From: Actinospica acidithermotolerans
Lineage (GTDB): Bacteria > Actinomycetota > Actinomycetes > Streptomycetales > Catenulisporaceae
Direction of reading: 5' to 3'
Assembly: GCF_018139625.1 (NCBI RefSeq)
Contig: NZ_JAGSOH010000022.1
Span: forward strand, 1-64,000
Length of the DNA stretch: 64,000 bases
Shown piece after piece: positions 1 through 64,000 of this stretch. Below the pieces are notes generated by a model. The model ran no database searches. It was not told the origin of the DNA and saw nothing but the letters and a program-made list of their open reading frames with translations. Within the stretch, counting starts at the first letter, position 1. Each line of letters opens with the position of its first letter. A program made the position numbers and the translations under genes.

Positions 1-83
1 CGCCCAACGCGTGGCTGCCAGCGAACTGGAGGCGCGTCGGCGGCCTGCGGGGCGGTCAGAAGCTCGGAGTCCGTCACGTCACG

Positions 84-482
84 TCACGCGTGCCAGGGCT
101 CACCTTCGACGTCGGACTGTTGAATGAGAAACGCCGCGACGGCAGAGGCGGCGATGAGTAATGCGGCGAGATTCATGGTGGTTACGACGCCCAGGCGCTG
201 GCCGGCGACGGAGCCTATGAGCATGCCGAGCAGGGTGGCGGCGCCCTGGAGTGCCAGGTAGACGGAGCTGACGCGGCCTTGGATGCGGTCCGGCGTGCGG
301 CGGGTGATGGCGGTGTCGCCGCTCAGTAGGAGGAACGCGCCGACTCGGACCAGGCGAACGTCCCGGAAGATGAAGCGTTGCGGTTCGGCGTCGTCGGCCA
401 GGGCGCGGTAGACAGGGAGCGCGCTGTCGAGGTCGTCGACGAAGACTCTGGCCAGCACGCCGAGGATGTTCGGTGAGGTCAT
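84..482 (-). pseudogene. Chimeric remnant: VOC-domain start fused to MFS-transporter end
   Basis: This 132-residue frame joins parts of two families. Residues 1-56 read like the first half of a glyoxalase/VOC (vicinal oxygen chelate) domain: a beta strand with LARVFVDDLDSALPVY, then a strand ending in GAFLLLSGD. From about residue 62 the sequence switches to the last part of a major facilitator efflux protein: TPDRIQGRVSSVYLALQG, two hydrophobic helices (about 77-95 and 100-120) and a short polar tail. The junction lies near 290-320. Neither half is complete, so a working VOC enzyme or transporter is unlikely. It is probably the scar of a deletion that fused two neighbouring genes in frame. 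The ATG at 482 is the only obvious start. It lies 187 bp downstream of the DUF397 gene on the same strand. The VOC assignment of the first half is less certain than the MFS assignment. Confidence 0.55.
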
Positions 483-669
483 GTCGTCGAAGCGGACGTC
501 GCCTCGGCGATATTCCCCCTCTCACGCAGACAACCCCGGGAGACGGGGCTCGCACGGGGTCGCTGTCGCGGGGAGATACAGCACGCGAGGCAATTCGCGG
601 ATCTGTAAAGCAGTGAATCGATATGACGGTGAACGATATATCACTGGGCAATTCGAACCAGGAGCCGGA

Positions 670-870
670 CTACGCCTCGACGGGGTCGAACTCGCCGTTG
701 TTCACGCCGGCCAGGAAGGCTTCCCACTCGGCGTGGGTGAAGGACAGCACCGGGCCGCTGCCGCCGTCCTTGGTGTCCCGCACCAGGAAGCCGTCCTCGG
801 TCTCCATCACTTCGACGCAGTTGGTGCCGCCGTTGGAGGCGACGGCCTTGTGCCACTCGTTGATGCGCAT
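670..870 (-). CDS. DUF397 domain protein
   Basis: Small 66-residue protein of the DUF397 family: N-terminal W-x-K-A motif, the NCVEV strand, then VRDTKDGGSGPVLSFTHAEW and a C-terminal FLAGVNNGEF. Members are encoded next to XRE/DUF5753 regulators in Streptomyces-like actinomycetes, the WhiJ-type pairs linked to development and antibiotic production. The ATG at 870 overlaps the stop of the upstream regulator as ATGA, so the two are translationally coupled. An in-frame TTG three bases earlier is a poorer start. The molecular function of DUF397 is not established; an accessory or antitoxin-like partner role is inferred from context only. Confidence 0.85.
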   Translation of the reverse strand: MRINEWHKAVASNGGTNCVEVMETEDGFLVRDTKDGGSGPVLSFTHAEWEAFLAGVNNGEFDPVEA

Positions 871-1706
871 CAATCCAACTCTCTGATTCTTCGTTCGATC
901 ATCTTGCTGCTTTCCCGCTCCGTCAGCGCGGCCGCCTCGAGGCGTTCGATCTCGCGGCGGGCCTGGCGGAGCTCAATGGGGTCCTCGGTGAACGGGGTGC
1001 CCCACTGGGTCTCGGAGAACACGACGGCGGGGGCCGAGCCGCCCGACTCGAACAGGTCGACCGGGTATATCGGGATCGGGTGGGCGAACGGGATGACGCG
1101 CACGCTCACATTCCGCCGCTCGGCCATCGTGCACAGGTGGGTGAGCTGGCCGCGCATCACGTCGGGGCCGCCGAACTGCCAGTGCAGTACGGACTCGGCG
1201 ATCAGCGCGGTGAGGTGGATCGGTTCCGGCTCGTCGAGGCGGCGCTGGCGGCGCAGCCTGACCTCGTAGTCGGCGTCGTTGCGGTCGGGGTCGCGGACCG
1301 GGCCGATGGAGAGGATCGCCTTGACGTAGTCGCTCGTCTGCAGGAGCCCGGGCACGAACATCGTCTGCACGGACCACGCGCGCGCCGCGTCGGCCTCGTA
1401 GGCGAGGAACTCCAGGAAGGTCGGACTCAGCCAGCGCTCGTAGCGGCGCCACCAGGCGTCGGCGATGCTGTCCCTGGCCATCTCGCACAGCCGGTCCACG
1501 TCGGCGTCGTCGACCTCGTAGAGCGCGGCGAGCAGCCGCACGTCGAGGGGATTGAGCTTGCTCACGCCGTTCTCGCCGCGGGAGATCTTCGCGATGCTCC
1601 AGCCGGTGCGCTCGGCCACGTCGCGCACCGAGTAGCCGCGCGCCTTGCGCAGCCGGGAGAGTTCGTCGGCGAGGGCCTTCTGCGTCCAGCTGGCCGTGAA
1701 CGGCAC
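870..1706 (-). CDS. XRE-family regulator with DUF5753 sensor domain
   Basis: 278-residue DNA-binding protein. An N-terminal helix-turn-helix (about residues 8-65, with LRKARGYSVRDVAERTGWS and the recognition helix around SIAKISRGE) is followed by the DUF5753 domain (about 90-270, including the typical MFVPGLLQTSDY segment and VIPFAHPIPIYP). I chose the GTG at 1706 because a GGAAGGGAG ribosome site sits 9 nt upstream and it gives the usual family length; the longer frame upstream has no ribosome site and atypical composition. It forms an operon with the overlapping DUF397 gene and is divergent from a 93-residue hypothetical. It probably controls the shared intergenic region, which is AT-rich (1785-1830) for this genome. 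The ligand and targets cannot be read from sequence. Confidence 0.9.
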   Translation of the reverse strand: MPFTASWTQKALADELSRLRKARGYSVRDVAERTGWSIAKISRGENGVSKLNPLDVRLLAALYEVDDADVDRLCEMARDSIADAWWRRYERWLSPTFLEFLAYEADAARAWSVQTMFVPGLLQTSDYVKAILSIGPVRDPDRNDADYEVRLRRQRRLDEPEPIHLTALIAESVLHWQFGGPDVMRGQLTHLCTMAERRNVSVRVIPFAHPIPIYPVDLFESGGSAPAVVFSETQWGTPFTEDPIELRQARREIERLEAAALTERESSKMIERRIRELD

Positions 1707-1952
1707 CGCGATCCACTCCCTTCCCCGTCGGCTCCCGGAAAGCGTGCCCCCGCGATCGCGCGTCTGGACGAGTGATCTAGCCAAGCCCGGGTAATTTAAT
1801 GAAACGTCACTTGTAACGTTCCGCGTAACTGAGCAAGCCGAATCCGTCACCCTCCGTGAGGACGCGGGCGGATCTGACGCCACGTTAGCATCCCGTCGGA
1901 GGCCCGGCGCAAATGAGCACCGACTCCCCATCCGCACCAAGGATTGATTCCA
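1707..1952. promoter_or_regulatory. Divergent promoter region
   Basis: The 246-bp gap between the XRE gene and the hypothetical gene contains a stretch near 1788-1830 that is unusually AT-rich for this window, with TAATTTAATGAAACG, then two GTAAC direct repeats about 12 bp apart (near 1815 and 1826). This is the likely location of the divergent promoters and of regulator binding. No precise -35/-10 assignment is made. Confidence 0.45.
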
Positions 1953-2234
1953 GTGAACGAGAACCTCACCTCCGGGCAGCTGCTCGCGCGGGTGCGCAGG
2001 GAGATCTTCGCGGCGCGCACGCGCGAACTCCCCTGGGAGTACCGCGTCGACTGGGTGCGCCGGGGCGAGACGCCCTTCCCGGCCTACTCGATCGGCCGCG
2101 CCGAGACGGAGTCGCACGCGCTGCGGACCGCTCGGATCCTGCTGCGCAACGCGACGGAGTCGGCGGACCCGCGGGCCGTCGCCGCCTGGATCAAGGGGCC
2201 GGGCGACGACGATTACCGGCAGGTGACGCTGTAG
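1953..2234 (+). CDS. Hypothetical protein, 93 residues
   Basis: Short soluble protein of unknown function. GTG at 1953 is preferred over TTG at 1944 because AAGGA (1939-1943) is 9 nt upstream of the GTG. The sequence is charged, has no signal peptide or membrane segment, and contains WEYRVDWVRRGETPF and a C-terminal AWIKGPGDDDYRQVTL. It is transcribed divergently from the XRE/DUF397 pair, and WhiJ-type loci often carry a small extra gene, but no family was recognised. Codon use matches its neighbours, so it is probably real. Confidence 0.6.
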   Translation: MNENLTSGQLLARVRREIFAARTRELPWEYRVDWVRRGETPFPAYSIGRAETESHALRTARILLRNATESADPRAVAAWIKGPGDDDYRQVTL

Positions 2235-2303
2235 CCGCGCTGTAGCCGCGGACGCGCGTGCACCCTCGTAGGCTCCTCGCGGGCGGACACCGATAATCGA
2301 GGC

Positions 2304-3431
2304 GTGCCCACAACGCCACCAACCCTGAGTCGCAGAGCGCTGAACCGTGCGACGCTCTGCCGCCAATTGCTGCTCGATCGCGGCACCGGCCGCCCGTACG
2401 ACGTGATCCACGCGCTCGCCGGGATGCAGGCACAGGCTCCGCTCGCCCCACACGTCGGCCTGTGGACCCGCCTGGCGCGCTACTCCCCCGCCGAGCTCGA
2501 CGAGCTTTACGACGGCCGCCGCGTCGTGCGCTCGAATCTGATGCGCGCCACGGTCCATCTCGTCACGGCGGACGACGCCCTCGCCTGGCAGGGCCTCGTC
2601 GGCCCGGTCGGTGCGCGCTCGGTGCAGGCCGCGTTCGGCAAGAGGCTGATCGGGATCGACCTCGACGAGCTGACCTCGGCCGCCCTCGAACTGCTGACCG
2701 AGGCGGAGCTCAGCACCGCGGAGCTCGGCCGGCAGCTCGTCCGGCGTTTCCCTGGCTACGACGCGGACGCTCTGGCGTACGGCGCCCGCGGCCGGCTCGC
2801 GCTGATCCACGTGCCGCCGCGCGGGAAGTGGAGCGCGAGCGCGCCGACGCGGCAGACGACGTTCGCCGCGTATCTCGGCCGCGAACCGCAGGACGCGCCG
2901 TCACCCGATGGGATGTTCCTGCGCTACCTCGCGGCCTACGGGCCGGCGTCCGTGCAGGACGCGCAGACGTGGTCGGGGCTCACCCGGCTCTCCGAGGTCG
3001 CGGACCGGCTCGGCTCGAAGCTGGCCACCTTCCGGGGGCCGGACGGCCGGTTGCTCTACGACCTGCCTGACGCGCCGCGCCCGTCCGAGTTCGTGCCGGC
3101 TCCGGTGCGCTTCCTGCCCGAGTACGACAACCTGTTCTTCGGATACGCGGACCGCACCCGCTTCATCCCGGACCTGCGCAAGCCGCCGATCCCGCCGGGC
3201 AACGGCGCGCGGACCGGGACGCTGTTCGTCGACGGCGAGTGGCGCGGCATGTGGAAGATCACGCTGACGAAGAAGGGCAAAGCGGGCCCGGATCCCGACT
3301 CGGCGGTGCTGGCCGTCTCGCTGTTCGAGAAGGTGAGCACGGATGATCGCGCAGCGATCGAACGTGAGGGAGCGGAGCTCGCTCGCTTCATCGCCGGGCC
3401 GGGAGTCGGCACGTCTGTCGAGGTCGGTTAG
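2304..3431 (+). CDS. Winged-helix DNA-binding domain protein (HTH_42 family)
   Basis: 375 residues. The start region ALNRATLCRQLLLDR, then IHALAGMQAQAPLAPHVGLWTRL and SNLMRATVHLVTADDAL, match the HTH_42 (YcaQ/AlkX-like) family, whose members are multi-winged-helix proteins. Some family members act on interstrand DNA crosslinks as glycosylases; others, including many of the actinobacterial MQAQ type, have no assigned activity. The C-terminal half holds FLPEYDNLFFGYADRTR and LFVDGEWRGMWKI, which are also typical of the family. Start is GTG at 2304 with only a weak GAGG upstream. It is monocistronic and convergent with the TANGO2-like gene. DNA binding or repair is inferred from family only. Confidence 0.75.
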   Translation: MPTTPPTLSRRALNRATLCRQLLLDRGTGRPYDVIHALAGMQAQAPLAPHVGLWTRLARYSPAELDELYDGRRVVRSNLMRATVHLVTADDALAWQGLVGPVGARSVQAAFGKRLIGIDLDELTSAALELLTEAELSTAELGRQLVRRFPGYDADALAYGARGRLALIHVPPRGKWSASAPTRQTTFAAYLGREPQDAPSPDGMFLRYLAAYGPASVQDAQTWSGLTRLSEVADRLGSKLATFRGPDGRLLYDLPDAPRPSEFVPAPVRFLPEYDNLFFGYADRTRFIPDLRKPPIPPGNGARTGTLFVDGEWRGMWKITLTKKGKAGPDPDSAVLAVSLFEKVSTDDRAAIEREGAELARFIAGPGVGTSVEVG

Positions 3432-3467
3432 AGCGGTCACGCGGTGGCGGGTCATGCCGTCACCCGT

Positions 3468-4268
3468 TTATCTCACCGGCACCTCGAGCCATTCGCCCGC
3501 CAGCGGGGCCGGGTTCAGGTCGTACCGGACGCCGTCGGCGCCCAGCGCGACCAGCGACACCGACGTCGTCATCCAGACGCCCGCGTCCCCGCCCCAGTCG
3601 TGCCGGCCGATCAGGGCACGGACATCGTCGACGTCCAGGCCGTCGCCGTCCGCGAGCCGCATCCAGCCGTCCCAGGCGGCGCGGGTCGGCACGCCGGGGC
3701 CGGGAGCCGGCTCGGGGCGCGGCGCGGCCTGCAGCAGGGGCCTGAAATGCCTGATCCGCGCCTCGATCAGCGTCACGGCGCGCTCCGGCGCGGTCGGCAG
3801 CCGGTCGTCCTCGACCTCGAGGCCGCGGTTCGAGACGAGGTGCGTGCCGGGTTCCAGCTTGCGGTCCGCCAGGGTCCGGCCGTCCCACGTCAGCATGCTC
3901 ATCCCGTCCGCCTCGCCGATCAGCAGGTGGAAGGGGTCGTAGCGGGTCAGGTCGAGGTCGCCGACGTACCCGCCGGGCGACGCCGCGATCAGCGGAAGCT
4001 CCCCGCGGGTGAGCCGTCGCTCGGGGCTCGCGAAAGTGCCGAAGGCGTTGAGCAGGCAGGCGACGCGCGGACCGGCGGACCCGTCACCCGGCCGCACCGC
4101 GAGCCAGGTGCCGCCGGCGCGCTCGTCCCGCCCGCCGACCAGCGACGGCCGGTTCGGCCAGTGCCGCGCGGGCAGCCGCCAGGCGCGATCGACGAACTCG
4201 TCCCGGGCGAACAGCAGCAGAACGGGTACGCGGCTGCCCGGATCAACGCTGATAAGTGCGGTACACAC
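3468..4268 (-). CDS. TANGO2/NRDE-family protein
   Basis: 266 residues. The family has a conserved N-terminal Met-Cys, an NRDE-like motif and an Ntn-hydrolase-like fold; eukaryotic TANGO2 is linked to heme and lipid handling, and the bacterial role is unsettled. Here GTG at 4268 gives (M)-Cys-Thr-Ala-Leu-Ile, which fixes the start because Cys2 is the conserved residue. The motif reads LFARDEF rather than NRDE. VGGRDERAGGTWLAV and ACLLNAFGTF follow, as in the family. An upstream extension in the same frame has no support. It is divergent from the LysR-domain gene, with only 45 bp between starts, so the two promoters must overlap. Confidence 0.8.
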   Translation of the reverse strand: MCTALISVDPGSRVPVLLLFARDEFVDRAWRLPARHWPNRPSLVGGRDERAGGTWLAVRPGDGSAGPRVACLLNAFGTFASPERRLTRGELPLIAASPGGYVGDLDLTRYDPFHLLIGEADGMSMLTWDGRTLADRKLEPGTHLVSNRGLEVEDDRLPTAPERAVTLIEARIRHFRPLLQAAPRPEPAPGPGVPTRAAWDGWMRLADGDGLDVDDVRALIGRHDWGGDAGVWMTTSVSLVALGADGVRYDLNPAPLAGEWLEVPVR

Positions 4269-4313
4269 GCGCGCCTCGTCATTCCATAGGTTCGTGGGCC
4301 CTAGCGTAGGTCC

Positions 4314-4964
4314 ATGATTCCCAGGGACGCGATCCGGGTAACGACCGGCGCGACGAGTGTGCGCAACGTCATGGCCGAAGCCGTCGTCGAGTTCCGTTTC
4401 CGCAACCCGCGGGCGGACCTGCGGATCTCGACTGCCGCGTCGAGCCGGGAGTGCGTCGAGACGCTGGTGACGGGCGCGGCGGACCTGGCGTGGATCACGC
4501 TGCCTGAGCCGGGAGCCGGGCGCAGGCCGGGCGTGGAGCACGTGCCGGTGCTCGAGCTCCCGTGGGTGCTCGCGATGCGGGCCGGCGAGATCTACGCGGA
4601 CCGCGCGTGGGTCGAGGTGGCCGAGCTGTCCGGCCTGAGCCTGGTCCGTCTGCCCGAGGAGTCGATATCGGGCGCACGTCTCGCCGCCGCGCTGGCGGAC
4701 GTCACGCTGGCCGACGACGCGGGGCACGGCGACTGGGACACCGCGCTGCTGCTCGCGGAGCTCGGCGTGGGCCACGCGGTCGTTCCCCGTCTACCGGGTC
4801 CGCCGCCCGGCGATACCGCGCTCCGGCTAGTCCAGCTGCGGGGTCTTGCGCCGCTCACCGTCGGCTGGGCGTTCCGTGCCAGGGACGTGCCAGGTCCGGC
4901 GGCGCGTGCCTTCGCGGAGACGGTCAGCCGCGGTTGCCGGATGCGGGCCGTGTACCAGGGCTGA
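4314..4964 (+). CDS. Stand-alone LysR effector-binding domain, no HTH
   Basis: 216 residues matching the C-terminal substrate-binding domain of LysR-type regulators (periplasmic-binding-protein-like fold): IRVTTGATSVRNVMAEAV at the start, then RADLRISTAASSRECVETLV and GAADLAWITLPEP, ending with an LGVGHAVVPRL segment and the second-lobe strands. The usual 60-90-residue winged helix-turn-helix is absent. The upstream 45 bp up to the divergent TANGO2-like gene cannot encode it in any frame, so the missing part is not simply a misplaced start. It could be a truncated regulator or an effector-binding protein that works without DNA contact. No signal peptide, so cytoplasmic. The ATG at 4314 is the first start in frame. 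Confidence 0.7.
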   Translation: MIPRDAIRVTTGATSVRNVMAEAVVEFRFRNPRADLRISTAASSRECVETLVTGAADLAWITLPEPGAGRRPGVEHVPVLELPWVLAMRAGEIYADRAWVEVAELSGLSLVRLPEESISGARLAAALADVTLADDAGHGDWDTALLLAELGVGHAVVPRLPGPPPGDTALRLVQLRGLAPLTVGWAFRARDVPGPAARAFAETVSRGCRMRAVYQG

Positions 4965-4965
4965 G

Positions 4966-4981
4966 GCCGCCTGCCGGCGGC
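4966..4981. terminator. Short GC hairpin between convergent genes
   Basis: Inverted repeat GCCGCC-TGCC-GGCGGC right after the stop of the LysR-domain gene and before the end of the convergent mraY-like gene. It may serve as a weak terminator; there is no T-run. Confidence 0.35.
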
Positions 4982-5007
4982 AGCCGGAGGCACCGGGAGG
5001 GCGCGCA

Positions 5008-6069
5008 TCACCAGTGCGCTTCGAAGCCGCCGTAGAACAGGCCGATACCGGTCATCATGCAGAGTCCTGAGATGATCCAGAACCGGATGGTCACGTTCAC
5101 CTCGGGCCAGTCCAGCTCGAAGTGGTGGTGGATCGGCGCGATCTTGAAGACGCGCTTGCCGTGCCGCAGCCTGAACGAGCCGACCTGGATGATGACGGAG
5201 AACAGCTCCATCAGGAACAGGCCGCCGATGACCGCGGCGAGCGCCTCCGTGCGGGTGCAGATGGACAGGCCGGCGAAGGCGCCGCCGAGGGCGAGCGAAC
5301 CGGTGTCGCCCATGTAGATCTTCGCCGGAGACGCGTTCCACCAGAGGAAGCCGAAGCAGGCGCCCATGACCGACGCGGCGACGATCGCGAGGTCGAGCGG
5401 ATCGCGGACCTGGTAGCAGCCGGCGGCCGCGGCGCGACCGCAGCTCTGGCCGTACTGCCAGACGCCGATCACGACGTACGCCGCGAAGGCCATCGCCGCG
5501 GCGCCGCTCGCCAGCCCGTCCTGGCCGTCGGTGAGATTGACGGCGTTGGACCAGCCCGCGGTGAGGATGTAGCACCAGAGCACGAACACCGGGCCGATGC
5601 CGAGCCAGCTGACGTCGTGCAGAAAGGAGATGTGGTCGCTCGCCGGGGTGAGGCCCATCGCGTCGCGGAAGTGCAGCGCGAGCAGCGCGAACGCGATCGT
5701 GACGGTCCACTGGCCGACGAGCTTCGCCTTGGCCCGCAGGCCGAGCGAGCGACGGTTCCGGATCTTGATGAAGTCGTCGACGAAGCCGACCAGCCCCATG
5801 CCGACCATCAGCAGCAGTACCAGCAGCGCCGAGGGCGTCGGGGCCTTCCAGGTCACCAGCTTCGCGAGGAAGTACGCGACGACGGTGGAGAGCACGATCA
5901 CCATGCCGCCCATCGTCGGCGTGCCGCGTTTGACCAGGTGGCTCTTCGGCCCGTCCTCGCGGATCTCCTGGCCGTAGCCGCGCCGCGTGAACAGCCGGAT
6001 CGCGATCGGCGTCCCGGCCAGGGAGCAGATCAGCGCGATGACGGTGGCGTACAAGACCGCTCGCATCAT
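5008..6069 (-). CDS. mraY: Phospho-N-acetylmuramoyl-pentapeptide-transferase paralogue
   Basis: 353-residue polytopic membrane enzyme of the MraY family, which transfers phospho-MurNAc-pentapeptide from UDP to undecaprenyl phosphate (lipid I synthesis) on the cytoplasmic side of the membrane. Visible motifs are GTPTMGG (49-55), the metal-binding DDFIK (98-102), NAVNLTDGQDGLA (175-187), MGDTGSLALGG (253-263) and PIHHHFE (312-318). About ten hydrophobic segments are present and the length is normal. ATG at 6069 follows GGAGGGGG. It is not in a dcw cluster (no mur, fts or ddl neighbours), so it is probably a second copy. One oddity is Gln183, where LTDGLDGL normally has Leu; that loop borders the uridine pocket in structures of MraY. 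Possible roles are a backup enzyme, a developmental enzyme, or an inhibitor-insensitive copy. Confidence 0.9.
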   Translation of the reverse strand: MMRAVLYATVIALICSLAGTPIAIRLFTRRGYGQEIREDGPKSHLVKRGTPTMGGMVIVLSTVVAYFLAKLVTWKAPTPSALLVLLLMVGMGLVGFVDDFIKIRNRRSLGLRAKAKLVGQWTVTIAFALLALHFRDAMGLTPASDHISFLHDVSWLGIGPVFVLWCYILTAGWSNAVNLTDGQDGLASGAAAMAFAAYVVIGVWQYGQSCGRAAAAGCYQVRDPLDLAIVAASVMGACFGFLWWNASPAKIYMGDTGSLALGGAFAGLSICTRTEALAAVIGGLFLMELFSVIIQVGSFRLRHGKRVFKIAPIHHHFELDWPEVNVTIRFWIISGLCMMTGIGLFYGGFEAHW

Positions 6070-6140
6070 GGTGCGGGCCCCCTCCGGCTCGACAGGTGTG
6101 CGTCATCGTAGAGGGGCGTCGGCGGTCTGTGCGTGGACAG

Positions 6141-6174
6141 CTTGTACGGCCAAGCAGTAGCTTGTACCTACAAG
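6141..6174. promoter_or_regulatory. Paired GntR-type operator-like palindromes
   Basis: A perfect inverted repeat CTTGTA-CC-TACAAG (6161-6174) and an imperfect copy CTTGTACGGCCAAG (6141-6154) start exactly 20 bp apart, about two helical turns. They lie between the divergent mraY-like gene and the GntR gene, 24 bp before the GntR start. This is the expected place for autoregulation, and the sites could also affect mraY. Assignment to this GntR protein is inference. Confidence 0.65.
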
Positions 6175-6197
6175 TGGGCCGCGAGGGGGTTTCGCCG

Positions 6198-6977
6198 ATG
6201 ACGGCGCTGTACCAGGATGTCGCGCTGCGGCTGCGCCGGGCGATCAGCGACGGGACGTACCCTCCCGGCTCGCAACTGCCGTCCGAGCACGAGCTCGCCG
6301 AGTGGTTCGGCGTGGCCCGCAGCACGATCCGGCACGCGCTGGCGATGCTCGGCGAGGACGGCGTCGTCGCCTCGCACCGGGGAGCGCGGCGGACGGTGCT
6401 GGCCGTGCCGCGGCTGCAGAACTTCGGCGAGCTGCGCTCGTTCTCGCTCTGGGCGCGGTCGATCGGGGCGGAGCCGAGCGGACGCGTCGAGCTCCTCGAA
6501 CGGCGAGCGGCCACGGAGGTCCAGGCACGTGAGCTGGGCCTGTCCGCGGACGATCCCGTGATCTACGTCGTGCGCGTGCGGCTGCTCGACGGCAAACCGG
6601 TGATGATCGAGCGCACGGCGTACGTGGAGCGCGCGGGCCTGCTGCTGTCCTTCGTCGACCTCGAACGCGAGTCGATCAGCGAACGGCTGGAGGAACACGG
6701 CATCGTGTTCGCGCACGCAGAGCACACGATCGACGCCGTCAACGCCACGCCGGACGACGCCCGGCTCCTCGCCATCGAGCCGGGCCTCGCGCTGTTGCGT
6801 GAGCGGCGCCGGGCCACGGATCCGCGCGGGCAGGCCCTGGAGTGGTCCGAGGACCGCTACGTCGGCGACGCCGTCGCCTTCACCATCCGCAATTCCATCG
6901 CCCTCTCGCCGCTGGTGCGCGACCGGGCCGCCACGCCGGAAACCGCCGCCGCATCGACGACCAACTCAGGGAACTGA
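6198..6977 (+). CDS. GntR-family regulator with UTRA effector domain (HutC/PhnF subgroup)
   Basis: 259 residues. An N-terminal winged helix (residues 5-70; AISDGTYPPGSQLPSEHELA then VARSTIRHALAMLGEDG) is followed by a UTRA ligand-binding domain (about 90-235) with the conserved PVIYVVRVRLLDGKPVMIERT stretch in two parts and the C-terminal EDRYVGDAVAF segment. UTRA regulators sense small metabolites; phosphonate (PhnF), histidine and sugar-phosphate regulators belong here. ATG at 6198 is preferred to upstream in-frame starts, which would read through the palindromes. The next gene begins 7 bp after the stop, so it is probably cotranscribed with the TmpA-TmpB-like locus and may control it in response to a phosphonate. 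The palindromes at 6141-6174 are candidate operators. Confidence 0.88.
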   Translation: MTALYQDVALRLRRAISDGTYPPGSQLPSEHELAEWFGVARSTIRHALAMLGEDGVVASHRGARRTVLAVPRLQNFGELRSFSLWARSIGAEPSGRVELLERRAATEVQARELGLSADDPVIYVVRVRLLDGKPVMIERTAYVERAGLLLSFVDLERESISERLEEHGIVFAHAEHTIDAVNATPDDARLLAIEPGLALLRERRRATDPRGQALEWSEDRYVGDAVAFTIRNSIALSPLVRDRAATPETAAASTTNSGN

Positions 6978-6984
6978 CGACAGC

Positions 6985-8650
6985 ATGCACGAGGACCCGC
7001 ACGAGGACTACCCGGCCGCCGTCTGGCTGCGCGACAACTGCCCCTGCGAACAATGCGTCGTCCCCGGCAGCGGCCAGAAGTTGTTCGGGATCACGGATCT
7101 GCCGCGGCCGGAGGATATCCGGATCGAGCGGGTCGATCAGGATGCCGACGGCGGCGTGACGTTCGTGTTCGCCCCGGACGGGCACGAGTCGCGCTTCGAC
7201 GCCGGCTGGCTCGCGGGCAGTCGGCCGGGCCGGCGCCTGCCGTACGACGATCGGGCCGAGGACGCGAAGACCCTCTGGCAGGCCGCCGACTTCGCGGGCG
7301 GCGTGCCGTCGAGCGGATGGAACGCGTTCGCGAACGATCCCGCGACGCAGGCCGAGTGCCTGGAATCCCTGCTCACCAAGGGGTTCTTCCTGCTGCGCGG
7401 CGTGCCGGCACGGGAACGGACCGTGCTCTGCGTCGCCGAGGTCTTCGGCTTCGTGCGCGACACGAACTACGGGGACCTGTTCGACGTCCGGGTCGAGCAG
7501 GATCCGGCGAACCTGGCGTTCACCGCGCTCCCGATCCACGCCGCACACGGACAATCCGTACCGCGATCCGGTGCCGACGATCCAGCTGCTGCACTGCCTG
7601 GCGAACGCCGCCGAGGGCGGCGATTCCGGGCTCGTGGACGGCTTCCACGCGGCGGCGACACTCCGCCGCGAACAGCCGGACGCCTTCGGCATCCTCACCC
7701 GCACGCCCGTGACGTTCCGCTACCGCGACGCCGAGGCAGAGCTCACCGCGACCAACCCGCTGATCGGGCTCGACGCGCTGGGCCGGATCAAGCAGATCCG
7801 CTTCAACAACCGCTCCATGCGGCCGATCGCGACAGCCACTGCCGACGGGATCACGCCGTTCTACGCGGCGTACCGGGCGTTCGCCGAACTGCTCTACCGC
7901 GACGAGGCGCGCCTCGACCTCCGGCTGGAGCCCGGCGACTGCGTCGTCTTCGACAACACGCGCATACTGCACGCTCGCACCGGATTCACCGCGAGCGGGC
8001 ATCGTCACCTGCAGGGCTGCTACGCCGACCTCGACGCCGCCGCAAGCACGCTGGCCGTACTCCGGCGCTCGCTACACCAGGGATATCCGACCATGAATCA
8101 GAGTATTGTCGACGTGCTCGCGCGGCTGTTCGCCGAGCAGGGCGGGAACGAGTACCTCGGCGAGCCGGTGACGCAGGCCGAGCACATGCTGCAGGCCGCC
8201 GCGTGCGCCGAGGCCGCAGGTGCCGAGCCGTCGCTGGTCGCGGCGGCGCTGCTGCACGACGTCGGCCACTTCACCGGCGAGATCAGCGGGCACGAGCTGA
8301 TGGCGGGCACGGACAACCGGCACAGCCACTCCGGCGCCGACTGGCTGGCCGCCGCCCGGTTCCCGGAGACGGTGACGGAGCCGGTCCGGCTGCACGTCGC
8401 GGCGAAGCGCTACCTGTGCGCCGTCGAGCCCGGCTACTTCGACCTGCTGTCCGAGGCGTCCGTGTTCACGCTCGGCGTGCAGGGCGGCCCGATGGACGCC
8501 GACGAGGTCGCGGAGTTCGAGCGCGGCGGATACGCGCAGGCCGCCGTGGCACTGCGTCGCTGGGACGAGGCGGCCAAGGACCCCGGGGCGCGGGTGCCCG
8601 GGTTCGATCACTACCGTCCGCTGCTCGAGAACCTGCTGAGCCGTCGGTAG
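6985..8650 (+). pseudogene. tmpAB: TmpA-TmpB-type phosphonate oxygenase fusion, frameshifted
   Basis: Two non-heme-iron oxygenases in one locus. From ATG 6985: a GBBH-like N-terminal zinc domain (WLRDNCPCEQC) and then the TauD/gamma-butyrobetaine-hydroxylase fold of TmpA, which hydroxylates (2-trimethylammonio)ethylphosphonate at C1. The frame breaks at 7541-7543: one extra base (most simply a C in GCCGC) precedes the codons for HTDNPYRDP, which carry the iron-binding HxD. Removing one base gives LPI-HAHTDNPYRDPVP, as expected. The second frame continues to VVFDNTRILHAR and HRHLQGCYADLD and then, with no stop codon, enters a TmpB/PhnZ-like HD-domain oxygenase at Met 8093 (YLGEP, LLHDVGHF, RHSHSGADWL, LHVAAKRYL, GVQGGPM), which cleaves the hydroxylated product to glycine betaine and phosphate. 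The predicted repaired protein is about 369 + 185 residues. Either a natural mutation or a sequencing error. Confidence 0.75.
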
Positions 8651-8710
8651 CCCCCGATGCGCGCCGGCCGCGGGATTCGGCCCGGGCCGCGGCCGATAGG
8701 GTTTGTCGCC

Positions 8711-9511
8711 ATGACCGCATCCTCGTCAACCGTTTCCGCCGCCGAACCCGGCGATCACGTGCTCGCCGCGCGGCGGCTGCGCGACTTCAGTTTCGCGCAG
8801 GTGATCCTCCTCGTCCTGCAGACCGTGCTCGGCATGCGGGTGAACCTGTTCGTCCAGGTGCCCGCGGGCGACCAGGGCAAGGGGCTGCTCTCGTCGTTCG
8901 GCGACGCGATGAGCAAGGGGCCGGCCGAGATCGCCGCGCACGCCGGCTTCGGCCTGCTCGTGTTCATCAACGCGTGCCTGCTCGTGGTGTTCTCGCTGAC
9001 CGTGCGCGGCGTGTGGATCAAGATCACGTCGCTGATCGGCTGGCTGGCCATCGCGGGCGCGGCCGTGTCCGGGGCGGCGTTCGTCAACGACACCCCGAAC
9101 ACGAGCTCGGCCAACGACGCCTCGTTCGCGATGGCGCTGCTCACGATGGTCGCGCTGACCTGCTACGCCTGGAACCTGTTCGCCACCCCGCGCATCGAGA
9201 CCGAGGCACCGGCCGCGCCGGCCGCGACGACGGAGACCGCGGCGGCCACGACGTCCGAGGCAGAGGCCACGAGTGAGCCCGCGGCCGGGGCCGAGAGCGG
9301 GAGCGAAGTCAAGGGCGGGACCGACGCCGAGATCGAGAGCGAGGGCGAGGGCGAAAAGGAGTCTGGGGCCGAATCCAGCGACCCCGAGCGTCGATCCGAG
9401 ACGAGCGCGGAGCCGGCCACAGAGCCCGCCACCGACGCCGAGCCCGGGTCCGAGACGAGCGCCGAGTCCAGGGCCGACTCCGTGTCCGAGCCCGAGGTGA
9501 CCGAGTCCTGA
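8711..9511 (+). CDS. Four-helix membrane protein with long acidic tail
   Basis: 266 residues of unknown function. Four hydrophobic segments (about residues 27-47, 75-95, 101-122 and 136-156) are followed by a cytoplasmic or extracytoplasmic tail of about 110 residues made almost only of Glu, Ser, Ala, Thr, Asp and Gly. The start ATG 8711 is chosen over the upstream in-frame ATG at 8657 because the 54-bp extension is proline/arginine-rich and lies in the intergenic region. The tail is built from imperfect GAG/GCC-rich repeats and is likely disordered. It may belong to the same transcription unit as the oxygenase locus (60 bp gap) or be independent. It is convergent with the quinone oxidoreductase gene. 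Confidence 0.7.
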   Translation: MTASSSTVSAAEPGDHVLAARRLRDFSFAQVILLVLQTVLGMRVNLFVQVPAGDQGKGLLSSFGDAMSKGPAEIAAHAGFGLLVFINACLLVVFSLTVRGVWIKITSLIGWLAIAGAAVSGAAFVNDTPNTSSANDASFAMALLTMVALTCYAWNLFATPRIETEAPAAPAATTETAAATTSEAEATSEPAAGAESGSEVKGGTDAEIESEGEGEKESGAESSDPERRSETSAEPATEPATDAEPGSETSAESRADSVSEPEVTES

Positions 9512-9527
9512 CGGACTACGGCTACGG

Positions 9528-10511
9528 CTACGGCAGTACGACGACGCGGCCGGTGGTCTCGCCCCGGCCGAGCGCCGTCAGGCCGTCGACCGCCTGCTTC
9601 ACCGGGACCCGCTCGCTGACGAGGGGCTTGATGCCGCCGCTGTCGGCGAGCGCCACCAGGGCCTCGTGCGCGGCCCAGACCGCGCCGGGGTCCTTCTGCT
9701 TGTACAGGCCCCAGTGCAGGCCGAGGATCGAGTAGTTCTTCACCAGCGCGTGGTTCAGGGCCGGCGCCGGGATGTGGCCGCCGGCGAAGCCGACGACCAC
9801 GATCCGGCCCTCGAAGCCGATGCACTTCGCCGAGCCCGTGTAGGCGTCGCCGCCGACCGGGTCGAAGGCGACGTCCACGCCGCGGCCCTCGGTGTACTTC
9901 TTGACGGCCGCGATGAAGTCCTCGGACTTCCGGTCGATCACCAGGTCCGCGCCGAGGCCGCGGGCGATCTCGGCCTTCGCCCCGCCCCCGACGACGCCGA
10001 TCACGCGTGCGCCGGCCGCCTTCGCGAGCTGCACCGCCGCGCTGCCCACGCCGCCGGCCGCCGCGTGTACGAGCACCGTCTCGCCCTCCTGGAGGCGAGC
10101 CCGCCGGTGCAGGGCGAACCAACCGGTCTGGTACGCGATGTGCAGCGCGGAGGCCTCGGCGTCGTCGAGGGACTCCGGCGCGGGGTACGCCTCGGCGGCG
10201 GTCATCAGCGTGTACTCGGCGAGTGCGCCGAGCGGCAGGACCGGGTTGCCGACGACGCGCGTGCCGAGCAGCCGCTCGTCCACGCCCGCGCCGAGCCCGA
10301 CGACCTCTCCGCACAGCTCGACGCCCGGCGTGAACGGCGGTTCCAGCCGGATCTGGTACTGGCCGCGGCACAGCAGCACGTCCGGGAAGTTCAGCGCCGT
10401 GGCCCGCACCCGGACCAGCAGCTGCCCCGGGCCCGGCTCGGGCGCCGGGATGTCGGTCAGCGCGAGCACCTGATCCGGCTCGCCGAGCGCGGTGGCCTGC
10501 CATGCGTACAC
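9528..10511 (-). CDS. NADPH:quinone oxidoreductase family protein (zinc-independent MDR)
   Basis: 327-residue medium-chain dehydrogenase/reductase. Typical segments are FTPGVELCGEVVGLG, the LNFPDVLLCRGQY substrate strand, the HAAAGGVGSAAVQLAKAAGA Rossmann motif with AxxGxxG for NADPH, and YTEGRGVDVAFDPVGG. The structural and catalytic zinc cysteines of alcohol dehydrogenases are missing, which places it with quinone oxidoreductases/enoyl reductases. GTG at 10511 has AGGAAAGG upstream. It lies 62 bp behind fadE5 on the same strand and is probably in the HAD-fadE5 operon, which suggests a fatty-acid or acyl-chain role; the true substrate is unknown. Confidence 0.87.
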   Translation of the reverse strand: MYAWQATALGEPDQVLALTDIPAPEPGPGQLLVRVRATALNFPDVLLCRGQYQIRLEPPFTPGVELCGEVVGLGAGVDERLLGTRVVGNPVLPLGALAEYTLMTAAEAYPAPESLDDAEASALHIAYQTGWFALHRRARLQEGETVLVHAAAGGVGSAAVQLAKAAGARVIGVVGGGAKAEIARGLGADLVIDRKSEDFIAAVKKYTEGRGVDVAFDPVGGDAYTGSAKCIGFEGRIVVVGFAGGHIPAPALNHALVKNYSILGLHWGLYKQKDPGAVWAAHEALVALADSGGIKPLVSERVPVKQAVDGLTALGRGETTGRVVVLP

Positions 10512-10573
10512 GATTTCGCCTTTCCTAGCCTGCTGTCGGTGGTCCGCGTCGAGGGTCCGTGCCGGACGCTGCG

Positions 10574-12409
10574 TCAGAACGAGCCGTCGGCCACGTCCAT
10601 CAGCGCGTTGTCGGTCTGCTCCAGCACCGCGCGGCGCGCGCTCAACTCGGGCAGCACGGTCGCGGTGAAGAACTTCGCGCCCGCCAGCTTGCCGCGGTAG
10701 AACTCCTCGTCGCCGCCGGCGTCGCCGCCGTCCAGCGCCTTGAGCGCGACCGACGCCTGCCGCAGGAGCAGCCAGCCGATCAGCAGGTCGCCGACGCTCA
10801 TCAGCAGCCGCGTCGTGTTCTGGCCGACCTTGTAGACCTCCTCGGCCGCGTCCCGCGAGGCCTTGCTCCAGTCCAGCAGCGTCGCGACCATCGCGCGCAC
10901 GTCGGCGAGCGCGGCGGTGAGCCGGGCGCGCTCGGCGTCCAGCCGCGACTCGCCCTCGACCTCGGTGAGGAAGGCCTCGATCTCGCCGCTCAGCGCGGTC
11001 CAGGCGACCTGCCGGTCGCGGGCGATCTTGCGGAAGAAGAAGTCCTGGCCCTGGATGCCGGTCGTGCCCTCGTACAGGGTGTCGATCTTCGTGTCGCGGA
11101 TGTACTGCTCGATCGGGTAGTCCTGCAGGAAGCCGGAGCCGCCGAAGACCTGCAGGCTGGTGGACAGCAGGGCGTAGGACCGCTCCGAGCCGAAGCCCTT
11201 GACCACCGGCAGCAGCAGGTCGTTGACGCTGTGCGCGAGGGCGGAGGCCTCGGCGTCGCCGGCGTCCTCGGCGAGCAGCGCGCGGTCCAGCCACGAGGCC
11301 GTGTAGATGTAGAGAGCCCGCAGGCCTTCGGCGTACGCCTTCTGCTGCATCAGCATCGCGCGCACGTCGGGGTGCCGGTTGATCGTCACGCGCGGTGCGG
11401 ACTTGTCGGCGGCGCGGGTCAGGTCCGGGCCCTGGACGCGGGTGCGGGCGTAGTCGAGCGCGTTGAGGTAGCCGGTGGACAGCGCCGCGATCGCCTTGAC
11501 GCCGACCTGCATGCGGGCCGACTCGATGACCCGGAACATCTGCGCGATGCCGTCGTGCACGTCGCCGAACAGCCAGCCGACCGCGGGCCGCTCCTGGCCG
11601 AACGTCAGCTCGCAGGTGGTGGAGACCTTCAGGCCCATCTTCTTCTCGACGTTCGTCGTGTAGACGCCGTTGCGCTCGCCGAGTTCCCCGGTCTCCGGGT
11701 CGAAGTGGTACTTCGGCACGACGAACAGCGACAGGCCCTTGGTGCCGGGGCCGGCGCCCTCGGGCCGGGCGAGCACGAAGTGGACGATGTTCTCCTCCAG
11801 GTCGTGCTCGGCGGAGGTGATGAAGCGCTTGACGCCCTCGATGTGCCAGCTGCCGTCCGGCTGCGGGATCGCCCGGGTCACGCCCGCGCCCACGTCGGAG
11901 CCCGCGTCCGGCTCGGTGAGCACCATCGTGGCCGACCAGCCGCGCTCGATCATGAGCTCGGCCTCGCGCTTCTGCCGTTCGGTGCCGAAGCGCTGCAGCA
12001 GGCCGGCGAACGCGGGGCCGCTGCCGAACATGAAGACGGGGGCCTGCGCGCCCTGGACCAACTCGATGAGCGACCACCACAGCGCCCGCGGCGCCGGGCT
12101 GCCGCCGAGCTCGGCGGGGATCTCCAGCCGCCAGAACTCGGCGTCCATGTACGCGCGGTAGGAGCGCTTGAAGCCCTCCGGCATCGTCACGGTGCGCGCC
12201 TCGCGGTCGTAGACCGGCGGCTCGCGGTCCGCCTCGGTGAAGGAGGCGGCGATCGGGCCGACGGCCAGCTTCTCGACCTGCGCGAGGATGTCGCGCGCGC
12301 CCTCGACGTCGTGATCGCCGAAGGGGCCGCGGCCGAGCGCGTCGGCGGTGTCGAAGACCTCGAACAGGTTGAACTGGAGGTCGCGCAGGTTGCTGCGGTA
12401 GTGGCTCAT
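10574..12409 (-). CDS. fadE5: Long acyl-CoA dehydrogenase, FadE5 type
   Basis: 611 residues, the same length as mycobacterial FadE5 and with the same opening ([19 protein letters not shown]). FAD-dependent dehydrogenase that makes trans-2-enoyl-CoA in beta-oxidation, with broad chain-length range. Visible: the N-terminal helical domain; the FAD/substrate middle domain with [14 protein letters not shown] and [55 protein letters not shown]; and [16 protein letters not shown] with the catalytic Glu. An extra C-terminal helical region (about 475-611) is typical of this subgroup. It starts one base after the HAD gene stop, so the two are coupled. A TetR-type palindrome just upstream of the HAD gene probably controls the whole operon. 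Confidence 0.93.
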
Positions 12410-12410
12410 G

Positions 12411-13043
12411 TCATCTCCTCGGAGCTAGATCGACGGCGAGTAGGTCGCTGAGTCGGTTGAGCGTCTCGTCCACCGAGGTGTGGTGCACGACGGCCATACC
12501 GAGCTCTTGGGCGGGCTTGAGGTTGTGGGCCAGATCGTCGACGAAGACGCACTCGTCGGGCCGCAGCCCGAGGGCCTCGGCACCGAGTTCGTAGATCTCT
12601 CGCGCGGGCTTGCGCACCTTGGCCTCGCCGGAGATGACGACGCCGGTGAACAGTTCGGCGAACTGCTCGCGCGGATAGCCGCCGGACCCCCAGGAGTTCG
12701 AGACCAGCCCGGTGGCGACACCGCCGGCCCGGGCCGCGCGCACGGCGTCGAGCATCCGCGGCTCAGGGCGCGTATCGCGCATCATGCGGCCGATGAGGCC
12801 GGCCGGCGGCACGCCGAGCAGCGCGGCGAACCCGCGCTCGAACTCCTCCTCCGGCAGCTCGCCGGTCTCCAGCCCGACGAGCAGCCCGCGGGCGGTCAGA
12901 TCGGTGCGGAACAGCTGCCGGACGGCGTCCTCCGGCAGCTCTTCGCGGACGCAGAAGGCCGCGAAAGAGGTGAAGACGTCGGTCGTCATGACCCCGCCCC
13001 AGTCGACCAGCAGGCCGGGGCGCCCGCGTTCTCGTTGCGACAC
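12411..13043 (-). CDS. HAD-family hydrolase (HAD-IA)
   Basis: 210 residues. HAD-IA fold resembling the N-terminal phosphatase domain of epoxide hydrolase: motif I appears as [12 protein letters not shown] (the first Asp in DWGGV), motif II as GLVSNSW, motif III Lys in [10 protein letters not shown] and motif IV as [10 protein letters not shown]. Likely a small-molecule phosphatase; substrate unknown. ATG 13043 is 16 bp from a perfect TetR-type palindrome. First gene of the operon with fadE5 and the quinone oxidoreductase, and divergent from the TetR gene. In many actinomycetes HAD and acyl-CoA dehydrogenase genes occur together. Confidence 0.85.
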
Positions 13044-13058
13044 TGCAAGACTCCTCGG

Positions 13059-13074
13059 CTAAGCGCTCGCTTAG
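13059..13074. promoter_or_regulatory. TetR-type operator before the HAD-fadE5 operon
   Basis: Perfect inverted repeat CTAAGCG-CT-CGCTTAG immediately upstream of the HAD gene (ATG at 13043). TAAGCG-N2-CGCTTA is a common form for TetR regulators of fatty-acid genes in actinobacteria. It differs from the palindrome in front of the adjacent tetR gene, so the binding protein may be encoded elsewhere. Confidence 0.75.
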
Positions 13075-13130
13075 TATTTCCGGCCCGGCCGGGCGCGTCA
13101 AGGGCGGCGCACCAGATCCGTGCCGAAAAT

Positions 13131-13144
13131 AGCACGGACGTGCT
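13131..13144. promoter_or_regulatory. Palindrome upstream of tetR, probable autoregulatory operator
   Basis: AGCACG-GA-CGTGCT, perfect 6-bp arms, only 11 bp before the TetR start at 13156 and flanked by AT-rich sequence. Likely autoregulatory site of the adjacent TetR protein and its downstream hydrolase. Confidence 0.7.
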
Positions 13145-13155
13145 TTAATGGGCGC

Positions 13156-13743
13156 ATGGGCAAGGGCGAGCAGACCAGGCTGGCGGTGCTGGAGCAGGCG
13201 GCGGACGTCGCCGCGCGGCAGGGCCTGTCCACGCTGACGATCGGGGATCTGGCCACCCGGACCCGGCTGTCGAAGAGCGGGCTGTTCGCGCACTTCCAGT
13301 CGAAGGAGGCGCTGCAGCTCGCGGTGCTGGCCTATGCGCGGGACAAGTTCACCGACGAGGTGCTCAGGCCGGCGACGCGCACGCGGCGCGGCGAGCCGCG
13401 GGTGCGCGCGCTGTTCGAGCACTGGCTCCGGGTGAGCCAGGAGTCGAACGCGGAGTGCCTGTTCGTCTCCGCCTCGGCCGAGTTCGACGACCAGCCCGGG
13501 CCGGTGCGCGACCAGCTGGTCCGCGACCACCGCGACTGCTCGGACTCGATCATCCAGATGTTCCGGACCGGCATCTCCGAAGGCGACTTCCGCGAGGACG
13601 CGGACCCCGAGCAGTTCGCCTACGACCTGCACGGCATCATGCTGGGCTTCTTCCACGCGCACCGGCTGCTCGGCGACCCGCGCGCGCCGGAGCACGCCCG
13701 CCGGTCCTTCGAGGCGATCGTCGCCGCCGCACGCCGGCACTGA
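13156..13743 (+). CDS. TetR-family regulator
   Basis: 195 residues. N-terminal HTH of the TetR type: RLAVLEQAADVAARQG, LSTLTIGDLATRTRLSKSGL and FAHFQSKEALQLAVL (residues about 8-60), then a helical ligand domain of the TetR_C type with the acidic ECLFVSASAEFDDQPGPVRD segment. ATG at 13156 is favoured because upstream in-frame codons would cross the AGCACG...CGTGCT palindrome. Divergent from HAD-fadE5 and in tandem with the alpha/beta hydrolase (28 bp gap). Probably represses itself and the hydrolase; control of the fatty-acid operon is possible but the two palindromes are not alike. Confidence 0.9.
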   Translation: MGKGEQTRLAVLEQAADVAARQGLSTLTIGDLATRTRLSKSGLFAHFQSKEALQLAVLAYARDKFTDEVLRPATRTRRGEPRVRALFEHWLRVSQESNAECLFVSASAEFDDQPGPVRDQLVRDHRDCSDSIIQMFRTGISEGDFREDADPEQFAYDLHGIMLGFFHAHRLLGDPRAPEHARRSFEAIVAAARRH

Positions 13744-13771
13744 ACCACGCACCCACGACAGGAGTCACCCG

Positions 13772-14845
13772 ATGGCCTTGGCGGAGGAAAAAAGCACGAC
13801 CGTTCGTGCTGAGAAGCCGCGGAACCCGCGCGAGCGCGGCGCCGGCCGGCTGCGCCCGGTCTTCGGGCTGCTGGAGCGATGGGCCCCGGGGCCCGGCTCG
13901 TACCTGGCCTGGAAGCTGTGGTCCACCCCGACCCGGCCGGACGCGCGGGCCGTGGCCCGCTCCCGGGAGGGCGGCATGGGCGAGGTCCGCCGGGTGCGGG
14001 TCGCGCTGCCGGACTGGACCGGGCGCCGCCCCACGCGGCGCGACGGGACGGCGAAGCCGGCGCGGGCCACGGAGATCGCGGTCGAGCTCCTCGGCCCCGA
14101 GGACGGCCCGCTCGTCTACCTGCTGCACGGCTGGAGCGGCTGGCGCGGGCAGTTCTCGCCGATCGGCCGCAGGCTCGCCGAGGACGGCTACCGCGTCGTG
14201 CTCGTCGAGGCCCCGAACCACGGCGACTCCGGCCCTGGCGCGCTGGGCGCGAAGCAGAGCCTGCTGCCGGACTTCAGCCTCGCGCTGGCCGCGGTGATCC
14301 GCCGGCTCGGCCCGGCGCACGCGGTCGTCGGCCACTCGCTCGGCGCCGCGTGCACGGCATCGGTGCTGCTCGACGGCACGCCGGCGCGGAAGGCCGTCTT
14401 CATCGCCCCGCCGATCGACCCGGTCGCCTTCACGAAGGTGCTCGCCCCGATGCTCGGCTTCGGCGAGCGCATCAGGTCCCGCATGGTCGCCATCGGCGAG
14501 CGCCGCACCGGCGTCGAGCTCGCCTCGCAGATCCTGCCGCCCCGGCTCCTCGGCCGCACGGACCTGCCGCCCGCCCTCATCGTGCACGACGCCGGCGACG
14601 CGGTCGTCCCGGTCGTCAGCGGCCGGAAGCTCGCCGAGAGCTGGCCGCAGGCGCGCATCGTCGAGACCGAGCGGCTCGGCCACAACAGGATCCTGCGCGA
14701 CGACGAGGTCGCCGCCCTCGTCGCGAAGTTCATCGGGGATGGGTCGCCGGCGGACGCCGCACCCCTGTCGGCCCGCTGCGAGGCCGGCTCCCGCCCCGGT
14801 CGCCGCACGGCCGGGGCGGAACAGAGATGCTCATCGGACTTCTAG
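13772..14845 (+). CDS. Alpha/beta hydrolase
   Basis: 357 residues. Alpha/beta fold with oxyanion loop YLLHGWSGWRGQF, nucleophile elbow VVGHSLGAAC (Ser), acid loop LIVHDAGDAVVP (Asp) and a late His in RLGHNRIL. The first 100 residues are basic and lack a clear signal peptide. The C-terminal 30 residues after the His are low-complexity and may be nonfunctional read-out. ATG 13772 has GGAG 7 nt upstream. Cotranscribed with the TetR gene. Substrate unknown; esterase or lipase activity is likely from the family. Confidence 0.85.
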   Translation: MALAEEKSTTVRAEKPRNPRERGAGRLRPVFGLLERWAPGPGSYLAWKLWSTPTRPDARAVARSREGGMGEVRRVRVALPDWTGRRPTRRDGTAKPARATEIAVELLGPEDGPLVYLLHGWSGWRGQFSPIGRRLAEDGYRVVLVEAPNHGDSGPGALGAKQSLLPDFSLALAAVIRRLGPAHAVVGHSLGAACTASVLLDGTPARKAVFIAPPIDPVAFTKVLAPMLGFGERIRSRMVAIGERRTGVELASQILPPRLLGRTDLPPALIVHDAGDAVVPVVSGRKLAESWPQARIVETERLGHNRILRDDEVAALVAKFIGDGSPADAAPLSARCEAGSRPGRRTAGAEQRCSSDF

Positions 14846-14856
14846 GCTCCGGCGCG

Positions 14857-14902
14857 CCTCGGCCCCGGCCGCACCCTGTGCGGGGGCGGGCCGGGGCCGA
14901 GG
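14857..14902. terminator. Strong bidirectional hairpin
   Basis: Perfect 14-bp arms CCTCGGCCCCGGCC (14857-14870) and its complement (14889-14902), with an 18-nt loop, between the convergent hydrolase and GH92 genes. No T-tract, as is usual in high-GC actinobacteria. Confidence 0.65.
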
Positions 14903-14966
14903 TGCTTCATCCACCTGCTCGCGCGGGGTGACCGCCGCTAGCGGGTGAACGTGCCGGGCGTCACTG

Positions 14967-17900
14967 TCATTGCGCGAATCCGATCGCGAAGACGTGGAAG
15001 TCTCCGTCGGTCGGGCTCGGCAGGGTGACGCTGGCGACCGTCTTGCCCGCCGTGAGCGTTCCGTCCACGGCGAACAGGTAGGTGTTGACGGTCTGGTTCG
15101 ACGTGCCGCCGTCGGCGTTGCGGTACGTCGTCGAGGCGATCGTCTGGTCGCCGGAGGGGGCGGTCTCGCTGCCCGCGCCGAGCGTCCAGTCGCCGAAGTT
15201 CACCGGGATCTGCTGCGTGGTGCCGTCGGTGTAGGTCACCGTCAGCGTTCCGGTGGTTCCCGTCGACGGCGCGTTGGTCGCGCTGCCGAGCAGTCCGATC
15301 TTCGTGGCCGTGGTCGGCTGCAGCGGGATGGTCTGGCCGTTCGCCTCGATGTTGTCGAGCGCTCCGGCCTGGACGTTCGGCCACGTGTAGCTGACGCCGT
15401 CCGAGGTGATCGTGGCGCCGGGGGTCACGTTCTGCGCGGCGAGGGCGTTGGCGGAGTAGCTGTAGCCGTCTCCGTCGTAGTCGGCCGCGCTGGAGCCGCC
15501 GTCCGTCGAGATGCCGATGTTGGTGTAGTACGGCCAGAGCTCGCCGGGCGAGGCGACGTCCACGCTGAGCGTGCTCGGCAGCAGGGACGTGCCGCCGGAC
15601 GACATCGCGAACGTCACCGGGTACGAGCCCTCCGTCGCACCCGCGGTGACCTTGAGCGCGACGCTCGCGGTCGAGTGCGCCGGGACGGTCAGCGTGCTGG
15701 AGGACGGGCTGACGGTCACTCCGCTGCCGCTCTCCGACCACTTCACCGTGGTCGGACTGCTCGTCAGGTTGGACGCGACGAGCTTCGCGCTGCCGCTCCC
15801 GCTCGGGGCCAGGATCAGCCCGGAGCCCGGCGAGACCGCGGCGAGAACCGAGGCCTCACCGGTGGAGTCGGACGGCGGCGCGTCGGTCGGCAGGCTCGCC
15901 CAGCTGGTGTTCGGGGTGGTGCCCAGCGTGAAGGAGAGCGTTCCGCCCTTGGTGGTGGCGTCCGCCGGTGCGTAGGCGTCGTTCCAGGAGCCGCTGTTCC
16001 AGGTGGCCGACTGCACGTACGGGGCCGCGGCCGCGGCGCCCTTGCCGTTGATCGTCAGGGTCTTGCCGCTCGCCAGCTTGACGACGGCCTTCGGGAACAG
16101 CGGGCTGCCCAGCGCGAGGGTCGAGGTGCCCGGGGTCTCCGGGTACATGCCGAGCGCGGACCAGACGTACCAGGAGCTCATCTCGCCGAGGTCGTCGTTG
16201 CCGGCCAGGCCGGAGGGCGAGTCGGTCCAGATCTGGTCCTGGACCTGCCGCACGTCCTTCTGGGTCTTGTACGGCTGGCCGGTGTAGTCGTACTCCCAGG
16301 GCAGTTCGAGGCTGGGCTCGTTGCTGAAGTCCGCCTTGTTGCCGCTGCCGCCGTCGATGCCCGAGAGCACCTGGTCGAGGTACGTGCTCGCGTAGTTGGC
16401 CGCGCCGCCGTCGGCCGCCGCGAGCCCGGCGATGTTGAAGGGCACCATGCCCGTGTACTGCCAGGAGCTACCCTCGACGAAGTCGGTGCCGCTGGACGGG
16501 TTGAAGCCCGCGAGCCAGGAGCCGTTCGCCAGGCGCGGCTGCATGAAGCCGGAGGCCGGGTTGTAGACGTTGGTCCAGTTGTTCGCGCGGGCCGCGAACT
16601 TCGCGTAGTCGGCCTTGTCGCCGGTCGCCTTGGCGAGCGAGGCGATGGCGTAGTCCGCCGAGTCGTACTCCAGCTGGGTGGAGACCGGTCCGTAGAAGTT
16701 GCAGCAGCCGTACGTCCCGTCGGCCGGCAGGTAGCCGATCGCGCTGGAACCGCTGATGTAGTTGAGTCCGGGCCGGTCGTCGTTGGTGGTCGTCGCCTCG
16801 GCGACCATGTCCTTGAGCGCGGTGGACGTGTCCCAGTCGCGCGCGCCGAAGGAGTAGTAGTCGGCGAGGATCTCGTCCGACGGGTCACCGACCATGACGT
16901 AGGTCTCGCCGTTGTTGTTGGACCACTTGGGGAACTCGCCGGTCTGCGCATAGTCGTCGAGCATGGACTCGGCCGTGTCGGAGGCGATCTGAGGATCTAT
17001 CAACGCCTCGAGCTGGGCCTGCGATCGGTATATGTCCCAGCCCGAGTAGTTGCCGTATACGGCGGCGTGGCCCGAGTCGACTGTGTGCACCTTGCCGTCG
17101 AAGCCGGGGTACTGGCCGTTGACGTCGCTGACCACGTTCGGGTGCAGCGAGGCGTGGTAGAGCGCGGTGTAGAACACCGTGTCCTGATCAACGGTGCCGC
17201 CCTCGATCCGGATCTGGTCGAGCTGCTTGTTCCAGGCGCTCGCCGCCGCGGCCTTCGTGGAGTTGAAGTTCCAGCCCGGGTTCTCCGCCTTGCGGTTGGC
17301 GACCGCGTTCGCGCCGGAGACGTACGAGATGCCGACCTTGGCCTGGACGACCTGGCTGTTCGAGGTGTCGAAGGTGACGTAGCCGTCGTTGACGCTCGAG
17401 CCGGCCGCGCTCTTTGACAGCGTTGTCTTCGGCTGCGCGCCGTGGATCGCCGGCTTGTTGGCCGGCTCGGCCGAGTTCTTCGACGCGTCGGTCGCCGCCT
17501 TCTTCAGCGTCGCGGCGACGGCGTCGGTCCCGTCCGTGGTGAACGGGTGGTCGAAGACCATGTCGAAGTACACGGTGTACGTGTTCGTCGCGCCGCAGAA
17601 GTAGCCGCTGGTCACCGAGCCGCGGACCTCGGTGTCGCTGACCACGTCGAACTGCGTGGCGGAGTCGCCGTTGGCGCTGTCGTTGAGCTTGAAGATCAGG
17701 TTGGCCTGCGTGGTGGCCGGGAAGGTGAAGCGGGCCATGCCGGTCCGCGTCGTCGCGGTCAGCTCGGTGGTGACGCCGTTCGAGGTCTGCACCGAGTAGT
17801 AGCCGGGCGAGGCGCTCTCGCCCGTGTGCGAGAACGAGTCGTTCGCACCGGTGTCGACGGCGCCGACGGTCGGCAGCACCGGCACGTCGCCCTCGGCCGG

Positions 17901-18239
17901 GCAGCCCGGTCCGGACATGTGCGTGAGGCTGAAGCCGGTGATCGAGGAATCCGTGTACTCGTAGCCGCCGCCGTCCGGGCGGCTCGGGGTGTCCGGGCTC
18001 CACTGGACCATGCCGTAGGGCACGTCGGCGCCGGGGAAGTCGTCCGCGGAGTTGGTCGTCCCGATGAGGGGGTTGACGTAGGAGCCGGGATCGGTGACGA
18101 GGGCGTTGCTGGAGATCGCGACGCGGGTCGCGGCCGAGGCGCCCGGCGCGAGGGCGCCGAGACCGAGGGTCACGGCGGCCACGACGGGCACCGCCGCCCG
18201 CATCCGGGTTCTGCGACTGAAGGTGGGCAGGGAAGGCAT
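14967..18239 (-). CDS. Secreted GH92 alpha-mannosidase with NEW3 and C-terminal beta-sandwich domains
   Basis: 1090 residues. A Sec-type signal peptide (RRTRMRAAVPVVAAVTLGLG ending near ASA) is followed by the GH92 N-terminal domain (VNPLIGTTNSADDFPGADVP, then YGMVQWSPDT) and the (alpha/alpha)6 catalytic domain (SGWDIYRSQ, FPKWSNNNGETYVMVGD, GYLPADGTYGCCNFYGPVS, GLAGNDDLGEMSSWYVWSAL). GH92 enzymes are calcium-dependent exo-alpha-mannosidases, most often alpha-1,2. The C-terminus adds a NEW3-like immunoglobulin domain (about 790-880) and a further beta-sandwich (about 890-1090) common in actinobacterial GH92 proteins. I start at ATG 18239 because GGGAG lies 9 nt upstream; the ATG at 18275 falls inside a TGACAACGTTGTCA operator. 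Probably degrades yeast or fungal mannan, which matches the divergent GH16 glucanase. Confidence 0.9.
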   Translation of the reverse strand: MPSLPTFSRRTRMRAAVPVVAAVTLGLGALAPGASAATRVAISSNALVTDPGSYVNPLIGTTNSADDFPGADVPYGMVQWSPDTPSRPDGGGYEYTDSSITGFSLTHMSGPGCPAEGDVPVLPTVGAVDTGANDSFSHTGESASPGYYSVQTSNGVTTELTATTRTGMARFTFPATTQANLIFKLNDSANGDSATQFDVVSDTEVRGSVTSGYFCGATNTYTVYFDMVFDHPFTTDGTDAVAATLKKAATDASKNSAEPANKPAIHGAQPKTTLSKSAAGSSVNDGYVTFDTSNSQVVQAKVGISYVSGANAVANRKAENPGWNFNSTKAAAASAWNKQLDQIRIEGGTVDQDTVFYTALYHASLHPNVVSDVNGQYPGFDGKVHTVDSGHAAVYGNYSGWDIYRSQAQLEALIDPQIASDTAESMLDDYAQTGEFPKWSNNNGETYVMVGDPSDEILADYYSFGARDWDTSTALKDMVAEATTTNDDRPGLNYISGSSAIGYLPADGTYGCCNFYGPVSTQLEYDSADYAIASLAKATGDKADYAKFAARANNWTNVYNPASGFMQPRLANGSWLAGFNPSSGTDFVEGSSWQYTGMVPFNIAGLAAADGGAANYASTYLDQVLSGIDGGSGNKADFSNEPSLELPWEYDYTGQPYKTQKDVRQVQDQIWTDSPSGLAGNDDLGEMSSWYVWSALGMYPETPGTSTLALGSPLFPKAVVKLASGKTLTINGKGAAAAAPYVQSATWNSGSWNDAYAPADATTKGGTLSFTLGTTPNTSWASLPTDAPPSDSTGEASVLAAVSPGSGLILAPSGSGSAKLVASNLTSSPTTVKWSESGSGVTVSPSSSTLTVPAHSTASVALKVTAGATEGSYPVTFAMSSGGTSLLPSTLSVDVASPGELWPYYTNIGISTDGGSSAADYDGDGYSYSANALAAQNVTPGATITSDGVSYTWPNVQAGALDNIEANGQTIPLQPTTATKIGLLGSATNAPSTGTTGTLTVTYTDGTTQQIPVNFGDWTLGAGSETAPSGDQTIASTTYRNADGGTSNQTVNTYLFAVDGTLTAGKTVASVTLPSPTDGDFHVFAIGFAQ

Positions 18240-18260
18240 GAGGGTGGTCTCCCAAGGGTC

Positions 18261-18274
18261 TGACAACGTTGTCA
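18261..18274. promoter_or_regulatory. LacI-type operator in the GH92 leader
   Basis: TGACAACGTTGTCA, a perfect 14-bp palindrome with the central CG typical of LacI-family operators, 21 bp before the GH92 start. No LacI gene is present nearby, so the regulator is encoded elsewhere. Confidence 0.75.
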
Positions 18275-18375
18275 TGCTCGCGTGTGACGATCCCGCAGAT
18301 CTGAGGCCGTGTCAAGGGATCGGGTTCCGGAACCTGCCGCACCAGTTGACTAGACCAATTTTGCGGCGCACGATG

Positions 18376-18395
18376 CGCCGTAAACGCTTACGGCG
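18376..18395. promoter_or_regulatory. Second LacI-like palindrome in the GH92/GH16 divergence
   Basis: CGCCGTAAACGCTTACGGCG: 8-bp arms around ACGC. The core GTAAACGCTTAC resembles catabolite-type LacI operators. It sits between the divergent GH92 and GH16 genes, about 65 bp from the GH16 start, so it could link the two genes to sugar availability. An overlapping hairpin GGCGCA-CGA-TGCGCC precedes it. Confidence 0.6.
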
Positions 18396-18458
18396 CTTCG
18401 CAACGCGCGCCGTGCGCGTCACCCACAACACCTCCTTCGAGAAGGCGGGCAAGTCTGC

Positions 18459-19811
18459 ATGCGCATATCCCGTGAAAGATCGACCCGAGCACCCCTCCTC
18501 CGCCGCCTCCTGGTCTGGCTCGCCGTCCCCGCCATGGTGGTCGCGCTGACCGACGTCGTCGCGGTCTCCTCCGCCTCCGCGACGACCGTGCCCGGGGCGC
18601 CCTCCGGCTGGTCCACCGTGTTCAGCGACAGCTTCGCCGGCTCGTCCGGCAGCGGCATCGACTCGCAGTGGATGTACGACACCGGCCAGGGCGTGTTCGG
18701 CACCGGCGAGGTCGAGACGATGACGAACTCGACGTCGAACGTGCACCTCGACGGCAACGGCCACCTCGACATCACCGCGCTCGGCAGCGGCAGCAACTGG
18801 ACCTCCGGCCGCGTCCAGACCACGACCGCGAACGTCGGCGCCCCGGCCGGCGGCGAACTCGAGGTCACCGCGTCCATCGAGCAGCCCACCGGCGGCGTCG
18901 GCTACTGGCCGGCCTTCTGGATGCTCGGCCCGGGCCAGTGGCCGGAGAACGGCGAGATCGACATTATGGAGGACGTCAACTCCCTGTCCGAGCTCTCCGG
19001 CACCGTGCACTGCGGCACCGACCCCGGCGGCCCCTGCAACGAGACGAACGGCATCGGCAGCGGCCTCGTCGGCTGCGGCGGCTGCCAGTCGGGCTACCAC
19101 ACGTACACGATGATCCTGAACCGGACGAACACCTCGGCCGAGTCGATCACCTTCTACCTCGACGGCAACGCGTACTTCACCGTCAACGAGTCGCAGATCG
19201 GCACCAGCACCTGGCAGGCCGCGTTCGACCACAACATGTCGATCATCCTCGACCTGGCGATGGGCGGCGGCTACCCGAACGGCGTGTGCGGCTGCACCTC
19301 GCCGACGAGCAGCACGGCCTCCGGCGGCACGATGAGCGTGGCGTACGTCGCGGCGTACTCCACCTCGGGCTCGTCCTCGGGCGGCGGCGGTGGCGGTGGC
19401 GGCACGGGCGGGCAGTGGACCGGCCAGATCACCGGCTACCAGGGCCTGTGCCTGGACGACCGCGGCGCGAGCACCGCGCTGTACAACCCGGTCCAGGTCT
19501 ACACCTGCAACAACACCGGCGCCCAGCAGTGGACGGTGGTCGAGGCGGGCAGCCTGATCAAGGACTACGGCATGTGCCTCGACATCAACGGAGGCGGCAC
19601 CGCCGACGGTACGACCGTGGATCTCTACACCTGCAACGGCACCGGAGCACAGGTGTGGATACCGCAGTCGAACGGACAGCTCTACAACCCACAATCGAAT
19701 AAGTGCCTTGATGATACGAACTACGGCGGTTCCGGTACCCAGCTGCAGATCTGGGACTGCACCGCCAACGACGCGGCACAGGTCTGGACGCTCCCGGCGG
19801 GCGCGATCTAG
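18459..19811 (+). CDS. Secreted GH16 beta-glucanase with ricin-B (CBM13) domain
   Basis: 450 residues. Signal peptide (about 1-42; RRLLVWLAVPAMVVALTDVV, cleavage near ASA-TT). GH16 catalytic domain 45-295 with GYWPAFWMLG and the retaining active site E166-I-D168-I-M-E171 (PENGEIDIMED), typical of laminarinase/endo-beta-1,3-glucanase rather than lichenase. A Ser/Gly linker with eight consecutive Gly follows (about 300-316). The C-terminus is a ricin B-type lectin domain (about 320-450) with CLDD/CLDINGGG and Q-x-W repeats (AQQWTV, AQVWIP, AQVWTL), a carbohydrate-binding CBM13 beta-trefoil. Divergent from the GH92 mannosidase; together they suit attack on fungal cell walls. ATG 18459 precedes a basic n-region as expected. 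Confidence 0.93.
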   Translation: MRISRERSTRAPLLRRLLVWLAVPAMVVALTDVVAVSSASATTVPGAPSGWSTVFSDSFAGSSGSGIDSQWMYDTGQGVFGTGEVETMTNSTSNVHLDGNGHLDITALGSGSNWTSGRVQTTTANVGAPAGGELEVTASIEQPTGGVGYWPAFWMLGPGQWPENGEIDIMEDVNSLSELSGTVHCGTDPGGPCNETNGIGSGLVGCGGCQSGYHTYTMILNRTNTSAESITFYLDGNAYFTVNESQIGTSTWQAAFDHNMSIILDLAMGGGYPNGVCGCTSPTSSTASGGTMSVAYVAAYSTSGSSSGGGGGGGGTGGQWTGQITGYQGLCLDDRGASTALYNPVQVYTCNNTGAQQWTVVEAGSLIKDYGMCLDINGGGTADGTTVDLYTCNGTGAQVWIPQSNGQLYNPQSNKCLDDTNYGGSGTQLQIWDCTANDAAQVWTLPAGAI

Positions 19812-19823
19812 TCCGTGAGCGAA

Positions 19824-19867
19824 CCGTCCCCGTGTCCCCGGCCCCGCGGCCGGGGACACGGGGACGG
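19824..19867. terminator. Very strong hairpin after the GH16 gene
   Basis: Perfect 20-bp arms (19824-19843 and 19848-19867) with a CCGC loop: CCGTCCCCGTGTCCCCGGCC and its complement. It starts 13 bp after the GH16 stop and ends 41 bp before the next start. Confidence 0.85.
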
Positions 19868-19908
19868 GACACCGGGACGGCGCACCGGGCGCGTGATTGA
19901 CTGGACCC

Positions 19909-20964
19909 ATGTCCAACTCTCCAGCGGCCGCCCGAGTCGGCCTGATCGGCTACGGCACGGCGGGCCGCTTCTTCCACGCCCCGCTGCTCGCCACCACCCC
20001 CGGCCTCGAGCTCGCCGCCGTCGTCACCTCGGACGCGGCGCGACGGGCCGACATCCACGCGGCGTACCCGGGCACGCAGGTCGTCGCCTCGGCCGACGAG
20101 CTGTGGCCGCTGGAGCTGGACCTGGTCGTCATCGCCTCCCCCAACAAGACGCACGTCCCGCTCGCCGAGGCCGCCCTCGCGGCGGATTCCGCGGTCGTCG
20201 TCGACAAGCCGCTGGCGATCACGTCGGCGGACGGACAGGCGCTGGTCGAGTCGGCGAAGGCGCGCGGCCTGCTGCTGAGCGTGTTCCAGAACCGCCGGTG
20301 GGACGGGGATTTCCGCACGGTCGCCCAGCTCGTCGCGGACGGCCGGCTCGGCACCGTCCAGCGCTTCGAGTCGCGGTTCGAGCGCTGGCGGCCGAAGCTC
20401 AAGGGCGGCTGGCGGGAGTCCGGCGGACCCGAGGAGGGCAGCGGCCTGCTCTACGATCTCGGCAGCCACCTCGTCGACCAGGCGCTTAACCTCTTCGGTC
20501 CCGCCGCCCACGTGTACGCGCAGGCCGACGTGCGCCGCGAGGGCGCGACGGCGGACGACGACACCTTCATCGCCCTGACCCACACGTCGGGCGTCCGCTC
20601 GCACCTCTGGGCCAGCGCCACCGCCGCCGCGCTCGGCCCGCGCTTCCGCGTGCTGGGATCGCAGGGCTCGTACGTGACATACGGCCTCGACGGCCAGGAG
20701 GACGAGCTGCGCGCCGGCCGCACGCCGCACGACGCGGGCTTCGGCGTGACTCCGCGCGAGCGGTACGGCACGGTCGGCGCGGAGGGCGAGTTCGAGACGT
20801 GGCCGACGCTGGACGGCCGCTACACGGACTTCTACGCGAGGATCCAGCGTGCGCTGCGCGGCGAGGGCCCGGTGCCGGTCGACCCGGGCGACGCCGTCGC
20901 CGCGCTCAAGGTGATCGAGGCCGCGCGGATCTCGGCGGACGAGAATCGCGTCGTCGTCCTCTGA
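19909..20964 (+). CDS. Gfo/Idh/MocA-family oxidoreductase
   Basis: 351 residues. N-terminal Rossmann fold with VGLIGYGTAGRFFHAPLL (GxGxxG), the VVIASPNKTHVPLAEAAL strand, and the conserved VDKPLAITSADG lysine motif. C-terminal substrate domain has EGSGLLYDLGSHLVDQAL, with the Asp and His typical of the family. An NAD(P)-dependent sugar or inositol dehydrogenase is likely; substrate unknown. ATG 19909 is used; a TTG 12 bp earlier is less likely. There is no clear ribosome site, so translation may be leaderless. It follows a strong terminator and therefore has its own promoter. Confidence 0.88.
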   Translation: MSNSPAAARVGLIGYGTAGRFFHAPLLATTPGLELAAVVTSDAARRADIHAAYPGTQVVASADELWPLELDLVVIASPNKTHVPLAEAALAADSAVVVDKPLAITSADGQALVESAKARGLLLSVFQNRRWDGDFRTVAQLVADGRLGTVQRFESRFERWRPKLKGGWRESGGPEEGSGLLYDLGSHLVDQALNLFGPAAHVYAQADVRREGATADDDTFIALTHTSGVRSHLWASATAAALGPRFRVLGSQGSYVTYGLDGQEDELRAGRTPHDAGFGVTPRERYGTVGAEGEFETWPTLDGRYTDFYARIQRALRGEGPVPVDPGDAVAALKVIEAARISADENRVVVL

Positions 20965-20997
20965 CGCGCCGGCGGAATCGCGCGGCCTTGCTGATTT

Positions 20998-21588
20998 CTA
21001 TGGTCGCAGCCCTCTGACCAGGTGATCGAGTGCGTCGCCGAGGGCCTGGTCGATGTCGGCCTCCGGGATCACGCCGATCGAGGCGAGGTTCGCGACTCCG
21101 TGCACGGTGAAGAACGCCGAGTACGCGATCCGCTCGACGTCGCCGGCGTGCACGTCGCCGGTGCGCTGGCCGTCGGCGATCGCGGCGTACACGGGCGCCG
21201 CCAGACGCATCCAGGCCTCGTGCATGTCGTCGAGCGCGTCCGTGTCCGCCTTGCTGGAGAACATCAGCGCAATGAGCTCGCGCTCGCTCACCGCGAAGTC
21301 CACCGTCGCCCGGGCGAGCGCCTCGAGCCGGGCGCGGAATCCGGCCTCGGGGCCGGGATCGGCCTTGGCCAGCGCCTCGGCCATCCGCGCGAACCCGAGC
21401 AGGGCGACGGCGTCGAGCAGCGCGCGCCGGTCCTTGAAGTGGCGGCTCGGCGCGGCGTGGCTGACGTTGAGATCGCGCGCCAGCTCGCGCAGCGAGAGCG
21501 CCGAGGCCCCCTTCTCCCGCAGCGTCCGCCCGGCCTGTTCGAGGAGTGCGGCGCGCAGGTCGCCGTGGTGGTAGGAGCGGTTCGCCAT
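20998..21588 (-). CDS. TetR-family regulator
   Basis: 196 residues. HTH at 5-55: SYHHGDLRAALLEQAGRTL, LSLRELARDLNVSHAAPSRH and FKDRRALLDAVALLGF, the TetR_C_33/WHG-like subgroup. The ligand domain has a C-terminal FFTVHGVANLASIGVIPEAD helix pair. ATG 21588 begins MANRSYHHGDL, the common start in this subgroup; the 14-residue upstream extension overlaps the divergent promoter. Divergent from the SDR gene at 21660, and the GTTGTCA-T-TGACAAC palindrome between them is the likely shared operator. Confidence 0.9.
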   Translation of the reverse strand: MANRSYHHGDLRAALLEQAGRTLREKGASALSLRELARDLNVSHAAPSRHFKDRRALLDAVALLGFARMAEALAKADPGPEAGFRARLEALARATVDFAVSERELIALMFSSKADTDALDDMHEAWMRLAAPVYAAIADGQRTGDVHAGDVERIAYSAFFTVHGVANLASIGVIPEADIDQALGDALDHLVRGLRP

Positions 21589-21616
21589 GGTCAGCAGGAT
21601 ACAAAAGGCCGCGCGT

Positions 21617-21652
21617 GTTGTCATTGACAACTTTGTTGGCAGTGGCTACATT
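21617..21652 (+). promoter_or_regulatory. SDR promoter overlapped by TetR operator
   Basis: A near-consensus housekeeping promoter: -35 TTGACA (21624-21629), 17-bp spacer, -10 TACATT (21647-21652), 8 bp before the SDR start codon. The perfect palindrome GTTGTCA-T-TGACAAC (21617-21631) covers the -35 box, so binding by the divergent TetR would block polymerase. Confidence 0.75.
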
Positions 21653-21659
21653 CGGGGCC

Positions 21660-22541
21660 ATGGGAACATGGAGCACGAACGATCTTCCGAACCTGACCGG
21701 CCGCACGGTGATCGTCACCGGCGCGAACAGCGGCATCGGCCTGGCCACCACCCGCGCGCTGGCCGGAGCCGGCGCGCACGTCGTCCTCGCGGTGCGCGAC
21801 GTCGAGCGCGGCCGGGCCGCCGCCGCGAGCGCGCCCGGCAGCACCGAGGTGCGCCGCGTGGACCTGGCCGACCTCTCCAGCGTGCGCGCGTTCGCCGCGG
21901 AGTGGGACGGCGAGATCAGTGTGCTGATCAACAACGCCGGGATCATGATGGTCCCCGAGGGCCGGACAGCGGACGGCTTCGAGCGCCAGTTCGGCACGAA
22001 CCACCTGGGCCACTTCGCGCTCACCAACCTGCTGCTGCCGCAGATCACTGACCGCGTCGTCACGCTCTCCTCGCGCGCGCACCAGTGGGACCGCGGCCGG
22101 ATGTACTTCGACAACCTGAACCTGACCGGCAACTACTCGCCGACCCGCGCGTACGCCCAATCGAAGCTCTCGAACCTCCTGTTCACGGCCGAACTGCAGC
22201 GTCGGCTGACGGCGGCCGGCTCGTCGGTGCGCTCGCTGGCCGCGCATCCCGGCTACGCGGCCACGGAGCTCCAGTCGCATTCGGGCAGCCGCGTCACCGG
22301 CGCGCTGCTGAAGGTCGGCAACGCGGTCTTCGCGCAATCTGCCGAGGCGGGCGCGCTGCCGTCGCTCTACGCCGCGACGCAGGACCTCCCCGGGGACAGC
22401 TTCGTCGGCCCCGACGGCTTCGCCGAGATGCGCGGCGGCCCCAAGCTCGTCGACCGCTCCGACGCCGCCAAGAACACGGAGAGCGCCGCGCGGCTGTGGT
22501 CGCTGTCCGAGGAGATGACCGGCGTGAAGTTCCCGTTCTGA
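21660..22541 (+). CDS. Short-chain dehydrogenase/reductase
   Basis: 293 residues. Classical SDR: cofactor motif TVIVTGANSGIGLATTRALA, VRRVDLADLSSVRAFA, LINNAGIMM, catalytic Ser in VVTLSSRAHQ, YxxxK as YAQSKLSN, and AAHPGYAATELQ. The sequence resembles the retinol-dehydrogenase-like/light-dependent protochlorophyllide reductase-like group that is often under TetR control. ATG 21660 is very close to the predicted -10, so the transcript may be leaderless. Substrate unknown; a role in detoxifying an aldehyde or quinone is only an inference from the TetR pairing. Confidence 0.9.
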   Translation: MGTWSTNDLPNLTGRTVIVTGANSGIGLATTRALAGAGAHVVLAVRDVERGRAAAASAPGSTEVRRVDLADLSSVRAFAAEWDGEISVLINNAGIMMVPEGRTADGFERQFGTNHLGHFALTNLLLPQITDRVVTLSSRAHQWDRGRMYFDNLNLTGNYSPTRAYAQSKLSNLLFTAELQRRLTAAGSSVRSLAAHPGYAATELQSHSGSRVTGALLKVGNAVFAQSAEAGALPSLYAATQDLPGDSFVGPDGFAEMRGGPKLVDRSDAAKNTESAARLWSLSEEMTGVKFPF

Positions 22542-22561
22542 CGGGGCGTCGGAGCGGGTTC

Positions 22562-22724
22562 GCCAAGGCGGCGCGGAGGCGTCACGGGCGCGGAGGTATC
22601 AGCGGCGCGTATCCGTCAGCAGCCAAGGCGGCGCGGAGGCGTCAAGGACGCGGATCCGTCAGCGGCCGAGAGCGGCACGGATCCGTCACCACCGCGGGCT
22701 CGCCAAGGCGGCGCGGAGGCGTCA
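22562..22724. repeat. Three direct copies of a 23-bp repeat
   Basis: The same 23-bp sequence, beginning GCCAAGGCGGCGCGGAGGCG and ending in TCA, occurs at 22562-22584, 22622-22644 and 22702-22724, with starts 60 and 80 bp apart. Shorter shared blocks (GGATCCGTCA near 22652 and 22679) lie between copies. The last copy overlaps the end of the isochorismatase gene, so the repeats may have spread from a coding end. No ORF of note otherwise in 22542-22721. Confidence 0.8.
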
Positions 22725-23282
22725 GCGGCGGGCGACCTCGTTGAAGTCCACGTCCCTCGCGTGGGGCGCTATCTCGACCTCGTCGCCCAGGGCCCATTCC
22801 GCCACCCGGGCGACGTGGTGGGCCGGGACTCGCTCGGCCAGCCCGTCGACGGCGGGAATGTCGTAGGTCCCGTGCGCGTCGTGCGGCAGGAGAACCCGGT
22901 AGCCGCGCTCCATCGCTCCCCTGGCGGTCGCGCCGACGCACATCTCCGACTGCACGCCGCAGACCACGAGGCGGTCCACGTCGTACTGATGCAGTAGCTC
23001 GTTCAGCCGAGTGCCGACGAAGCCGTCGTCCTTCGTCTTGCGTACGACGACTTCCGTGTCGCTCAATCGGACGGGCAGCGCCAACTCCCAGCCGGGCGTC
23101 CCCGGCTCGTCCGGCGCGCCGTCCGGGCCGTCGTTCTGCAGGTGGACGACGAGGGCGCCGGTGGCCCGGGCGCGGCCGAGCAGCAGCCGGATGTTCTCGA
23201 GCAGCGGCCCGGGGCCGGGCACGGCGTGCGGCCCGCGGACGAAGGCGGTCTGCAGGTCCACGACGATCAGCGCGTCGGCCAT
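22722..23282 (-). CDS. Isochorismatase-family cysteine hydrolase
   Basis: 186 residues. Catalytic triad visible: Asp in ALIVVDLQTAFV, Lys in VVVRKTKDDGFVGT and Cys in LVVCGVQSEMCVGATARGA. The cis-peptide region VCGVQSEMC fits nicotinamidase/isochorismatase-like amidohydrolases of unknown substrate. ATG 23282 shares its A with the TGA of the upstream response-regulator gene (TGATG), so the two are translationally coupled. The stop lies inside the third 23-bp repeat. Confidence 0.88.
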   Translation of the reverse strand: MADALIVVDLQTAFVRGPHAVPGPGPLLENIRLLLGRARATGALVVHLQNDGPDGAPDEPGTPGWELALPVRLSDTEVVVRKTKDDGFVGTRLNELLHQYDVDRLVVCGVQSEMCVGATARGAMERGYRVLLPHDAHGTYDIPAVDGLAERVPAHHVARVAEWALGDEVEIAPHARDVDFNEVARR

Positions 23283-23926
23283 CAGTGGGCCCCCTCGGAT
23301 CGGAGCGAGGCCGCGAGCACGGCGATCTGCGTGCGGCGCTCTATCGCGAGCACGGTCAGGATGTGCGAGACGTGGTTCTTGATCGTGCGCTCGGAGAGGT
23401 TGAGCCGGCAGCCGATCTGGCGGTTCGTCAGCCCCTCGCCGATCAGCCGGACGATCTCCCGATCGGTCACGCCGAGGTCCCGCAGCGGGTCCGACCTGGC
23501 CGCCTCGATGCGCATGCGTTCGAGCAGGCCGTCCGAGCCCGGGGCGTCGAGCAGCGAGCCTCCGGCGGCGATCTTGCGCACGGCGTCGATCAGCTCCGCG
23601 CTGTGCACCGACTTCAGGACGTAGCCCGCGGCACCGGCGTCGAGCGCGTCGAGCAGTATCGGGTCGTCCTCGGACACGGTGAGCATCAGGCAGGCGGCCG
23701 GGTTCGGCTCGGCGCGGATCGCCCGGCACAGGGCCACGCCGTCGCCGTCCGGCAGGCGCGTGTCCAGCAGCACCACGTCCGGCCGCGTCGCCTGGATCCG
23801 GGCGAGCGCGTCGGCCGCGAGCGCCGCCTCGCCCACGAGCTCGATCTCGCTCTCGACCTCCAGCAGCGCGGCCACGCCGACGCGCAGCAGTTCCTGGTCG
23901 TCCACGATGAAGACGCCGATCGTCAT
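23282..23926 (-). CDS. NarL/FixJ response regulator, DevR/DosR-like
   Basis: 214 residues. Receiver domain 3-118 with acidic pocket D9-D10, phospho-acceptor D55 (VVLLDTRLPDGDG), MLTVSED and Lys in GYVLKSVH. A linker then leads to a LuxR-type HTH (about 148-206; TDREIVRLIGEGLTNRQIG then NLSERTIKNHVSHILTVL). Overall layout, including GGSLLD and the DPL linker, resembles mycobacterial DevR, the hypoxia/redox regulator. No histidine kinase is adjacent, so it is an orphan. It is coupled to the isochorismatase-like gene, an unusual partner. Confidence 0.92.
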   Translation of the reverse strand: MTIGVFIVDDQELLRVGVAALLEVESEIELVGEAALAADALARIQATRPDVVLLDTRLPDGDGVALCRAIRAEPNPAACLMLTVSEDDPILLDALDAGAAGYVLKSVHSAELIDAVRKIAAGGSLLDAPGSDGLLERMRIEAARSDPLRDLGVTDREIVRLIGEGLTNRQIGCRLNLSERTIKNHVSHILTVLAIERRTQIAVLAASLRSEGAH

Positions 23927-24023
23927 GCCGCCTCGCCGCCTCCGTGCTCGTCGCTGCCATCAGCCTTCGACCCTGCAATACGCGTCCGCATATCGTCAAG
24001 CTGACACGCAGGGCGCCGGGGAG

Positions 24024-24779
24024 TCAGGTCGCGGTCCAGCCGCCGTCGAGCACCAGCGTCGCTCCGGTCATATAAGAGGAGTCGTCGGAGGCCAGGTAGG
24101 CGCAGGCCGAGGCCACCTCCTCGGCCCGGCCGAGCCGGCCGAGCAGGGTGCGCCCCTCGATGGTCCGGCGCAGCCGCTCCGGGTCGGAGGTCGAGTTGAT
24201 CACCTCGTGCAGCTGCTGCGTCGAGATCGGCCCGGGACACAGGGCGTTGACGCGTATCCCGGCCTTCGCGTGGTCCGCCGCGAGCACCCGCGTGAGCTGC
24301 ACGAGCGCCGCCTTCGAGGTGCTGTAGGCGGCCGGGCCCGGCGCGCCGACGAGCGCCAGCTCCGAGGACATGTTGACGATCGAGCCGCCGCCGCCGCGCT
24401 CCATCGCCGGGATCGCGGCCTTGGCGCACAGGAACGCGCCGCGCAGGTTGACGCTCATCAGCTCGTCCCACACCGCGCCGCCGCCGTCCAGGACGCTGCT
24501 CGCGAATGCGAAGGTCGCGTTGTTGACGAGCACGTCGACCCGGCCGAACTCGGCCTCGATCTCCGAGAACAACGCCATGACGTCGGCTTCGTCCGCCACG
24601 TCGGCGTGGATGTAGAGGGCCTTCGCGCCGGACTCGACGAGCATCCGGGCCTCGGCCGACGCGTCGTGCACGTCGGCGAGCACCACCCCCGCCCCCTCGG
24701 CGGCGAAACGCCCCGCGGTCGCCAGGCCTATCCCGCCCGTGGCGCCGGTGATGACGGCGACTTTGTTGCTCAAGCGCAT
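24024..24779 (-). CDS. SDR-family oxidoreductase
   Basis: 251 residues. Classical SDR: VAVITGATGGIGLATAGRFA, HADVADEADV, VLVNNATFAFAS, catalytic Ser in SIVNMSSELAL, YSTSKAAL (YxxxK), NALCPGPIST and a C-terminal YMTGATLVLDGGWT. Closest in pattern to 3-oxoacyl-ACP reductase-like or alcohol dehydrogenases. ATG 24779 is the first start fitting the family; the longer frame upstream is noncoding. A 97-bp gap follows before the response-regulator start. No operon partner is evident. Confidence 0.9.
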   Translation of the reverse strand: MRLSNKVAVITGATGGIGLATAGRFAAEGAGVVLADVHDASAEARMLVESGAKALYIHADVADEADVMALFSEIEAEFGRVDVLVNNATFAFASSVLDGGGAVWDELMSVNLRGAFLCAKAAIPAMERGGGGSIVNMSSELALVGAPGPAAYSTSKAALVQLTRVLAADHAKAGIRVNALCPGPISTQQLHEVINSTSDPERLRRTIEGRTLLGRLGRAEEVASACAYLASDDSSYMTGATLVLDGGWTAT

Positions 24780-24907
24780 GTACTCGTCCTCTCCGCCCCG
24801 GGAAACGCGCCGGAACGGTGTGGGTGGGTGCGATCGGTGGGTGGTCGCAGCACTCACAGCGCCGGCGGCTGTGGGTTCCGCCCCGTCACCATAGCGGTAC
24901 TCCGCGC

Positions 24908-25285
24908 TTACAGGGCGCGCGGCGACTCTGCTTTGTATCCGGGGACTGACGGCCAGCGGACGATGAGCATCACGCTCTCCTGCTCGGCGACCCAGGAATG
25001 GTCCACGCCCCTGCCCCACGTCACGTAATCGCCCGGCTCGGCGAGCAGCACGTCGCGGTCCGGGAAGCGCAGCCTGAAGCGCCCGGACACCAGCACCGCG
25101 AACGTCGTGCGGGCCTCGCCGCGCACCCACTGCGCGCGCTCCTCCCCCGCCGGATGCACACCCCACTTGATCTCGATCTCGTCGCTGTGCCGCGGGTCGC
25201 CGGGCGGCATGAAATGCCCGAGCAGCCACCCCGCGTTCGCCGCCCCCTCCGCCGGGGCCCTGCCGACGTACACCTCTGCGCTCAC
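24908..25285 (-). CDS. Cupin-fold protein
   Basis: 125 residues. Single small beta-barrel: KWGVHPAGEERAQWVRGEAR, TTFAVLVSGRFRLRFPDRDV, LLAEPGDYVTWGRGVDHSWV. The metal-binding His of typical cupins is only partly conserved (HPAGE and the late VDHSW), so catalytic or merely binding function is uncertain. GTG 25285. Divergent from the phosphotransferase-like gene. Confidence 0.75.
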   Translation of the reverse strand: MSAEVYVGRAPAEGAANAGWLLGHFMPPGDPRHSDEIEIKWGVHPAGEERAQWVRGEARTTFAVLVSGRFRLRFPDRDVLLAEPGDYVTWGRGVDHSWVAEQESVMLIVRWPSVPGYKAESPRAL

Positions 25286-25358
25286 GCGGGCAGGCTAGCG
25301 CAGGAAGATCCGCCGCCAATTGCGGGCGGCGGGCCTGCCAGCGCGTTATCGTGCTGAC

Positions 25359-26354
25359 ATGCTCGCTCCGCCGAAGGGCCTGACTGAGGACGCGCTGGCC
25401 GCGACGCTCTCGCGCGGCTGGGGGATCGAGGTCGCGGGCCTCGAGTACCGGGCCGTGGGCTTCGGCAGCCACCACTGGGAGGTCGTGGAGGCCGGCGGCG
25501 CGCGCTGGTTCGTCACGGTGGACGAGCTGGCCAGGCGGCGGCACGCGGCCGACGAGACGTACGCGCAGGTCCAGGCGCGGTTGGCGGCCGGGATCGGGGC
25601 GGCGCGGGCGCTGCGGAACCTCGGCGAGCGCTACGACTTCGTGGTCGCGCCGGTCCCCTCCCTCGACGGCGCCGTACTGATCCCGGCGCGCGAGGGATTC
25701 TGCGTGGCGGTGTATCCGCTGCTGGAGGGCGAGAGTTTCCGCTGGGGCGAGTTCCGCTACGAGGACCAGCTGCCCGCCGTCGTCGCCATGCTGATCGACG
25801 TCCACAGCGCGCCCCCCGGCTCGGCGCGCGGCGCGATGGCCGACGACTTCGGCATCCAGATGCGCCACGAACTCGAACGAGCCCTCGCCGACGGCACCGC
25901 CGTCACGGATCACGGCCCGTACTCGATCCCGCTCGGCGCCCTGATCAGCCACCACGAGCAGTCCGTCACCGCCGCGCTCAAGCGGTACGACGCCCTGGTC
26001 TCGCGCGTGGGCCCCGATGCGCACCGCGTCCTCACCCACGGCGAGCCGCACGCCGGGAACACGATGTTCACGGCCGAGGGCTGGAAGCTCATCGACTGGG
26101 ACACTGCCCAGGTCGCCCCGCCCGAGCGCGACCTGTGGAACCTCGACCCCGGCGACGGCTCGGTGCTGCACGAGTACGCCGAGGCCACCGGCTACGCGCC
26201 GAACCACGAGCTCATCGACCTGTACTCGCTCCGCTGGGACCTCACCGACCTCGCCGTCTTCGCCGGCGAGTTCCGCCGCGAGCACGGCGACGACGCGAAC
26301 ACCGCGAAGGCGTGGGTGAGCGTCCAGAGCGTCATCGAGGCGCTCGGCCGCTAG
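25359..26354 (+). CDS. Aminoglycoside-phosphotransferase-like kinase
   Basis: 331 residues. APH-family fold: N-lobe ending near the WFVTVDEL strand, catalytic loop RVLTHGEPHAGNTMF (HGE in place of HGD, with the Mg-binding Asn), and DFG-equivalent WKLIDWDTAQVAPPERDLW. The pattern is that of the spectinomycin-phosphotransferase-like, APH(9)-type group, most members of which have no shown resistance role. ATG 25359; no strong ribosome site. Its TAG stop (26352-26354) lies within the target-site copy at the left end of a palindromic element, so the insertion seems to have spared the coding sequence exactly. Confidence 0.85.
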   Translation: MLAPPKGLTEDALAATLSRGWGIEVAGLEYRAVGFGSHHWEVVEAGGARWFVTVDELARRRHAADETYAQVQARLAAGIGAARALRNLGERYDFVVAPVPSLDGAVLIPAREGFCVAVYPLLEGESFRWGEFRYEDQLPAVVAMLIDVHSAPPGSARGAMADDFGIQMRHELERALADGTAVTDHGPYSIPLGALISHHEQSVTAALKRYDALVSRVGPDAHRVLTHGEPHAGNTMFTAEGWKLIDWDTAQVAPPERDLWNLDPGDGSVLHEYAEATGYAPNHELIDLYSLRWDLTDLAVFAGEFRREHGDDANTAKAWVSVQSVIEALGR

Positions 26355-26519
26355 GCCGTGTCTTCAAACTTGCGTTGGATCAGGCCGCGGCGTCTGACGC
26401 GTGCGCTCGCAAGGCGCAGGGGCGGGCGCATACTCGGTCGTCTGCAACCGCCCCTGCAACGCCGCGAGCGTGCGTGGCAGGCGTCGCGGACCCGGCGATA
26501 GTTTGAAGACACGGCCTAG
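26351..26519. mobile_element. Palindromic MITE-like element with 20-bp terminal inverted repeats
   Basis: CTAGGCCGTGTCTTCAAACT (26351-26370) is repeated exactly in inverse at 26500-26519. The outer CTAG on each side is probably the target duplication. The 161-bp interior has no transposase but further inverted repeats: GCAGGGGCGG (26416-26425) with its complement (26448-26457), and CGCTCGC (26404-26410) with GCGAGCG (26464-26470). The whole element can fold back. Perfect termini without a gene are the mark of a non-autonomous element mobilised by an IS transposase in trans; CTAG target duplication fits an IS5/IS427-like family. Confidence 0.85.
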
Positions 26520-26598
26520 GCGCTGCTGACCGGATCGGTCCGCTCCCGGACCGGATTCGATCTACCGCGACACCGGCTCCGGTGGACAGAATCGTCGT

Positions 26599-27231
26599 AT
26601 GCCATCCAACAGAGCTTTGATCGTCATCGACGTCCAGGAGTCCTTTCGCGCGCGGCCGATCTGGGCCACGATCTCCAACCCGGACATCGTGGACGATGTG
26701 AACCGACTCGTGGCGCACGCGCGCGGCGCTGGGGACCTCGTCGTGTGGGTGCTGCACTCCGAGACGGGCAGCGGCGGCGTGTTCGATCCCGCCTCCGGCT
26801 TCGTCCGCTACATCGAGGGCCTCTCCCCCGAGGCCGGCGAGCCGCAGATCACCAAGACCTCGCACAACGCGTTCACCACGACGAACCTCGGCCAGATCCT
26901 CACCGCGCACGGTGTGCGCGAGGTCGCGATCTGCGGCATCCGGACCGAGCAGTGCTGCGAGACCACGGCCCGGGTCGCGTCCGACTTCGGGTACGACGTC
27001 ACCTTCGTCATCGACGGCACGGCCACGAACCCGATCCCGCACCGCGCGCTGGTCGAGTCCGTCGGCGACCCGGACGCGCTCACGGCCGAGCAGCTGCTCG
27101 CCGATCCGCGCACCTTGTCCGCGCAGGCCGTGATCGAGCGGGTCGAGTACGCGCTGGCGGGGCGCTTCGCCCGGATCGCGACCGTCGACGAAGTGGTCTC
27201 CGGCGCGCTGGACGAAGTCGGAGTACGCTGA
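26599..27231 (+). CDS. Isochorismatase-family cysteine hydrolase
   Basis: 210 residues. Asp in ALIVIDVQESF, Lys in PQITKTSHNAFTTTNL and Cys in ICGIRTEQCCETTARVASD form the expected triad (two adjacent Cys). Longer than the other isochorismatase-like protein in the window and not a close copy of it. Followed after 7 bp by the GlxA-type regulator, so the two form an operon; AraC/DJ-1 regulators frequently neighbour such hydrolases. ATG 26599. Confidence 0.88.
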   Translation: MPSNRALIVIDVQESFRARPIWATISNPDIVDDVNRLVAHARGAGDLVVWVLHSETGSGGVFDPASGFVRYIEGLSPEAGEPQITKTSHNAFTTTNLGQILTAHGVREVAICGIRTEQCCETTARVASDFGYDVTFVIDGTATNPIPHRALVESVGDPDALTAEQLLADPRTLSAQAVIERVEYALAGRFARIATVDEVVSGALDEVGVR

Positions 27232-27238
27232 CCGGATC

Positions 27239-28159
27239 GTGAAGGTCGTCTTCCTGCTCACGCCGCATCTGCACCTGCTGGACCTCGCCGGCCCGGCCCA
27301 GGTGTTCTCGACGGCGGCCGAATTCGGCTACCCGTACGAGTTGTTCTACGTGGCGGAGCGGGAGGAGGTGCCGACCGCGCAGGGCCTCGGACTGCGCGCG
27401 AGCACGATGTGGCCCGAGCTCGCCGCCGAGGACCTGATCATGGTGCCCGGCAGCGGGCAGCCGACGCTCGCCACCGGCCCGCGGCCGCGGGGTTCGACGC
27501 TGGACCGGCTCGTCGCACACCACGCTGCCGGAGGCTCCGTCGCCAGCGTGTGCTCGGGGGCGGACGTCCTCGGCCAGGCCTGCCTGCTCGACGGGCGCCG
27601 CTGCACGACGCACCACGGGCTTCAGGACGAGCTCGCGCGCCGCTACCCGAGGGCCCGGGTCGAGCGCGACGTGCTGTTCGTGCTCGACGAGCGCGTCGTC
27701 ACCTCGGCCGGCATCGCGAGCGGCATCGACCTCGCGCTGCACCTGCTGGCCACGCGGCACGGACCGGCGGCGGCCGCGCGCGTGGCCCGCGACATGGTCG
27801 TCTACGCGCGGCGCACCGGGGACGAGTCGCAGAACAGCGCGATGCTGCGGCACCGCTGGCACCTGCGCGACGCCGTGCACCGCGCGCAGGACCAGATCGA
27901 CACGCACTACGCGCAGCCGTTGCGGCTGACCGAGCTGGCCGCCGTGACCGGCGTGAGCGAGCGGACGCTGACCAGGCAGTTCGTGGAGAGCACCGGCCTG
28001 ACCCCGCTGCGCTACCAGCAGATGCTGCGGGTCGAGCACGCCGAGCACATGATCAGCCACGGCGAGACGGTCGAGGCCGCGGCGCACGCCGTGGGCTTCG
28101 CGGACGCCCGGATGCTGCGCCGGCTCCGGGCGCGCGCCCCCTTGACCGCCGAAAAGTGA
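27239..28159 (+). CDS. GlxA-family regulator: DJ-1/PfpI domain plus AraC HTH
   Basis: 306 residues. The N-terminal DJ-1/PfpI-like domain (about 1-180) has LDLAGPAQVFSTAAEFG and the nucleophile-elbow SVCSGADVLGQ with its Cys. The C-terminal AraC-type double HTH (about 210-300) has RLTELAAVTGVSERTLTRQF and LRVEHAEHMISHGETVEAAA. These regulators control transport or catabolism of small nitrogenous compounds in known cases. GTG 27239. The -35 of the next operon overlaps the end of this gene. Confidence 0.92.
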   Translation: MKVVFLLTPHLHLLDLAGPAQVFSTAAEFGYPYELFYVAEREEVPTAQGLGLRASTMWPELAAEDLIMVPGSGQPTLATGPRPRGSTLDRLVAHHAAGGSVASVCSGADVLGQACLLDGRRCTTHHGLQDELARRYPRARVERDVLFVLDERVVTSAGIASGIDLALHLLATRHGPAAAARVARDMVVYARRTGDESQNSAMLRHRWHLRDAVHRAQDQIDTHYAQPLRLTELAAVTGVSERTLTRQFVESTGLTPLRYQQMLRVEHAEHMISHGETVEAAAHAVGFADARMLRRLRARAPLTAEK

Positions 28160-28171
28160 TATCACTATGCT
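28142..28171 (+). promoter_or_regulatory. SPFH operon promoter with operator in the spacer
   Basis: TTGACC (28142-28147), an 18-bp spacer, and TATGCT (28166-28171). The spacer ends in a perfect palindrome AGTGATATCACT (28155-28166). The ribbon-helix-helix protein encoded as second gene of the operon is the natural candidate repressor. Confidence 0.65.
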
Positions 28172-28226
28172 ATCCCTCCAGGGGGCGCAGACCGCGCCCG
28201 GTTCTCGACGAGGGCGGCGACCAGCC

Positions 28227-29126
28227 ATGAGCACACCCATCACCACGACCGGCCGGGTGCCGGTGGTTCCGGTCAGCGAGCGCGAGCAGCCCAGCCTCGC
28301 CGGCATCCCCATGCTGGTCCTCGGCGTGGTGCTGCTCGGCGGCGGCATCGCGCTGCTGACCGCGTCGAAGTCCGTCTCGCCGGCGCCCGGGATCATCGTG
28401 CTGGTGGCGGCCGTCCTCGCGGTCAAGGGCCTCACCCCCATCTCGCCGGGGCAGGCGCGCGTGGTGGCGCTGTTCGGCCGCTACCTCGGCACGGTGCGCA
28501 CCACCGGCCTGCGCTGGGTCAACCCGTTCACCACCCGGCAGCGCGTCTCCACCCGGATCCGCAACCACGAGACGCAGACGCTCAAGGTCAACGACGCCGA
28601 CGGCAACCCGATCGAGATGGCCGCAGTCGTCGTCTGGCAGGTCGAGGACACCGCGAAGTCCGTCTACTCGGTCGAGGACGCGCGCGACTTCGTCACCACC
28701 CAGGCCGAGACCGCCGTGCGGCACATCGCCGGCCACTACCCGTACGACTCGCGCGGCCTCGACCGGATCTCGCTGCGCGACAGCGCCGACGAGGTCACCT
28801 CGCAGCTCTCCAGCGAGCTCTCGCAGCGGGTCGCGGCGGCGGGCGTGACCATCATCGAATCGCGGATCACGCGGTTGTCCTACGCTACGGAGATCGCGCA
28901 GGCGATGCTGCGCCGCCAGCAGGCCGACGCCGTCGTCGCCGCCCGCGAGCGGCTGGTGGAGGGAGCGGTGGGCATGGTGCGCACGGCGCTGCGGCAGATC
29001 GCGGAGGAGAACCTGGTGGACCTGGACGAGGAGCGCAAGGCCACGATGGTCAGCAACCTGCTGGTGGTGCTGTGCAGCGACCAACCGGCGTCGCCGGTGG
29101 TGAACACCGGCACGCTCTACCAGTGA
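28227..29126 (+). CDS. SPFH/band-7 domain membrane protein
   Basis: 299 residues. Two N-terminal hydrophobic segments (about 27-47 and 52-70), then an SPFH domain (about 75-290): [60 protein letters not shown] and [20 protein letters not shown]. Such proteins form membrane-associated scaffolds related to stomatin and flotillin. ATG 28227. It is followed closely (6 bp) by the ribbon-helix-helix gene, an arrangement that is conserved in actinomycetes. Scaffold partner unknown. Confidence 0.92.
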
Positions 29127-29132
29127 GCTGAT

Positions 29133-29405
29133 ATGGCAGAGCGCAAGAGCATCCTGCTCCGGCTCGATCCGAAGGTCCACGACGCGCTCGCGCGCTGGGC
29201 CTCGGACGAGCTGCGCAGCACCACGGCCCAGATCGAGTTCCTGCTCAGGCAGGGCCTCGCCCAGGCGGGCCGGCTGCCGCGCGAGGTCGGCGGCATGCCC
29301 CGCCGCGGCCGGCCCCCCAAGGAGGCGGCGGCGGGCGAAGACGACGGGAATCCGCCGGACGCGAGCAGGGAGGCCGACGGCGCGGAGCCCGACTCGGCGA
29401 CGTGA
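29133..29405 (+). CDS. Ribbon-helix-helix (Arc-type) DNA-binding protein
   Basis: 90 residues. Residues 1-50 form an Arc/MetJ-like unit: RKSILLRLDPKVHDALARWA (strand and first helix) and STTAQIEFLLRQGLAQAG (second helix). The remaining 40 residues are basic then acidic and likely disordered (RRGRPPKEAAAGEDDG). It is cotranscribed with the SPFH gene and probably binds the AGTGATATCACT palindrome in that promoter. ATG 29133. Confidence 0.9.
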   Translation: MAERKSILLRLDPKVHDALARWASDELRSTTAQIEFLLRQGLAQAGRLPREVGGMPRRGRPPKEAAAGEDDGNPPDASREADGAEPDSAT

Positions 29406-29463
29406 CCGGCGGGCTGACCTGCGATCCTCGACACGCTCTCGGTGAGCTGCCAGAATAGTGAGT

Positions 29464-29592
29464 GGAGGGGAGTATTCCCCCGACGATTCGGTCGTCACCA
29501 CGGATCGGCCCCATGGCCGGTCCCGGCCGGTCGGCCCGCGCGTTCGCGACGCGGGTGGAAGAGACCTCCGGCGATGTCTCGTACGCCGGAGG
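29464..29592 (+). ncRNA. yybP-ykoY manganese riboswitch
   Basis: Upstream of the TerC gene, the leader has the conserved elements of the Mn-sensing class: GGGGAGTATTCCCC (29467-29480), TCGTCACCACGG with the GTCA loop (about 29492-29503), a variable GC-rich arm, then GGGTGGAAGAGACCTCCGGC (29552 on). The 3' end can form CCTCCGGCG (29565-29573) with CGCCGGAGG (29584-29592), which hides the GGAGG ribosome site. Mn binding would be expected to free that site, as for other translational ON members. Confidence 0.88.
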
Positions 29593-29598
29593 AATGCC

Positions 29599-30558
29599 AT
29601 GCACGTCCCCTTCTGGGTCTGGGCGGCCACGGTCGCCGGCCTGTCCGTCCTGATCGCCGTCGACTTCTTCGTCGGCCGCAAGCCGCACCGCGTCAGCCTC
29701 CGCGAGGCCGCGCTCTGGGGTGTTTTCTGGGTGGTCGCCGCGGGCGTCTTCTGCGCCGGACTCTGGTGGTCCGGCGGCGCGCGCGAGGCGGGCGAGTTCC
29801 TCGCCGGCTATGTGACGGAGAAGTCCCTGTCCGTCGACAACCTCTTCGTCTTCGTGCTCATCATGAGCCGCTTCGCGGTCCCGGCCGAGCTTCGGCAGCG
29901 CGTGCTGCTGGTCGGGGTGCTGCTCGCGCTCGTCATGCGCACGGCGTTCATCGCCCTCGGCGCCGCCGTCATCGCCTCGTTCACCTGGGTCTTCTTCATC
30001 TTCGGCGCGGTGCTCGTGTGGACGGCGTGGAAGCTGGTCACCGGCGGCGGCACGGCCGAGGAGGAGTTCCACGAGAACGCCCTGCTTCGCCGCGTGCGCA
30101 AGGCCCTGCCGAGCACCGAGGGCTACCACGGCACCCGGCTGACGGTCCGCGAGGCCGGCCGCCGCCTGGTCACGCCGCTGTTCGTGGTCATCGTCGCGCT
30201 GGGGACGACGGACCTGCTGTTCGCGCTGGACTCGATCCCGGCGATCTTCGGCCTGACGAAGGACCCGTACATCGTCTTCACCGCGAACGCCTTCGCGCTG
30301 ATGGGCCTGCGCCAGCTCTACTTCCTCATCGGCAGCCTGCTCGACCGGCTGATCTACCTCTCGTACGGGCTCGCGGCGATCCTCGGCTTCATCGGCGTGA
30401 AGCTGGTCCTCGAGGCGCTCCCGTCCATCGGGGTGCACCCGCCGCACATCTCGACGTCGCTGTCCCTCTCGGTCATCGCCGTGGTCCTCGCGGCGACCGC
30501 GGCGGTCAGCCTGATCGTCGCCGCCCGACGGAACTCGGACACCCCAGCCGCGGTGTGA
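29599..30558 (+). CDS. TerC/Alx-family membrane protein, probable Mn exporter
   Basis: 319 residues, about nine hydrophobic segments. Family signatures: ESLSVDNLFVF-like sequence EKSLSVDNLFVFVLIM with the acidic residue in the membrane, LLVGVLLALVMRTAFIALG, and ALGTTDLLFALDSIPAIFG. Alx and related TerC proteins export Mn or supply it to exoenzymes. ATG 29599 is 5 nt after GGAGGA and inside the riboswitch-controlled leader; the GTG at 29458 in the same frame would translate the riboswitch and is rejected. Regulation by Mn through the upstream riboswitch is the strongest clue to function. Confidence 0.93.
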   Translation: MHVPFWVWAATVAGLSVLIAVDFFVGRKPHRVSLREAALWGVFWVVAAGVFCAGLWWSGGAREAGEFLAGYVTEKSLSVDNLFVFVLIMSRFAVPAELRQRVLLVGVLLALVMRTAFIALGAAVIASFTWVFFIFGAVLVWTAWKLVTGGGTAEEEFHENALLRRVRKALPSTEGYHGTRLTVREAGRRLVTPLFVVIVALGTTDLLFALDSIPAIFGLTKDPYIVFTANAFALMGLRQLYFLIGSLLDRLIYLSYGLAAILGFIGVKLVLEALPSIGVHPPHISTSLSLSVIAVVLAATAAVSLIVAARRNSDTPAAV

Positions 30559-30629
30559 CCGCCGGGCGCTTTCGAATAAAGCCCTGGAAGGAGTAGCGCG
30601 GGTCGTGGCCGGGTCGCGGGTGCACCAGC

Positions 30630-31166
30630 ATGTCGATCATGGAAACGACGAGGTGCCGGCGGACGGCGGTCATCGGCGGCGTGGCGCTCGCGGCGGTGTG
30701 CGCGGCGGGCAGCGCGGTCGGCGCGGCGGCCAATCCGATCATCATTCAGCCGAACCCGGTCGCTCCGGGCGGGACGATCTCGGTGTTCGACGGCGGCAAC
30801 TGCGACTTCCCGTCCACCGGAACCGTCACGTTCACGGGCGGCGGGAGCGTGGCCATTCCGTCCATCCGCATCAGCCCCCTGCAGAACATGATCGGCGGCA
30901 CCGGTCCGATCCCGGCCAAGGCGACGCCTGGCACGTATCAGGTCTCGCTGACGTGCACGACCTCGGGCGGGCATACCGAAGGCCCGTTCACCGGCACGCT
31001 CAAGGTCGCGTCTGGTGCGAGCTCCGGCGTGAATCCGACCGGCGGCGCGAAGACCGGCGACGGCGCGTCGCTGACGACGCCGGGCGGGTTGGCGGAGGGT
31101 ATCGCGCTGGTCCTGATCGGCGGCGGTGCATGGCTCTTCCTGCGCAAGCGGCGCGCCAGCGCGTAA
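30630..31166 (+). CDS. Secreted, C-terminally anchored surface protein, unknown function
   Basis: 178 residues. Signal peptide (RRTAVIGGVALAAVCAAGSA...AAA), one immunoglobulin-like beta domain (about 38-125; IIIQPNPVAPGGTISVFDGG, TPGTYQVSLTCTTSGG), a Gly/Thr/Ser linker (TGGAKTGDGAS), then a single hydrophobic helix (about 152-170) with a basic tail LRKRRASA. Layout resembles sortase substrates but no LPXTG is seen, so anchoring is through the membrane helix. ATG 30630, with an alternative at 30639. Confidence 0.8.
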   Translation: MSIMETTRCRRTAVIGGVALAAVCAAGSAVGAAANPIIIQPNPVAPGGTISVFDGGNCDFPSTGTVTFTGGGSVAIPSIRISPLQNMIGGTGPIPAKATPGTYQVSLTCTTSGGHTEGPFTGTLKVASGASSGVNPTGGAKTGDGASLTTPGGLAEGIALVLIGGGAWLFLRKRRASA

Positions 31167-31269
31167 GGGCGGAGACACCCAGTCACTCGTGCGGCGCGGC
31201 ACAGTCCGACTCAGCGCGGCGCGCCGCGGTGTGTAACGCGGCACAGCACAGCTCAGCGCCGCGTGCCAC

Positions 31270-31301
31270 GGCCCTGGACCGCCGACCGGCGGTCCAGGGC
31301 C
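31270..31301. terminator. Bidirectional hairpin
   Basis: GGCCCTGGACCGCC (31270-31283), loop GACC, and its full complement (31288-31301), between the convergent surface-protein and dehydratase genes. Confidence 0.75.
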
Positions 31302-31308
31302 GGCTCCG

Positions 31309-32283
31309 TCACGCGAGCACGCTCGCCGGGTCGGTGTTGGCGCCGCACAGGATCACGGCCACGTGCTCATCTTCTTCGGGCACGTATACGCCCTGCGACA
31401 GTGCGGCGAACGCGGTGGCGCCGCCGGGCTCGACGACCACCCTTCTGCGGTCCCACAGGTCGCGTCGCGCCTGCATGATCGCGTCGTCGGTGACCAGGAG
31501 GCTGGTCACGTTCGGGCTCTGGGCCAGGTCGAAGGCCATCCGGGAGACGCGGCGTGCGCCGAGGGCGTCGGCCGCGACCGAGTCCACGGCGACGTCGACG
31601 GGGCGGCCGGCCTCGAGGGACGCGTTCAGCGCGCGGCAGTTCTCCGGTTCGACGGCCACGACGCGGATCGGGCTGTCGGCGACGGCCGCGGCGATTCCGG
31701 AGAACAGGCCGCCGCCGCCGACCGACACGACGATCGTGTCCACGTCGGGGACCTGCCCGAGCAGTTCCGTCGCGATGGTGCCCGCGCCGGCGGCGATCAG
31801 GGGGTTGTCGTACGCGTGGGAGAGCAGGGCGCCGGATTCGCGGGCGAATTCGATCGACGCGGCGAGGGCGTGCGCGTACTCGGTGCCGACCAGGCGCACG
31901 TCCGCTCCGTAGCCGCGCAGCTTGGCGACCTTGAACGCGGGCGCGGTCTCCGGCACGAAGACCGTCGCACGGGTCTGCGTCGCCCGGGCCGCCCACGCGC
32001 ACGCCAGGCCCGCGTTGCCGCCAGAGGCGATGGCGATGCCCGCCTCGGGCATCGTGCCGCCCCGCAGATGGAAACCCGCGAGGTTCGCCGCGCCGCGCGC
32101 CTTGAAGCTGCCGGTGTGCTGCATGTACTCGAGCGCGAACGTGACCCGGCGGCCAGGATGGAGGTCCGTGTCCGCGGGCGCGACCGCGAGCGGGCGGACA
32201 CGGCCGGCGATGCGGTCCTGCGCGGCCTTGACGTCGGACGGCCCGAGCGGCGACGGGTCGAGGCCGGCGGCAGGTGCGCTCAC
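31309..32283 (-). CDS. Threonine/serine dehydratase-like PLP enzyme
   Basis: 324 residues. Fold-type II PLP enzyme: Schiff-base Lys in QHTGSFKARGAANLA, phosphate-binding IASGGNAGLACAWAA, and the C-terminal GGGGLFSGIAAAV. Similar to IlvA/TdcB-like dehydratases without an ACT domain, or to hydroxyectoine-utilisation dehydratases. GTG 32283 overlaps the stop of the upstream hydrolase as GTGA, so the genes are coupled. Substrate is not certain. Confidence 0.87.
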   Translation of the reverse strand: MSAPAAGLDPSPLGPSDVKAAQDRIAGRVRPLAVAPADTDLHPGRRVTFALEYMQHTGSFKARGAANLAGFHLRGGTMPEAGIAIASGGNAGLACAWAARATQTRATVFVPETAPAFKVAKLRGYGADVRLVGTEYAHALAASIEFARESGALLSHAYDNPLIAAGAGTIATELLGQVPDVDTIVVSVGGGGLFSGIAAAVADSPIRVVAVEPENCRALNASLEAGRPVDVAVDSVAADALGARRVSRMAFDLAQSPNVTSLLVTDDAIMQARRDLWDRRRVVVEPGGATAFAALSQGVYVPEEDEHVAVILCGANTDPASVLA

Positions 32284-33221
32284 GATGCGGCCCTCCCGGG
32301 TTCGTGATCGGCGGAGGTCGGGAACGGCAGCACGTCGACGAGCGCGTCGGCCGCCTCGTCCGGGATCCAGTGGCTCACGCCCTCGAGCTCGACGAAGCGG
32401 TACGGGCCGGCCGCGTACGCCACGCAGCGCTCGGCGGCGTCGCGCGAGATCGCGATGTCGCCCGTCGACCAGACGAAGACCACCGGGGCCTCGATAGCGG
32501 GCACCGAGGTGCCCTCGCCGAACTTGGCCGCGCGGTACCAGTTGAGGGCGGCGCGCAGCGCGTCCGGCTCGCCGAGCACGGAGAGGTGCGGTTCGATCAC
32601 GGAATCCGGCAAGGGGTGATAAAGAGCACGCAATCGCCGCGCGCCGTCCTCGAGCAGAACCCCGACGGCCTTCTCCGGATCGCGGAAGAGCTGGACGTAT
32701 TCGGACATCTTCCGCTGCCGCGGACTCTGCGCGAGCGCCTCGGCGAACGCGGCCGGGTGCGGGACCGAGACCGCGGTGAGCGTGCGAACACGCTCCGGAT
32801 AGCGGGCCGCGAGGTACCAGCCCACCATCGCCCCCCAGTCGTGGCCGACGACGTCCACGTGTTCGATCCCGCACGCGTCGAGCAGGCCCGCGATGTCGGC
32901 GGCGAGCGCCGGCAGGGCGTACGCGGACGGGTCGGCCGGGCGCGCTCCCGGAGAGTATCCTCGCTGGTCAGGGGCGATGAGCCGGAGCGGAGCTCGCGAC
33001 GCGGCGAGCCGGGCCGCGACCGCGTCGTACGCGCGGTGGGTCTGCGGGAAGCCGTGCAGCAGCAGCACCGGGCGGCCGCCGGGGACGCCCCGCTCGGCCA
33101 CGGTGAAGGTCAGGTCGCGCACCGCCACCTCGCGGATCCGCCAGCCGCCCTCGCCCCCCGCCGCCGGGTCCGCCGCATCCCGGGTGACGCCTTCGTCGCC
33201 CTGGGTATCGAATTCCGCCAC
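32280..33221 (-). CDS. Alpha/beta hydrolase, epoxide-hydrolase/haloalkane-dehalogenase type
   Basis: 313 residues. HGFPQTHRAYDAV oxyanion loop, nucleophile VVGHDWGAMVGW with Asp in place of Ser (as in epoxide hydrolases and dehalogenases), FVWSTGDIAIS acid loop and a late EGVSHWIP His. The Asp nucleophile separates it from the Ser hydrolase at 13772. The first 30 residues are low-complexity. GTG 33221. Coupled to the dehydratase downstream. Confidence 0.87.
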   Translation of the reverse strand: MAEFDTQGDEGVTRDAADPAAGGEGGWRIREVAVRDLTFTVAERGVPGGRPVLLLHGFPQTHRAYDAVAARLAASRAPLRLIAPDQRGYSPGARPADPSAYALPALAADIAGLLDACGIEHVDVVGHDWGAMVGWYLAARYPERVRTLTAVSVPHPAAFAEALAQSPRQRKMSEYVQLFRDPEKAVGVLLEDGARRLRALYHPLPDSVIEPHLSVLGEPDALRAALNWYRAAKFGEGTSVPAIEAPVVFVWSTGDIAISRDAAERCVAYAAGPYRFVELEGVSHWIPDEAADALVDVLPFPTSADHEPGRAAS

Positions 33222-33523
33222 GGGAACCGCCCTCTCACCGTCGATCGCCGCCGTTCAGACCGCTTCGGATCGACCCTACGCCACCCCGCGCGAGCGCCGC
33301 GGAATCCACGGCCCGTCAGCTGACCCGGCGTCAATTCCCGGAAATTGTCCGAATTATTCATGAATATCGAAGTCTGCGCACAGCCGTTTGAGGAGTGGAT
33401 CAACCACCCTCCGCATCGTTATCGTTCAGTGACATTTCTGGCTCGAAACCCGGGTCCGTTTTGGCCTAGTGTGCTCATCCAGTTGCTGGTGTTCAGATAC
33501 GAACTTACGCATCGACAGCAACA
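33222..33523. promoter_or_regulatory. Intergenic leader upstream of the ydaO riboswitch
   Basis: Contains an AT-rich stretch near 33332-33370 including the palindrome ATTCATGAAT (33356-33365) and nearby AATTCCCGGAAATT. This is the probable promoter/upstream control region for the wall-hydrolase gene. No ORF is supported here. Confidence 0.4.
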
Positions 33524-33652
33524 CCGCCGAGTTCACGCGGACGCGACAGCCGTCCGCGAGGAGCCGGGGACCCAATCCCCCTGGGGTGAATCCGCGTCCG
33601 CGCGGTAGGGCGACCTCTTGCGCCCGAACCCGTCAGCTAACCCGGTAGGCGG
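33524..33652 (+). ncRNA. ydaO-yuaA (c-di-AMP) riboswitch
   Basis: Conserved blocks: P1 strand CCGCC (33524-33528) pairing with GGCGG (33648-33652); GAGCCGGGGACCCAATCC; GGGGTGAATCCG; CGGTAGGGCGACCTCT; and CCCGAACCCGTCAGCTAACC (33622-33641) before the closing strand. This is the usual control of Rpf/LysM wall hydrolases in actinobacteria, where c-di-AMP binding turns the gene off. The start codon lies 20 bp after the element. Confidence 0.93.
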
Positions 33653-33672
33653 CCAAAGAGGAAAGAGCAAGC

Positions 33673-34659
33673 ATGTCTTCGCACCGCAAGCCCAGGCTTT
33701 TCAGCGCCCGAAAGCGGGCCCGGGCCGTAACCCTGTGTGCCGCCACCATCGGCGCCGCCGCGATGCCCGCCCTCGCTCAGGCCGCGACCAGCGGGTCGAG
33801 CGCGACCGCCGCCGTGACCGTGCACCCCAAGGCCACCACGCACGTCGCCAGCGCCGTCGTGCGCACCGCGGCCCTGCAGGCGGCCAAGGCCACGAGCACC
33901 GGCACCGTCATCGCCGTCTCGGACACCACCGGCTCCTCGTCGTCCTCGTCCTCGAGCGACAAGACCTACACCGTGGTCTCCGGTGACACCCTGTCCGGCA
34001 TCGCCGAGCGCGAGCTGGGCAGCGGCGACAAGTACTCCGAGATCTTCTCGGCGAACAAGGACAAGTCCGAGTCGGACGGCCGCACCTTCACCGACCCGAA
34101 CCTGATCTACCCGGGCTGGACCCTCGAGATCCCGACGGCCTCGGCCACCGAGAGCAGCTCCGGCTCGTCGAACTCGTCGAGCTCCTCCTCCGACTCGGAC
34201 GGCTCCGCCTCGTCGAGCTCGAGCAGCTCGTCGAGCTCCAGCGGCAGCTCGTCCAGCGCCTCCGCCGACTCGGCGTCGTCCTCCTCCTCGTCGAGCTCCT
34301 CGTCCACCTCGTACGCGGACAACCTGGACGGCTGGATCAACGAGGCCATCTCGATCCTGAACGCGAACGGCTACTCCGTCTCGTACAACGCGATCTACGA
34401 GACCGCGATGAACGAGTCGAGCGGCAACCCGGACGCCGAGAACAACTCCGACTCGAACGCCGCCAACGGCAACCCGTCGAAGGGTCTGATGCAGACCACG
34501 CAGACCACCTTCGACGCGTACGCCCTCTCCGGCTACAACGACATCTGGAACCCGGTCGACAACATCATCGCGGCCGCGATCTACGCGCAGGACACCTACG
34601 GCGGCCTGGACAACGTCGTGTCCGCCCGCTGCGGCGGCTCCTGCTGGTACGGCTACTAG
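33673..34659 (+). CDS. Secreted LysM and transglycosylase-domain wall hydrolase
   Basis: 328 residues. Signal peptide (about 1-38, basic then hydrophobic, ALAQAA). LysM domain (about 97-152: YTVVSGDTLSGIAERELG... LIYPGWTLEIP) for peptidoglycan binding. A very Ser-rich linker follows (about 156-212). The C-terminal SLT-like domain (about 215-328) has YNAIYETAMNESSGNP with the catalytic Glu and KGLMQTTQTTFDAYAL. It is expected to cleave peptidoglycan during growth or germination. RBS GAGGAAAG before ATG 33673. Controlled by the upstream c-di-AMP riboswitch. Confidence 0.93.
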   Translation: MSSHRKPRLFSARKRARAVTLCAATIGAAAMPALAQAATSGSSATAAVTVHPKATTHVASAVVRTAALQAAKATSTGTVIAVSDTTGSSSSSSSSDKTYTVVSGDTLSGIAERELGSGDKYSEIFSANKDKSESDGRTFTDPNLIYPGWTLEIPTASATESSSGSSNSSSSSSDSDGSASSSSSSSSSSSGSSSSASADSASSSSSSSSSSTSYADNLDGWINEAISILNANGYSVSYNAIYETAMNESSGNPDAENNSDSNAANGNPSKGLMQTTQTTFDAYALSGYNDIWNPVDNIIAAAIYAQDTYGGLDNVVSARCGGSCWYGY

Positions 34660-34710
34660 GCCGAAGAGCCGGCACCGCCGGCACCGCGGACCTCACGCAC
34701 AGCGCACCAC

Positions 34711-34775
34711 GCGGTACGCGACGAGGTCCCGGGCGTCACACCTCTCCCGACGCCCGGGGCTCCGCCGCGTACCGC
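34711..34775 (+). terminator. Nested hairpin after the LysM gene
   Basis: Outer arms GCGGTACGCG (34711-34720) and CGCGTACCGC (34766-34775); inner arms CCCGGGCGTC (34728-34737) and GACGCCCGGG (34749-34758). Strong termination structure after the wall-hydrolase gene. Confidence 0.7.
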
Positions 34776-34813
34776 GTCGCCGCGTTTGGATGGGGATTGC
34801 GGGCAGACGGATA

Positions 34814-34845
34814 CCCGCCGTGCCGACGAGGATCGGCACGGCGGG
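34814..34845 (-). terminator. Hairpin after the DUF779 gene
   Basis: Perfect 13-bp arms CCCGCCGTGCCGA (34814-34826) and its complement (34833-34845), loop CGAGGA, 15 bp beyond the end of the convergent DUF779 gene. Confidence 0.75.
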
Positions 34846-34859
34846 CTGCAGGGATCCAT

Positions 34860-35261
34860 CTATCTCAGCGCTCTTCGATCAAGTACCTCCTCTTCGAGAT
34901 CGGTGAGCAGCCGCGACCTGATCATGAATCGCACGCCCTCGGGAGCCTCCAGCGAGAAACCGCTGCCGCGTCCTGGGACGACGTCCACGGTCAGGTGTGT
35001 GTGGCGCCAGCGCTCGAACTGCCCGGCGCCCATCCAGAAGGAGACCGGTTCGGCGACGCCGGGCACCTCGAGCCGCTCCAGGAGCACGTCCGCGGAACCC
35101 GTGCGGAACTCCCCGGCGAGGTAGCACATCGGCGAGCTGCCGTCGCAGCAGCCTCCGCTCTGATGGAACATCAGCGGCCCGTTGGCCGCGTACAGGTCGC
35201 GCAGCACCGCGGCCGCCGCCTCGGTGACGGCGACGCGGTGGACCGCCGTTTCCTCAGCCAT
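34860..35261 (-). CDS. DUF779 protein linked to aldehyde dehydrogenase
   Basis: 133 residues. DUF779 family signature: FHQSGGCCDGSSPMCYLAGEF, with three conserved Cys, then WMGAGQFERWRHTHLTVDVV and GSGFSLEAPEGVRFMIRSRL. The family is almost always encoded beside NAD-dependent aldehyde dehydrogenases; a maturation or redox role has been suggested but not established. ATG 35261. Last gene of the regulator-dehydrogenase-DUF779 set, 100 bp behind the dehydrogenase. Confidence 0.88.
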   Translation of the reverse strand: MAEETAVHRVAVTEAAAAVLRDLYAANGPLMFHQSGGCCDGSSPMCYLAGEFRTGSADVLLERLEVPGVAEPVSFWMGAGQFERWRHTHLTVDVVPGRGSGFSLEAPEGVRFMIRSRLLTDLEEEVLDRRALR

Positions 35262-35361
35262 CTTCGCTCCGCACCGCCCTTCGTTGTTCGCGTGACGTCG
35301 ATGTCTCCGGCCGGCGCCGCTGCCCCGGCGCCGGCCGCCCTCGCTCCCCTGCGGCCGCGGC

Positions 35362-36885
35362 CTAGAAGAAGCCCATCGCCTTCGGGCTATAGCTGACCAG
35401 CAGGTTCTTCGTCTGCTGGTAGTGCTCGAGCATCATCTTGTGGTTCTCCCGGCCGATGCCCGAGCCCTTGTACCCGCCGAAAGCCGCGTGCGCCGGGTAG
35501 AGGTGGTAGCAGTTCGTCCACACCCGGCCGGCCTGGATCGCCCGGCCGGCCCGGTAGGCGGTCCCGGCGTCGCGGGTCCACACGCCGGCCCCGAGGCCGT
35601 AGAGCGTGTCGTTGGCGATCTTGATCGCGTCGTCGAAGTCGTCGAAGGCGGCGACCGAGACGACCGGGCCGAAGATCTCCTCCTGGAAGATCCGCATGTG
35701 GTTCGCGCCCTCGAAGATCGTCGGCTGCACGTAGTAGCCGCCGCTCAGCTCGCCGCCGAGGTCGAGGCGCTCGCCGCCGGTGAGCACCTTGGCGCCCTCG
35801 GCCTGGCCGATCTCCAGGTAGGACAGGATCTTCTCGAGCTGGTCGTTCGAGGCCTGCGCGCCCACCATCGTGTCGGTGTCCAGCGGGTGGCCCCGCACGA
35901 TCCGCTCGGTGCGGGCGACCGCGTCGGCGAGGAAGTCGTGGTAGTGGCCGCGCTGGATCAGGGCCCTGCTCGGGCAGGTGCACACCTCGCCCTGGTTCAG
36001 CGCGAACATCGTGAAGCCCTCGAGCGCCTTGTCGTAGAAGTCGTCGCGGGCGCTGGAGACGTCGTCGAAGAACACGTTCGGGCTCTTGCCGCCGAGCTCC
36101 AGGGTGACCGGCTTGATGTTCTCGCTGGCGTACTGCATGATCAGCCGGCCGGTGGTGGTCTCGCCGGTGAAGGCGATCTTGGCGACCCGGGCGCTGGAGG
36201 CGAGCGGCTTGCCCGCCTCGACACCGAAGCCGTTGACGATGTTGACCACGCCGGGCGGCAGCAGGTCCGCGATCAGGCCCATGAGGAAGTGCACCGACGC
36301 CGGGGTCTGCTCCGCCGGCTTGAGCACCACGGCGTTGCCCGCGGCGAGCGCCGGGGCGAGCTTCCAGACGGCCATCAGGATCGGGAAGTTCCACGGGATG
36401 ATCTGGCCGACGACGCCGAGCGGCTCGTGGAAGTGGTACGCGACGGTGGCGTCGTCGAGCTCGGCGAGGCTGCCCTCCTGGGCGCGCAGGGCTCCGGCGA
36501 AGTAGCGGAAGTGGTCGATCGCGAGCGGGATGTCGGCGGCCAGGGTCTCCCGGATCGGCTTGCCGTTCTCCCAGGTCTCGGCGAGCGCGAGTTCGGCGAG
36601 GTGCTCCTGCATCCGGTCGGCGATCTTGTTGAGCACGTCGGCGCGCTGCGCGGCGGGGGTGCGGCCCCAGCCGGGCGCGGCCGCGTGCGCGGCGTCGAGG
36701 GCGCGCTCGACGTCCTCGGCGGTGCCCCGGGCGACCTCGCAGAACGTCTGCCCGGTGACCGGGGTCGGGTTCTCGAAGTACCTGCCGCCGGCCGGCGGGA
36801 CGTACTCGCCGCCGATCCAGTGGTCGTACCGGGTCGAAAAGGACATCAGTGCGTCGGGCTGGCCCGGCGCCGCGTACCGCGTCAT
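35362..36885 (-). CDS. NAD-dependent aldehyde dehydrogenase (ExaC/acetaldehyde type)
   Basis: 507 residues. ALDH fold: [20 protein letters not shown], catalytic Glu in [16 protein letters not shown], catalytic Cys in [23 protein letters not shown] and [11 protein letters not shown]. The Cys-Thr-Cys arrangement and full-length match are those of the ExaC/AldA group used for ethanol or acetaldehyde oxidation. ATG 36885. Preceded by the AcoR-like regulator on the same strand and followed by DUF779, a set seen around AcoR-controlled alcohol catabolism. Confidence 0.93.
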
Positions 36886-36953
36886 CGTGCGCCTCCACGG
36901 GAGAGTCGGGCCGCTCGCCGTTGCGCGGCCTCGATCCCGAGGCTAGTCCGCGG

Positions 36954-36970
36954 AACGTTACGTCAACGTT
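36954..36970. promoter_or_regulatory. Two AACGTT palindromes 11 bp apart
   Basis: AACGTT at 36954-36959 and 36965-36970, one helical turn apart, at the junction of the regulator gene end and the aldehyde dehydrogenase promoter. Candidate binding site for the upstream regulator. Confidence 0.4.
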
Positions 36971-38294
36971 GCATTCGGTGACGTACGGGCCGCGGCACCC
37001 GGTCCCCGGCCAATCGGCGCACGTGGCCGGCCGCTTCGGCGCGGCGCGCCCCGGGCGGCAGCAGCGGGACGAGGCGCTCCCAGGCGTCGAGGTCGTCGGG
37101 GCCGCAGCGTTCGAGCCAGACGTCGATCAGCTTCGGGTCGCCGGATTCGAGCACTGCGGTGCGCAGCCTGGCGTCGATCCGGTTCCGCTCGTCGAGTACG
37201 GACGGGGCCTCGGAGCGCGGCAGCAGCGGACCGGCGTACGCGTCGAGCGCGGCCTGCGCGTTCTTCTCGCGCAGCGCCCTGGCCACGTCCAGGAAGTCGG
37301 CGGTGACCGGAGCGGTCAGCCGGTAGGGGCGGGATCCGATCAGATCGCCGAGCACCCGGCGCAGCCGCGTCACCTCGACGCGCACGGTCGCCTCCGAGGC
37401 GGAGTCGTCGTCGTAGAGGGCCGTGGCCAGCTGATCGCCCGTCAGGCCCTCGGGATGCCGGGCCAGGATGGCCAGTATCTCGCTGTGCCTGCGGTTGAAG
37501 CGCGTCTCGCGGCCGCGCTGGACCAGCACCGCCTGATCGCGGCCGAGCGCGAGCAGCCGTGCCGCGGCGTACGGCTGCGAGGCCGGTTCGCCGGCCCCGG
37601 GCACCCAGAGCGCGCCGTCGGACTCGCGCCGCCAGCCCGGGCTCGCGGCGAGCTGCGCCTCCGCGGCCTTCGCCGCCGCATTGACCAGTGCGAGGCTGTG
37701 CGGGTGCGCGACGATGTCGCCCCCGGTCACGTCCACGATGCCGAGGATCCGGCCGGTCGCCGGGTCGTGGATCGGCGCGGCGGCGCAGGTCCAGGACTGC
37801 ACGGCGGGCCGGAAGTGCTCGGAGGCGAAGATCTGCACGGCATGATCGAGGGCGAGCGCGGTGCCGGGGGCGTTGGTGCCCGCGCTGGCCTCGTCCCAGA
37901 CCGCGCCCTCGACGAAGTTCATCCGCTCGGCCCGGCCCCGGGCCCACCGGTGCCCCTCGACCCAGAGCAGCCTGCCGGTCGCGTCGCACACGGCCATGAG
38001 GTGCTTGCCGTCCTCGGCGACGCCGCCGACGAGCTCCCGCAGCAGTTCCATGACCTGGGCGAGCGGGTGCGCGGCGCGGTAGCTCTCGAGGTCGGTGCCG
38101 GTGAGCGTGACCGGGGCGTGCTCGGCGGGGTCGAGGCCGACGCAGCGCTGCCAGGACTGCGCGACCACCGGGCGGACCCGCGGGCCGACGCCGCCGACCT
38201 CCTCGCCGGCCAGGAACGCCTCCTTCACCCCGGCGATCGCGCGTGCGGTCGCCGTCGGATCCGGGCCGGCCTCGGCCATCCAACCGTCGCTCAT
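36963..38294 (-). CDS. AcoR-like regulator: GAF domain and C-terminal winged helix
   Basis: 443 residues. The N-terminal half resembles AcoR: VVAQSWQRCVGLDPAEHAPV, then a GAF sensor (about 85-215; GKHLMAVCDATGRLLWVEGH, AGTNAPGTALALDHAVQIFA, HPHSLALVNAAAKAAEAQL). The AAA+ sigma-54 domain and FIS helix of true AcoR are missing. Instead an OmpR/winged-helix-like region (about 265-340; FNRRHSEILAILARHPEGLT, then SEATVRVEVTRLRRVLGDLI) provides DNA binding. This is the actinobacterial type that works without sigma-54. It probably activates the adjacent aldehyde dehydrogenase in response to a small carbonyl or alcohol. ATG 38294. Confidence 0.85.
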   Translation of the reverse strand: MSDGWMAEAGPDPTATARAIAGVKEAFLAGEEVGGVGPRVRPVVAQSWQRCVGLDPAEHAPVTLTGTDLESYRAAHPLAQVMELLRELVGGVAEDGKHLMAVCDATGRLLWVEGHRWARGRAERMNFVEGAVWDEASAGTNAPGTALALDHAVQIFASEHFRPAVQSWTCAAAPIHDPATGRILGIVDVTGGDIVAHPHSLALVNAAAKAAEAQLAASPGWRRESDGALWVPGAGEPASQPYAAARLLALGRDQAVLVQRGRETRFNRRHSEILAILARHPEGLTGDQLATALYDDDSASEATVRVEVTRLRRVLGDLIGSRPYRLTAPVTADFLDVARALREKNAQAALDAYAGPLLPRSEAPSVLDERNRIDARLRTAVLESGDPKLIDVWLERCGPDDLDAWERLVPLLPPGARRAEAAGHVRRLAGDRVPRPVRHRMQR

Positions 38295-38725
38295 CTCAGT
38301 GCGCCATCCCCGCCTTCGACTTCTGGTTGCGACTATACGGTCGCTCGGCGCTCACGTCAGCGGATACGCGCCGTCGGCACCCGTTCGGAAAGCGTTGCGC
38401 GTTAAGAGAATTGTCGGCGCCTCATACCAGCGTCGTACGCGGCCGCCGACCGCCGTCGTAGGCGACTGTGGGTAATCATCAGTGCGGCGGACGCAACCGA
38501 AGGGCGCCGCCGCCTAGGGTAAGGGGCGTCCAACGGGTGGAAAGAGCCCCTTCGCGCCCTGGTGACCTCCGGTTGCCCGGCCTTGTGGGGGTCCGGCCGC
38601 CGGACCGGGTGGTGTTCGCCCCGCACCACGGCCGCGGGGCGGCCACCACCCAGCTATTTCTTCCGTCCGCGCAGGTCAGCGGCCGAAACCGGCGCGGGAG
38701 GCGCGGCGGTGACAGACTGGTGAGC
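38295..38725. promoter_or_regulatory. 431-bp intergenic region between divergent genes
   Basis: Holds the promoters of the AcoR-like gene and of the methyltransferase. Visible structure: AAGGGGC (38521-38527) with GCCCCTT (38546-38552), and GTCCGG-CCG-CCGGAC (about 38591-38605). No conserved riboswitch class or ORF was recognised. Early part (38400-38440) includes TTAAGAGAATTG, unusually AT-rich. Confidence 0.4.
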
Positions 38726-39550
38726 ATGATGGACCCCGTCGACCGGGCCGAGCTGGCCCTCAGCCTGGGAGAGATCGACCCGGACACGCCGAGCCCCGCG
38801 CGCATCTACGACTTCTGGCTCGGCGGCTCGAACAACTTCGCGGCGGACCGCGAGGTCGGGCGGCGCAGCGCCGAGGCCATGCCGCAGCTGCCCATCGCGG
38901 CGCGGGCGAACCGCGCCTTCCTCGGCCGCGTGGTCCACCATCTGGTCGCCGACCTGGGCGTGGACCAGCTGCTCGACCTCGGCTCTGGGGTGCCGACCGC
39001 CGGGAACGTGCACGAGGTGGCGCGTGCGGCGAACCCGGAAGCGCGGGTCGTCTACGTGGACATCGACCCGGTCGCGATCGCGCACGCCCGCGCGCTGCTG
39101 GCGGACGTGGACGGCTGCGAGGCGATCCTGGCCGACCTGCGCAACCCGGCCGCGGTGCTGGACCACCCGCTGCTGCGCTCGACCATCGACCTGGCGCGGC
39201 CGGTCGCGGTGATGATGTTCGCGGTGCTGCACTTCATCCCGGACGACGCCTCGCCCGAGCTGATCGTGCGCGACTTCATGGAGGCCGTCCCGGACGGCAG
39301 CTACTTGGCGATCTCGCACGGCACGCCGGACCGGCACGACCCGGGCGCGCAGCAGGACGCGGCCCGCTCGTACGCGGCAAGGGTCGCGACCCCCTTCATC
39401 GCGCGCACGCCGGAGGAGGTCGCCGCGCTGCTCGGCCCGCTCAAGCCGCTCCCGCCGGGCCTGGTCCCGATCGACGAATGGATGCCGGACCCGCCCGCCG
39501 ACCCGAAGCGCTCCCAGCCGGCCTACGGCGGGATCGCGCGCAAGATCTGA
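38726..39550 (+). CDS. S-adenosyl methyltransferase (Methyltransf_19 family)
   Basis: 274 residues. Signatures: TPSPARIYDFWLGGSNNFAA, LLDLGSGVPTAGNVHEVARA (SAM-binding glycine loop), VVYVDIDPVAIAHARALL and VMMFAVLHFIPDDASPELIV. The family is highly expanded in Streptomyces-like genomes and has no firmly known substrate. Adjacent ATGs at 38726 and 38729; a GTG at 38720 is also possible. Confidence 0.9.
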   Translation: MMDPVDRAELALSLGEIDPDTPSPARIYDFWLGGSNNFAADREVGRRSAEAMPQLPIAARANRAFLGRVVHHLVADLGVDQLLDLGSGVPTAGNVHEVARAANPEARVVYVDIDPVAIAHARALLADVDGCEAILADLRNPAAVLDHPLLRSTIDLARPVAVMMFAVLHFIPDDASPELIVRDFMEAVPDGSYLAISHGTPDRHDPGAQQDAARSYAARVATPFIARTPEEVAALLGPLKPLPPGLVPIDEWMPDPPADPKRSQPAYGGIARKI

Positions 39551-39590
39551 TCGGCGACCGGTCGGCGCCGAGCGGGTGGCCGGCCGCCGG

Positions 39591-39884
39591 CTACTCGGCC
39601 GGGCCGACCTCGACGCCGTGCCAGAACGCCACATGGTTGCGGATCTGCTCGGCCTCGGGCTTCGGCTCGGGGTAGTACCAGGCGGCGTCCTGGTTGGACT
39701 GGCCGTCCACGGACACCGTGTAGTAGCTGGCCGTCCCCTTCCACGGGCAGACCGTGTGCGTGTCGCTGTCCGCGAACAGCTCGCGGTTCACCGTTTCCGC
39801 CGGGAAGTAGTGGTTGCCCTCGACGACCACCGTCCGGTCGCTCTCGGCCAGCACTCTCCCGTTCCAGACCGCCTGCATCCTCAT
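39591..39884 (-). CDS. DUF427 domain protein
   Basis: 97 residues. DUF427: AVWNGRVLAESDRTVVVEGN, HYFPAETVNRELF, VCPWKGTASYYTVSVDG and NQDAAWYYPEPKPEAEQIR. Beta-tent-like fold of unknown function, often duplicated in actinobacteria. ATG 39884 or 39878; both have GAGG upstream. It lies 5 bp after the GTPase gene stop and may belong to the conservon operon. Confidence 0.85.
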   Translation of the reverse strand: MRMQAVWNGRVLAESDRTVVVEGNHYFPAETVNRELFADSDTHTVCPWKGTASYYTVSVDGQSNQDAAWYYPEPKPEAEQIRNHVAFWHGVEVGPAE

Positions 39885-39888
39885 GGCC

Positions 39889-40515
39889 TCAGCGTACGAC
39901 GCGCGGCGCCCGGGAGGCGGCAAGCAGGTATCGGGCCAGGCTGATGAGCACGTCGCGGCAGGATTCGCGCTCGCGGGCGTCGAAGTCGACCACCGGGACC
40001 GTCGTGGGCAGGTCGAGCGCCTCGCGCAGCTCCTCCGGCCGGTAGACCGGCGCGCCGGGGAAGCGGTTGGCCGCGACGATGAACGCGCAGCCGCGCCGCT
40101 CGAGGCGTTCGAGCACGTCGAAGCTCTCGGCCAGCCGCAGCACGTCGACGATCACGACCGCGCCGAGCGCCCCCTCGACGAGACCGTCCCACAGGAACCA
40201 GAAGCGCTCCTGTCCCGGCGTGCCGAACAGGTAGAGCACGACCCGGTCGCTGACCGTGATCCGGCCGAAGTCCATCGCGACGGTGGTCTCGGTCTTGGCC
40301 GAGGACGGACCGAGCGCGTCGACCGGGACCGAGCGCCGCGACATCGTCTCCTCGGTCGTCAGCGGGCTGATCTCGCTGACCGAGCGGACCATGGTGGACT
40401 TGCCGACGCCGAGCGGGCCGACGATCGCGATCTTGAGCGCGACCGTCGCGGTGGGTTCCAGCTCGCGTACTCCGGTCCGCACGCCGCCGAACGGATCAGA
40501 GCCGTTGAAGGCCAC
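39889..40515 (-). CDS. CvnD-like small GTPase of a conservon
   Basis: 208 residues. P-loop GPLGVGKST (33-41), switch/G3 region YLFGTPGQERFWFLW, and NRFPGAPVYRPEEL in place of a canonical NKxD. Such GTPases pair with a CvnA sensor ATPase, roadblock and DUF742 proteins at the membrane in a signalling complex. Overlaps the DUF742 gene by 20 bp. ATG 40515. Confidence 0.92.
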   Translation of the reverse strand: MAFNGSDPFGGVRTGVRELEPTATVALKIAIVGPLGVGKSTMVRSVSEISPLTTEETMSRRSVPVDALGPSSAKTETTVAMDFGRITVSDRVVLYLFGTPGQERFWFLWDGLVEGALGAVVIVDVLRLAESFDVLERLERRGCAFIVAANRFPGAPVYRPEELREALDLPTTVPVVDFDARERESCRDVLISLARYLLAASRAPRVVR

Positions 40516-41173
40516 GCAGTACCTCCTCGATCAGTGCCGGGTCGGGGACGGCGGGCAGCACCGCGTCCCTGGTGCGCACGAGCTCGGCCCGCAGCAGGTC
40601 CTCGACCAGCACGGCCACGGCGCTGAACGGCAGCCGCAGATGGGCCGAGAGCTCGGCGACGGACAGCGGGCTGCGGCAGCGGCGGAGGATGTCGAGGTGC
40701 TCGGGGAACAGGCGGCGCTGCGCGCTCACCGCCTGGGTCACCGCGGAGCTCTGCCAGGGCGTGCCGATCGCGACGACGAGCGTGACCAGGTCGAGCCGGG
40801 TCCGCGCCGCCGGTCCGCCGCGGCCGCCGGTGAGCACGTAGATCCGCTCGGGGCCCGTGTCCTGCGCCGCATCCGCGCCAGGCCGGGCGGATCGCCGCAC
40901 CATCGGGCCCGAATCCTGCGCCGCGTCCACGCCGGGCCGGGCGGGTCGCCGCACCATCGGGCCCGGGTCCTGTGCCGCGTCCGCGGACGGCCGGGCCGGT
41001 CGCCGCACCATCGAGCCCGGGTCCTGCGCCGCATCCGCGCCAGGCCGGGCGGATCGCCGCACCATCGGGCCCTGGTCCTGCGCCGCATCCGCGCCAGGCC
41101 GGGCGGATCGCCGCACCATCGGGCCCTGGTCCTGCGCCGCGTCCGCGCCAGGCCGGGCGGGTCGCCGCATCAT
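40496..41173 (-). CDS. CvnC-like DUF742 protein with N-terminal 18-residue repeats
   Basis: 225 residues. The C-terminal 110 residues are DUF742: YVLTGGRGGPAARTRLDLVT, VTQAVSAQRRLFPEHLDILR, SPLSVAELSAHLRLPFSAVA. Normal DUF742 proteins are about 120 residues. Here about 108 more residues at the N-terminus form six 18-residue units of the type MVRRSARPGADAAQDQGP, basic then acidic/polar. ATG 41173 overlaps the sensor-kinase stop as ATGA. The first unit begins MMRRPARPG. Repeats are coded by 54-bp tandem DNA copies, so length may vary among strains. Confidence 0.88.
   Translation of the reverse strand: MMRRPARPGADAAQDQGPMVRRSARPGADAAQDQGPMVRRSARPGADAAQDPGSMVRRPARPSADAAQDPGPMVRRPARPGVDAAQDSGPMVRRSARPGADAAQDTGPERIYVLTGGRGGPAARTRLDLVTLVVAIGTPWQSSAVTQAVSAQRRLFPEHLDILRRCRSPLSVAELSAHLRLPFSAVAVLVEDLLRAELVRTRDAVLPAVPDPALIEEVLRGLQRL
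40850..41173. repeat. 54-bp tandem repeat, six copies, in frame
   Basis: Six head-to-tail 54-bp units inside the DUF742 gene; units 2 and 3 and the last are nearly identical, others differ at a few codons (Ser/Pro at position 5, Q/P/S/T near the end). The period is a multiple of three, so copy-number change keeps the frame. Confidence 0.85.
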
Positions 41174-42210
41174 GGCTCGACGACCTCGGCGGCCGGGTCG
41201 TACCGCCGCCGTCTCGGCAGGCCCTGGCCGGTGACCTCGGCCGGCTCGGCGCTGCGCGGGCCTCGGTGCGCGGGTCGCGGGCGGGCGGGCGCGGGCTGCC
41301 CGGCCTCGGGCGCGGACCGTACCTCGGGCCGCGGGTCCGGCGCGCCGCGCAGCAGCACCTCCGGGACCCGGATCGAGGCCCGGATCCCGACGTCGCCGGC
41401 GCGCTGCAGGGTGACTTCGAACCCTGCCGCGCGGGCCAGCTTGCCGACCACCGCGAGCCCGAGCTGCGGCGTCTCGCCGAGCGCGGACAGCTCGAAGCCG
41501 ATGGTCTCGGTGCGCAGCGCCAGGTCCGCGCGGCCGAGCGTGTTCGGCCCCATGCCGATGCCCGCGTCCAGCACGTCGATGACGAGCCCGTTCGGCACCT
41601 CGTAGGCGCTCACCTCGACCCTGGCCTCCGGCGGGGAGTAGCGGGTGGCGTTGTCCAGCAGCTCGGCGAGCGCGTGGATCAGCGGTTCGGCGCACGCGCC
41701 GTCGACCACCGAGTGCTCCGGCAGCCGGCCGATGTCCACGCGCGGGTACTCGGTGATCCGCGCCATGGCGCCGCGCAGCACGCCGAGCACCGGGATCGGC
41801 CGCGGCCAACGGCGTTCCGGGCGCTCGCCGCCGAGTACGGCCAGGCTGTCGGCGAGCCGGCCGATCAGCGCCGTGCCGTGGTCGACGTGCAGCAGGTCGC
41901 CGAACACGTCGGCGTCGGCGCCGTGCCGGGACTCCATGTCCCGCAGCTCGCGCAGCTGCTGGTCGACCAGGGCCTGGATGCGGCGGGCGAGGTTGACGAA
42001 GGCGCGCCGGGCGCTCTCGCGCGGATCGCCGTTCGGCCGCAGCCGGGTGGCCTCGTCGAGCTCCGCCTCGTACCGGGCGCGGATCCGGCGGCCGCGCAGC
42101 CACGCCGCGTAAGCCGCGACGGCGAAACCGGCCAGGAAGGCCAGCGTCGCCGTGAGTACCGGGGCGGTCGTCAGGTGGGCGGAGTCGGCGGTCGACCGCG
42201 TAAAGAGCAT
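41170..42210 (-). CDS. CvnA-like sensor ATPase of a conservon
   Basis: 346 residues. One N-terminal transmembrane segment (about 16-38), a helical dimer region (LARRIQALVDQQLRELRDME, LHVDHGTALIGRLADSLAVL) and a HATPase_c domain (ELLDNATRYSPPEARVEVSA, DVLDAGIGMGP, LGLAVVGKLARAAGFEVTLQ). Proline/arginine-rich C-tail. ATG 42210 is preceded by AAGGA; the long upstream frame is rejected. It is followed directly by DUF742 and GTPase genes, but the roadblock gene that usually sits between is on the other strand at 42614. Confidence 0.9.
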   Translation of the reverse strand: MLFTRSTADSAHLTTAPVLTATLAFLAGFAVAAYAAWLRGRRIRARYEAELDEATRLRPNGDPRESARRAFVNLARRIQALVDQQLRELRDMESRHGADADVFGDLLHVDHGTALIGRLADSLAVLGGERPERRWPRPIPVLGVLRGAMARITEYPRVDIGRLPEHSVVDGACAEPLIHALAELLDNATRYSPPEARVEVSAYEVPNGLVIDVLDAGIGMGPNTLGRADLALRTETIGFELSALGETPQLGLAVVGKLARAAGFEVTLQRAGDVGIRASIRVPEVLLRGAPDPRPEVRSAPEAGQPAPARPRPAHRGPRSAEPAEVTGQGLPRRRRYDPAAEVVEP

Positions 42211-42613
42211 CAAGGTCCTTGGATCTTCGGGGCGGGGGCACGCGCCTCGGCGGCGGGTTCGCGCGTACCGCCAAAGGCTTACCGCGAAGTGCCGGGTCCG
42301 CGCGGCGTTTTCCGGGCGTTCGCCCAGCGCACGCCACGGGGGGGTGGCCAGCGCCGTGGCGCGCGCCCTCGAACGGACTTTCGGCGGACTTTCCCGCGGA
42401 ACCGGCCCCGGCCGGCGAACCGCGCTGCGAGGGTGGGTGGGCAATCGCACGGAACGGAACTCGAAAAGAGGTTCGCGGCTGAGGTGGATACGCGTGCCGA
42501 CACGCAGGAGAAGGAACGATCCGCAGGCCGCCGCTGGCCTCCCGGCGCCCGGGGGCGCGGCGGCCGCCGAAACCAGCAGATCCGAAGTCAGACGACCATC
42601 TAAGGAGCACCCC
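42211..42613. promoter_or_regulatory. 403-bp divergent region between sensor ATPase and roadblock genes
   Basis: Contains AAGGAG just before the roadblock start (42603-42608) and AAGGA before the sensor ATPase. The rest is GC-rich with no ORF I support and no strong palindrome; promoters for both directions must be here. Confidence 0.4.
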
Positions 42614-42988
42614 ATGTCCATGACCGTAGACGCCGCGCTCAAGGAGGCGATGAGTGTCGACGGCGCGATCGGAGCAGCGCTGGTCGACTACAGCAGCGGC
42701 ATGTCGCTCGGCGCGGTGAGCGCGTCGAAGGAACTCGACCTGACGGTCGCGGCCGCGGGCAACACCGAGGTCGTGCGCGCCAAGATGCGCACGATGGAGA
42801 TGCTCAAGATGAACGACGCGATCGAGGACATCCTGATCACCCTCGGCCGCCAGTTCCACCTGATCGTGCCGCTGACCTCGCGCGCCGGGGCCGGGCTGTT
42901 CCTCTACCTGGCGCTGGACAAGTCGCGCGGCAACCTGGCGCTCGCGCGGCACCAGCTGCGCGTCGTGGCCGACAACATCGAGCTCTGA
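42614..42988 (+). CDS. Roadblock/LC7 domain protein
   Basis: 124 residues, a single roadblock fold: VDAALKEAMSVDGAIGAALV, YSSGMSLGAVSASKELDLTV, EDILITLGRQFHLIVPLTSR and AGLFLYLALDKSRGNLALAR. Roadblock proteins serve as partners of MglA/Cvn-type GTPases. In standard conservons it is the second gene of the operon; here it is divergent from the sensor ATPase but close enough to share control. ATG 42614. Confidence 0.93.
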   Translation: MSMTVDAALKEAMSVDGAIGAALVDYSSGMSLGAVSASKELDLTVAAAGNTEVVRAKMRTMEMLKMNDAIEDILITLGRQFHLIVPLTSRAGAGLFLYLALDKSRGNLALARHQLRVVADNIEL

Positions 42989-42991
42989 GCA

Positions 42992-43030
42992 GCGGTGGGG
43001 CGGGGGTTCCCGACGCCCGCGCCCCACCGC
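42992..43030 (+). terminator. Hairpin after the roadblock gene
   Basis: GCGGTGGGGC (42992-43001) pairs with GCCCCACCGC (43021-43030), with additional inner G/C pairs. Begins 4 bp after the stop. Confidence 0.75.
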
Positions 43031-43077
43031 GGCCGGACCGGAGCTCGCTTCGGGGAGGAGTCGCTTCGCCCGGCGAA

Positions 43078-43479
43078 TCCTCCCCGCACGATCTCAGGCC
43101 CGCGCACGCCAGTCCGGGTCGCGGCCCAGCCAGCCCGCGAGCCGGTCGCACGGCGCCGATCCCGCATCGGCGGCGTGCACCTCGGCGAACGGCACCTCGG
43201 CACCGCGCCGCTCCTCCCCGCACGATCTCAGGCCCGCGCACCCCAGTTCGGGTCGCGGCCCAGCCAGCCCGCGAGCCGGTCGCACGGCGCCGATCCCGCA
43301 TCGGCGGCGTGCACCTCGGCGAACGGCACCTCGGCGCCGCGCCGCTCCTCCCCGCACGATCTCAGGCCCGCGCACGCCAGTTCGGGTCGCGGCCCAGCCA
43401 GCCCGCGAGCCGGTCGCACGGCGCCGATCCCGCATCGGCGGCGTGCACCGCGGCGAACGGCACCTCGGCGCCGCGCCGC
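43078..43479. repeat. 134-bp tandem triplication of a gene 3' end
   Basis: Three near-identical 134-bp units start at 43078, 43212 and 43346; landmark sequences recur exactly 134 bp apart and only a few bases differ. The third unit is the natural 3' end and stop of the TIGR03086-type gene (43362); the other two are extra copies lying beyond the stop. Because 134 is not a multiple of three, the copies shift frame relative to one another but each repeats the same C-terminal coding piece and stop. Confidence 0.9.
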
Positions 43480-44024
43480 TCCGGGGGCAGCACCGTGCGG
43501 GCGAATCCGAGCACGAACTCGGCCAGCTCCTGATCCAGCCCGGCCGTGTCGACGCCGAGCGCACGCGCCAGGTCCCAGGCGTGCGTCGCCGTTTCCATCA
43601 CGTAGCCGTGGAACGCGAACCGGCCCGGCGCGCTCCCCCACGGCACCGCGACCAGGGCCTCCATGCTCGCCTCGGCGGCCCACGCCTTCGCCACGCGGCC
43701 GGAGGCCTCGTCGTACGCGGCGCTCCACTCGTCGTCCGCCACGCCGCGGACCATCGGCTCGAGCGCCAGCCCGTTTCCGCCCTCGCCGATCAGCGCCCAC
43801 CTGTTGCAGCCGCCGAGGACGTGCCCGAGCAGGTCGCGCACGTCGAACTCCGCACACGGCGTCGGCGCCGGCATCTGCTCGGCCTTCGCGGCGGCGACCA
43901 GCTCCGCCATCTGGGCGCGGGCCCGGGCGTACCACGGACGCGGGTCGGCGATCTGCCCGCCGTCGGTGCGGTCGCCGGCGCGGTCGCGGTCGCTGCTCTC
44001 GCCGATGCTGCGGTCGTCTGCCAT
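43362..44024 (-). CDS. TIGR03086/maleylpyruvate-isomerase-like (DinB-fold) protein
   Basis: 220 residues. DinB-like four-helix protein: RARAQMAELVAAAKAEQMPA, PTPCAEFDVRDLLGHVLGGC, METATHAWDLARALGVD with the metal-binding His. The TIGR03086 group is related to mycothiol-dependent isomerases. ATG 44024 follows GGAGG. The C-terminal end (AVHAADAGSAPCDRLAGWLG) is encoded in the third copy of a 134-bp tandem repeat. Divergent from a WYL regulator, a common pairing. Confidence 0.85.
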   Translation of the reverse strand: MADDRSIGESSDRDRAGDRTDGGQIADPRPWYARARAQMAELVAAAKAEQMPAPTPCAEFDVRDLLGHVLGGCNRWALIGEGGNGLALEPMVRGVADDEWSAAYDEASGRVAKAWAAEASMEALVAVPWGSAPGRFAFHGYVMETATHAWDLARALGVDTAGLDQELAEFVLGFARTVLPPERRGAEVPFAAVHAADAGSAPCDRLAGWLGRDPNWRARA

Positions 44025-44134
44025 GAGGTCCTCCGTGAACCATCGTCTCTCCCCCGCGACCGGACGCCGCGGCGAAACGATGCTCACGCTTAAACCAGAC
44101 AGAACCCGTCAGGTTTTGGTGCCAGGATGCCAGG

Positions 44135-45106
44135 GTGAAATCCGACCGACTGCTCTCGATCCTGCTGCTGCTCCAGACGCGCGGCCGGGTGCCCGCGAGC
44201 GAGCTGGCGCGGCGGCTCGAGGTGACGCCGCGCACGATCTACCGCGACGTCGAGGCGCTCTCGGCCGCCGGAGTCCCGGTGTACGCCGAACGCGGCCGTT
44301 TCGGCGGGATCGAACTGCTGCCGGGCTTCCGCACCGATGTGACCGGCATGACCGGCGACGAGGCGAGGGCGCTGTTCGTGATGGCCACGAGCTGCGCGCA
44401 CAGCGCGCTCGGCCTGGACGCGGCACTCGGCTCGGCGCTGCGCAAGATCATGGCGGCGCTGCCCGCGCCGCATCGCCCGGCCGCCGAGCTGACGAGCCGC
44501 CGGATTCTCGTGGACCCGGAGCGCTGGTGGCCGGCGCCGCGTGCCGAGGTCGACATCGACCTGCTGCACGCCGCAGTCGTGACCGATCACCGGCTCGTGA
44601 TCCGCTACCGGCACAGCGACGACCCGAAGGTCCACACGTACACGGTCGACCCCTACGGCCTCGTCTTCAAGGCAGGGACCTGGTACCTGGTCGCCGACCG
44701 GCAGGCCAAGCCGAGGCTGTTCCGCGCGGACCGCATCCTCGGCGCGCGCATCACCGACGACCCCGTACGCCGCCGCACCGGGGCCGAACTCGCCGATGTC
44801 TGGTCCGGCCTGCGCAACGAGGTCGAGCGGCGCTCGGCCGGCGTGGCGGTCCGCGCCCGCGTGCGCACCGAACGGCTCGCCTGGTTCATCCGCGTCAGCG
44901 GCACCCAGCTGGCGCAATACCCTGTCGAGTCCGCTGGCGAGTGGACCGAGGTGCAGCTCGCGTACCCCGCCCTGCGCGCCGTACGCCAACTCCTCCCGCA
45001 CGCCGACTCCGTCGAGGTCCTCGACCCGCCGGAGGCGCGCGCCGAACTCGCCGAGGCCGCGCGCGCGGTGACAGAGCTCTACCGGGATCGCCGGGAAACG
45101 CGGTGA
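44135..45106 (+). CDS. YafY-type HTH regulator with WYL domain
   Basis: 323 residues. Winged HTH (1-60: RLLSILLLLQTRGRVPASEL, EVTPRTIYRDVEALSAAGVP) then WYL domain (about 140-225: VIRYRHSDDPKVHTYTVDPY, GLVFKAGTWYLVADRQAK) and WCX C-terminal extension. WYL regulators sense nucleotides or single-stranded nucleic acid in some cases. GTG 44135. Divergent from the TIGR03086 protein gene; likely controls it and itself. Confidence 0.92.
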   Translation: MKSDRLLSILLLLQTRGRVPASELARRLEVTPRTIYRDVEALSAAGVPVYAERGRFGGIELLPGFRTDVTGMTGDEARALFVMATSCAHSALGLDAALGSALRKIMAALPAPHRPAAELTSRRILVDPERWWPAPRAEVDIDLLHAAVVTDHRLVIRYRHSDDPKVHTYTVDPYGLVFKAGTWYLVADRQAKPRLFRADRILGARITDDPVRRRTGAELADVWSGLRNEVERRSAGVAVRARVRTERLAWFIRVSGTQLAQYPVESAGEWTEVQLAYPALRAVRQLLPHADSVEVLDPPEARAELAEAARAVTELYRDRRETR

Positions 45107-45137
45107 GGCGGAGGTCCGTGTCAGGATCCTCCGCCTC
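45105..45137. terminator. Bidirectional hairpin
   Basis: GAGGCGGAGG (45105-45114) and CCTCCGCCTC (45128-45137), between the convergent WYL and EF-Tu genes; overlaps the WYL stop codon. Confidence 0.7.
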
Positions 45138-45158
45138 GCCGTCCTTCATCTCGTCCCG

Positions 45159-46340
<1,182 letters not shown>

Positions 46341-46546
46341 GATTCCGATGTTCCCGCCTGGATAAGAGTCCTGCGGAGTCCCTGGATCGCCGACCGCCCC
46401 CGCACGGGACTCCGTCAGGGGTCGAGGTCGGGAACGGTCAGCTTCGGACGCCGTCGAGCAGCGCTGCGATCGCCGCGTGCGCTGAGGCCGGGAAGATCAG
46501 GGCAGCCCTCGGCGCGCCCGCGACTGCGGACGGGTGCGCGAAGGAG

Positions 46547-46575
46547 TGCCGGAACATGCCCACGATGTTCCGGCA
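46547..46575 (-). terminator. Hairpin after the sigma-factor gene
   Basis: TGCCGGAACAT (46547-46557) and its exact complement (46565-46575), loop GCCCACG, between the sigma-factor stop and the EF-Tu leader. Confidence 0.75.
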
Positions 46576-46598
46576 GCGGGGGGCTCACCGCAAGCGAA

Positions 46599-47375
46599 TT
46601 ACCCGCCGAAGCCGGACCGCAGGTCGCGCAGGATCCGGGTGAGCAGCCGGGAGACCTGCATCTGGGACACGCCGAGCTCCGCGCCGATCTCCGTCTGGGT
46701 CATCCCGCGGAAGTAGCGCATCAGCAGGATCCGCTTGTCCCGCTCGCCGAGCCCGGCGACCAGGTTCTTGAGCACCTGGCGGTCTATCATCAGGTCGAAC
46801 GCCGGGTCCTGGTCGCCGAGCAGTTCGCCGAGCAGCGCGCCGTCCGCCTCCTCGCCGACCGGGTGGTCGAGCGACGCGGTGGTGTACGCCTCGGAGGCGT
46901 CGATCGCCTCGACGATCTCCTCCTCCGTCGCCTCGAGCCGCTCGGCGAGTTCGAGCACGGTCGGCTCGCGGCCGAGCTCGGAGACCATCTCCTCGACCGC
47001 CTTGCGCAGCGCGCCGGTCAGCTCCTGCAGCCGGCGCGGCACGTGCACCGACCACGTCGTGTCGCGGAAGTAGCGTTTGATCTCGCCGACGATCATCGGC
47101 GTCGCGTACCCGAGGAAGCCGGTCCCGTAGGAGGGGTCGAAGTTGTCCACGGCCTTGATCAGGCCGAGATAGGCGACCTGCTCGAAGTCCTCCTCGGACG
47201 CGCCGCCGCGCACGTAGCGGTGCGCCAGGTGCCGCGCGTACGGCATGTGGTCCTCGACGATCTCGGCGCGCAGCCGATCGCGGTCGGGGTCTTCCGGGGA
47301 GAGCGTCGCGAGGTGGCGCAGCACCTTCATCGTCGCGGCGCGCTGCTCATCGCGGGCGATGGTGTCCGTCTTCAT
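46599..47375 (-). CDS. SigB/SigF-family RNA polymerase sigma factor
   Basis: 258 residues. Sigma-70 group 3: region 2 (DRLRAEIVEDHMPYARHLAH, FEQVAYLGLIKAVDNFDPSY, FLGYATPMIVGEIKRYFRD), region 3 (RRLQELTGALRKAVEEMVSE) and region 4 (GLGERDKRILLMRYFRGMTQ, TEIGAELGVSQMQVSRLLTR). This is the stress/development type that is controlled by anti-sigma kinases and STAS antagonists. ATG 47375, 2 bp after the anti-sigma gene, so cotranscribed and probably coupled. Confidence 0.93.
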   Translation of the reverse strand: MKTDTIARDEQRAATMKVLRHLATLSPEDPDRDRLRAEIVEDHMPYARHLAHRYVRGGASEEDFEQVAYLGLIKAVDNFDPSYGTGFLGYATPMIVGEIKRYFRDTTWSVHVPRRLQELTGALRKAVEEMVSELGREPTVLELAERLEATEEEIVEAIDASEAYTTASLDHPVGEEADGALLGELLGDQDPAFDLMIDRQVLKNLVAGLGERDKRILLMRYFRGMTQTEIGAELGVSQMQVSRLLTRILRDLRSGFGG

Positions 47376-47377
47376 CG

Positions 47378-47860
47378 TCAGGCGCCGGCCGCCGGGGAGA
47401 GCGGTTCGGTCATGGTCAGCGTGCCGATCCCGTCGCGTACCTCCCAGTGCGGGGGGCCGACGAGCGCGCAGAGCATCAGCCAGCCGAGGTCCTCGGCGTC
47501 CGGGTTGCGCTCGGGCGCGGGCCCGCTGACGGATATCCGCAGGTGCTGCGGGAGCCGGTCGAAGCGCAGCGTGACCATGGCGTCGGTTCGCGGCCCGCGC
47601 AGCGCGCCCAGGAACAGCGCGCACGCCTCGTCCACCGCGAGCCTGATGTCCGTCACCCGGCCGATCGGCAGCCCGGCGAGACCCGCCACGTGCATCGCCG
47701 TCATCCGGGCGAGCGCGAGGTGGTCCTTGTCCGCGGCGAAGCTGAGTACCGCCAGACGCCGCGGCGCGCGCTCGACCGGAACCTCCCGCAGCGGCTCGGC
47801 GGCCCGGCCCCTCTCGTCGGGCGAGTCGAGCCCCTGTTCGTCCAGCGAGGTGCGCGTCAT
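47378..47860 (-). CDS. RsbW-like anti-sigma factor (HATPase)
   Basis: 160 residues. Central GHKL-type fold: KDHLALARMTAMHVAGLAGL, GRVTDIRLAVDEACALFLGA and late GPPHWEVRDGIGTLTMTEPL. The N-box Asn normally following DEAC is Leu-Phe here, and the G-box is weak, so ATP binding or kinase activity may be reduced, as in several actinobacterial sigma-F/B antagonists. Directly upstream of the sigma gene, so it is the likely specific antagonist. ATG 47860. Confidence 0.85.
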   Translation of the reverse strand: MTRTSLDEQGLDSPDERGRAAEPLREVPVERAPRRLAVLSFAADKDHLALARMTAMHVAGLAGLPIGRVTDIRLAVDEACALFLGALRGPRTDAMVTLRFDRLPQHLRISVSGPAPERNPDAEDLGWLMLCALVGPPHWEVRDGIGTLTMTEPLSPAAGA

Positions 47861-47909
47861 CGATCAGCTTCACTTCCGGTCGTTCGGCCCTGCAGATACG
47901 GACGCACGG

Positions 47910-47934
47910 GTAACCGGCGAGCCGGAAGCTAAAC
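47910..47934 (-). promoter_or_regulatory. Candidate SigB-type promoter of the anti-sigma/sigma operon
   Basis: On the minus strand, GTTT (47934-47931), 15-nt spacer, GGTTAC (47915-47910), about 50 bp before the anti-sigma start. SigB/SigF promoters have the form GTTT-N14-16-GGGTA, so this is a near match that would allow autoregulation. Confidence 0.45.
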
Positions 47935-48002
47935 ATCCGGGCGCCGGGCGAGCCGATACGATGGCCGTGACCGTAGGCACGAGCGGCCGGGGGATTCACC
48001 GG

Positions 48003-48938
48003 ATGTCTCAGCAGCTGTCCCAGTCCGTGAGCGTGGAGACCGCCTTCGTCCTCGGCGGCGGCGGCGCCTGGGGCGCCTACGAGGTGGGCATGCTCCGGGC
48101 ACTGCTCGAAGCGGGCATCGAACCGGATCTCATCCTGGGCACGTCGGTGGGCGCGATCAACGGCTCCGCCTTCGCGGCCGACCCGGGCCTCGAGTGCGTG
48201 GGGCGGCTCGAGAAGGTCTGGACCGAGCTGGATTCCGGCGGCGTGTTCGAGGGCTCGCTGTTCACGCGCCTGAGTACGGCGATCCGCAGCCGCACGCACC
48301 TGTTCTCGAACGACACGCTGCGCAGGCTGCTCGCCGACGAGCTCGCCGGCGCCCGGATCGAGGAGCTCGCGCTGCCGTTCCAGTGCGTGGCCGCCTCGAT
48401 CGAGCGTGCCGCGGAGCACTGGTTCACGGAGGGGCCGGTCATCGAGGCGGTGCTGGCTTCGTGCGCCGTCCCCGGCCTGCTGCCGCCGGTCGAGATCGAC
48501 GGCGAGCACTACCTCGACGGCGGCCTCGTGGACAGCGTGCCGCTCAGCCGCGCGGTCCGGCTGGGCGCGCGCCGGATCTTCATCCTGCACGCCGGGCTGG
48601 TCGAGAAGCCGCTGGCCGCGCCGAAGCAGCCGTGGGAGGTCGCCTCGGTCGTCTTCGAGATCGCCCGCCGGCACCGTTTCACCCGCGCGTTCACCGACCT
48701 GCCGGCCGGCGCCGCCGCGTACCTGATGCCGACCGGCAACACGCCGGACGACCCGGACGAGGGCATCGGCCGCTACCTGCGCTACCGCGACTACAGCCAG
48801 GCGCACGACCGGATCCAGCGCGCGTACCGGGCCTCCGCCGCGTTCCTGGCGACCCTCGACGCCGGCGCGGACGCGGCTTCCGGCAAGGCCGACACGGCCG
48901 GCGCGGAGGCCGACGCCGGGGGGATCAGCCGGCCGTAG
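48003..48938 (+). CDS. Patatin-like phospholipase
   Basis: 311 residues. Patatin fold: oxyanion FVLGGGGAWGAYEVGML, nucleophile Ser in ILGTSVGAINGSAF, catalytic Asp in YLDGGLVDSVPLSRAV. Expected to hydrolyse membrane lipids or acyl esters from the cytoplasmic side. ATG 48003 with a purine-rich GGGGGA upstream; the longer frame is rejected. Divergent from the anti-sigma gene. Tail overlaps the flavin dehydrogenase by 14 bp on the other strand. Confidence 0.92.
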   Translation: MSQQLSQSVSVETAFVLGGGGAWGAYEVGMLRALLEAGIEPDLILGTSVGAINGSAFAADPGLECVGRLEKVWTELDSGGVFEGSLFTRLSTAIRSRTHLFSNDTLRRLLADELAGARIEELALPFQCVAASIERAAEHWFTEGPVIEAVLASCAVPGLLPPVEIDGEHYLDGGLVDSVPLSRAVRLGARRIFILHAGLVEKPLAAPKQPWEVASVVFEIARRHRFTRAFTDLPAGAAAYLMPTGNTPDDPDEGIGRYLRYRDYSQAHDRIQRAYRASAAFLATLDAGADAASGKADTAGAEADAGGISRP

Positions 48939-50601
48939 CGGCGGCCGCGGCCCGACCGGCCGCGCGGCCGGAGAAGAGGCAGCCGCCGAGGAAGGTGCCC
49001 TCGAGGGCGTTGTAGCCGTGCACGCCGCCGCCGCCGAAGCCGGCGACCTCCCCGGCCGCGTAGAGTCCGGGCACCGGAGCGCCGTCGTCGCCGAGGACGC
49101 GCGAGTCGAGGTCGGTCTGGATGCCGCCGAGGGTCTTGCGGGTGAGGATGTGCAGCTTCACGCCGATGAGCGGCCCGCAGGACGGATCGAGCAGGCGGTG
49201 CGGCGAGGCGACGCGGCCGAGCCGGTCGCCGAGGAACCTGCGGGCGTTGCGGATGCCCTGGACCTGGGCGTCCTTGTTGTACGGATTGGCCATCTGCAGA
49301 TCCCGCGCCTCGATCTGGCGGCGCAGGAGGTCGGGGTCGAGCAGGGGCTCGGCGGTGAGCGAGTTCATCTTCCTGACGAGATCGGTCAGGTTTCCGGCCA
49401 CGACGAAGTCGGCGCCGCGCTTGAGGAAGGCGTCGACGGGCGCCGGGGCGCCCTTGCCGAGCACGCGCTCGCGCAGGACGGACTTGCGGTCCTTGGCGGT
49501 GATGTCCGGGTTCTGCTCCGAGCCGGAGAGGGCGAACTCCTTCTCGACGATCTTCTGGGTGAGCACGAACCAGGAGTGGTCGTACTCGGCGATGTCGGGG
49601 GTGGTGCGCAGGTACTTGAGCGTGCCGAGGGTGTCGTAGCCGGGGAGGCAGGGGCTGGGCAGACGCCGGCCGAGCGCGTCGAACCACATCGAGGACGGGC
49701 CCGGCAGGATTCTGATGCCGTGGCCCGGCCAGACGGGGTTCCAGTTCTGGATGCCCTCGGTGTAGTGCCACATCCGGTCGCTGTTGACCAGGCGGCCGCC
49801 GGCGCGCCGGCCGATCTCCAGGCCGCGGCCGTCGACGTACGCGGGGACGCCGCTGACCATCGTCTTCGGCGCGGTGCCGAGCCGCTCGGGCCAGTGGCGG
49901 CGGACGAGGTCGTGGTCGGCGCCGATGCCGCCGGTGGTCAGGATGACGGCCTGGGCGCTGAGTTCGAAGTCGGCGATCTCGTCGCGGTTGGACTTCACGC
50001 CGCGCGCGGAGTCGTCCTCGGCGAGGACCTTGCCGCGCACGCCGCTGGCCGTGCCGCCGGTCACGACCACGTCGTCGACGCGGTGGCGGTGGTGGAAGGT
50101 GAGCAGGCCCGACGCGGCGGCCTGCTTCGCGTAGCGCACGAAGGGCTCGACGACGCCGGTGCCGGTGCCCCAGGTGACGTGGAAGCGGGGGACGGAGTTG
50201 CCGTGCCCGTCGGCGCGCAGGTCGCCGCGCTCGGCCCAGCCGACGGTGGGCAGGAAGGCCAGGCCGTGGGAGAGCAGCCAGGAGCGCTTCTCCCCCGCGG
50301 CGAACTCGACGTACGCGCGGGCCCAGCGCTTGGCCCAGCCGTCCTCGTCCTGCTCGCGGTCGAACCGCGCGCTGCCGAGCCAGTCGCTCCAGGCCAGTTC
50401 GAGCGAGTCGTGCACGCCCATCCGGCGCTGCTCGGGCGAGTCGACGAAGAAGAGCCCGCCGAAGGACCAGAAGGCCTGGCCGCCGAGGTTCGCGGCGTTC
50501 TCCTGGTCGACCAGCGCCACCCTGCGGCCGCGCGAGGTGAGCTCGTGGGCCGCGGTGAGCCCGGCCAGGCCGGCTCCCACGATGATGACGTCGGCGTCCA
50601 T
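48925..50601 (-). CDS. FAD-binding dehydrogenase (fumarate reductase/KstD-like flavoprotein)
   Basis: 558 residues. Dinucleotide-binding VIIVGAGLAGLTAAHELTSR, LGGQAFWSFGG, and a C-terminal FAD motif APVPGLYAAGEVAGFGGGGV then GYNALEGTFLGGCLFSGRAA. Similar overall to the FAD-dependent 3-ketosteroid-dehydrogenase-like proteins of actinobacteria such as mycobacterial Rv1817 type; the electron acceptor and substrate are unknown. ATG 50601 follows GAGGAG. Confidence 0.88.
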   Translation of the reverse strand: MDADVIIVGAGLAGLTAAHELTSRGRRVALVDQENAANLGGQAFWSFGGLFFVDSPEQRRMGVHDSLELAWSDWLGSARFDREQDEDGWAKRWARAYVEFAAGEKRSWLLSHGLAFLPTVGWAERGDLRADGHGNSVPRFHVTWGTGTGVVEPFVRYAKQAAASGLLTFHHRHRVDDVVVTGGTASGVRGKVLAEDDSARGVKSNRDEIADFELSAQAVILTTGGIGADHDLVRRHWPERLGTAPKTMVSGVPAYVDGRGLEIGRRAGGRLVNSDRMWHYTEGIQNWNPVWPGHGIRILPGPSSMWFDALGRRLPSPCLPGYDTLGTLKYLRTTPDIAEYDHSWFVLTQKIVEKEFALSGSEQNPDITAKDRKSVLRERVLGKGAPAPVDAFLKRGADFVVAGNLTDLVRKMNSLTAEPLLDPDLLRRQIEARDLQMANPYNKDAQVQGIRNARRFLGDRLGRVASPHRLLDPSCGPLIGVKLHILTRKTLGGIQTDLDSRVLGDDGAPVPGLYAAGEVAGFGGGGVHGYNALEGTFLGGCLFSGRAAGRAAAAATAG

Positions 50602-50667
50602 CGGGTGCTCCTCGTCTGTCGGCGCGCGGACCGGTAAGCGATCGCTCAGCGCATCGTACGGCACGGG

Positions 50668-50696
50668 GGCCCCGGGCGTCTGCGCCCCGCGGGGCC
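50668..50696 (-). terminator. Hairpin downstream of the MEDS-ATPase gene
   Basis: GGCCCCGGGCG (50668-50678) can pair, with a two-base bulge, with CGCCCCGCGGGGCC (50683-50696), 6 bp beyond the minus-strand gene end. Confidence 0.5.
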
Positions 50697-50701
50697 GGTC
50701 C

Positions 50702-51643
50702 TCAGCCTCCGGCGACGACGGAGAAGTGCGCCCGCACCGAGGTCCCGTAGGCCTCGGCCGAGCGGATGAGCAGCAGGTCGCACAGCAGGTTCGCGGTCCA
50801 CAGGCCGGCCCCGCCGACGTGGTGCGCGAAGTCGGGCCGCCGACGGCCGACGAGCGGGTCGGTGATCACGCCGAGGTCGTGCACCTCGCAGACCGCGTAG
50901 TCGCCCTGGCGCCACAGCCGCAGGACGCCGCTGCCGCCGCCGTGGCGCACGCTGTTCGCCGCCAGTTCGTCGGCCACGAGCACGAAGTCCGCCATGCGCA
51001 GGTCGGCGAGGCCGAGTTCGGCCGCGTGGGAGCGGATGGCCGCGCGAAGGTCGGCGAGCGCGTCGAGGTCGAACCGGACCTCGATGATCGGCGCGCCGAG
51101 GTCGGGCAGCGGGTCCACGAGCACGTTCCCGGTCGAGATGCCCGCGTGCGCGCGGTGCGCGGCCGCGATGACGTCCACCGGCAGCGCCTCGAGGTCGTAG
51201 GGGCACAGCAGCGACCAGGCCGGCCCGCCGGTGAACGCGGCCTCGAGCAGTTGCTCGTGCTTCTGGCATTCGCGGATCTCGGCGCTCGTGCGGCCGGGCC
51301 AGAGCGGTTCGCTCACGCCGCGAAACCGGGAGCCCGCCCCCAGGTTCCGCTGCGCCCAGTCCTGCCAGGCCGGGATGATCCGGGCCGGGTTGCGTCCGAC
51401 GCGCTCCATGTCGAAGAACTCGACCGCGTCCGCTTCGGCACCCAGCTCCTCGCGCAGCAGTTTGGCGCGCGGCTCCACCACGGCGACGAGCACCGGCTCC
51501 GCGGCGGCGAGCGCCTCGCGGACGTACCGGGCCGTACGCCGCACGAACTGCTCGACTCCCGCATAGAACAGCGCCTCGTGCCGAAACCGCGAACCGTCCG
51601 GCGTAACCGCACCGGGTGTTCCGCGGGATTCCGTGAGACTCAT
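50702..51643 (-). CDS. MEDS-domain and HATPase anti-sigma-type regulator
   Basis: 313 residues. N-terminal MEDS domain (about 20-175: FRHEALFYAGVEQFVRRTAR, GPAWSLLCPYDLEALPVDVI) and C-terminal RsbW-like HATPase (about 190-305: DLRAAIRSHAAELGLADLRM, FVLVADELAANSVRHGGGSG with N-box Asn, and GGAGLWTANLLCDLLLIRSA). These are sensor/antagonist proteins acting on sigma factors or partner switches. ATG 51643 has GGAGAAG upstream. Confidence 0.88.
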   Translation of the reverse strand: MSLTESRGTPGAVTPDGSRFRHEALFYAGVEQFVRRTARYVREALAAAEPVLVAVVEPRAKLLREELGAEADAVEFFDMERVGRNPARIIPAWQDWAQRNLGAGSRFRGVSEPLWPGRTSAEIRECQKHEQLLEAAFTGGPAWSLLCPYDLEALPVDVIAAAHRAHAGISTGNVLVDPLPDLGAPIIEVRFDLDALADLRAAIRSHAAELGLADLRMADFVLVADELAANSVRHGGGSGVLRLWRQGDYAVCEVHDLGVITDPLVGRRRPDFAHHVGGAGLWTANLLCDLLLIRSAEAYGTSVRAHFSVVAGG

Positions 51644-51804
51644 CGACGGCTTCTCCACCTTGGCACACGCGCACCGACGCCTGAAGTTGACGCGCCAGGC
51701 GCCAGTCCCGGTTCCCTCATTCCGCGACCGATCCACCGAGTGACCGTTCCGCGCGATCGCAAACGCATTGCCGGCCCGCTGATTCGATCACATGTCAGCT
51801 GCGA

Positions 51805-54204
51805 TCACACCGAGACGCGAACGGCGTCGTGCGCGCGGCGCGCCGGTTGGCGTCCCGCGGGCTGGGGCGGCGCGGGTCGCTGCTTGGGCGGGCTGAGCGG
51901 CTGAGTCTCCGACGTGCCCGGTTCGAGCTGCATCAGCGTGTCACCATGACGCACTTCGAGCGGGCCTTTGCCCGTGTACTCATACGTGACCCCATCGGTC
52001 CGCACATCGACCCGCAGCCGGCCGTCGCCGAGGACGAGCCCGAAGCACAGCCGCGTCCAGCCCTCCGGCAGCTGCGGCGAGAACGAGAGCCCGGCGTCCG
52101 TGTGCCGCATTCCGCCGAAGCCGGAGACGAGCGCGATCCAGGATCCGGCCAGCGACGCGAGATGCAGGCCGTCCGACGTGTTGCGCTCGAGGTCGTCGAT
52201 GTCCATCAGCGCGGCCTCGGCCAGGTAGTCGTACGCGAGGCGGCCGCAGCCGACCTCCGCGGCGATGACCGCCTGACTGCATGCGGAGAGCGAGGAGTCA
52301 CGCACCGTCAGGGGCTCGTAGTAGTCGAAGTCGCGCTGCTTCTCGTCGAGCGTGAACATCTCGGACCGCATCTGCAGCGCGAGGACGAGGTCGGCCTGCT
52401 TGACGACCTGCTTCCGATAGAGCTGGAAGTACGGGTACTGCAGCAGGAGCGGGTAGTGCTCGGGAGGCGTGCCCGCGAAATCCCACATCTCGTGGTCGGT
52501 GAATCCGTCCGACTGCGGATGCACGTCGCGCAGTTCGTCATAGGGGATGAACATCGCGTCCGCCGCCTCGCGCCAAGCCTCGGCCTCTTCCGCGGCCACG
52601 CCGAGCTTCCTGGCGTGCTCCGGGTGGTGCGCGACGACCTCGGCGGCGACCAGCATGTTCTGCTGCGCCATCAGATTCGTGTAGATGTTGTTGTCCACGA
52701 TGGCGCTGTATTCGTCCGGACCGGTGACGCCGTTGATCCGGAAGTCCCCGGCTTCGTCCATATGGCCGAGCGAATGCCAGAGCCGGGCCGTCTCGACGAG
52801 CAGTTCCATGCCTTCGCCGTGCGCGAATTCGACGTCGCCGGTGACGCGCAGGTACCGGATCACGGCGTCGGCGATGTCGGCGTTGACGTGAAACGCCGCC
52901 GTACCCGCCGGCCAGTACGCCGAGCATTCCTGTCCCGTTATGGTCCGCCAGGGGAACGCGCAGCCGTTCAGCCCGAGCTGCGCGGCGCGCTCGCGGGCGT
53001 CGGGCAGCGTCGAATGCCGCCAGCGCAGGGCGTGCGCCACCGGCTGCGGGTCGATGTACGTCAGCACCTGGAGCACGAACGACTCCGTGTCCCAGAAAGC
53101 GTGGCCGTCGTAGCCGTTGCCGGTCAGCCCCTTGGCCGGGATGGCGCGCTGCTCGGCCCGGCGCGCGGACTGCACGAGCTGGAAGAGCGCAAAGCGGACC
53201 GCCTGCTGGATCTCGGCGTCTCCCTCGATCTCGACGTCGGCGCGGCTCCAGAACTCGCCGAGGCAGTCGGCCTGCTCGGCGCACAGCGCGTCCCAGCCGC
53301 CGTAGTGCGCGGCGGCGAGCGCGGCGTCCACCTGGTCGCGCATCGCGGGCAGCGAGCGGCTCGCGGACCAGCCGTGCGCGACGAACTTCGTCAGCCGCAC
53401 GGTCTGGTGCGGCTGGACCACGCCGCTGACCAGGCAGCGGCCGAGGTCCGGCTCGGAGTCGACGCGCACGTCGAGCGCCTCCGGGTCGTTCCACTCGCCC
53501 TCGTGCTCGGACAGCAGCTCCACGGTGTGGTCCATCGCGGCCGCCACCCGCAGACCGCTGTGCCGCACGGTGTGCACGAGCGTGATGCGCGTCTTGCCGA
53601 CGGCGTGCAGGTCGCTGACGAGGGGGTTCTCCAGCATCGCGGCGGCGCGGGGATCGTTGTGCCGGTGCGGCAGCTCCTCGTTGGCGACGAGCTCCGAGAC
53701 CAGCGAGATGCGCGCGGGGCCGTCCAGCGGCTCGACCTCGTAGCGCACGGCCGCGATGGCCCGCTGCGTCAGCGAGATCAGCCGCGTCGAGCGGATGCGC
53801 ACGGTCCGGCCAGTCGGGGAGGTCCACACGACGTCGCGCCGCAGGACTCCGGCGCGCAGGTCGAGGACGCGCTTGTGCGACACGAGCGTGCCGTAGCGCA
53901 CGTCGAAGGGCTCGTCGTCCACCAGGAGCCTGATGATCTTCCCGTTGGTGACGTTGATGACCGTCTGACCGGACTCCGGGTAGCCGTATCCCGCCTCGGC
54001 GTACGGCAGCGGGTGCAGCTCGTGCACGCCGTTCAGGTAGGTGCCCGGCAGCCCGTGCGGCTCGCCCTCGTCGAGGATGCCGCGCCAGCCGATGTGGCCG
54101 TTCGAGAGCGCGAAGAGCGACTCGGTGTGCGGCAGCAGGTCGATCTCGAACCGGTTCTCCGGCAGGGTCCAGGGGTCGTTGTCGAAGCAGGTGTGTCCGA
54201 TCAC
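51805..54204 (-). CDS. GH65 glycoside hydrolase/phosphorylase (trehalose/maltose/kojibiose type)
   Basis: 799 residues. N-terminal beta-sandwich (FALSNGHIGWRGILDEGEPH, YLNGVHELHPLPYAEAGYGY), (alpha/alpha)6 barrel with KGLTGNGYDGHAFWDTESFV, the general acid Glu in INGVTGPDEYSAIVDNNIYT, and a C-terminal jelly-roll. GH65 members phosphorolyse or hydrolyse alpha-linked disaccharides. The pairing with a beta-phosphoglucomutase-like HAD matches the mycobacterial Rv3401-Rv3400 pair. GTG 54204 overlaps the HAD stop as GTGA, so the enzymes are coupled. Exact disaccharide cannot be read. Confidence 0.92.
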   Translation of the reverse strand: MIGHTCFDNDPWTLPENRFEIDLLPHTESLFALSNGHIGWRGILDEGEPHGLPGTYLNGVHELHPLPYAEAGYGYPESGQTVINVTNGKIIRLLVDDEPFDVRYGTLVSHKRVLDLRAGVLRRDVVWTSPTGRTVRIRSTRLISLTQRAIAAVRYEVEPLDGPARISLVSELVANEELPHRHNDPRAAAMLENPLVSDLHAVGKTRITLVHTVRHSGLRVAAAMDHTVELLSEHEGEWNDPEALDVRVDSEPDLGRCLVSGVVQPHQTVRLTKFVAHGWSASRSLPAMRDQVDAALAAAHYGGWDALCAEQADCLGEFWSRADVEIEGDAEIQQAVRFALFQLVQSARRAEQRAIPAKGLTGNGYDGHAFWDTESFVLQVLTYIDPQPVAHALRWRHSTLPDARERAAQLGLNGCAFPWRTITGQECSAYWPAGTAAFHVNADIADAVIRYLRVTGDVEFAHGEGMELLVETARLWHSLGHMDEAGDFRINGVTGPDEYSAIVDNNIYTNLMAQQNMLVAAEVVAHHPEHARKLGVAAEEAEAWREAADAMFIPYDELRDVHPQSDGFTDHEMWDFAGTPPEHYPLLLQYPYFQLYRKQVVKQADLVLALQMRSEMFTLDEKQRDFDYYEPLTVRDSSLSACSQAVIAAEVGCGRLAYDYLAEAALMDIDDLERNTSDGLHLASLAGSWIALVSGFGGMRHTDAGLSFSPQLPEGWTRLCFGLVLGDGRLRVDVRTDGVTYEYTGKGPLEVRHGDTLMQLEPGTSETQPLSPPKQRPAPPQPAGRQPARRAHDAVRVSV

Positions 54205-54986
54205 CGATTGGCTCCCAGCAGGTCGCTCAGGTCCTTGACCACGACCGTAGCGCCGTGCTGCGACAGATGCGCGGCGTGGTCGCCGCCGATGCGGTCGACG
54301 CCGACGACGGTGCCGAATCCGCCCGCGCGGCCCGCCTCGACGCCGGAGAGCGCGTCCTCGAACACCGCCGCGTACGCGGGATCGACCCCGAGCGCCTTGG
54401 CACCGGCGAGATAGCTGTCCGGGGCCGGCTTGCCGCGCAGCTTCTGCGCGGACACGTCGTGCCCGTCGACCGTCGCGTCGAACAGGTCGGTGATCCCGGC
54501 CGCGCGCAGGATGTCCGCGCAGTTCGTGCTCGAGGTGACCACCGCGCAGCCGAGCCCGGCCTCCCGCGCGGCCTTCACGTAGCGGATCGAGCCCTCGTAC
54601 ACCTGCGGCCCGTGCTGCTCGAGCAGCGAGACGAACGCCCACTGCTTCGCCGCGCCGATGCCGTGCACCGACTCGGTGCCCGGCGCGTCCTCCGGACCCC
54701 CCTCCGGCACCTGGATGCCGCGCGCGGCCAGGAAGGAGCGGATGCCGTCCTCGCGGGTCTTGCCGTCGACGTAGTCCTCGTAGTCGGCCTTCTCGTCGAA
54801 GGGCGCGTCCTGCCGGCCGGTCCGCCTGTCGTAGGCGTGCAGGAAGGTGTCGAAGGTCTTCTTCCAGGCCTTGGCGTGGATCTTGGCGGTCTGGGTGAGC
54901 ACGCCGTCCAGGTCGAACAGGCAGCCTCGCGTTCCCGGTGCCAGGCCGAGCTTCGCCGCCGCCGCCGCGGATCCCTCGTCTTCCAT
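54201..54986 (-). CDS. Beta-phosphoglucomutase-like HAD enzyme
   Basis: 261 residues. HAD motifs: GCLFDLDGVLTQTAKIHAKA (I), AVVTSSTNC (II), KPAPDSYLAG (III Lys) and VFEDALSGVEAGRAGG (IV); the helical cap contains KTREDGIRSFLAARGI. It converts beta-glucose 1-phosphate to glucose 6-phosphate in characterised relatives, taking the product of the adjacent GH65 phosphorylase. ATG 54986. Confidence 0.9.
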   Translation of the reverse strand: MEDEGSAAAAAKLGLAPGTRGCLFDLDGVLTQTAKIHAKAWKKTFDTFLHAYDRRTGRQDAPFDEKADYEDYVDGKTREDGIRSFLAARGIQVPEGGPEDAPGTESVHGIGAAKQWAFVSLLEQHGPQVYEGSIRYVKAAREAGLGCAVVTSSTNCADILRAAGITDLFDATVDGHDVSAQKLRGKPAPDSYLAGAKALGVDPAYAAVFEDALSGVEAGRAGGFGTVVGVDRIGGDHAAHLSQHGATVVVKDLSDLLGANR

Positions 54987-55017
54987 GGGTCAAGCCTCCT
55001 CGGATTCAGTCGGCCTC

Positions 55018-55042
55018 TTAACCGTCCCATCGTCTCGCAAAC
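55018..55042 (-). promoter_or_regulatory. Candidate SigB-type promoter of the HAD-GH65 operon
   Basis: Minus strand GTTT (55042-55039), 15-nt spacer, GGTTAA (55023-55018), about 32 bp before the HAD start. It has the same spacing and nearly the same boxes as the promoter before the anti-sigma/sigma operon. Confidence 0.45.
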
Positions 55043-55138
55043 CCGGCCGCGCGGCTGAGAGGAAGATCACAAGAGGCATGGATCGGGCGGAAGCGGTTAA
55101 CCGGCTGAAACGTCTGACTGCCGACGAAGGGACCCGCC

Positions 55139-55516
55139 GTGACCGTCACCGAGCCCATCCCCACCACATCCATCCAGGTGCGCGGCGCCGCGGCGCTCCA
55201 AACAGGCGAGCCGCTGGTGCTCGGCGTGGACGGCGAGCTCGAGGCGGGGACGGCGGCGGAGTTCAGCACCGCGCTCGCGGCCGCCGCGGGCGCCGGCACC
55301 GGCCCCGACGTGCTGCTCGACCTCGGACGCCTCTACCACCTCGACCTGACCGGCCTCGACGCGATCGGCGCGGCCGCCGCCGAATTCGCCCGGCACGGCC
55401 GGCGGCTGGTGCTGGCCTGCGTGCGGCCGCGGGTGCGCGAGTTCCTGGCACTGTCCGGCGGCGAGGCGCTGGTGCCCGTCTTCCCCACCCTCGAAGAGGC
55501 CGCGCTCCATATGTAA
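55139..55516 (+). CDS. STAS-domain anti-sigma-factor antagonist
   Basis: 125 residues, SpoIIAA-like: GEPLVLGVDGELEAGTAAEF, VLLDLGRLYHLDLTGLDAIG, GRRLVLACVRPRVREFLALS. The phosphorylation site region is D69-L-T71-G72, with Thr at the usual Ser position. It likely sequesters an anti-sigma kinase when unphosphorylated; candidate partners in the window are the RsbW-like protein and the MEDS-ATPase. GTG 55139. Divergent from the HAD-GH65 operon. Confidence 0.88.
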   Translation: MTVTEPIPTTSIQVRGAAALQTGEPLVLGVDGELEAGTAAEFSTALAAAAGAGTGPDVLLDLGRLYHLDLTGLDAIGAAAAEFARHGRRLVLACVRPRVREFLALSGGEALVPVFPTLEEAALHM

Positions 55517-55617
55517 CCGCAGGTCGAAGGCCCCGGGTGTGCGTTTTCGCGGCTTGCTGCGGTACCGTGCAGCGACGAACCGCGTAAGGTGCGCACCCGG
55601 AGGAGAGGCTTAGCGAA

Positions 55618-56826
55618 GTGCACGAGAGCGTGCGGCCGGGAGGCCATCTGCCTCAGGCGAGGGCCGCCGCCGAGGACACTCTGCGAATCCTGCTGGCCGA
55701 GGACGATCCGGCCGACGCCCTGCTCACGACCGAGCTCATCGAGGACAGCGGCCTGAACGCCTCCGTCACCCGCGTCGCGAACGCCCAGGACGCCGCCGCC
55801 AAGCTGCGGGCCGGCGACGTGGACTGCCTGGTGCTGGACCTGCACCTGCCCGACCTGCAGGGCATCGGCGCCCTGAGCGACTTCCTGCCCACCCTCCCGT
55901 CGACCGCCGTGGTCGTGATGACCGGCCTCGACGACCGGGCCGCCGGCCTCGCCGCGGTCCGCGCCGGAGCGCAGGACTACCTGGTCAAGGGCCAGGTCGA
56001 GGCCGAATGGCTGGCGCGGACCATCCGCTACGCCGTACAGCGTAAGCGGGCCGAGCGCGCCGCGTCGGACCTGCAGGCCGCGCGCTGGCGGGCCGCCGAG
56101 AACGTGCGCCTGGAGCGCGGGCTGCTGCCCACGCCGCTGCTGCACAAGGCCCCGCTCAAGGTCACCTCGCGCTACCTGCCGCACCGCTCGGGCGCGCTGC
56201 TCGGCGGCGACTTCTTCGACGTCGTGGAGACCAACGACGGCGTCGTGCACGCGATGATCGGCGACGTCTCCGGCCACGGCCCGGACGAGGCCGCCCTCGG
56301 CGCCGCGCTGCGCGTGGCCTGGCGCACGCTGGTCCTGGTCGGCCACACCGGCCCCGAGCTGCTCGACAGCCTGGAGCAGCTGCTGATGGCAGAGCGCCGC
56401 AACGACGAGACGTTCACGACCCTCGCGACGCTCACCTGGTTTCCCGGCGACTCGCACGCGCGGCTGGTCCGGGCCGGGCATCCCGGCCTGCTGCTGCGGC
56501 ACGGCGGCGCCGTGAAGCTGCTCGACTCGGCGCACGGCCCGGCGCTCGGCATCGTGCCCGGCCTGTCCGAGTGGCCGGAGGCGCGGGTGCCGATGGAGCC
56601 GGGCAGCGAGCTGCTGTTCTACACCGACGGCCTCTACGAGAACCGGGACGAGGACGGCAGGCTCTGGGGCATCGACCGGATGGTCGAGACCGCCAACGAG
56701 CTCGCGCACCTGGCCGACCGGCAGTTCATCGACGGGCTGATCGCCTCGACCCGCGACCGCACCGGCCGCGGCGACTGCGACGACGTCGCCGTGCTGCACC
56801 TCCGGATCGGGGGCGCGGGCGCGTGA
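55618..56826 (+). CDS. Receiver domain plus PP2C/SpoIIE-type phosphatase
   Basis: 402 residues. Receiver 22-140 with D29-D30, phospho-acceptor D74 (CLVLDLHLPD), MTGLDD and Lys in YLVKGQV. A coiled segment links to a SpoIIE/PP2C-type phosphatase (about 185-400: LLGGDFFDVVETNDGVVHAM, IGDVSGHGPDEAALGAALRV, FYTDGLYENRDEDG, GDCDDVAVLHLRI with metal-binding Asp). Phosphatases of this type dephosphorylate STAS antagonists. GTG 55618. Overlaps the next gene as GTGA. Confidence 0.93.
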   Translation: MHESVRPGGHLPQARAAAEDTLRILLAEDDPADALLTTELIEDSGLNASVTRVANAQDAAAKLRAGDVDCLVLDLHLPDLQGIGALSDFLPTLPSTAVVVMTGLDDRAAGLAAVRAGAQDYLVKGQVEAEWLARTIRYAVQRKRAERAASDLQAARWRAAENVRLERGLLPTPLLHKAPLKVTSRYLPHRSGALLGGDFFDVVETNDGVVHAMIGDVSGHGPDEAALGAALRVAWRTLVLVGHTGPELLDSLEQLLMAERRNDETFTTLATLTWFPGDSHARLVRAGHPGLLLRHGGAVKLLDSAHGPALGIVPGLSEWPEARVPMEPGSELLFYTDGLYENRDEDGRLWGIDRMVETANELAHLADRQFIDGLIASTRDRTGRGDCDDVAVLHLRIGGAGA

Positions 56827-58457
56827 AGCGGAGCGTGGACACCTACGTCAGCTCGGGCCGCCTCGGCGTGCGCGGCTGGTTCTACTCCGTGATCGCAACG
56901 ATGGTCGTGCTCGTCATCGGGTTCAGCGTGATCGGCGTCATCGTCTTCGCCCGCGCCTCGCAGGCCTCGAACAACCTGATCTCCAGCCTCGGCCCGGCGC
57001 GCACCGCGCTGGTGGACATGCAGAGCGCGATGGTCAACGAGGAGACCGGCATCCGCGGCTACCTGCTGACCCACGACACCGACTTCCTGCGCCCCTACTA
57101 CGAGGGCGAGCAGGGCCTGCAGCGCGACCTGGCCAACCTCAAGAGCCAGCTCAACGGCCACGTGCGGGCGCTGGCCGAGGTCCAGGGGCTCGAGCAGCAG
57201 ATCAGGACCTGGAAGACCGACTACGCGGCGCCGTTCATCCAGGCCGCGCAGAACGGCAAGTCCGTCGGCCTGGGCGACCTGGAGGCGAGCAACACGGCGT
57301 TCGAGCAGCTGCGCGGCCGGTTCCTCGCGGTCGAGTCCGAACTCGACGCCGAGCGCGGCCAGGCGATGCAGAAGCTCTCGCACATCAACACCGAGCGCAA
57401 CTGGACGTTCGTCAGCATGCTCGGCGTGTTCCTGCTGACGGTCTGCATCATCGTGCTGCTGGTGCACCTGATGGTGCTCAAGCCGCTCAGACGGCTGCGC
57501 CAGGAGGCGCGGAAGGTCACCGAGGGCGCGTTCGACACGCCGCTGACCCAGAGCGGCCCGCAGGACATCAGGGCACTGAGCTCCGGCCTCGACGCGATGC
57601 GCGCGAAGCTCGTGCAGTCGCTCGCCAACACCGAACTGCAGCACGCGGAACTGCTCAAGCAGAAGCAGACCCTCGACCTCCAGGCCGAGGAGCTGCGCCG
57701 CTCGAACGAGGAACTCGAGCAGTTCGCCTACGTCGCCTCGCACGACCTCCAGGAGCCGCTGCGCAAGGTCGCCTCGTTCTGCCAGCTCATCGAGAAGCGG
57801 TACGAGGACGCGCTCGACGACCGCGGCCGGCAGTACATCCACTACGCCGTGGACGGCGCGAAGCGGATGCAGGTGCTCATCAACGACCTGCTCACCTTCT
57901 CCCGCGTCGGCCGTACCAACGACCGGCGCGAGCGGGTCGAACTGCAGGCCTGCCTGGACAGCGCGCTGGACCGGCTCGAGTACGCGGTGCAGGAGAGCGG
58001 CGCCCGGATCGTGCAGCGCCCGCTGCCCGCCGTGACCGGCGACCCGACGCTGCTGAGCATGCTGTGGCAGAACCTCGTCGGCAACGCGCTGAAGTTCCGC
58101 TCCCCCGAACGCGAGCCCGAGGTCTCGATCTCCTGGTCCCCGGACCCGGACCAGCCCGGCTTCGTGCGGGTCTCGGTCGCCGACAACGGCATAGGCATCG
58201 CGCCGGCGTTCGCCGAGAAGGTGTTCGTCATCTTCCAGCGGCTGCACAGCCGCGAGGCCTACTCCGGCACCGGAATCGGGCTCGCGCTGTGCAAGAAGAT
58301 CGTGGAGCACCACGGCGGCCGGATCTGGCTGGACCAGGAGCGCGAGGTCGGCACCCGCTTCATCTTCACCCTGCCCGCGGCCGCCCCCCTGCCCGACGCC
58401 CGCCAGGACGCCGACGACGACGCGCGAGCCCGCGCCTTGGAAGGATCCACCTCGTGA
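56823..58457 (+). CDS. Sensor histidine kinase with CHASE3 and HAMP
   Basis: 544 residues. TM1 about 22-45, extracytoplasmic CHASE3 (about 46-195: NNLISSLGPARTALVDMQSA, NEETGIRGYLLTHDTDFLRP), TM2 about 200-222, HAMP (LKPLRRLRQEARKVTEGAFD), coiled coil, HisKA with the phospho-His in YVASHDLQEPLRKVASF and HATPase_c (NLVGNALKFRS, VSVADNGIGIAP, GTGIGLALCKKIVEHHGGRI). Similar to phytochrome-type light/osmotic kinases. GTG 56823. Translationally coupled on both sides; signals probably run to the receivers before and after it. Confidence 0.93.
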   Translation: MKRSVDTYVSSGRLGVRGWFYSVIATMVVLVIGFSVIGVIVFARASQASNNLISSLGPARTALVDMQSAMVNEETGIRGYLLTHDTDFLRPYYEGEQGLQRDLANLKSQLNGHVRALAEVQGLEQQIRTWKTDYAAPFIQAAQNGKSVGLGDLEASNTAFEQLRGRFLAVESELDAERGQAMQKLSHINTERNWTFVSMLGVFLLTVCIIVLLVHLMVLKPLRRLRQEARKVTEGAFDTPLTQSGPQDIRALSSGLDAMRAKLVQSLANTELQHAELLKQKQTLDLQAEELRRSNEELEQFAYVASHDLQEPLRKVASFCQLIEKRYEDALDDRGRQYIHYAVDGAKRMQVLINDLLTFSRVGRTNDRRERVELQACLDSALDRLEYAVQESGARIVQRPLPAVTGDPTLLSMLWQNLVGNALKFRSPEREPEVSISWSPDPDQPGFVRVSVADNGIGIAPAFAEKVFVIFQRLHSREAYSGTGIGLALCKKIVEHHGGRIWLDQEREVGTRFIFTLPAAAPLPDARQDADDDARARALEGSTS

Positions 58458-58906
58458 CCCAGGAGTCCCCTGTGCCCATCGATGTCCTGCTGGTCGAGGA
58501 CGATCCCGCCGACGAGCTGATCACCCGCGAGGCCTTCGAGCACAACAAGATCGGCAACACCCTGCACGTGGTGCGCGACGGCGAGGAGGCGCTCGACTTC
58601 CTCTACCGGCGCGGCGCCCACGCCGGCGCCGTGCGCCCCGACCTGATCCTGCTCGACCTCAACCTGCCGAAGTACGACGGCCGCGAGGTCCTCCAGCAGA
58701 TCAAGGGCGACGACGACCTGGCCGCGATCCCGGTCGTCGTGCTCACGACGTCCTCCGCCGAGGAGGACATCATGCGCAGCTACCGCCTGCACGCCAACGC
58801 GTACGTGACCAAGCCGGTCGACCTGGACCAGTTCATGGCCGCGATCCGGCAGATCGACGAGTTCTTCCTCACGGTCGTCAAGCTCCCGAAGAGCGAGAAG
58901 TCGTGA
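58454..58906 (+). CDS. Single-domain response regulator (Rcp1-like)
   Basis: 150 residues. Stand-alone receiver: VLLVEDDPADELITREAFEH, phospho-acceptor D68 (LILLDLNLPKYDG), VVLTTSSAEED and Lys in YVTKPVDLDQF. The layout is that of Rcp1, partner of phytochrome-like kinases. GTG 58454 overlaps the kinase stop. Ends the three-gene signalling operon; no output domain, so it acts by protein contact. Confidence 0.93.
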   Translation: MTQESPVPIDVLLVEDDPADELITREAFEHNKIGNTLHVVRDGEEALDFLYRRGAHAGAVRPDLILLDLNLPKYDGREVLQQIKGDDDLAAIPVVVLTTSSAEEDIMRSYRLHANAYVTKPVDLDQFMAAIRQIDEFFLTVVKLPKSEKS

Positions 58907-58925
58907 TGCCGGCATCCGGCTGGGC

Positions 58926-59888
58926 TCACGCCTGACCGGTGAGCGGCCGGAGCGCCACCTTCGTCGCGTCCGAGATCAGGGCGTCGTTGGAGGTGGCGTT
59001 CGCGTTGTCGCCGCGGTTGGTGTAGATCGCGATGACGATCGGCGCCGCGTTGTCCGGCGGCCAGATCACGGCGATGTCGTTGCGCGCGCCGTAGTCGCCG
59101 CTGCCGGTCTTGTCGCCCACCTTCCAGCCGGAGGGAACCGCGGCGCGGATATACGGTCCGCCGGTGGTGTTGGCCTGGAGCCAGGCGACGAGCTGGGCAC
59201 GGCGGGTTGCGGTGAGCGCGCTGCCGAGCGCGAACGTGCGAAGGTCGGCGGCCGCGGTGCGCGGCGTGGTGGTGTCGCGCGTGTCGCCCGGAGTGTTGGA
59301 GTTGAGCGTCGGCTCGTTCCGGTCCACGTTCGAGGTCGCGTCACCCTCGGCGCGCAGCGCTGCCTGGAACGCCGAGGGCCCGCCGATCTGACGCAGCAGC
59401 AGGTTCGCGGCGGTGTTGTCGCTGTAGTCGAGCGCGGCGGCCATGAGCGCGCTGACCGTCATGCCGGTGGCGAGATGCTGCGAAGTGATCGGCGCGTAGG
59501 ACAGGATGTCGGCCTTCGTGTACTTGACGACCTGACTGAGCTGCTGGTTCGTATCGCGCTGGAGCAGAATGCCCGTGGCGAAGGTCTTGAAGGTCGAACA
59601 GAACGCGAAGCGCTTGTCGGCGTTGTAGGCGACCGTGCTGCCGGTCCCGGTATCGATGGCGTAGAGGCCGAGATTCGCGTGGTACCGGGATTCGAGGGCG
59701 GCGAACGCGGCGGACGTCGTAGCGGAAGCGGTCGGAGATGCGGAGCCTGCTGCGGTCGAAGCAGTGCCGGAGGACTTCGCGGTGGTGGACGCGGTGGGAC
59801 TGGTAGCCGTGCTCGAACAACCCGCGAGCAGAGCGGCGGCTAGGGCGAGCGCGAGCACGCGCTTCGTGGGATAGACCGGATTGAGCAT
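58926..59888 (-). CDS. Class A beta-lactamase, lipoprotein
   Basis: 320 residues. Lipoprotein signal with lipobox LLAGC (Cys24) and a Ser/Thr/Ala linker, so membrane-tethered outside the cell. Class A motifs are complete: S98-T-F-K101, S156-D-N158, E192 in RNEPTLN and K260-T-G262. Hydrolyses beta-lactams by acyl-enzyme formation. ATG 59888 is chosen because the upstream extension is basic and overlaps the LysR promoter. Divergent from the LysR gene, as in inducible ampC/blaA systems. Confidence 0.93.
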   Translation of the reverse strand: MLNPVYPTKRVLALALAAALLAGCSSTATSPTASTTAKSSGTASTAAGSASPTASATTSAAFAALESRYHANLGLYAIDTGTGSTVAYNADKRFAFCSTFKTFATGILLQRDTNQQLSQVVKYTKADILSYAPITSQHLATGMTVSALMAAALDYSDNTAANLLLRQIGGPSAFQAALRAEGDATSNVDRNEPTLNSNTPGDTRDTTTPRTAAADLRTFALGSALTATRRAQLVAWLQANTTGGPYIRAAVPSGWKVGDKTGSGDYGARNDIAVIWPPDNAAPIVIAIYTNRGDNANATSNDALISDATKVALRPLTGQA

Positions 59889-59909
59889 GGTCCGAGCCTG
59901 CCCCGGCCC

Positions 59910-59949
59910 GCGCATGCGGTCAAAGACGGAAATGCGGACTTTCATGCGC
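59910..59949. promoter_or_regulatory. Inverted repeat in the beta-lactamase/LysR divergence
   Basis: GCGCATG (59910-59916) and CATGCGC (59943-59949), with AAAG and CTTT internal and repeated ATGCGG motifs between. Candidate LysR binding site controlling both the beta-lactamase and lysR genes. Confidence 0.55.
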
Positions 59950-59970
59950 TCTCGGCATACGATCGCATGC

Positions 59971-60849
59971 GTGGATCTCGTCAAGGCCTGTCAGGTGTTC
60001 GTGCACGTCGGCGAGCACGGCAGTTTCACCGCGGGCGCGGCGGCCGCGCGGGTGCCGCAGCCGGTGGCCAGCCGTCGCGTCGCCGCGCTGGAGGAGCACT
60101 TCGGTCAGCGGCTGTTCGACCGGTCCGCGCGGCGCGCGGCCGTGCTCACGACCTTCGGCCGCGCCATGCTCCCGCCGGCCAAACGCCTCGTGCAGCTGGC
60201 CGAAGCGCTGGAGTACCACGCGCAGGAGGCGCGTCTGCGCCCGCTGACTCTCGCGGTCCCCGAGACCTGCGACGTGCGCGATCTGGCCGGACTCGACGCG
60301 GCGGCCCGCGAAGCCGGGCTCATGCTGGACGTCCGGGGCGCCGGCCCGTCGCAGCGGACTGAGCTCCAGCGGTCGCGCGACGTCCGGGCGGCGATCGAAG
60401 CGGTCCCACCCGCCGACGCAACGTGGGTGGTCCCGCTGGGACTGGCCTCGGCGGCGGAACGCACGACGACACCGTTCCGGCTTTCCGCGCTGCGACCGTC
60501 GCGCGCCGAGGCGACGTACCGCAGGATCTGGATACAGCCCGAGGACGACGTCCCGCACGTCCGCGACGTACTGCGCCACTCCGGCCACCGCGCCGCCCTG
60601 CTGCCTGCTCAGATCACCGTGGCGCCGACGCTCGTGGCGGCGGCGGGCGCGGTGCTCCGCTCCCGTGATCTCCTGCTCTGCTCCGCGCGGCAGGCGGATG
60701 ACCTGCGGCTGGCCTGGCGGCCGATCGCGGGGTTTCCGGTCGCGCGCGGCTACGCCATGACCGGCGACGACGCGGTCCGGGTGCGCGAGGCGCTGGGGGC
60801 GCACATCGCCCGGGCACTCGGGGCGGCGGCGAGGAACGCAGATGCCTGA
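59971..60849 (+). CDS. LysR-family regulator, probable beta-lactamase regulator
   Basis: 292 residues. N-terminal winged HTH (1-60: LVKACQVFVHVGEHGSFTAG, VPQPVASRRVAALEEHFGQR, LFDRSARRAAVLT) and a substrate-binding domain that is divergent from usual LysR proteins (PLTLAVPETCDVRDLAGLDA, SGHRAALLPAQI). GTG 59971 rather than the ATG at 59967 in another frame. Likely controls the divergent class A beta-lactamase in an AmpR/BlaA-like way, and overlaps the next gene by 8 bp. Confidence 0.87.
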   Translation: MDLVKACQVFVHVGEHGSFTAGAAAARVPQPVASRRVAALEEHFGQRLFDRSARRAAVLTTFGRAMLPPAKRLVQLAEALEYHAQEARLRPLTLAVPETCDVRDLAGLDAAAREAGLMLDVRGAGPSQRTELQRSRDVRAAIEAVPPADATWVVPLGLASAAERTTTPFRLSALRPSRAEATYRRIWIQPEDDVPHVRDVLRHSGHRAALLPAQITVAPTLVAAAGAVLRSRDLLLCSARQADDLRLAWRPIAGFPVARGYAMTGDDAVRVREALGAHIARALGAAARNADA

Positions 60850-61759
60850 ATCCTGGCGGCGGCCCTCGGACGCACACCTGATCGGCGAGCTGCGGAAGAA
60901 GCTCGCCGACGCGGGCTTGACCGGGTCCTTCCTCGTCCGGGACCTGTCCGACGGGCGCGAGATCGGCATCGACCCGGACGTCGTCTATCCGGTCGCGTCG
61001 CTGGTGAAGGTGCCGCTGGCCGTCGCCGTGCTCGACCGGATCCACGCCGGGAGACTCGACGGCGCGATGCCGGTCGACGTGCGGCCGGGGCCCCCGGCCT
61101 CGGGCTTCGAGGCCGGCTTGAGCCAGTTCCGGCACGCGGCCCGAATCGCGGTCGACGACCTGCTCTACCTCTGCGTCGCGATCAGCGACAATCCGGCCGC
61201 CGACGCGCTCTTCGCTCTCGTGCCGCCGGCCGAGGTCACCGACGTGCTGCGTCGCTACGGCGTCACCGGCATCGCGGCTCGCCATCCGATGCGCGGCAAT
61301 GCGCAGGCGCCGACACCCTCCGACGTGCTGGTGGCCCAGACGCTGGCGATCGGAGCGCGCGAGGCCGGCCTCGATTCCGGACTGCCCCAGCTCGACGTCA
61401 CCCGCGCGAACGCCGGCTCGGCACGCGCGTACGTCGACCTGCTGGAAGCGCTGTGGAGGCCATCGGCCATCCCGAGCGAGGTCGCGGCGCGCGTCCGGAT
61501 GCTGATGCGCGCGAACACCATGCGGCAGCGGCTCGGCCCGGACTTCATCTCCGACGCGTCCACCTGGTCCTCGAAGACCGGCACGCTGCTCAACCTCCGC
61601 CACGAGGCCGGCGTCGTCGAGCACGAGGACGGCGCGGCCTACGCAGTCGCCGCGCTCACCGAGTCCAACGTCCCGGCCGCATCTCAGCCTGCGGCCGAGG
61701 CGCTGATGGGCCACGTCGCCCGCGCGTTGCACGATCATCTCCACGAGTCAGGCGGCTGA
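60842..61759 (+). CDS. Beta-lactamase-fold serine hydrolase without signal peptide
   Basis: 305 residues. Class A-like fold: S53-L-V-K56, S115-D-N117 and K245-T-G247. The Glu of the omega loop (ExxLN) is not seen, the region reading RHPMRGNAQAPTPSDV, so deacylation of beta-lactams may be poor. There is no signal peptide, in contrast to the lactamase at 58926, so it may be cytoplasmic or act as a binding/sensor protein. Overlaps the LysR gene by 8 bp, so cotranscribed. ATG 60842. Confidence 0.88.
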   Translation: MPESWRRPSDAHLIGELRKKLADAGLTGSFLVRDLSDGREIGIDPDVVYPVASLVKVPLAVAVLDRIHAGRLDGAMPVDVRPGPPASGFEAGLSQFRHAARIAVDDLLYLCVAISDNPAADALFALVPPAEVTDVLRRYGVTGIAARHPMRGNAQAPTPSDVLVAQTLAIGAREAGLDSGLPQLDVTRANAGSARAYVDLLEALWRPSAIPSEVAARVRMLMRANTMRQRLGPDFISDASTWSSKTGTLLNLRHEAGVVEHEDGAAYAVAALTESNVPAASQPAAEALMGHVARALHDHLHESGG

Positions 61760-61783
61760 GCGCGCTCAGCTCCCGCGACCGCC

Positions 61784-61810
61784 GGCGAAGCCGCCCCGGC
61801 CGGCTTCGCC
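61784..61810 (+). terminator. Hairpin after the serine hydrolase gene
   Basis: GGCGAAGCC (61784-61792) and GGCTTCGCC (61802-61810), 24 bp after the stop. Confidence 0.65.
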
Positions 61811-61938
61811 CAGCCTGTCGACGATGCCTCGCACGAGGTACGGGGGCGGTGTCAACCGGGTGTCAGCCATGACGCGACCGTGCCCGAAGCGAGCCGATAT
61901 GATCCGGCAGCAATCACGACGACGAGGGGTGGGCGCCG

Positions 61939-62796
61939 ATGCCAGGCACGGCCAGACCGATGAAGCTGCCGAGCGGGCAGGTGATCTGGGTCCGCGTCGA
62001 GGATGACGACGCGGAGCACTACGAGCCCGAGGACGAAGCCCCGGACGAGGACGACTCACCCGATTCGCCTCCCCCGCCCCCGATGCCCGAGGGCGGATAC
62101 GGCGGACCCCCTTCGGCGCCCGGCGCGAGCGGCGGCTACGGAGCGGCGCCCGCGCCGGCGGGGGCGCCCTACGGGTCCGCACCGTCGTCGGGCGATTCGT
62201 CCGCCGACGCTTGGACGCCCGGCGCACCGCCCCCGCCGCCCGGTCTGCCGGCCGGCGCGCCGGGCTCCGCTCCGGGTGCTCCCCCGCCGATCGGCTCGAC
62301 CGGCCCCGGCCGCTTCGCCCGGCGCAGGAAGCGCTCGCTCGCGCCGTCCGTCGACGACGCGCAGCAGATTCAGGGCTTCACGGACGCCGTATCCGGCATC
62401 GCCGAGTCGGTGCGCGACAGCCTCGCGCACGCCGCGCCGGACAAGGTCGAGATCGAGTTCGGCCTCGACATCGACTTCTCGTCGGGCATCGCGGTCAGCC
62501 TGATCGCCGACGCCAGGGCCAAGGCCGCCGTGAAGATCACGCTCGGCTGGGACAACTCCGAGCGCCGCGAGCGCCGCGAGCAGCGCGGGCCGGAGCGTTA
62601 CGACCAGGAGCCGAGCAGCGAGACCGTGCTGGCCACGCCGCAGTACGCCTGGTCGGACTCGCCTCGGCCGAACACTCCGCCGCCTGCGCCGATGCCGCCG
62701 GTGAGCACGTCGACCGGGTACCCGTCGCCGCCTCCGAACTACGCGCCGCAGCCCCAGCCGCAGAATCCGTACTACGGCTCGCCGTCCGGGTCCTGA
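61939..62796 (+). CDS. Trypco1-domain protein split by a proline-rich insertion
   Basis: 285 residues. Start LPSGQVIWVRVEDDD (residues about 10-24) is the first strand of a trypsin-co-occurring domain 1 (CU044_2847) and the remainder appears at about 140-205: FTDAVSGIAESVRDSLAHAA, KVEIEFGLDIDFSSGIAVSL, KAAVKITLGW. Between them lie about 110 residues rich in Pro, Gly, Ala, Ser and acidic residues. A further Pro-rich C-tail follows. Trypco1 proteins are found with trypsin-like proteases and other parts of bacterial conflict or signalling systems. No protease is adjacent here; the next gene is a papain-like protein. ATG 61939. Confidence 0.75.
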   Translation: MPGTARPMKLPSGQVIWVRVEDDDAEHYEPEDEAPDEDDSPDSPPPPPMPEGGYGGPPSAPGASGGYGAAPAPAGAPYGSAPSSGDSSADAWTPGAPPPPPGLPAGAPGSAPGAPPPIGSTGPGRFARRRKRSLAPSVDDAQQIQGFTDAVSGIAESVRDSLAHAAPDKVEIEFGLDIDFSSGIAVSLIADARAKAAVKITLGWDNSERRERREQRGPERYDQEPSSETVLATPQYAWSDSPRPNTPPPAPMPPVSTSTGYPSPPPNYAPQPQPQNPYYGSPSGS

Positions 62797-62897
62797 CACT
62801 CCGCGGCAGCCGATTCGACGGAGCCGCCGACCTCGCGTCGCCGTCATCGTCGGTTGATTCGGACGGCGTAACGTACGCACGCCCCCGCACGCTGCGC

Positions 62898-62937
62898 GGC
62901 CCTGTCGATCCCGGGATCTTCCGGGCTAGACAGGGCC
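62898..62937 (+). terminator. Hairpin after the Trypco1-like gene
   Basis: GGCCCTGTC (62898-62906) and GACAGGGCC (62929-62937), with an inner CCCGG/CCGGG pair. It lies 102 bp after the stop, within an otherwise plain 240-bp gap. Confidence 0.6.
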
Positions 62938-63036
62938 GTTCACGCCTCAATCGATGAAAAACGGAGCGGATGCGGCGGTATCGCGGCAGAGTGAGGATGA
63001 GGTCAGTCAACGACGACGCACCGATCGGAGCCATCC

Positions 63037-63795
63037 ATGACCACGTCCCCGTCCATGTCCCCGTCGAGCTCGCGGACGCCCGGCAAGATGGGCAAGCTCG
63101 CGCCGCAGTTCCCGGTCGAGCTCAAGGAGATGCCCGCGTACATCGCCCAGCCGCTCCCGCAGGCCCCCGCGGCCGTGGACTGGGCGAAGAACGTCGTGTC
63201 CTGGCCCATGGACGGCAACGACACGTACGGCGACTGCACGATGGCGGCGGCCGCGCACCTGATCCAGTCGTGGAACGCGGAGACCGGCCAGCAGATGCCG
63301 GTCCCGGCCGACCAGGAGGTCATCGCGCAGTACCTCAAGCTCACCGGCGGAAAGGACACCGGCCTGGTCGAGTCGCAGGTGCTCAAGACGTGGATGAGCA
63401 AAGGGCTGTGGAGCAACAAGATCGCCGGCTACGCCCCGGTGAACGTGCACAGCCTCGACGCGCTCAAGCAGGCCATCGCGTTCTTCGGCGGCGTCTACGT
63501 GGGCATCCAGGTCCCGAACAACGCCCAGACGCAGTTCGCCGCCGGCCAGCCCTGGACGCTGGTGGCCGACTGGCAGTCCCAGCCCATCGAGGGCGGCCAC
63601 GCGATCCCGCTGCTCGGCTACGACGACCAGTACCTCTACGCGATCACCTGGGGCGCGGTGCAGCCGATGGCCTGGGACTGGTGGTCCACGTACGGCGACG
63701 AGGCGTGGGTCATCCTCTCCGAGGAGTTCGAGCACGCCGGCAAGGTCGGCGGCATCGACCTCGCCACGCTCAAGGCCGACCTCGCAAAGGTCTGA
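63037..63795 (+). CDS. Papain-like (C1/C39-type) cysteine-peptidase-fold protein
   Basis: 252 residues. Cys in NDTYGDCTMAAAAHLIQSW, His in PIEGGHAIPLLGYDDQYLYA, and a following ITWGAVQPMAWDWW that can hold the Asn/Asp site: the order Cys-His-Asn of papain-like enzymes. No classical signal peptide; the N-terminus is Ser/Thr/Pro-rich. Peptidase activity is an inference from the fold; substrate unknown. ATG 63037. Confidence 0.7.
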   Translation: MTTSPSMSPSSSRTPGKMGKLAPQFPVELKEMPAYIAQPLPQAPAAVDWAKNVVSWPMDGNDTYGDCTMAAAAHLIQSWNAETGQQMPVPADQEVIAQYLKLTGGKDTGLVESQVLKTWMSKGLWSNKIAGYAPVNVHSLDALKQAIAFFGGVYVGIQVPNNAQTQFAAGQPWTLVADWQSQPIEGGHAIPLLGYDDQYLYAITWGAVQPMAWDWWSTYGDEAWVILSEEFEHAGKVGGIDLATLKADLAKV

Positions 63796-63894
63796 CCAGG
63801 CACCCAGCCGCTGCGGTCGGGCCGGGCCCCGCTGCGGTCACCCGGATGCCCGTCGCCGGGTGCTGACAGCACGCGAAAGGCCTAGCGTGCGAGC

Positions 63895-64000
63895 ATGGGC
63901 GATCCGGTCGTGGTGATGGCGCTGTTCGACAGCGAGGACGCTGCGCGCAACGCGGCACGGCACGCCGTCGAGGAGAAATACCTCGCCGCGAGAGCCCAGG
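63895..64000 (+). CDS. CutA-like protein, truncated by the window end
   Basis: The first 35 codons from ATG 63895 read MGDPVVVMALFDSEDAAR, then NAARHAVEEKYLAARAQ, with no stop. The pattern fits the start of CutA1 family proteins (divalent-cation tolerance/trimeric PII-like fold: VVV strand, helix with A-RxAxxxVEExLAA). The canonical cysteine in LAAC is Arg here. The rest lies beyond the window. Confidence 0.5.
   Translation, partial: MGDPVVVMALFDSEDAARNAARHAVEEKYLAARAQ

Follow-up and report, generated by a model that had tools for sequence, protein, structure and literature searches.

Here, we analyze a tmpA-tmpB locus in a 64,000-nucleotide stretch of Actinospica acidithermotolerans DNA (the window), and conclude that it is probably a GntR-regulated operon in which tmpA is broken, tmpB is translated from the ATG at 8093, and the missing stop codon between the two genes is a by-product; genuine joins of these genes lie elsewhere, and appear to have arisen several times. 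Our verdict on the window's own copy is that it is ordinary or broken, and we regard it as unlikely that this copy acts as a functional fusion. The earlier note on this DNA had proposed a single-chain TmpA-TmpB enzyme. That idea holds in other actinobacteria, where sequence indicates that the joined TmpA-TmpB is a genuine single chain, and is doubtful in the window, where tmpA is interrupted near 7540.

The window comprises positions 1–64000 of a 74,986-base contig (C144) from a draft genome of 7.9 Mb, whose genus is shared with Actinospica durhamensis. Between 6198 and 8650 on the + strand, a GntR/UTRA regulator is followed by a TmpA-like gene and then a TmpB-like gene. The regulator, first gene of the operon (6198–6977, +), matches Pfam GntR (3.8e-18) and UTRA (7.3e-31), its HutC/PhnF-type matches falling below cut-off. 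A relative of this GntR-type regulator adjoins most actinobacterial tmpAB loci. It lies upstream in Actinospica, in Catenulispora and in the Streptomyces loci L007/L099; elsewhere, where found, it is mostly downstream and in the opposite direction. ABC transporter families of the 2-aminoethylphosphonate (2-AEP) type give weak matches near the tmpAB genes of L032, L022 and L011, which fits phosphonate use at such loci. A full MraY-like gene occupies 5008–6069 of the window on the − strand (294 bits versus a cut-off of 192), and another full copy is found on contig C379. Two more TauD-family genes of the genome (C414:22207-22998 and C177:31037-31993) lie away from its only TmpB.

The N-terminal half of tmpA starts at ATG 6985 and holds its frame to about 7540 (6985–7543, +; GBBH-like N domain, 6.8e-08; NCBIfam TmpA, 8.8e-41, profile positions 9–186). 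The C-terminal half is read in a different frame, that of tmpB, and extends from HTDNPYRDP at 7544 to a VLRR motif ending at 8068 (7544–8068, +; NCBIfam TmpA, 9.6e-79, profile positions 188–365; PDB 6npb, 1.4e-51). Alignment with A. durhamensis places the frame change at 7530–7552 (+), and a frame-plot model trained on a congener gives 7543 as an independent estimate of the coding switch, with strong coding signal retained in both halves. Relatives are intact at this point. Both halves share one frame in 60 of the 62 relatives in which both were found, and the exceptions (L063 and L075) have their breaks or divergence elsewhere. When the break is read as X, TmpA scores 419.3 bits against NCBIfam NF049936, above the curated cut-off of 400; the halves alone score 139.9 and 264.8, and the fused relative L007 scores 427.9. 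The Fe-binding HxD...H triad is present; HTD (at 7544) and the LHAR of the C-terminal half both align with 6npb. What the window lacks is a TmpA in a single uninterrupted frame. Because of the interruption near 7540, no ribosome that starts at 6985 gets to tmpB in frame.

This break could be an error of the draft assembly, though the genome sample gives no clear excess of frame switches (2.1 per 100 kb, versus 1.7 in a one-contig congener). These rates do not support an indel-prone assembly as the sole cause. In the coding sequence of the window, the frame plot registers one switch of this kind in 58 kb. Two further public tmpAB loci, L020 and L063, are broken by frame changes.

The tmpB gene (8093–8650, +) encodes a PhnZ-like HD oxygenase and has a probable start of its own at ATG 8093. 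Its product exceeds the cut-off of TIGR03276 (Phn-HD; 217.7 versus 214.6 bits) and falls below that of the equivalog NF049941 (212.8 versus 300), for which the fused L007 gives 200.1. The closest solved structure is TmpB 6npa (3.9e-49), and the match to PhnZ is 7.5e-35. HD-domain oxygenases of this kind have a metal-ligand motif and a YxxE loop, as defined in PMC8177086; in the window's TmpB, all positions of H...HD...H...H...D and of the loop align with 6npa and 4mlm. The Pfam, NCBIfam and PDB (6npb and 6npa) matches bear out the earlier family assignments, namely TmpA of the TauD/BBOX type and TmpB of the PhnZ-like HD type. Judging by family membership, TmpA would use Fe and 2-oxoglutarate to hydroxylate C1 of a quaternary-amine phosphonate such as TMAEP, and TmpB, a predicted di-iron HD enzyme, would then cleave the C-P bond, yielding phosphate and glycine betaine.

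At the junction, the VLRR that ends at 8068, the last conserved residues of TmpA, is followed by eight stop-free codons (SLHQGYPT, 8069–8092, +) and then by Met 8093, so that the linker of about eight residues reported earlier is indeed there. Pfam and NCBIfam assign sequence before 8092 to TauD/TmpA and sequence after it to Phn-HD/TmpB. One open frame runs from 7544 to the stop at 8648–8650, in a frame open for 496 codons. The claim that TmpA and TmpB are fused in one frame stands to this extent: 7544–8650 is open and stop-free, but of TmpA, which is broken, this stretch holds just the C-terminal half. Had tmpA lost its stop, its frame would coincide with that of tmpB with a chance of about 1/3, and eight codons would be free of stops with a chance of about 0.86, as estimated from base composition. 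Given these odds, the absence of a stop carries no significance by itself. We take it to be a by-product, and not an evolved fusion, with tmpB most likely translated from ATG 8093.

The window keeps this ATG in surroundings that resemble an initiation region. The 40 bases around 8093 reach 55% A+T, more than any other such stretch of the region, and structure this weak is seen at just 1.7% of positions. The corresponding site has weaker structure in relatives with separate genes than in those with a fusion (median 16th versus 52nd percentile; Mann-Whitney p = 0.0005, kinship ignored). The Shine-Dalgarno comparison points the opposite way: the value before 8093 (−5.0 kcal/mol) is the average of random positions, and the median for separate relatives is −9.5. 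With so weak a Shine-Dalgarno sequence, an independent tmpB start is not assured, and read-through is possible. In A. durhamensis, of the same genus, tmpA and tmpB are two genes with an ATGA overlap. In the same family, Catenulisporaceae, a stop follows TmpA in three loci, and Catenulispora keeps two genes. According to the earlier note, translation of TmpB from 8093 as a separate protein, or a stop at the junction in relatives, would speak against a fusion. The relatives and the initiation-like sequence at 8093 do so; the weak Shine-Dalgarno sequence and the tree, discussed below, do not.

Could the window nonetheless encode TmpA and TmpB as one true fusion enzyme, with no more than a sequencing or assembly error behind the shift of frame in tmpA? 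We find this improbable. In its favor are the stop-free junction, the poor ribosome-binding site at 8093 and the fused Streptomyces pair L007/L099, whose TmpA ranks with the nearest relatives (~80% identity across the C-terminal half) and whose regulator lies upstream, as in the window. On a tree built from both proteins, with junction columns excluded, a grouping of the window with this pair is neither backed nor rejected (AU p = 0.44), with support of 81/29 for where the window falls relative to its fused and separate neighbors. However, a true fusion does not sit well with the retained ATG and A+T-rich stretch, nor with the separate genes of A. durhamensis. The distance from RR to LF is 19 residues in the window and 8–15 in genuine fusions, the linker contains G, P and rare codons, and the assembly bears no clear sign of being error-prone.

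It is also conceivable, if doubtful, that a second nearby indel, whether error or mutation, masks a normal overlap of the tmpA TGA with the tmpB ATG, as in A. durhamensis. An ATGA does lie at 8093–8096, with its TGA in the +1 frame; ATGA or GTGA is found at the junction of most separate relatives, and one frame change in tmpA is already known. The linker codons are poorly adapted in every frame, which favors our main reading; their equal adaptation in frames 0 and +1 favors a second indel. Yet this explanation requires two events instead of one, coding signal is best in frame 0 as far as about 8040, and the ATGA may be chance, the codon after Met starting with A. Programmed ribosomal frameshifting, which would link both tmpA frames in normal expression and account for the strong coding signal in both halves, is highly unlikely; we rejected it, as a frame change at this point is absent from all relatives compared. 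We favor the reading of the window as a broken tmpA followed by a tmpB with its own start.

As the earlier note had proposed, we searched for other single-chain TauD-HD fusions, gathering TmpB relatives by one scan of a genome collection and four taxon surveys. TmpA is adjacent in 64 of the 113 TmpB loci. With the window, duplicates and damaged copies removed, TmpA and TmpB form one open frame in 20 loci and two genes in 36. L020, which has a break inside tmpB, was classed by its junction, and L066, a fused gene with an internal deletion, was left out of the fused count. The 20 distinct fused loci, which belong to Streptomyces, Kitasatospora, Kutzneria and one further relative, are intact, keep the metal ligands and show the fused TauD-HD architecture, one chain with both complete domains, that the window lacks. 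In an end-to-end alignment of 15 fused proteins, the iron-ligand positions are invariant. An order-level sample of 394 genomes contains 27 TmpB places (E up to 1e-40); TmpB shares a frame with TmpA at 7 of them (the window among these), is separate at 12 and has no adjacent TmpA at 8. In L066 (3362-4342, Kutzneria sp. 744), the deletion inside the fused gene takes out the final part of TmpA together with the beginning of TmpB. TmpB-like genes without a recognized adjacent TmpA (L003, L095–L098, L101, L102 and L113) occur in a second Actinospica, in Catenulisporaceae and in other genomes, and one genome has both kinds of TmpB locus (L092 and L113). In Embleya, a copy on a megaplasmid (full-length plasmid match) has a TmpA that ends in its own stop.

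In genuine fusions, the join appears to be tight and the tmpB start region lost. A usable tmpB start is absent from the junction in at least one member of each of four fused lineages. L007 and L099 have no ATG, GTG or TTG between the YADLD of TmpA and the YLGE of TmpB, and L111, of the S. xylophagus group, has no start candidate near the beginning of TmpB. Several Kitasatospora offer as a start only the VLRR valine, which has no ribosome-binding site, and the one candidate of Kutzneria L022 and L032 is a methionine within the first helix. Ambiguous cases are L037, L078 and the sisters of L111 (L013–L016), the latter retaining a GTG or ATG that has a plausible site.

Joining of TmpA and TmpB appears to have occurred several times. 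On the tree, joined and separate states require at least five changes, four of them forced by well-supported branches, a count that does not distinguish gain from loss. The junctions of the fusions differ in sequence and in RR-to-LF length (8, 9, 10 and 15 residues), which fits separate origins. A further reading would have the bifunctional chain arise several times independently, through tight helix-to-helix junctions of differing length, with the window at an early stage, its stop already lost and its tmpB start still in place. We consider this combined reading unlikely.

A model of the fused chain of S. alanosinicus, of moderate quality (pLDDT 77.9, pTM 0.64), has halves that match TmpA 6npb and TmpB 6npa by sequence and fold. 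Its helix 352–377 leads from the last part of TmpA into the first part of TmpB (pLDDT about 75–81 across the bridge), a suggestion that in fusions the last helix of TmpA may run straight into the first helix of TmpB. A second model, of Kutzneria L032, was too poor for use (pLDDT 66.8). If the helix is continuous, junctions of different length would rotate the domains differently, making a conserved tunnel unlikely. The variable spacing seen in the sequences argues against a single conserved channel geometry, and the likely gain from joining would be equal dosage and proximity instead of a specific tunnel.

TmpA and TmpB of Leisingera caerulea (PDB 6npa-6npd) have been described as a two-protein pathway (PMC10574752, PMC8177086). 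The window resembles that system in its two domains, gene order and metal ligands (1.4e-51 for the C-terminal half of TmpA, 3.9e-49 for TmpB), but in L. caerulea the two are separate proteins from a two-gene operon with an unbroken frame. PhnY*/PhnZ likewise work in two steps, hydroxylation and then C-P cleavage, but they act on 2-AEP, are separate proteins, and are less similar to the window than is TmpB. A described single chain is PhoF of the fungus Fonsecaea multimorphosa, a fused PhnY-PhnZ (PMC10574752). By its described architecture, it resembles the actinobacterial fusions in placing the 2OG and HD oxygenases of one phosphonate pathway in one chain; it differs in being fungal and acting on AEP and 3-aminopropylphosphonate, whereas the chains of actinobacteria belong to the TmpA (BBOX-like) type. 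Our searches of open literature, to which the primary TmpA/TmpB and PhoF papers did not belong, turned up no account of TmpA-TmpB fusion in bacteria; this is not proof of novelty.

The window also carries a warning for annotation, since two genes in frame with each other downstream of a frame break can pass for a fusion. In the family at large, the recurrent joining of two successive enzymes suggests that holding them together is useful. The sister lineages with fused and separate genes, and the several junction lengths, provide a natural set in which to ask whether the hydroxylated intermediate is handed on, or whether joining does no more than coordinate the two enzymes.

Follow-up and report, generated by a model that had tools for sequence, protein, structure and literature searches.

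The 64,000-nucleotide stretch of Actinospica acidithermotolerans DNA analyzed here (the window) carries, at the stop codon of an APH-family gene, a MITE apparently moved by a resident IS5-type transposase. A MITE with a helper of this type is an already known kind; what is new is a conserved, strand-asymmetric core combined with exchangeable ends. In the account that we favor with high confidence, the element is a non-autonomous MITE mobilized in trans by an IS5-family transposase, inserted at the TA of CTAG-like targets where stop codons are harmless sites, and belonging to a family that shares a core and has one apparently constrained strand. Specifically, the transposase (DUF4096/DDE_Tnp_1) would act in trans on the ~15-bp ends of the MITE and insert it at the TA of CTAG-like targets. 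On insertion into a TAG stop, the leading G of the element and the TA duplication would always restore TAG, so that stop codons would be harmless sites, one of which is occupied by the window copy. In the wider family, a fixed internal-loop core would travel with changing terminal repeats and keep a one-strand hairpin.

The region 26351–26519 is a near-palindrome with the layout CTA-G...C-TAG and nested inner inverted repeats, bounded by a perfect 20-bp inverted repeat (26351–26370 vs. 26500–26519, a span that includes target bases). The DNA fold of 26330–26540 reaches −80.9 kcal/mol vs. −52.6 ± 3.3 kcal/mol for dinucleotide shuffles (z −8.5), and none of the 200 shuffles matched it. The 163-bp element contains no transposase frame, and the frames overlapping it are spurious only. 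Hence, the 20-bp terminal repeats, nested palindromes, and gene-free interior described in the original prediction are all present. The same prediction took CTAG for the target copy: CTAG does stand at both ends, but the duplication is only the TA within it, as shown by copies with differing flanks (e.g., GTAG on the left with CTAG on the right, or TTAG on the left with CTAA on the right). The element therefore starts with the G of the left-hand CTAG and finishes with the C of the right-hand CTAG, and the MITE proper, a member of subfamily A, covers 26354..26516 (163 bp) on the + strand, i.e., the strand with GCAAGGCG, as delimited by the copy alignment, the target analysis, and a CM match of 168.6 bits. 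It is flanked by the left (26352..26353) and right (26517..26518) TA copies, to which no strand is assigned. The terminal repeats common with a resident IS (see below) comprise 15 bp each, at 26354..26368 (+ strand, perfect inward to 26370) and 26502..26516 (− strand, perfect from 26500). Further inside lie the two halves of the conserved internal-loop core, GCAAGGCG at 26409..26416 and CAACGCNGC at 26457..26465 (both + strand), which are invariant in alignment A2, the rows of which were picked by part of this motif. They enclose a central hairpin (26417..26456, + strand) that varies among subfamilies with compensation, as seen in the alignment and its covariation.

The upstream frame (25359..26354, + strand; ATG start, with TTG at 25320 also possible) matches Pfam APH (PF01636, E 7e-13). 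Its stop TAG at 26352–26354 includes the left TA copy and lies within the left CTAG; the protein is undisturbed, as had been proposed, and a pair of trpC genes in congeners behaves alike (see below). Downstream of the element, the frame list and a domain search place an isochorismatase-family gene (26599..27231, + strand) codirectional with the APH gene.

The search for further copies, suggested together with the original prediction, located 28 occurrences of the element, including partial ones, in its own genome (G000; 7.9 Mb, 422 contigs), and ten other copies there are 98–100% identical to that of the window. Two subfamilies, A (GGCCGTGTCTTCAAAC) and B (GGGCGTGTTTTGAAAC), coexist in this genome; they have a common core, and differ in both ends and the centre. 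Elsewhere, types A and C are found in the congener G001, type D in the congener G002, and type E in G004, a genome of the same family. A tandem pair of partial copies is seen in G000:C379 (L034, about 1500–1750). In one more case, MITEs reside at the end of one and the same gene in G000 (L027, type B ends) and G001 (L090, type A), which is ambiguous between two insertions at one site and an in-place replacement.

Evidence of movement comes from a sister copy. In G001, the TAG stop of trpC (indole-3-glycerol phosphate synthase, Pfam IGPS) is occupied by the copy L112; the orthologous trpC site in G000 is empty, and the proteins of both genomes end in MRRGR. This was the one empty site to emerge from a comparison of the joined flanks of the copies with the collected loci rather than with whole genomes. 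An empty site was found for the sister copy and not for the window copy, since the APH gene is absent from both G001 and G002. Taken together, the repeated copies, the IS with equal ends, and the empty site of the sister copy support reading the palindrome as a foldback MITE. The rival view of an ordinary conserved segment that belongs to the APH gene and lacks mobility has a negligible probability: the sole point for this view is the position beside the stop codon, and it is already refuted by the other copies, with 28 places in G000, the empty site of the sister copy, and presence in 127 of the 147 sampled genomes of the order.

An IS with equal ends, the other search proposed with the original prediction, was found for type A. 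It lies in G000:C368, is intact, 1027 bp long, and flanked by CTA...TAG, and thus uses the same C|TA|G target as the MITE; its ends, GGCCGTGTCTTCAAAG, are the same as those of the MITE over 15 bp on both sides. The open frame of its transposase (287 aa) displays DUF4096 and DDE_Tnp_1 domains, placing it in the IS5 family. This IS is the probable source of the transposase. Comparison by eye revealed no evident likeness between the interiors of the MITE and of the IS, which argues against the MITE being a plain deletion of the latter. The pattern search of G000 for type B ends returned 18 matches, all of them belonging to MITEs and none to an IS, and the pattern searches of G001 and G002 for types C and D detected no IS, the extra matches being 54-bp core-less forms or solo ends. 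Hence, a helper is known for type A only, as the genomes bearing MITEs of types B, C, and D yielded no IS with those ends. Core-less forms of 49–54 bp retaining both ends (L229:2415-2468, L232:2423-2471, L233:2291-2344, L235:2374-2427, and L236:2460-2513) look like deletions between GCGTCG repeats spanning the hairpin.

In 12 genomes of the related genus g4, 11 of the 30 IS5-transposase loci have ends matching at no fewer than 15 of 18 positions, of a like style and with C|TA|G, or a sequence close to it, as the target. In one such case (G034), the IS ends GGGCGTTTCTTTCGGATC are close to the ends of the resident MITE, GGCCGTGTCTTTCGGATC. Many of the IS5 transposases of g4 match as two adjacent pieces (residues about 8–119 and 114–287), as if read through a frameshift, e.g., at G047:C1:1305625-1306466. 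In G002, a 1.7-kb IS, which we take to be IS1182-like, encodes a 526-aa DDE transposase (DUF772, DDE_Tnp_1_6) and is inserted inside the terminal CTAG of three MITE copies (L224:13480-15194, L225, and L226), MITE ends thereby offering insertion sites to a different IS that targets CTAG. This 1.7-kb repeat was considered as a MITE-mobilized unit and rejected, because it has its own ends, AAGCGTCATGAAAAT, in CTAG and a different DDE transposase.

Landing in stop codons is a habit of the family. With a gene rule based on frame composition, 61 copy sites with enough flank were classified into 32 stop codons, 24 intergenic positions, and 5 positions within genes, compared with 20, 58, and 16, respectively, for 94 general CTAG sites from a 400-kb sample; the excess of stop codons is significant (Fisher p 1.0e-4; 3e-4 without the interiors). 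By genome, stop-codon sites amounted to 14/26 in G000, 14/19 in G001, 4/14 in G002, and 0/2 in G004, and under a laxer gene rule to 16/28, 16/22, 4/14, and 1/2, respectively. The target is scarce, with 103 CTAG in 400 kb, where the base composition predicts 1079 and a Markov estimate 357. The habit can be put down to three circumstances: the rare target is often a stop, the leading G of the element rebuilds TAG, and harmful insertions are presumably lost, such purging likely adding to the bias.

The many copies directly 3′ of stop codons, together with the long and very stable palindrome, would also be compatible with the host keeping the hairpin at each place as a terminator or a stabilizer of the mRNA 3′ end, the mobility being a thing of the past; for the hairpins of bacterial MITEs such as NEMIS and the ERIC of Yersinia, effects on mRNA have been reported (PMC2229807, PMC2267715). 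This explanation appears improbable. The copies face the stopped gene either way (16 vs. 17, with 4 more having genes on both sides) although one strand folds much better, and such an even orientation does not suggest selection as a 3′-end signal. The near-identical copies and the empty site point to recent movement, and no intrinsic terminator, i.e., a G+C-rich stem followed by a T run, was matched in 26200–26700, which was counted against the terminator as well. No sigma-70-like promoter was matched in the same interval either.

Conservation was assessed in alignment A1, comprising 28 elements found by DNA similarity alone: 13 selected Actinospica copies, 2 from G004, and 13 from g4, two insert-bearing g4 elements being left out. 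The core is most alike among the elements (mean pairwise identity 83%), ahead of the ends (62%; 24 distinct end sequences) and the centre (57%). The core GCAAGGCG..hairpin..CAACGCNGC is kept, and in the ends and stems a change on one side is compensated on the other: two-sided changes were recorded for 44 of 61 pairs, and the covariation score of 0.445 exceeded both the shuffled (0.153 ± 0.008) and the slid-partner (0.055–0.089) controls, the behavior looked for in a test for structured RNA. Since pairing of the terminal stem is also needed for transposition, the core and the centre weigh more as evidence of RNA. A search of Rfam with the element returned no family at the gathering score, the sole match being a tRNA elsewhere on L270.

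The substitutions are not symmetric between the strands. Read on the strand with GCAAGGCG, A1 displays G.U in 37 columns vs. A.C in 6 (p 1.6e-6), corresponding to 216 vs. 5 cells for RNAalifold pairs and to 218 vs. 29 cells with mismatches filled in; of these 29 A.C cells, 24 fall at a single internal-loop column. The newer changes within subfamilies keep the same direction (33 distinct G.U vs. 14 A.C, p 0.008). Wobbles of this kind might stem from strand-biased mutation (C to T on an exposed strand), with template switches from one arm to the other producing the compensation. Long palindromes are liable to such switches, and many paired changes are found among copies within a subfamily (48 cells changed on both sides). 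We consider this explanation rather unlikely: summed over the subfamily lists, the newer C>T and G>A changes (36/25) and A>G and T>C changes (52/40) are similar in number, yet G.U outnumbers A.C by 33 to 14, and correction between the arms would erase wobbles, whereas the same G.U pairs persist across genera.

Constraint on the motif strand is likewise suggested by the folding energy. The predicted RNA fold is more stable on the motif strand in all 28 elements of A1, in 27/27 hold-outs from the phylum-sample search, in all 24 orientable elements among 25 sampled order-wide (the 25th, L297, is without the motif), and in all 14 orientable elements among 15 chosen from 30 loci of a second search (R2, see below), with the reservation that the members share ancestry and so are not independent, and that a structure model served to find the hold-outs. 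In random 163-nt windows, the two strands commonly differ in energy as well (sd of the difference 10.2 kcal/mol; 6.9% differ by at least 18 kcal/mol); hence, it is the constant sign that counts, not the size. From these base-pair statistics, the motif strand seems to be constrained either as RNA or as single-stranded DNA, for which the strand signal would be the same. In L297, GCAAGGCG is missing and the left half of the core is altered; the core of L057 is altered similarly.

The family extends far beyond Actinospica. Of 60 genomes searched at the DNA level, 30 contained matches, the own genome included. In g4, the elements are 160–175-bp palindromes between TA copies, with the same core and other ends; two further ones carry an insert (212 and 214 bp), and clear TA-flanked ends were discerned at 15 of 26 g4 loci. 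A model of 162 positions (R1) matched 127 of the 147 genomes of the order, many of them with 10 or more copies, and 17 of 396 genomes in a sample of the phylum, 7 of these outside the order. The core model R2, built from 22 elements selected by the motif and drawn partly from the R1 matches in the phylum sample, raised the latter count to 30 of 396, of which 20 are outside the order, and reached other actinobacterial families. The ends of the out-of-order relatives are wholly different, e.g., TAGTGCACCTC.

Streptomyces plasmids bear the same family; a plasmid search with L220 matched Streptomyces, and its short matches in the Roseobacter group, located inside an antitoxin gene, were judged to be due to chance, as were two weak matches to L270. 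Plasmid searches with L209 and L269 gave no match, nor did a phage search, nor did the g4 element L050 in 5,426 E. coli genomes. A 23-base core pattern matched three IMG/VR contigs, where the elements are 160–166-bp palindromes with TATAGT or CTAG ends, the same internal loop, and a more stable motif strand, in surroundings of 40, 62, and 33% GC. The phage proteins of two of these contigs (Clostridia-like) have their nearest relatives in a Ruminococcus gnavus phage and in gut or Faecalibacterium phages; the proteins of the third indicated no clear host. Looser motif patterns, used as a control, yielded from viral contigs matches that for the most part looked like chance, with neither strong terminal repeats nor a strand bias of constant direction. 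Searching IMG/VR for the ends of L269 or L271 brought up no additional contigs, so that the case for the mobility of these two is made by their terminal repeats alone. A copy with AGGGCTGTCCCGTAATCC ends, as in the g4 genomes, is present on a 49.7-kb viral contig (L313:1256-1315). Thus, elements of the family may travel on phages. A broader view, which we put forward tentatively and rate at somewhat below an even chance, would be that of an ancient, phylum-crossing family of mobile hairpins of about 160 bp, in which the fixed part, an asymmetric internal-loop core (GCAAGGCG / CAACGCNGC), is strand-constrained as RNA or single-stranded DNA and recognized by some factor, and replaceable ends let one and the same hairpin be carried by different transposases. 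The ends would then be of many IS5 types and also of TATAGT and TAGTGC types, depending on the lineage.

Among the known systems, the window element has the features of a MITE: it is short, contains no transposase gene, has terminal repeats and a TA duplication, and occurs in many copies; the ends shared with a resident autonomous IS (type A only) and the empty site (sister copy) are further such features. Terminal repeats and the C|TA|G target are common to the MITE and the IS5-family ISs with DUF4096 and DDE_Tnp_1, which differ from it in possessing a transposase gene and show no evident common interior. REP/BIME elements, associated with RAYT transposases, resemble the family in being imperfect palindromes with strand-specific features; unlike them, the window family has true terminal repeats and the TA duplication.

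The Correia/NEMIS elements of Neisseria are described as 100–155 bp long, with terminal repeats, a TA duplication, a long hairpin, and a proposed link to the IS5-family IS1106 (PMC3898611, PMC2649163, PMC2229807). By description, the likeness to the window family embraces size, terminal repeats, TA duplication, hairpin, and the IS5-family link; the phylum and the ends are different, and the exchange of ends around a fixed core and the one-strand wobble bias belong to the window family and do not figure in the Correia/NEMIS descriptions consulted. The ERIC and YPAL elements of enterobacteria are short intergenic sequences with one long stem-loop found in several genera (PMC2267715, PMC2229807), a pattern also seen in the window family; they are not the same by sequence, since L050 remained unmatched in the E. 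coli genomes. MITEPsy1 of Pseudomonas syringae is 100 nt long with 18-nt ends, inserts after CTAG or YTAA with a reported 4-nt duplication, and reportedly derives from ISPsy2 (PMC3189936); likened on the basis of that description, it has a similar target and differs in the ends and the duplication length. The open-licence literature yielded no paper describing such a MITE in Streptomyces or Actinospica, nor one on the core.

In the usual picture, MITEs are decayed derivatives of a single IS, and their interiors are dispensable. In the present family, in contrast, the interior is the best conserved part, both ends are replaced together in matching form, and the wobbles point to one strand. The account also explains the cost-free gathering of such elements at TAG stops. 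Overall, a repeat is now described in 127 of the 147 genomes sampled from an order that includes many antibiotic producers; if the account is true, it would represent a mobile element that is under selection for its folded strand and can switch transposases, a case open to testing.

Follow-up and report, generated by a model that had tools for sequence, protein, structure and literature searches.

An in-frame 54-bp repeat multiplies the N-terminal leader of CvnC in a conservon of Actinospica acidithermotolerans that lacks cvnB

We found that the CvnC protein of an Actinospica acidithermotolerans conservon starts with six copies of an 18-residue leader, and that cvnB is absent from this conservon, which is unique in our family sample. 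The window analysed is a stretch of 64,000 nucleotides (contig NZ_JAGSOH010000022.1, positions 1 to 64,000 of the forward strand), and the features discussed are collected in Table 1. We favour, with moderate confidence, an explanation in which slippage or recombination amplified a disordered leader in a cvnB-deleted conservon and gave CvnC a long, mostly tolerated arm. The repeat itself is probably an ordinary tandem duplication, that is, a coding minisatellite. A purely neutral account does not explain why it coincides with the unique loss of cvnB.

Table 1. Features of the conservon and its divergent neighbour (positions within the window).
Feature	Position	Strand	Remarks
cvnD, small Ras-like GTPase, 208 aa	39889..40515	-	nucleotide-binding motifs intact
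cvnC, DUF742 protein, 225 aa, six-unit leader	40496..41173	-	
DUF742 domain, predicted winged-helix-like	40499..40861	-	profile and model
Leader copy 6	40850..40903	-	adjoins DUF742 domain; orthologs have their single leader (18-19 residues) here
Leader copy 5	40904..40957	-	
Leader copy 4	40958..41011	-	
Leader copy 3	41012..41065	-	
Leader copy 2	41066..41119	-	
Leader copy 1 (MMRRPARPGADAAQDQGP)	41120..41173	-	ATG overlaps cvnA stop (ATGA)
Putative cvnB-loss scar	41174..41223	-	50 nt, from CvnA GLPRRRRY motif to cvnC ATG
cvnA, histidine-kinase-like ATPase, 346 aa	41170..42210	-	tail ends after GLPRRRRYDPAAE; GQWL motif of relatives lost
Divergent conserved protein, 124 aa	42614..42988	+	position shared with relatives in Actinospica and Catenulispora; not canonical cvnB

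The array lies on the minus strand at 40850-41173 and encodes residues 1-108 of CvnC as six head-to-tail, in-frame units of 54 bp, which are translated, in order, as MMRRPARPGADAAQDQGP, MVRRSARPGADAAQDQGP, MVRRSARPGADAAQDPGS, MVRRPARPSADAAQDPGP, MVRRPARPGVDAAQDSGP and MVRRSARPGADAAQDTGP, before the protein continues with ERIYVLTGG. Tandem Repeats Finder placed it at 40851-41173 (period 54, 6.0 copies, 89% matches, 0% indels) with a score of 506; 20 random first-order Markov windows of equal size reached 89 at most. In this sense, the original prediction of six 18-residue repeats in a CvnC-like DUF742 signalling protein was borne out by this score, the exact units, the match to PF05331 and the conservon-type operon. 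It also stated, fairly, that the repeats double the protein (they make up 108 of its 225 residues) and, rightly, that the number of 18-codon units can change without breaking the frame. For A. acidithermotolerans MGRD01-02, a genome draft of 7.9 Mbp in 429 contigs from 2x250-bp Illumina reads was described (PMC9308616), and the assembly analysed here (7.9 Mb, 422 contigs) looks like a 2x250-bp Illumina/SPAdes draft. The longest exact direct repeat within the array is 67 nt. Misassembly is unlikely in a draft of this type and we take the array to be real; further identical copies may have collapsed. Head-to-tail, in-frame tandem units are one mark of a polymorphic coding minisatellite (VNTR), and the array has them. 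With other coding minisatellites it shares this arrangement, a low-complexity disordered product and a lineage-specific occurrence, but here the repeated stretch is the beginning of the gene itself, with its start codon, and the array is known from one genome. In the literature searched, no relevant account of a comparable repeat was found. A role of the array in RNA structure was rejected, no structure signal being found in it (z -0.92).

The origin of the unit can be read from the relatives. In Actinospica durhamensis, in the congener G002 and in a paralogous conservon of the same genome (contig C328), the leader is exactly the 19 residues before R-[IL]-Y-V-[IL]-T-G-G, and cvnC likewise begins in a stop-start overlap (ATGA/GTGA). 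The leader of A. acidithermotolerans has 109 residues, which equals 19 + 5x18, and the orthologs have a single 19-residue leader; therefore the array consists of repeats of the start of cvnC itself, ATG included. From this comparison, we trace the repeat unit to the N-terminal leader of CvnC itself together with its ATG, an ancestry that we count as shown. The array was absent from the 13 other genomes of our family comparison (14 genomes including this one, with Actinospica durhamensis, Actinocrinis puniceicyclus and Catenulispora among them), and related species carry one copy of a different leader. Elsewhere in the same genome only one weak 53-bp match, on contig C138, was detected, with no sign of a shared element, and a dispersed element was rejected on this ground. 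The leader measures 14 residues in Actinocrinis, 63-86 in Catenulispora (Pro-rich and of unrelated sequence) and 12-66 in Streptomyces and Frankia so that, judging from the sequences compared, its length varies freely across this CvnC clade (12-86 residues).

The composition of the leader follows a pattern in the clade. In 41 named CvnC orthologs, mainly from Streptomyces and Frankia, the first dozen leader residues are basic (157 K/R vs 26 D/E in 492 positions) and the variable-length linker is acidic (60 K/R vs 171 D/E in 937 positions). In Streptomyces, a basic cluster immediately behind the start codon is a conserved part of the leader; it is missing from the leaders of Frankia and the congener G002. 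Streptomyces CvnC proteins of this clade show a conserved basic start (MTPPRRxRR and similar) and, behind it, a Pro-rich linker whose length varies (L065-L105), a layout for which we found no published description. Each repeat unit of A. acidithermotolerans contains three Arg and then two Asp, and R3, R4, R7, D11 and D15 are identical in all six copies. This invariance, together with the conserved basic cluster of Streptomyces, hints at some function for the leader.

Pairwise, the six copies differ at 2-9 of 54 nt (4-17%), and copies 1-3 are close to each other (2-5 nt). They give a dN/dS of about 0.52. By our own count from the codon table, nonsynonymous substitutions make up about 9 of the 16 changes inferred, vs about 69% expected; constraint on the copies is thus weak or none, since 16 changes are too few to set it apart from neutrality. 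On sampled stretches, the genome holds 20 arrays with a score of at least 200 in 614 kb (3.3 per 100 kb), seven of them with a period not divisible by three; array-rich stretches include L126, L128, L129, L133, L148 and L162. No array of this score was found in 320 kb of the congener G002, and by our own arithmetic the chance of finding none, if both Actinospica rates were equal, is about 2e-4. Catenulispora acidiphila (G004) is also array-rich, with five arrays in 160 kb, four of them within one 20-kb stretch. Arrays with a period of at least 36 and at least 4.5 copies are rare (only two in the 614 kb sampled, one of which also occurs in G001), and six copies of a 54-bp unit are extreme even in this array-rich genome. 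Within the window, a 134-bp unit is also present three times at 98% identity (43078-43482). It lies at the 3' end of a minus-strand gene (43362-44087) resembling mycothiol-maleylpyruvate isomerase genes, and its copies contain the end of that gene, stop included.

As in other conservons (cvnA-cvnB-cvnC-cvnD, such as cvn8 and cvn9 of S. coelicolor and the mycobacterial mfp), the locus encodes a CvnA-like ATPase, CvnC and CvnD in this order with overlapping genes. It differs from them in having no canonical CvnB (a roadblock protein, a GAP in Mfp), a truncated CvnA tail and a six-fold repeated CvnC leader. The CvnB homolog MfpD acts as a GAP for its GTPase (PMC9769811). CvnA matches PF02518 (37.4 bits) and is 58% identical to its G002 ortholog, while CvnD matches PF03029 (87.4 bits) and has the GPLGVGKS and FGTPGQ motifs of its orthologs. 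A tree of CvnC and CvnD groups the array locus with the Actinospica orthologs (bootstrap 94) on an unremarkable branch, and this grouping and the shared divergent 124-aa neighbour point to common descent with four-gene conservons. In the tree, the paralogous conservon on contig C328 clusters with Pseudofrankia/Frankia, to which its CvnB is also close (about 96% identity, L059 6025-6432 vs L061 2537-2944); this suggests horizontal transfer.

At the array locus cvnA directly adjoins cvnC, with no Robl_LC7 gene between them. A tblastn search for cvnB between the two genes gave no match, no Robl_LC7 gene was found on the contig that bears the array (C144), and the genome as a whole has six DUF742 and five Robl_LC7 genes. 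A cvnB lies between cvnA and cvnC in A. durhamensis, G002, Actinocrinis, Catenulispora and the C328 paralog, and a Robl_LC7 gene occupies this place in 43/43 named loci that are not cut by a contig end. When DUF742 and Robl_LC7 matches were paired by hand across the 14 family genomes, 67 of the 71 DUF742 matches had a Robl_LC7 match within about 1 kb; the other four comprise two at contig ends, one weak fragment and the array locus. The latter is the sole exception among 68 testable full-length DUF742 genes, the other 67 being paired with Robl_LC7. The distance from the GLPRRRRY motif of CvnA to the cvnC ATG is 50 nt here vs about 590 nt, counted by hand, in G002, where it covers the CvnA tail with GQWL and then cvnB. 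The frame of cvnA here is the cvnB frame of G002, and the cvnA stop still overlaps the cvnC start (ATGA). One deletion of about 540 bp, starting in the CvnA tail and reaching the last cvnB codons, would account for the loss of cvnB. That the WL motif of the CvnA tail was lost together with CvnB suggests that it may be a CvnB docking site.

The 124-aa neighbour is 81-87% conserved at the same place in G002 and Catenulispora (87% identical in G002), and by eye it looks roadblock-like. It has no match in Pfam, even at E 10, or in NCBIfam, and no profile similarity to canonical CvnB, as far as a thin profile can tell. Its identification as cvnB was rejected on the lack of a Pfam match and because the relatives hold a separate canonical cvnB; it is a candidate accessory part or CvnB substitute.

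The DUF742 domain (PF05331) spans residues 105-225 of CvnC (E 1.2e-27, 96.5 bits vs a cut-off of 27) and is complete, with profile positions 3-114 covered. AlphaFold2, with 38 sequences, predicted a helical, winged-helix-like DUF742 core (pLDDT about 90-95) and a leader without secondary structure (pLDDT about 39-63). In a fold search the domain model matched winged-helix proteins weakly, none at E 0.001 or better, and a sequence search of the PDB found no DUF742 match. The complete domain is common to this protein and other CvnC/MfpC proteins, with a winged-helix-like fold predicted here, but the protein has 225 aa vs about 120-136 and carries the 108-aa repeated leader. It also differs from congener CvnC proteins by a 12-residue insertion in a loop of the domain; a Catenulispora MAG ortholog (L058 4450-4872) has a Pro-rich insertion in the DUF742 loop, where that of A. 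acidithermotolerans is shorter. Identity to C. acidiphila is the same or similar for this locus and the intact congeners (CvnD 72/72/72%, CvnC domain 62/60/59%), whereas CvnA shows 41-48% identity to the Catenulispora outgroup here vs 50-59% for the congener copy. The CvnC domain and CvnD are under constraint and have no sign of decay, and CvnA is diverging faster. Because CvnD and CvnC are not accelerated and CvnA is more diverged, the system seems to be maintained at its GTPase-CvnC end and is changing at its sensor end.

In the explanation that we favour, slippage or unequal recombination in a duplication-prone genome would have added five leader copies to the original one, and a deletion would have removed cvnB together with the last part of the CvnA tail and left the cvnA-cvnC overlap in place. 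The product would be a long flexible arm of six basic-then-acidic blocks, followed by an intact DUF742 domain of winged-helix type. Judging from its homolog MfpC, this domain would act on the GTPase CvnD. MfpC, a CvnC homolog, was suggested to be a likely GEF (PMC13343842). The arm would be mostly tolerated, because the CvnC clade accepts leaders of 12-86 residues, and may add reach or bind the membrane or CvnA weakly, through electrostatic contacts at several points. The single 19-aa leaders of orthologs, the free leader length, the array-rich genome and the weak constraint on the copies argue for the tandem duplication, and we infer that the leader is disordered in the cell and the array nearly neutral.

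Other readings have to be weighed against these data. It is possible, though unlikely, that the multiplied basic leader docks CvnC on CvnA or on the membrane in place of the CvnB bridge, giving a CvnA-CvnC-CvnD relay. Within the family, cvnB is absent only where the leader has been amplified; the CvnC domain and CvnD are not accelerated, so the system has not died; and every unit repeats the basic block-then-acidic linker layout of the clade. The contacts of Cvn9, in which CvnA9 binds CvnB9 and CvnC9 and both of these bind CvnD9 (Komatsu et al., as cited in PMC8510531), would also suit such a relay. Although this reading is in keeping with all that was observed, it draws on a single co-occurrence, the copies are under weak constraint at most, and leaders of Frankia and the congener G002 have no basic cluster. 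That the six-fold leader has taken over from CvnB as bridge or regulator, turning a four-part relay into a three-part one, we regard as unlikely. Decay of the whole conservon, silenced by the loss of cvnB and with the array as debris of relaxed selection, agrees with the truncated CvnA tail and with the greater distance of CvnA from the outgroup, but CvnD and the CvnC domain are as distant from C. acidiphila as those of intact congeners, all frames are open, the GTPase motifs are intact and the cvnA-cvnC-cvnD overlaps are kept, which makes it highly improbable.

Two further readings concern the units themselves. Ribosomes could use the ATG of every unit and produce CvnC forms with 0-5 extra units, as every unit boundary is an ATG with AGGA about 10 nt upstream and a computed anti-SD pairing of -5.0 kcal/mol vs -6.6 at the first start. 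These energies are nevertheless ordinary (all minus-strand ATGs have a median of -3.5 and a quartile of -5.7), the stop-start overlap with cvnA exists only at the first ATG, and a structured RNA signal is missing; initiation at the internal ATGs is possible but not favoured, and a ladder of such starts seems very improbable. The original prediction had further proposed that strains tune a signalling complex by repeat length, the number of units varying by strain to adjust its geometry. The 18-codon units are in frame and linker length differs between species, but rapid expansion and contraction are disfavoured because the copies have diverged by 2-9 of 54 nt, at 4-17% far from the 98% uniformity of the neighbouring 134-bp array. 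The longer Catenulispora leaders are unrelated in sequence, relatives hold one copy of a different leader, and the genome is rich in every kind of tandem array, so that this part of the prediction found no support and tuning is hardly to be expected.

The amplified leader that we favour is, taken alone, an ordinary kind of event; together with the unique absence of cvnB, it makes the locus a variant, not met in the relatives examined, of a known system. Without its CvnB partner, the locus represents a naturally occurring system of three parts where four are the rule. Whether the signal travels from CvnA to the GTPase via CvnB or CvnC is an open question (PMC13343842). In this sense, a conservon that lacks CvnB and the matching CvnA tail while its CvnC and CvnD are undecayed constitutes a natural experiment on the route of the CvnA signal.
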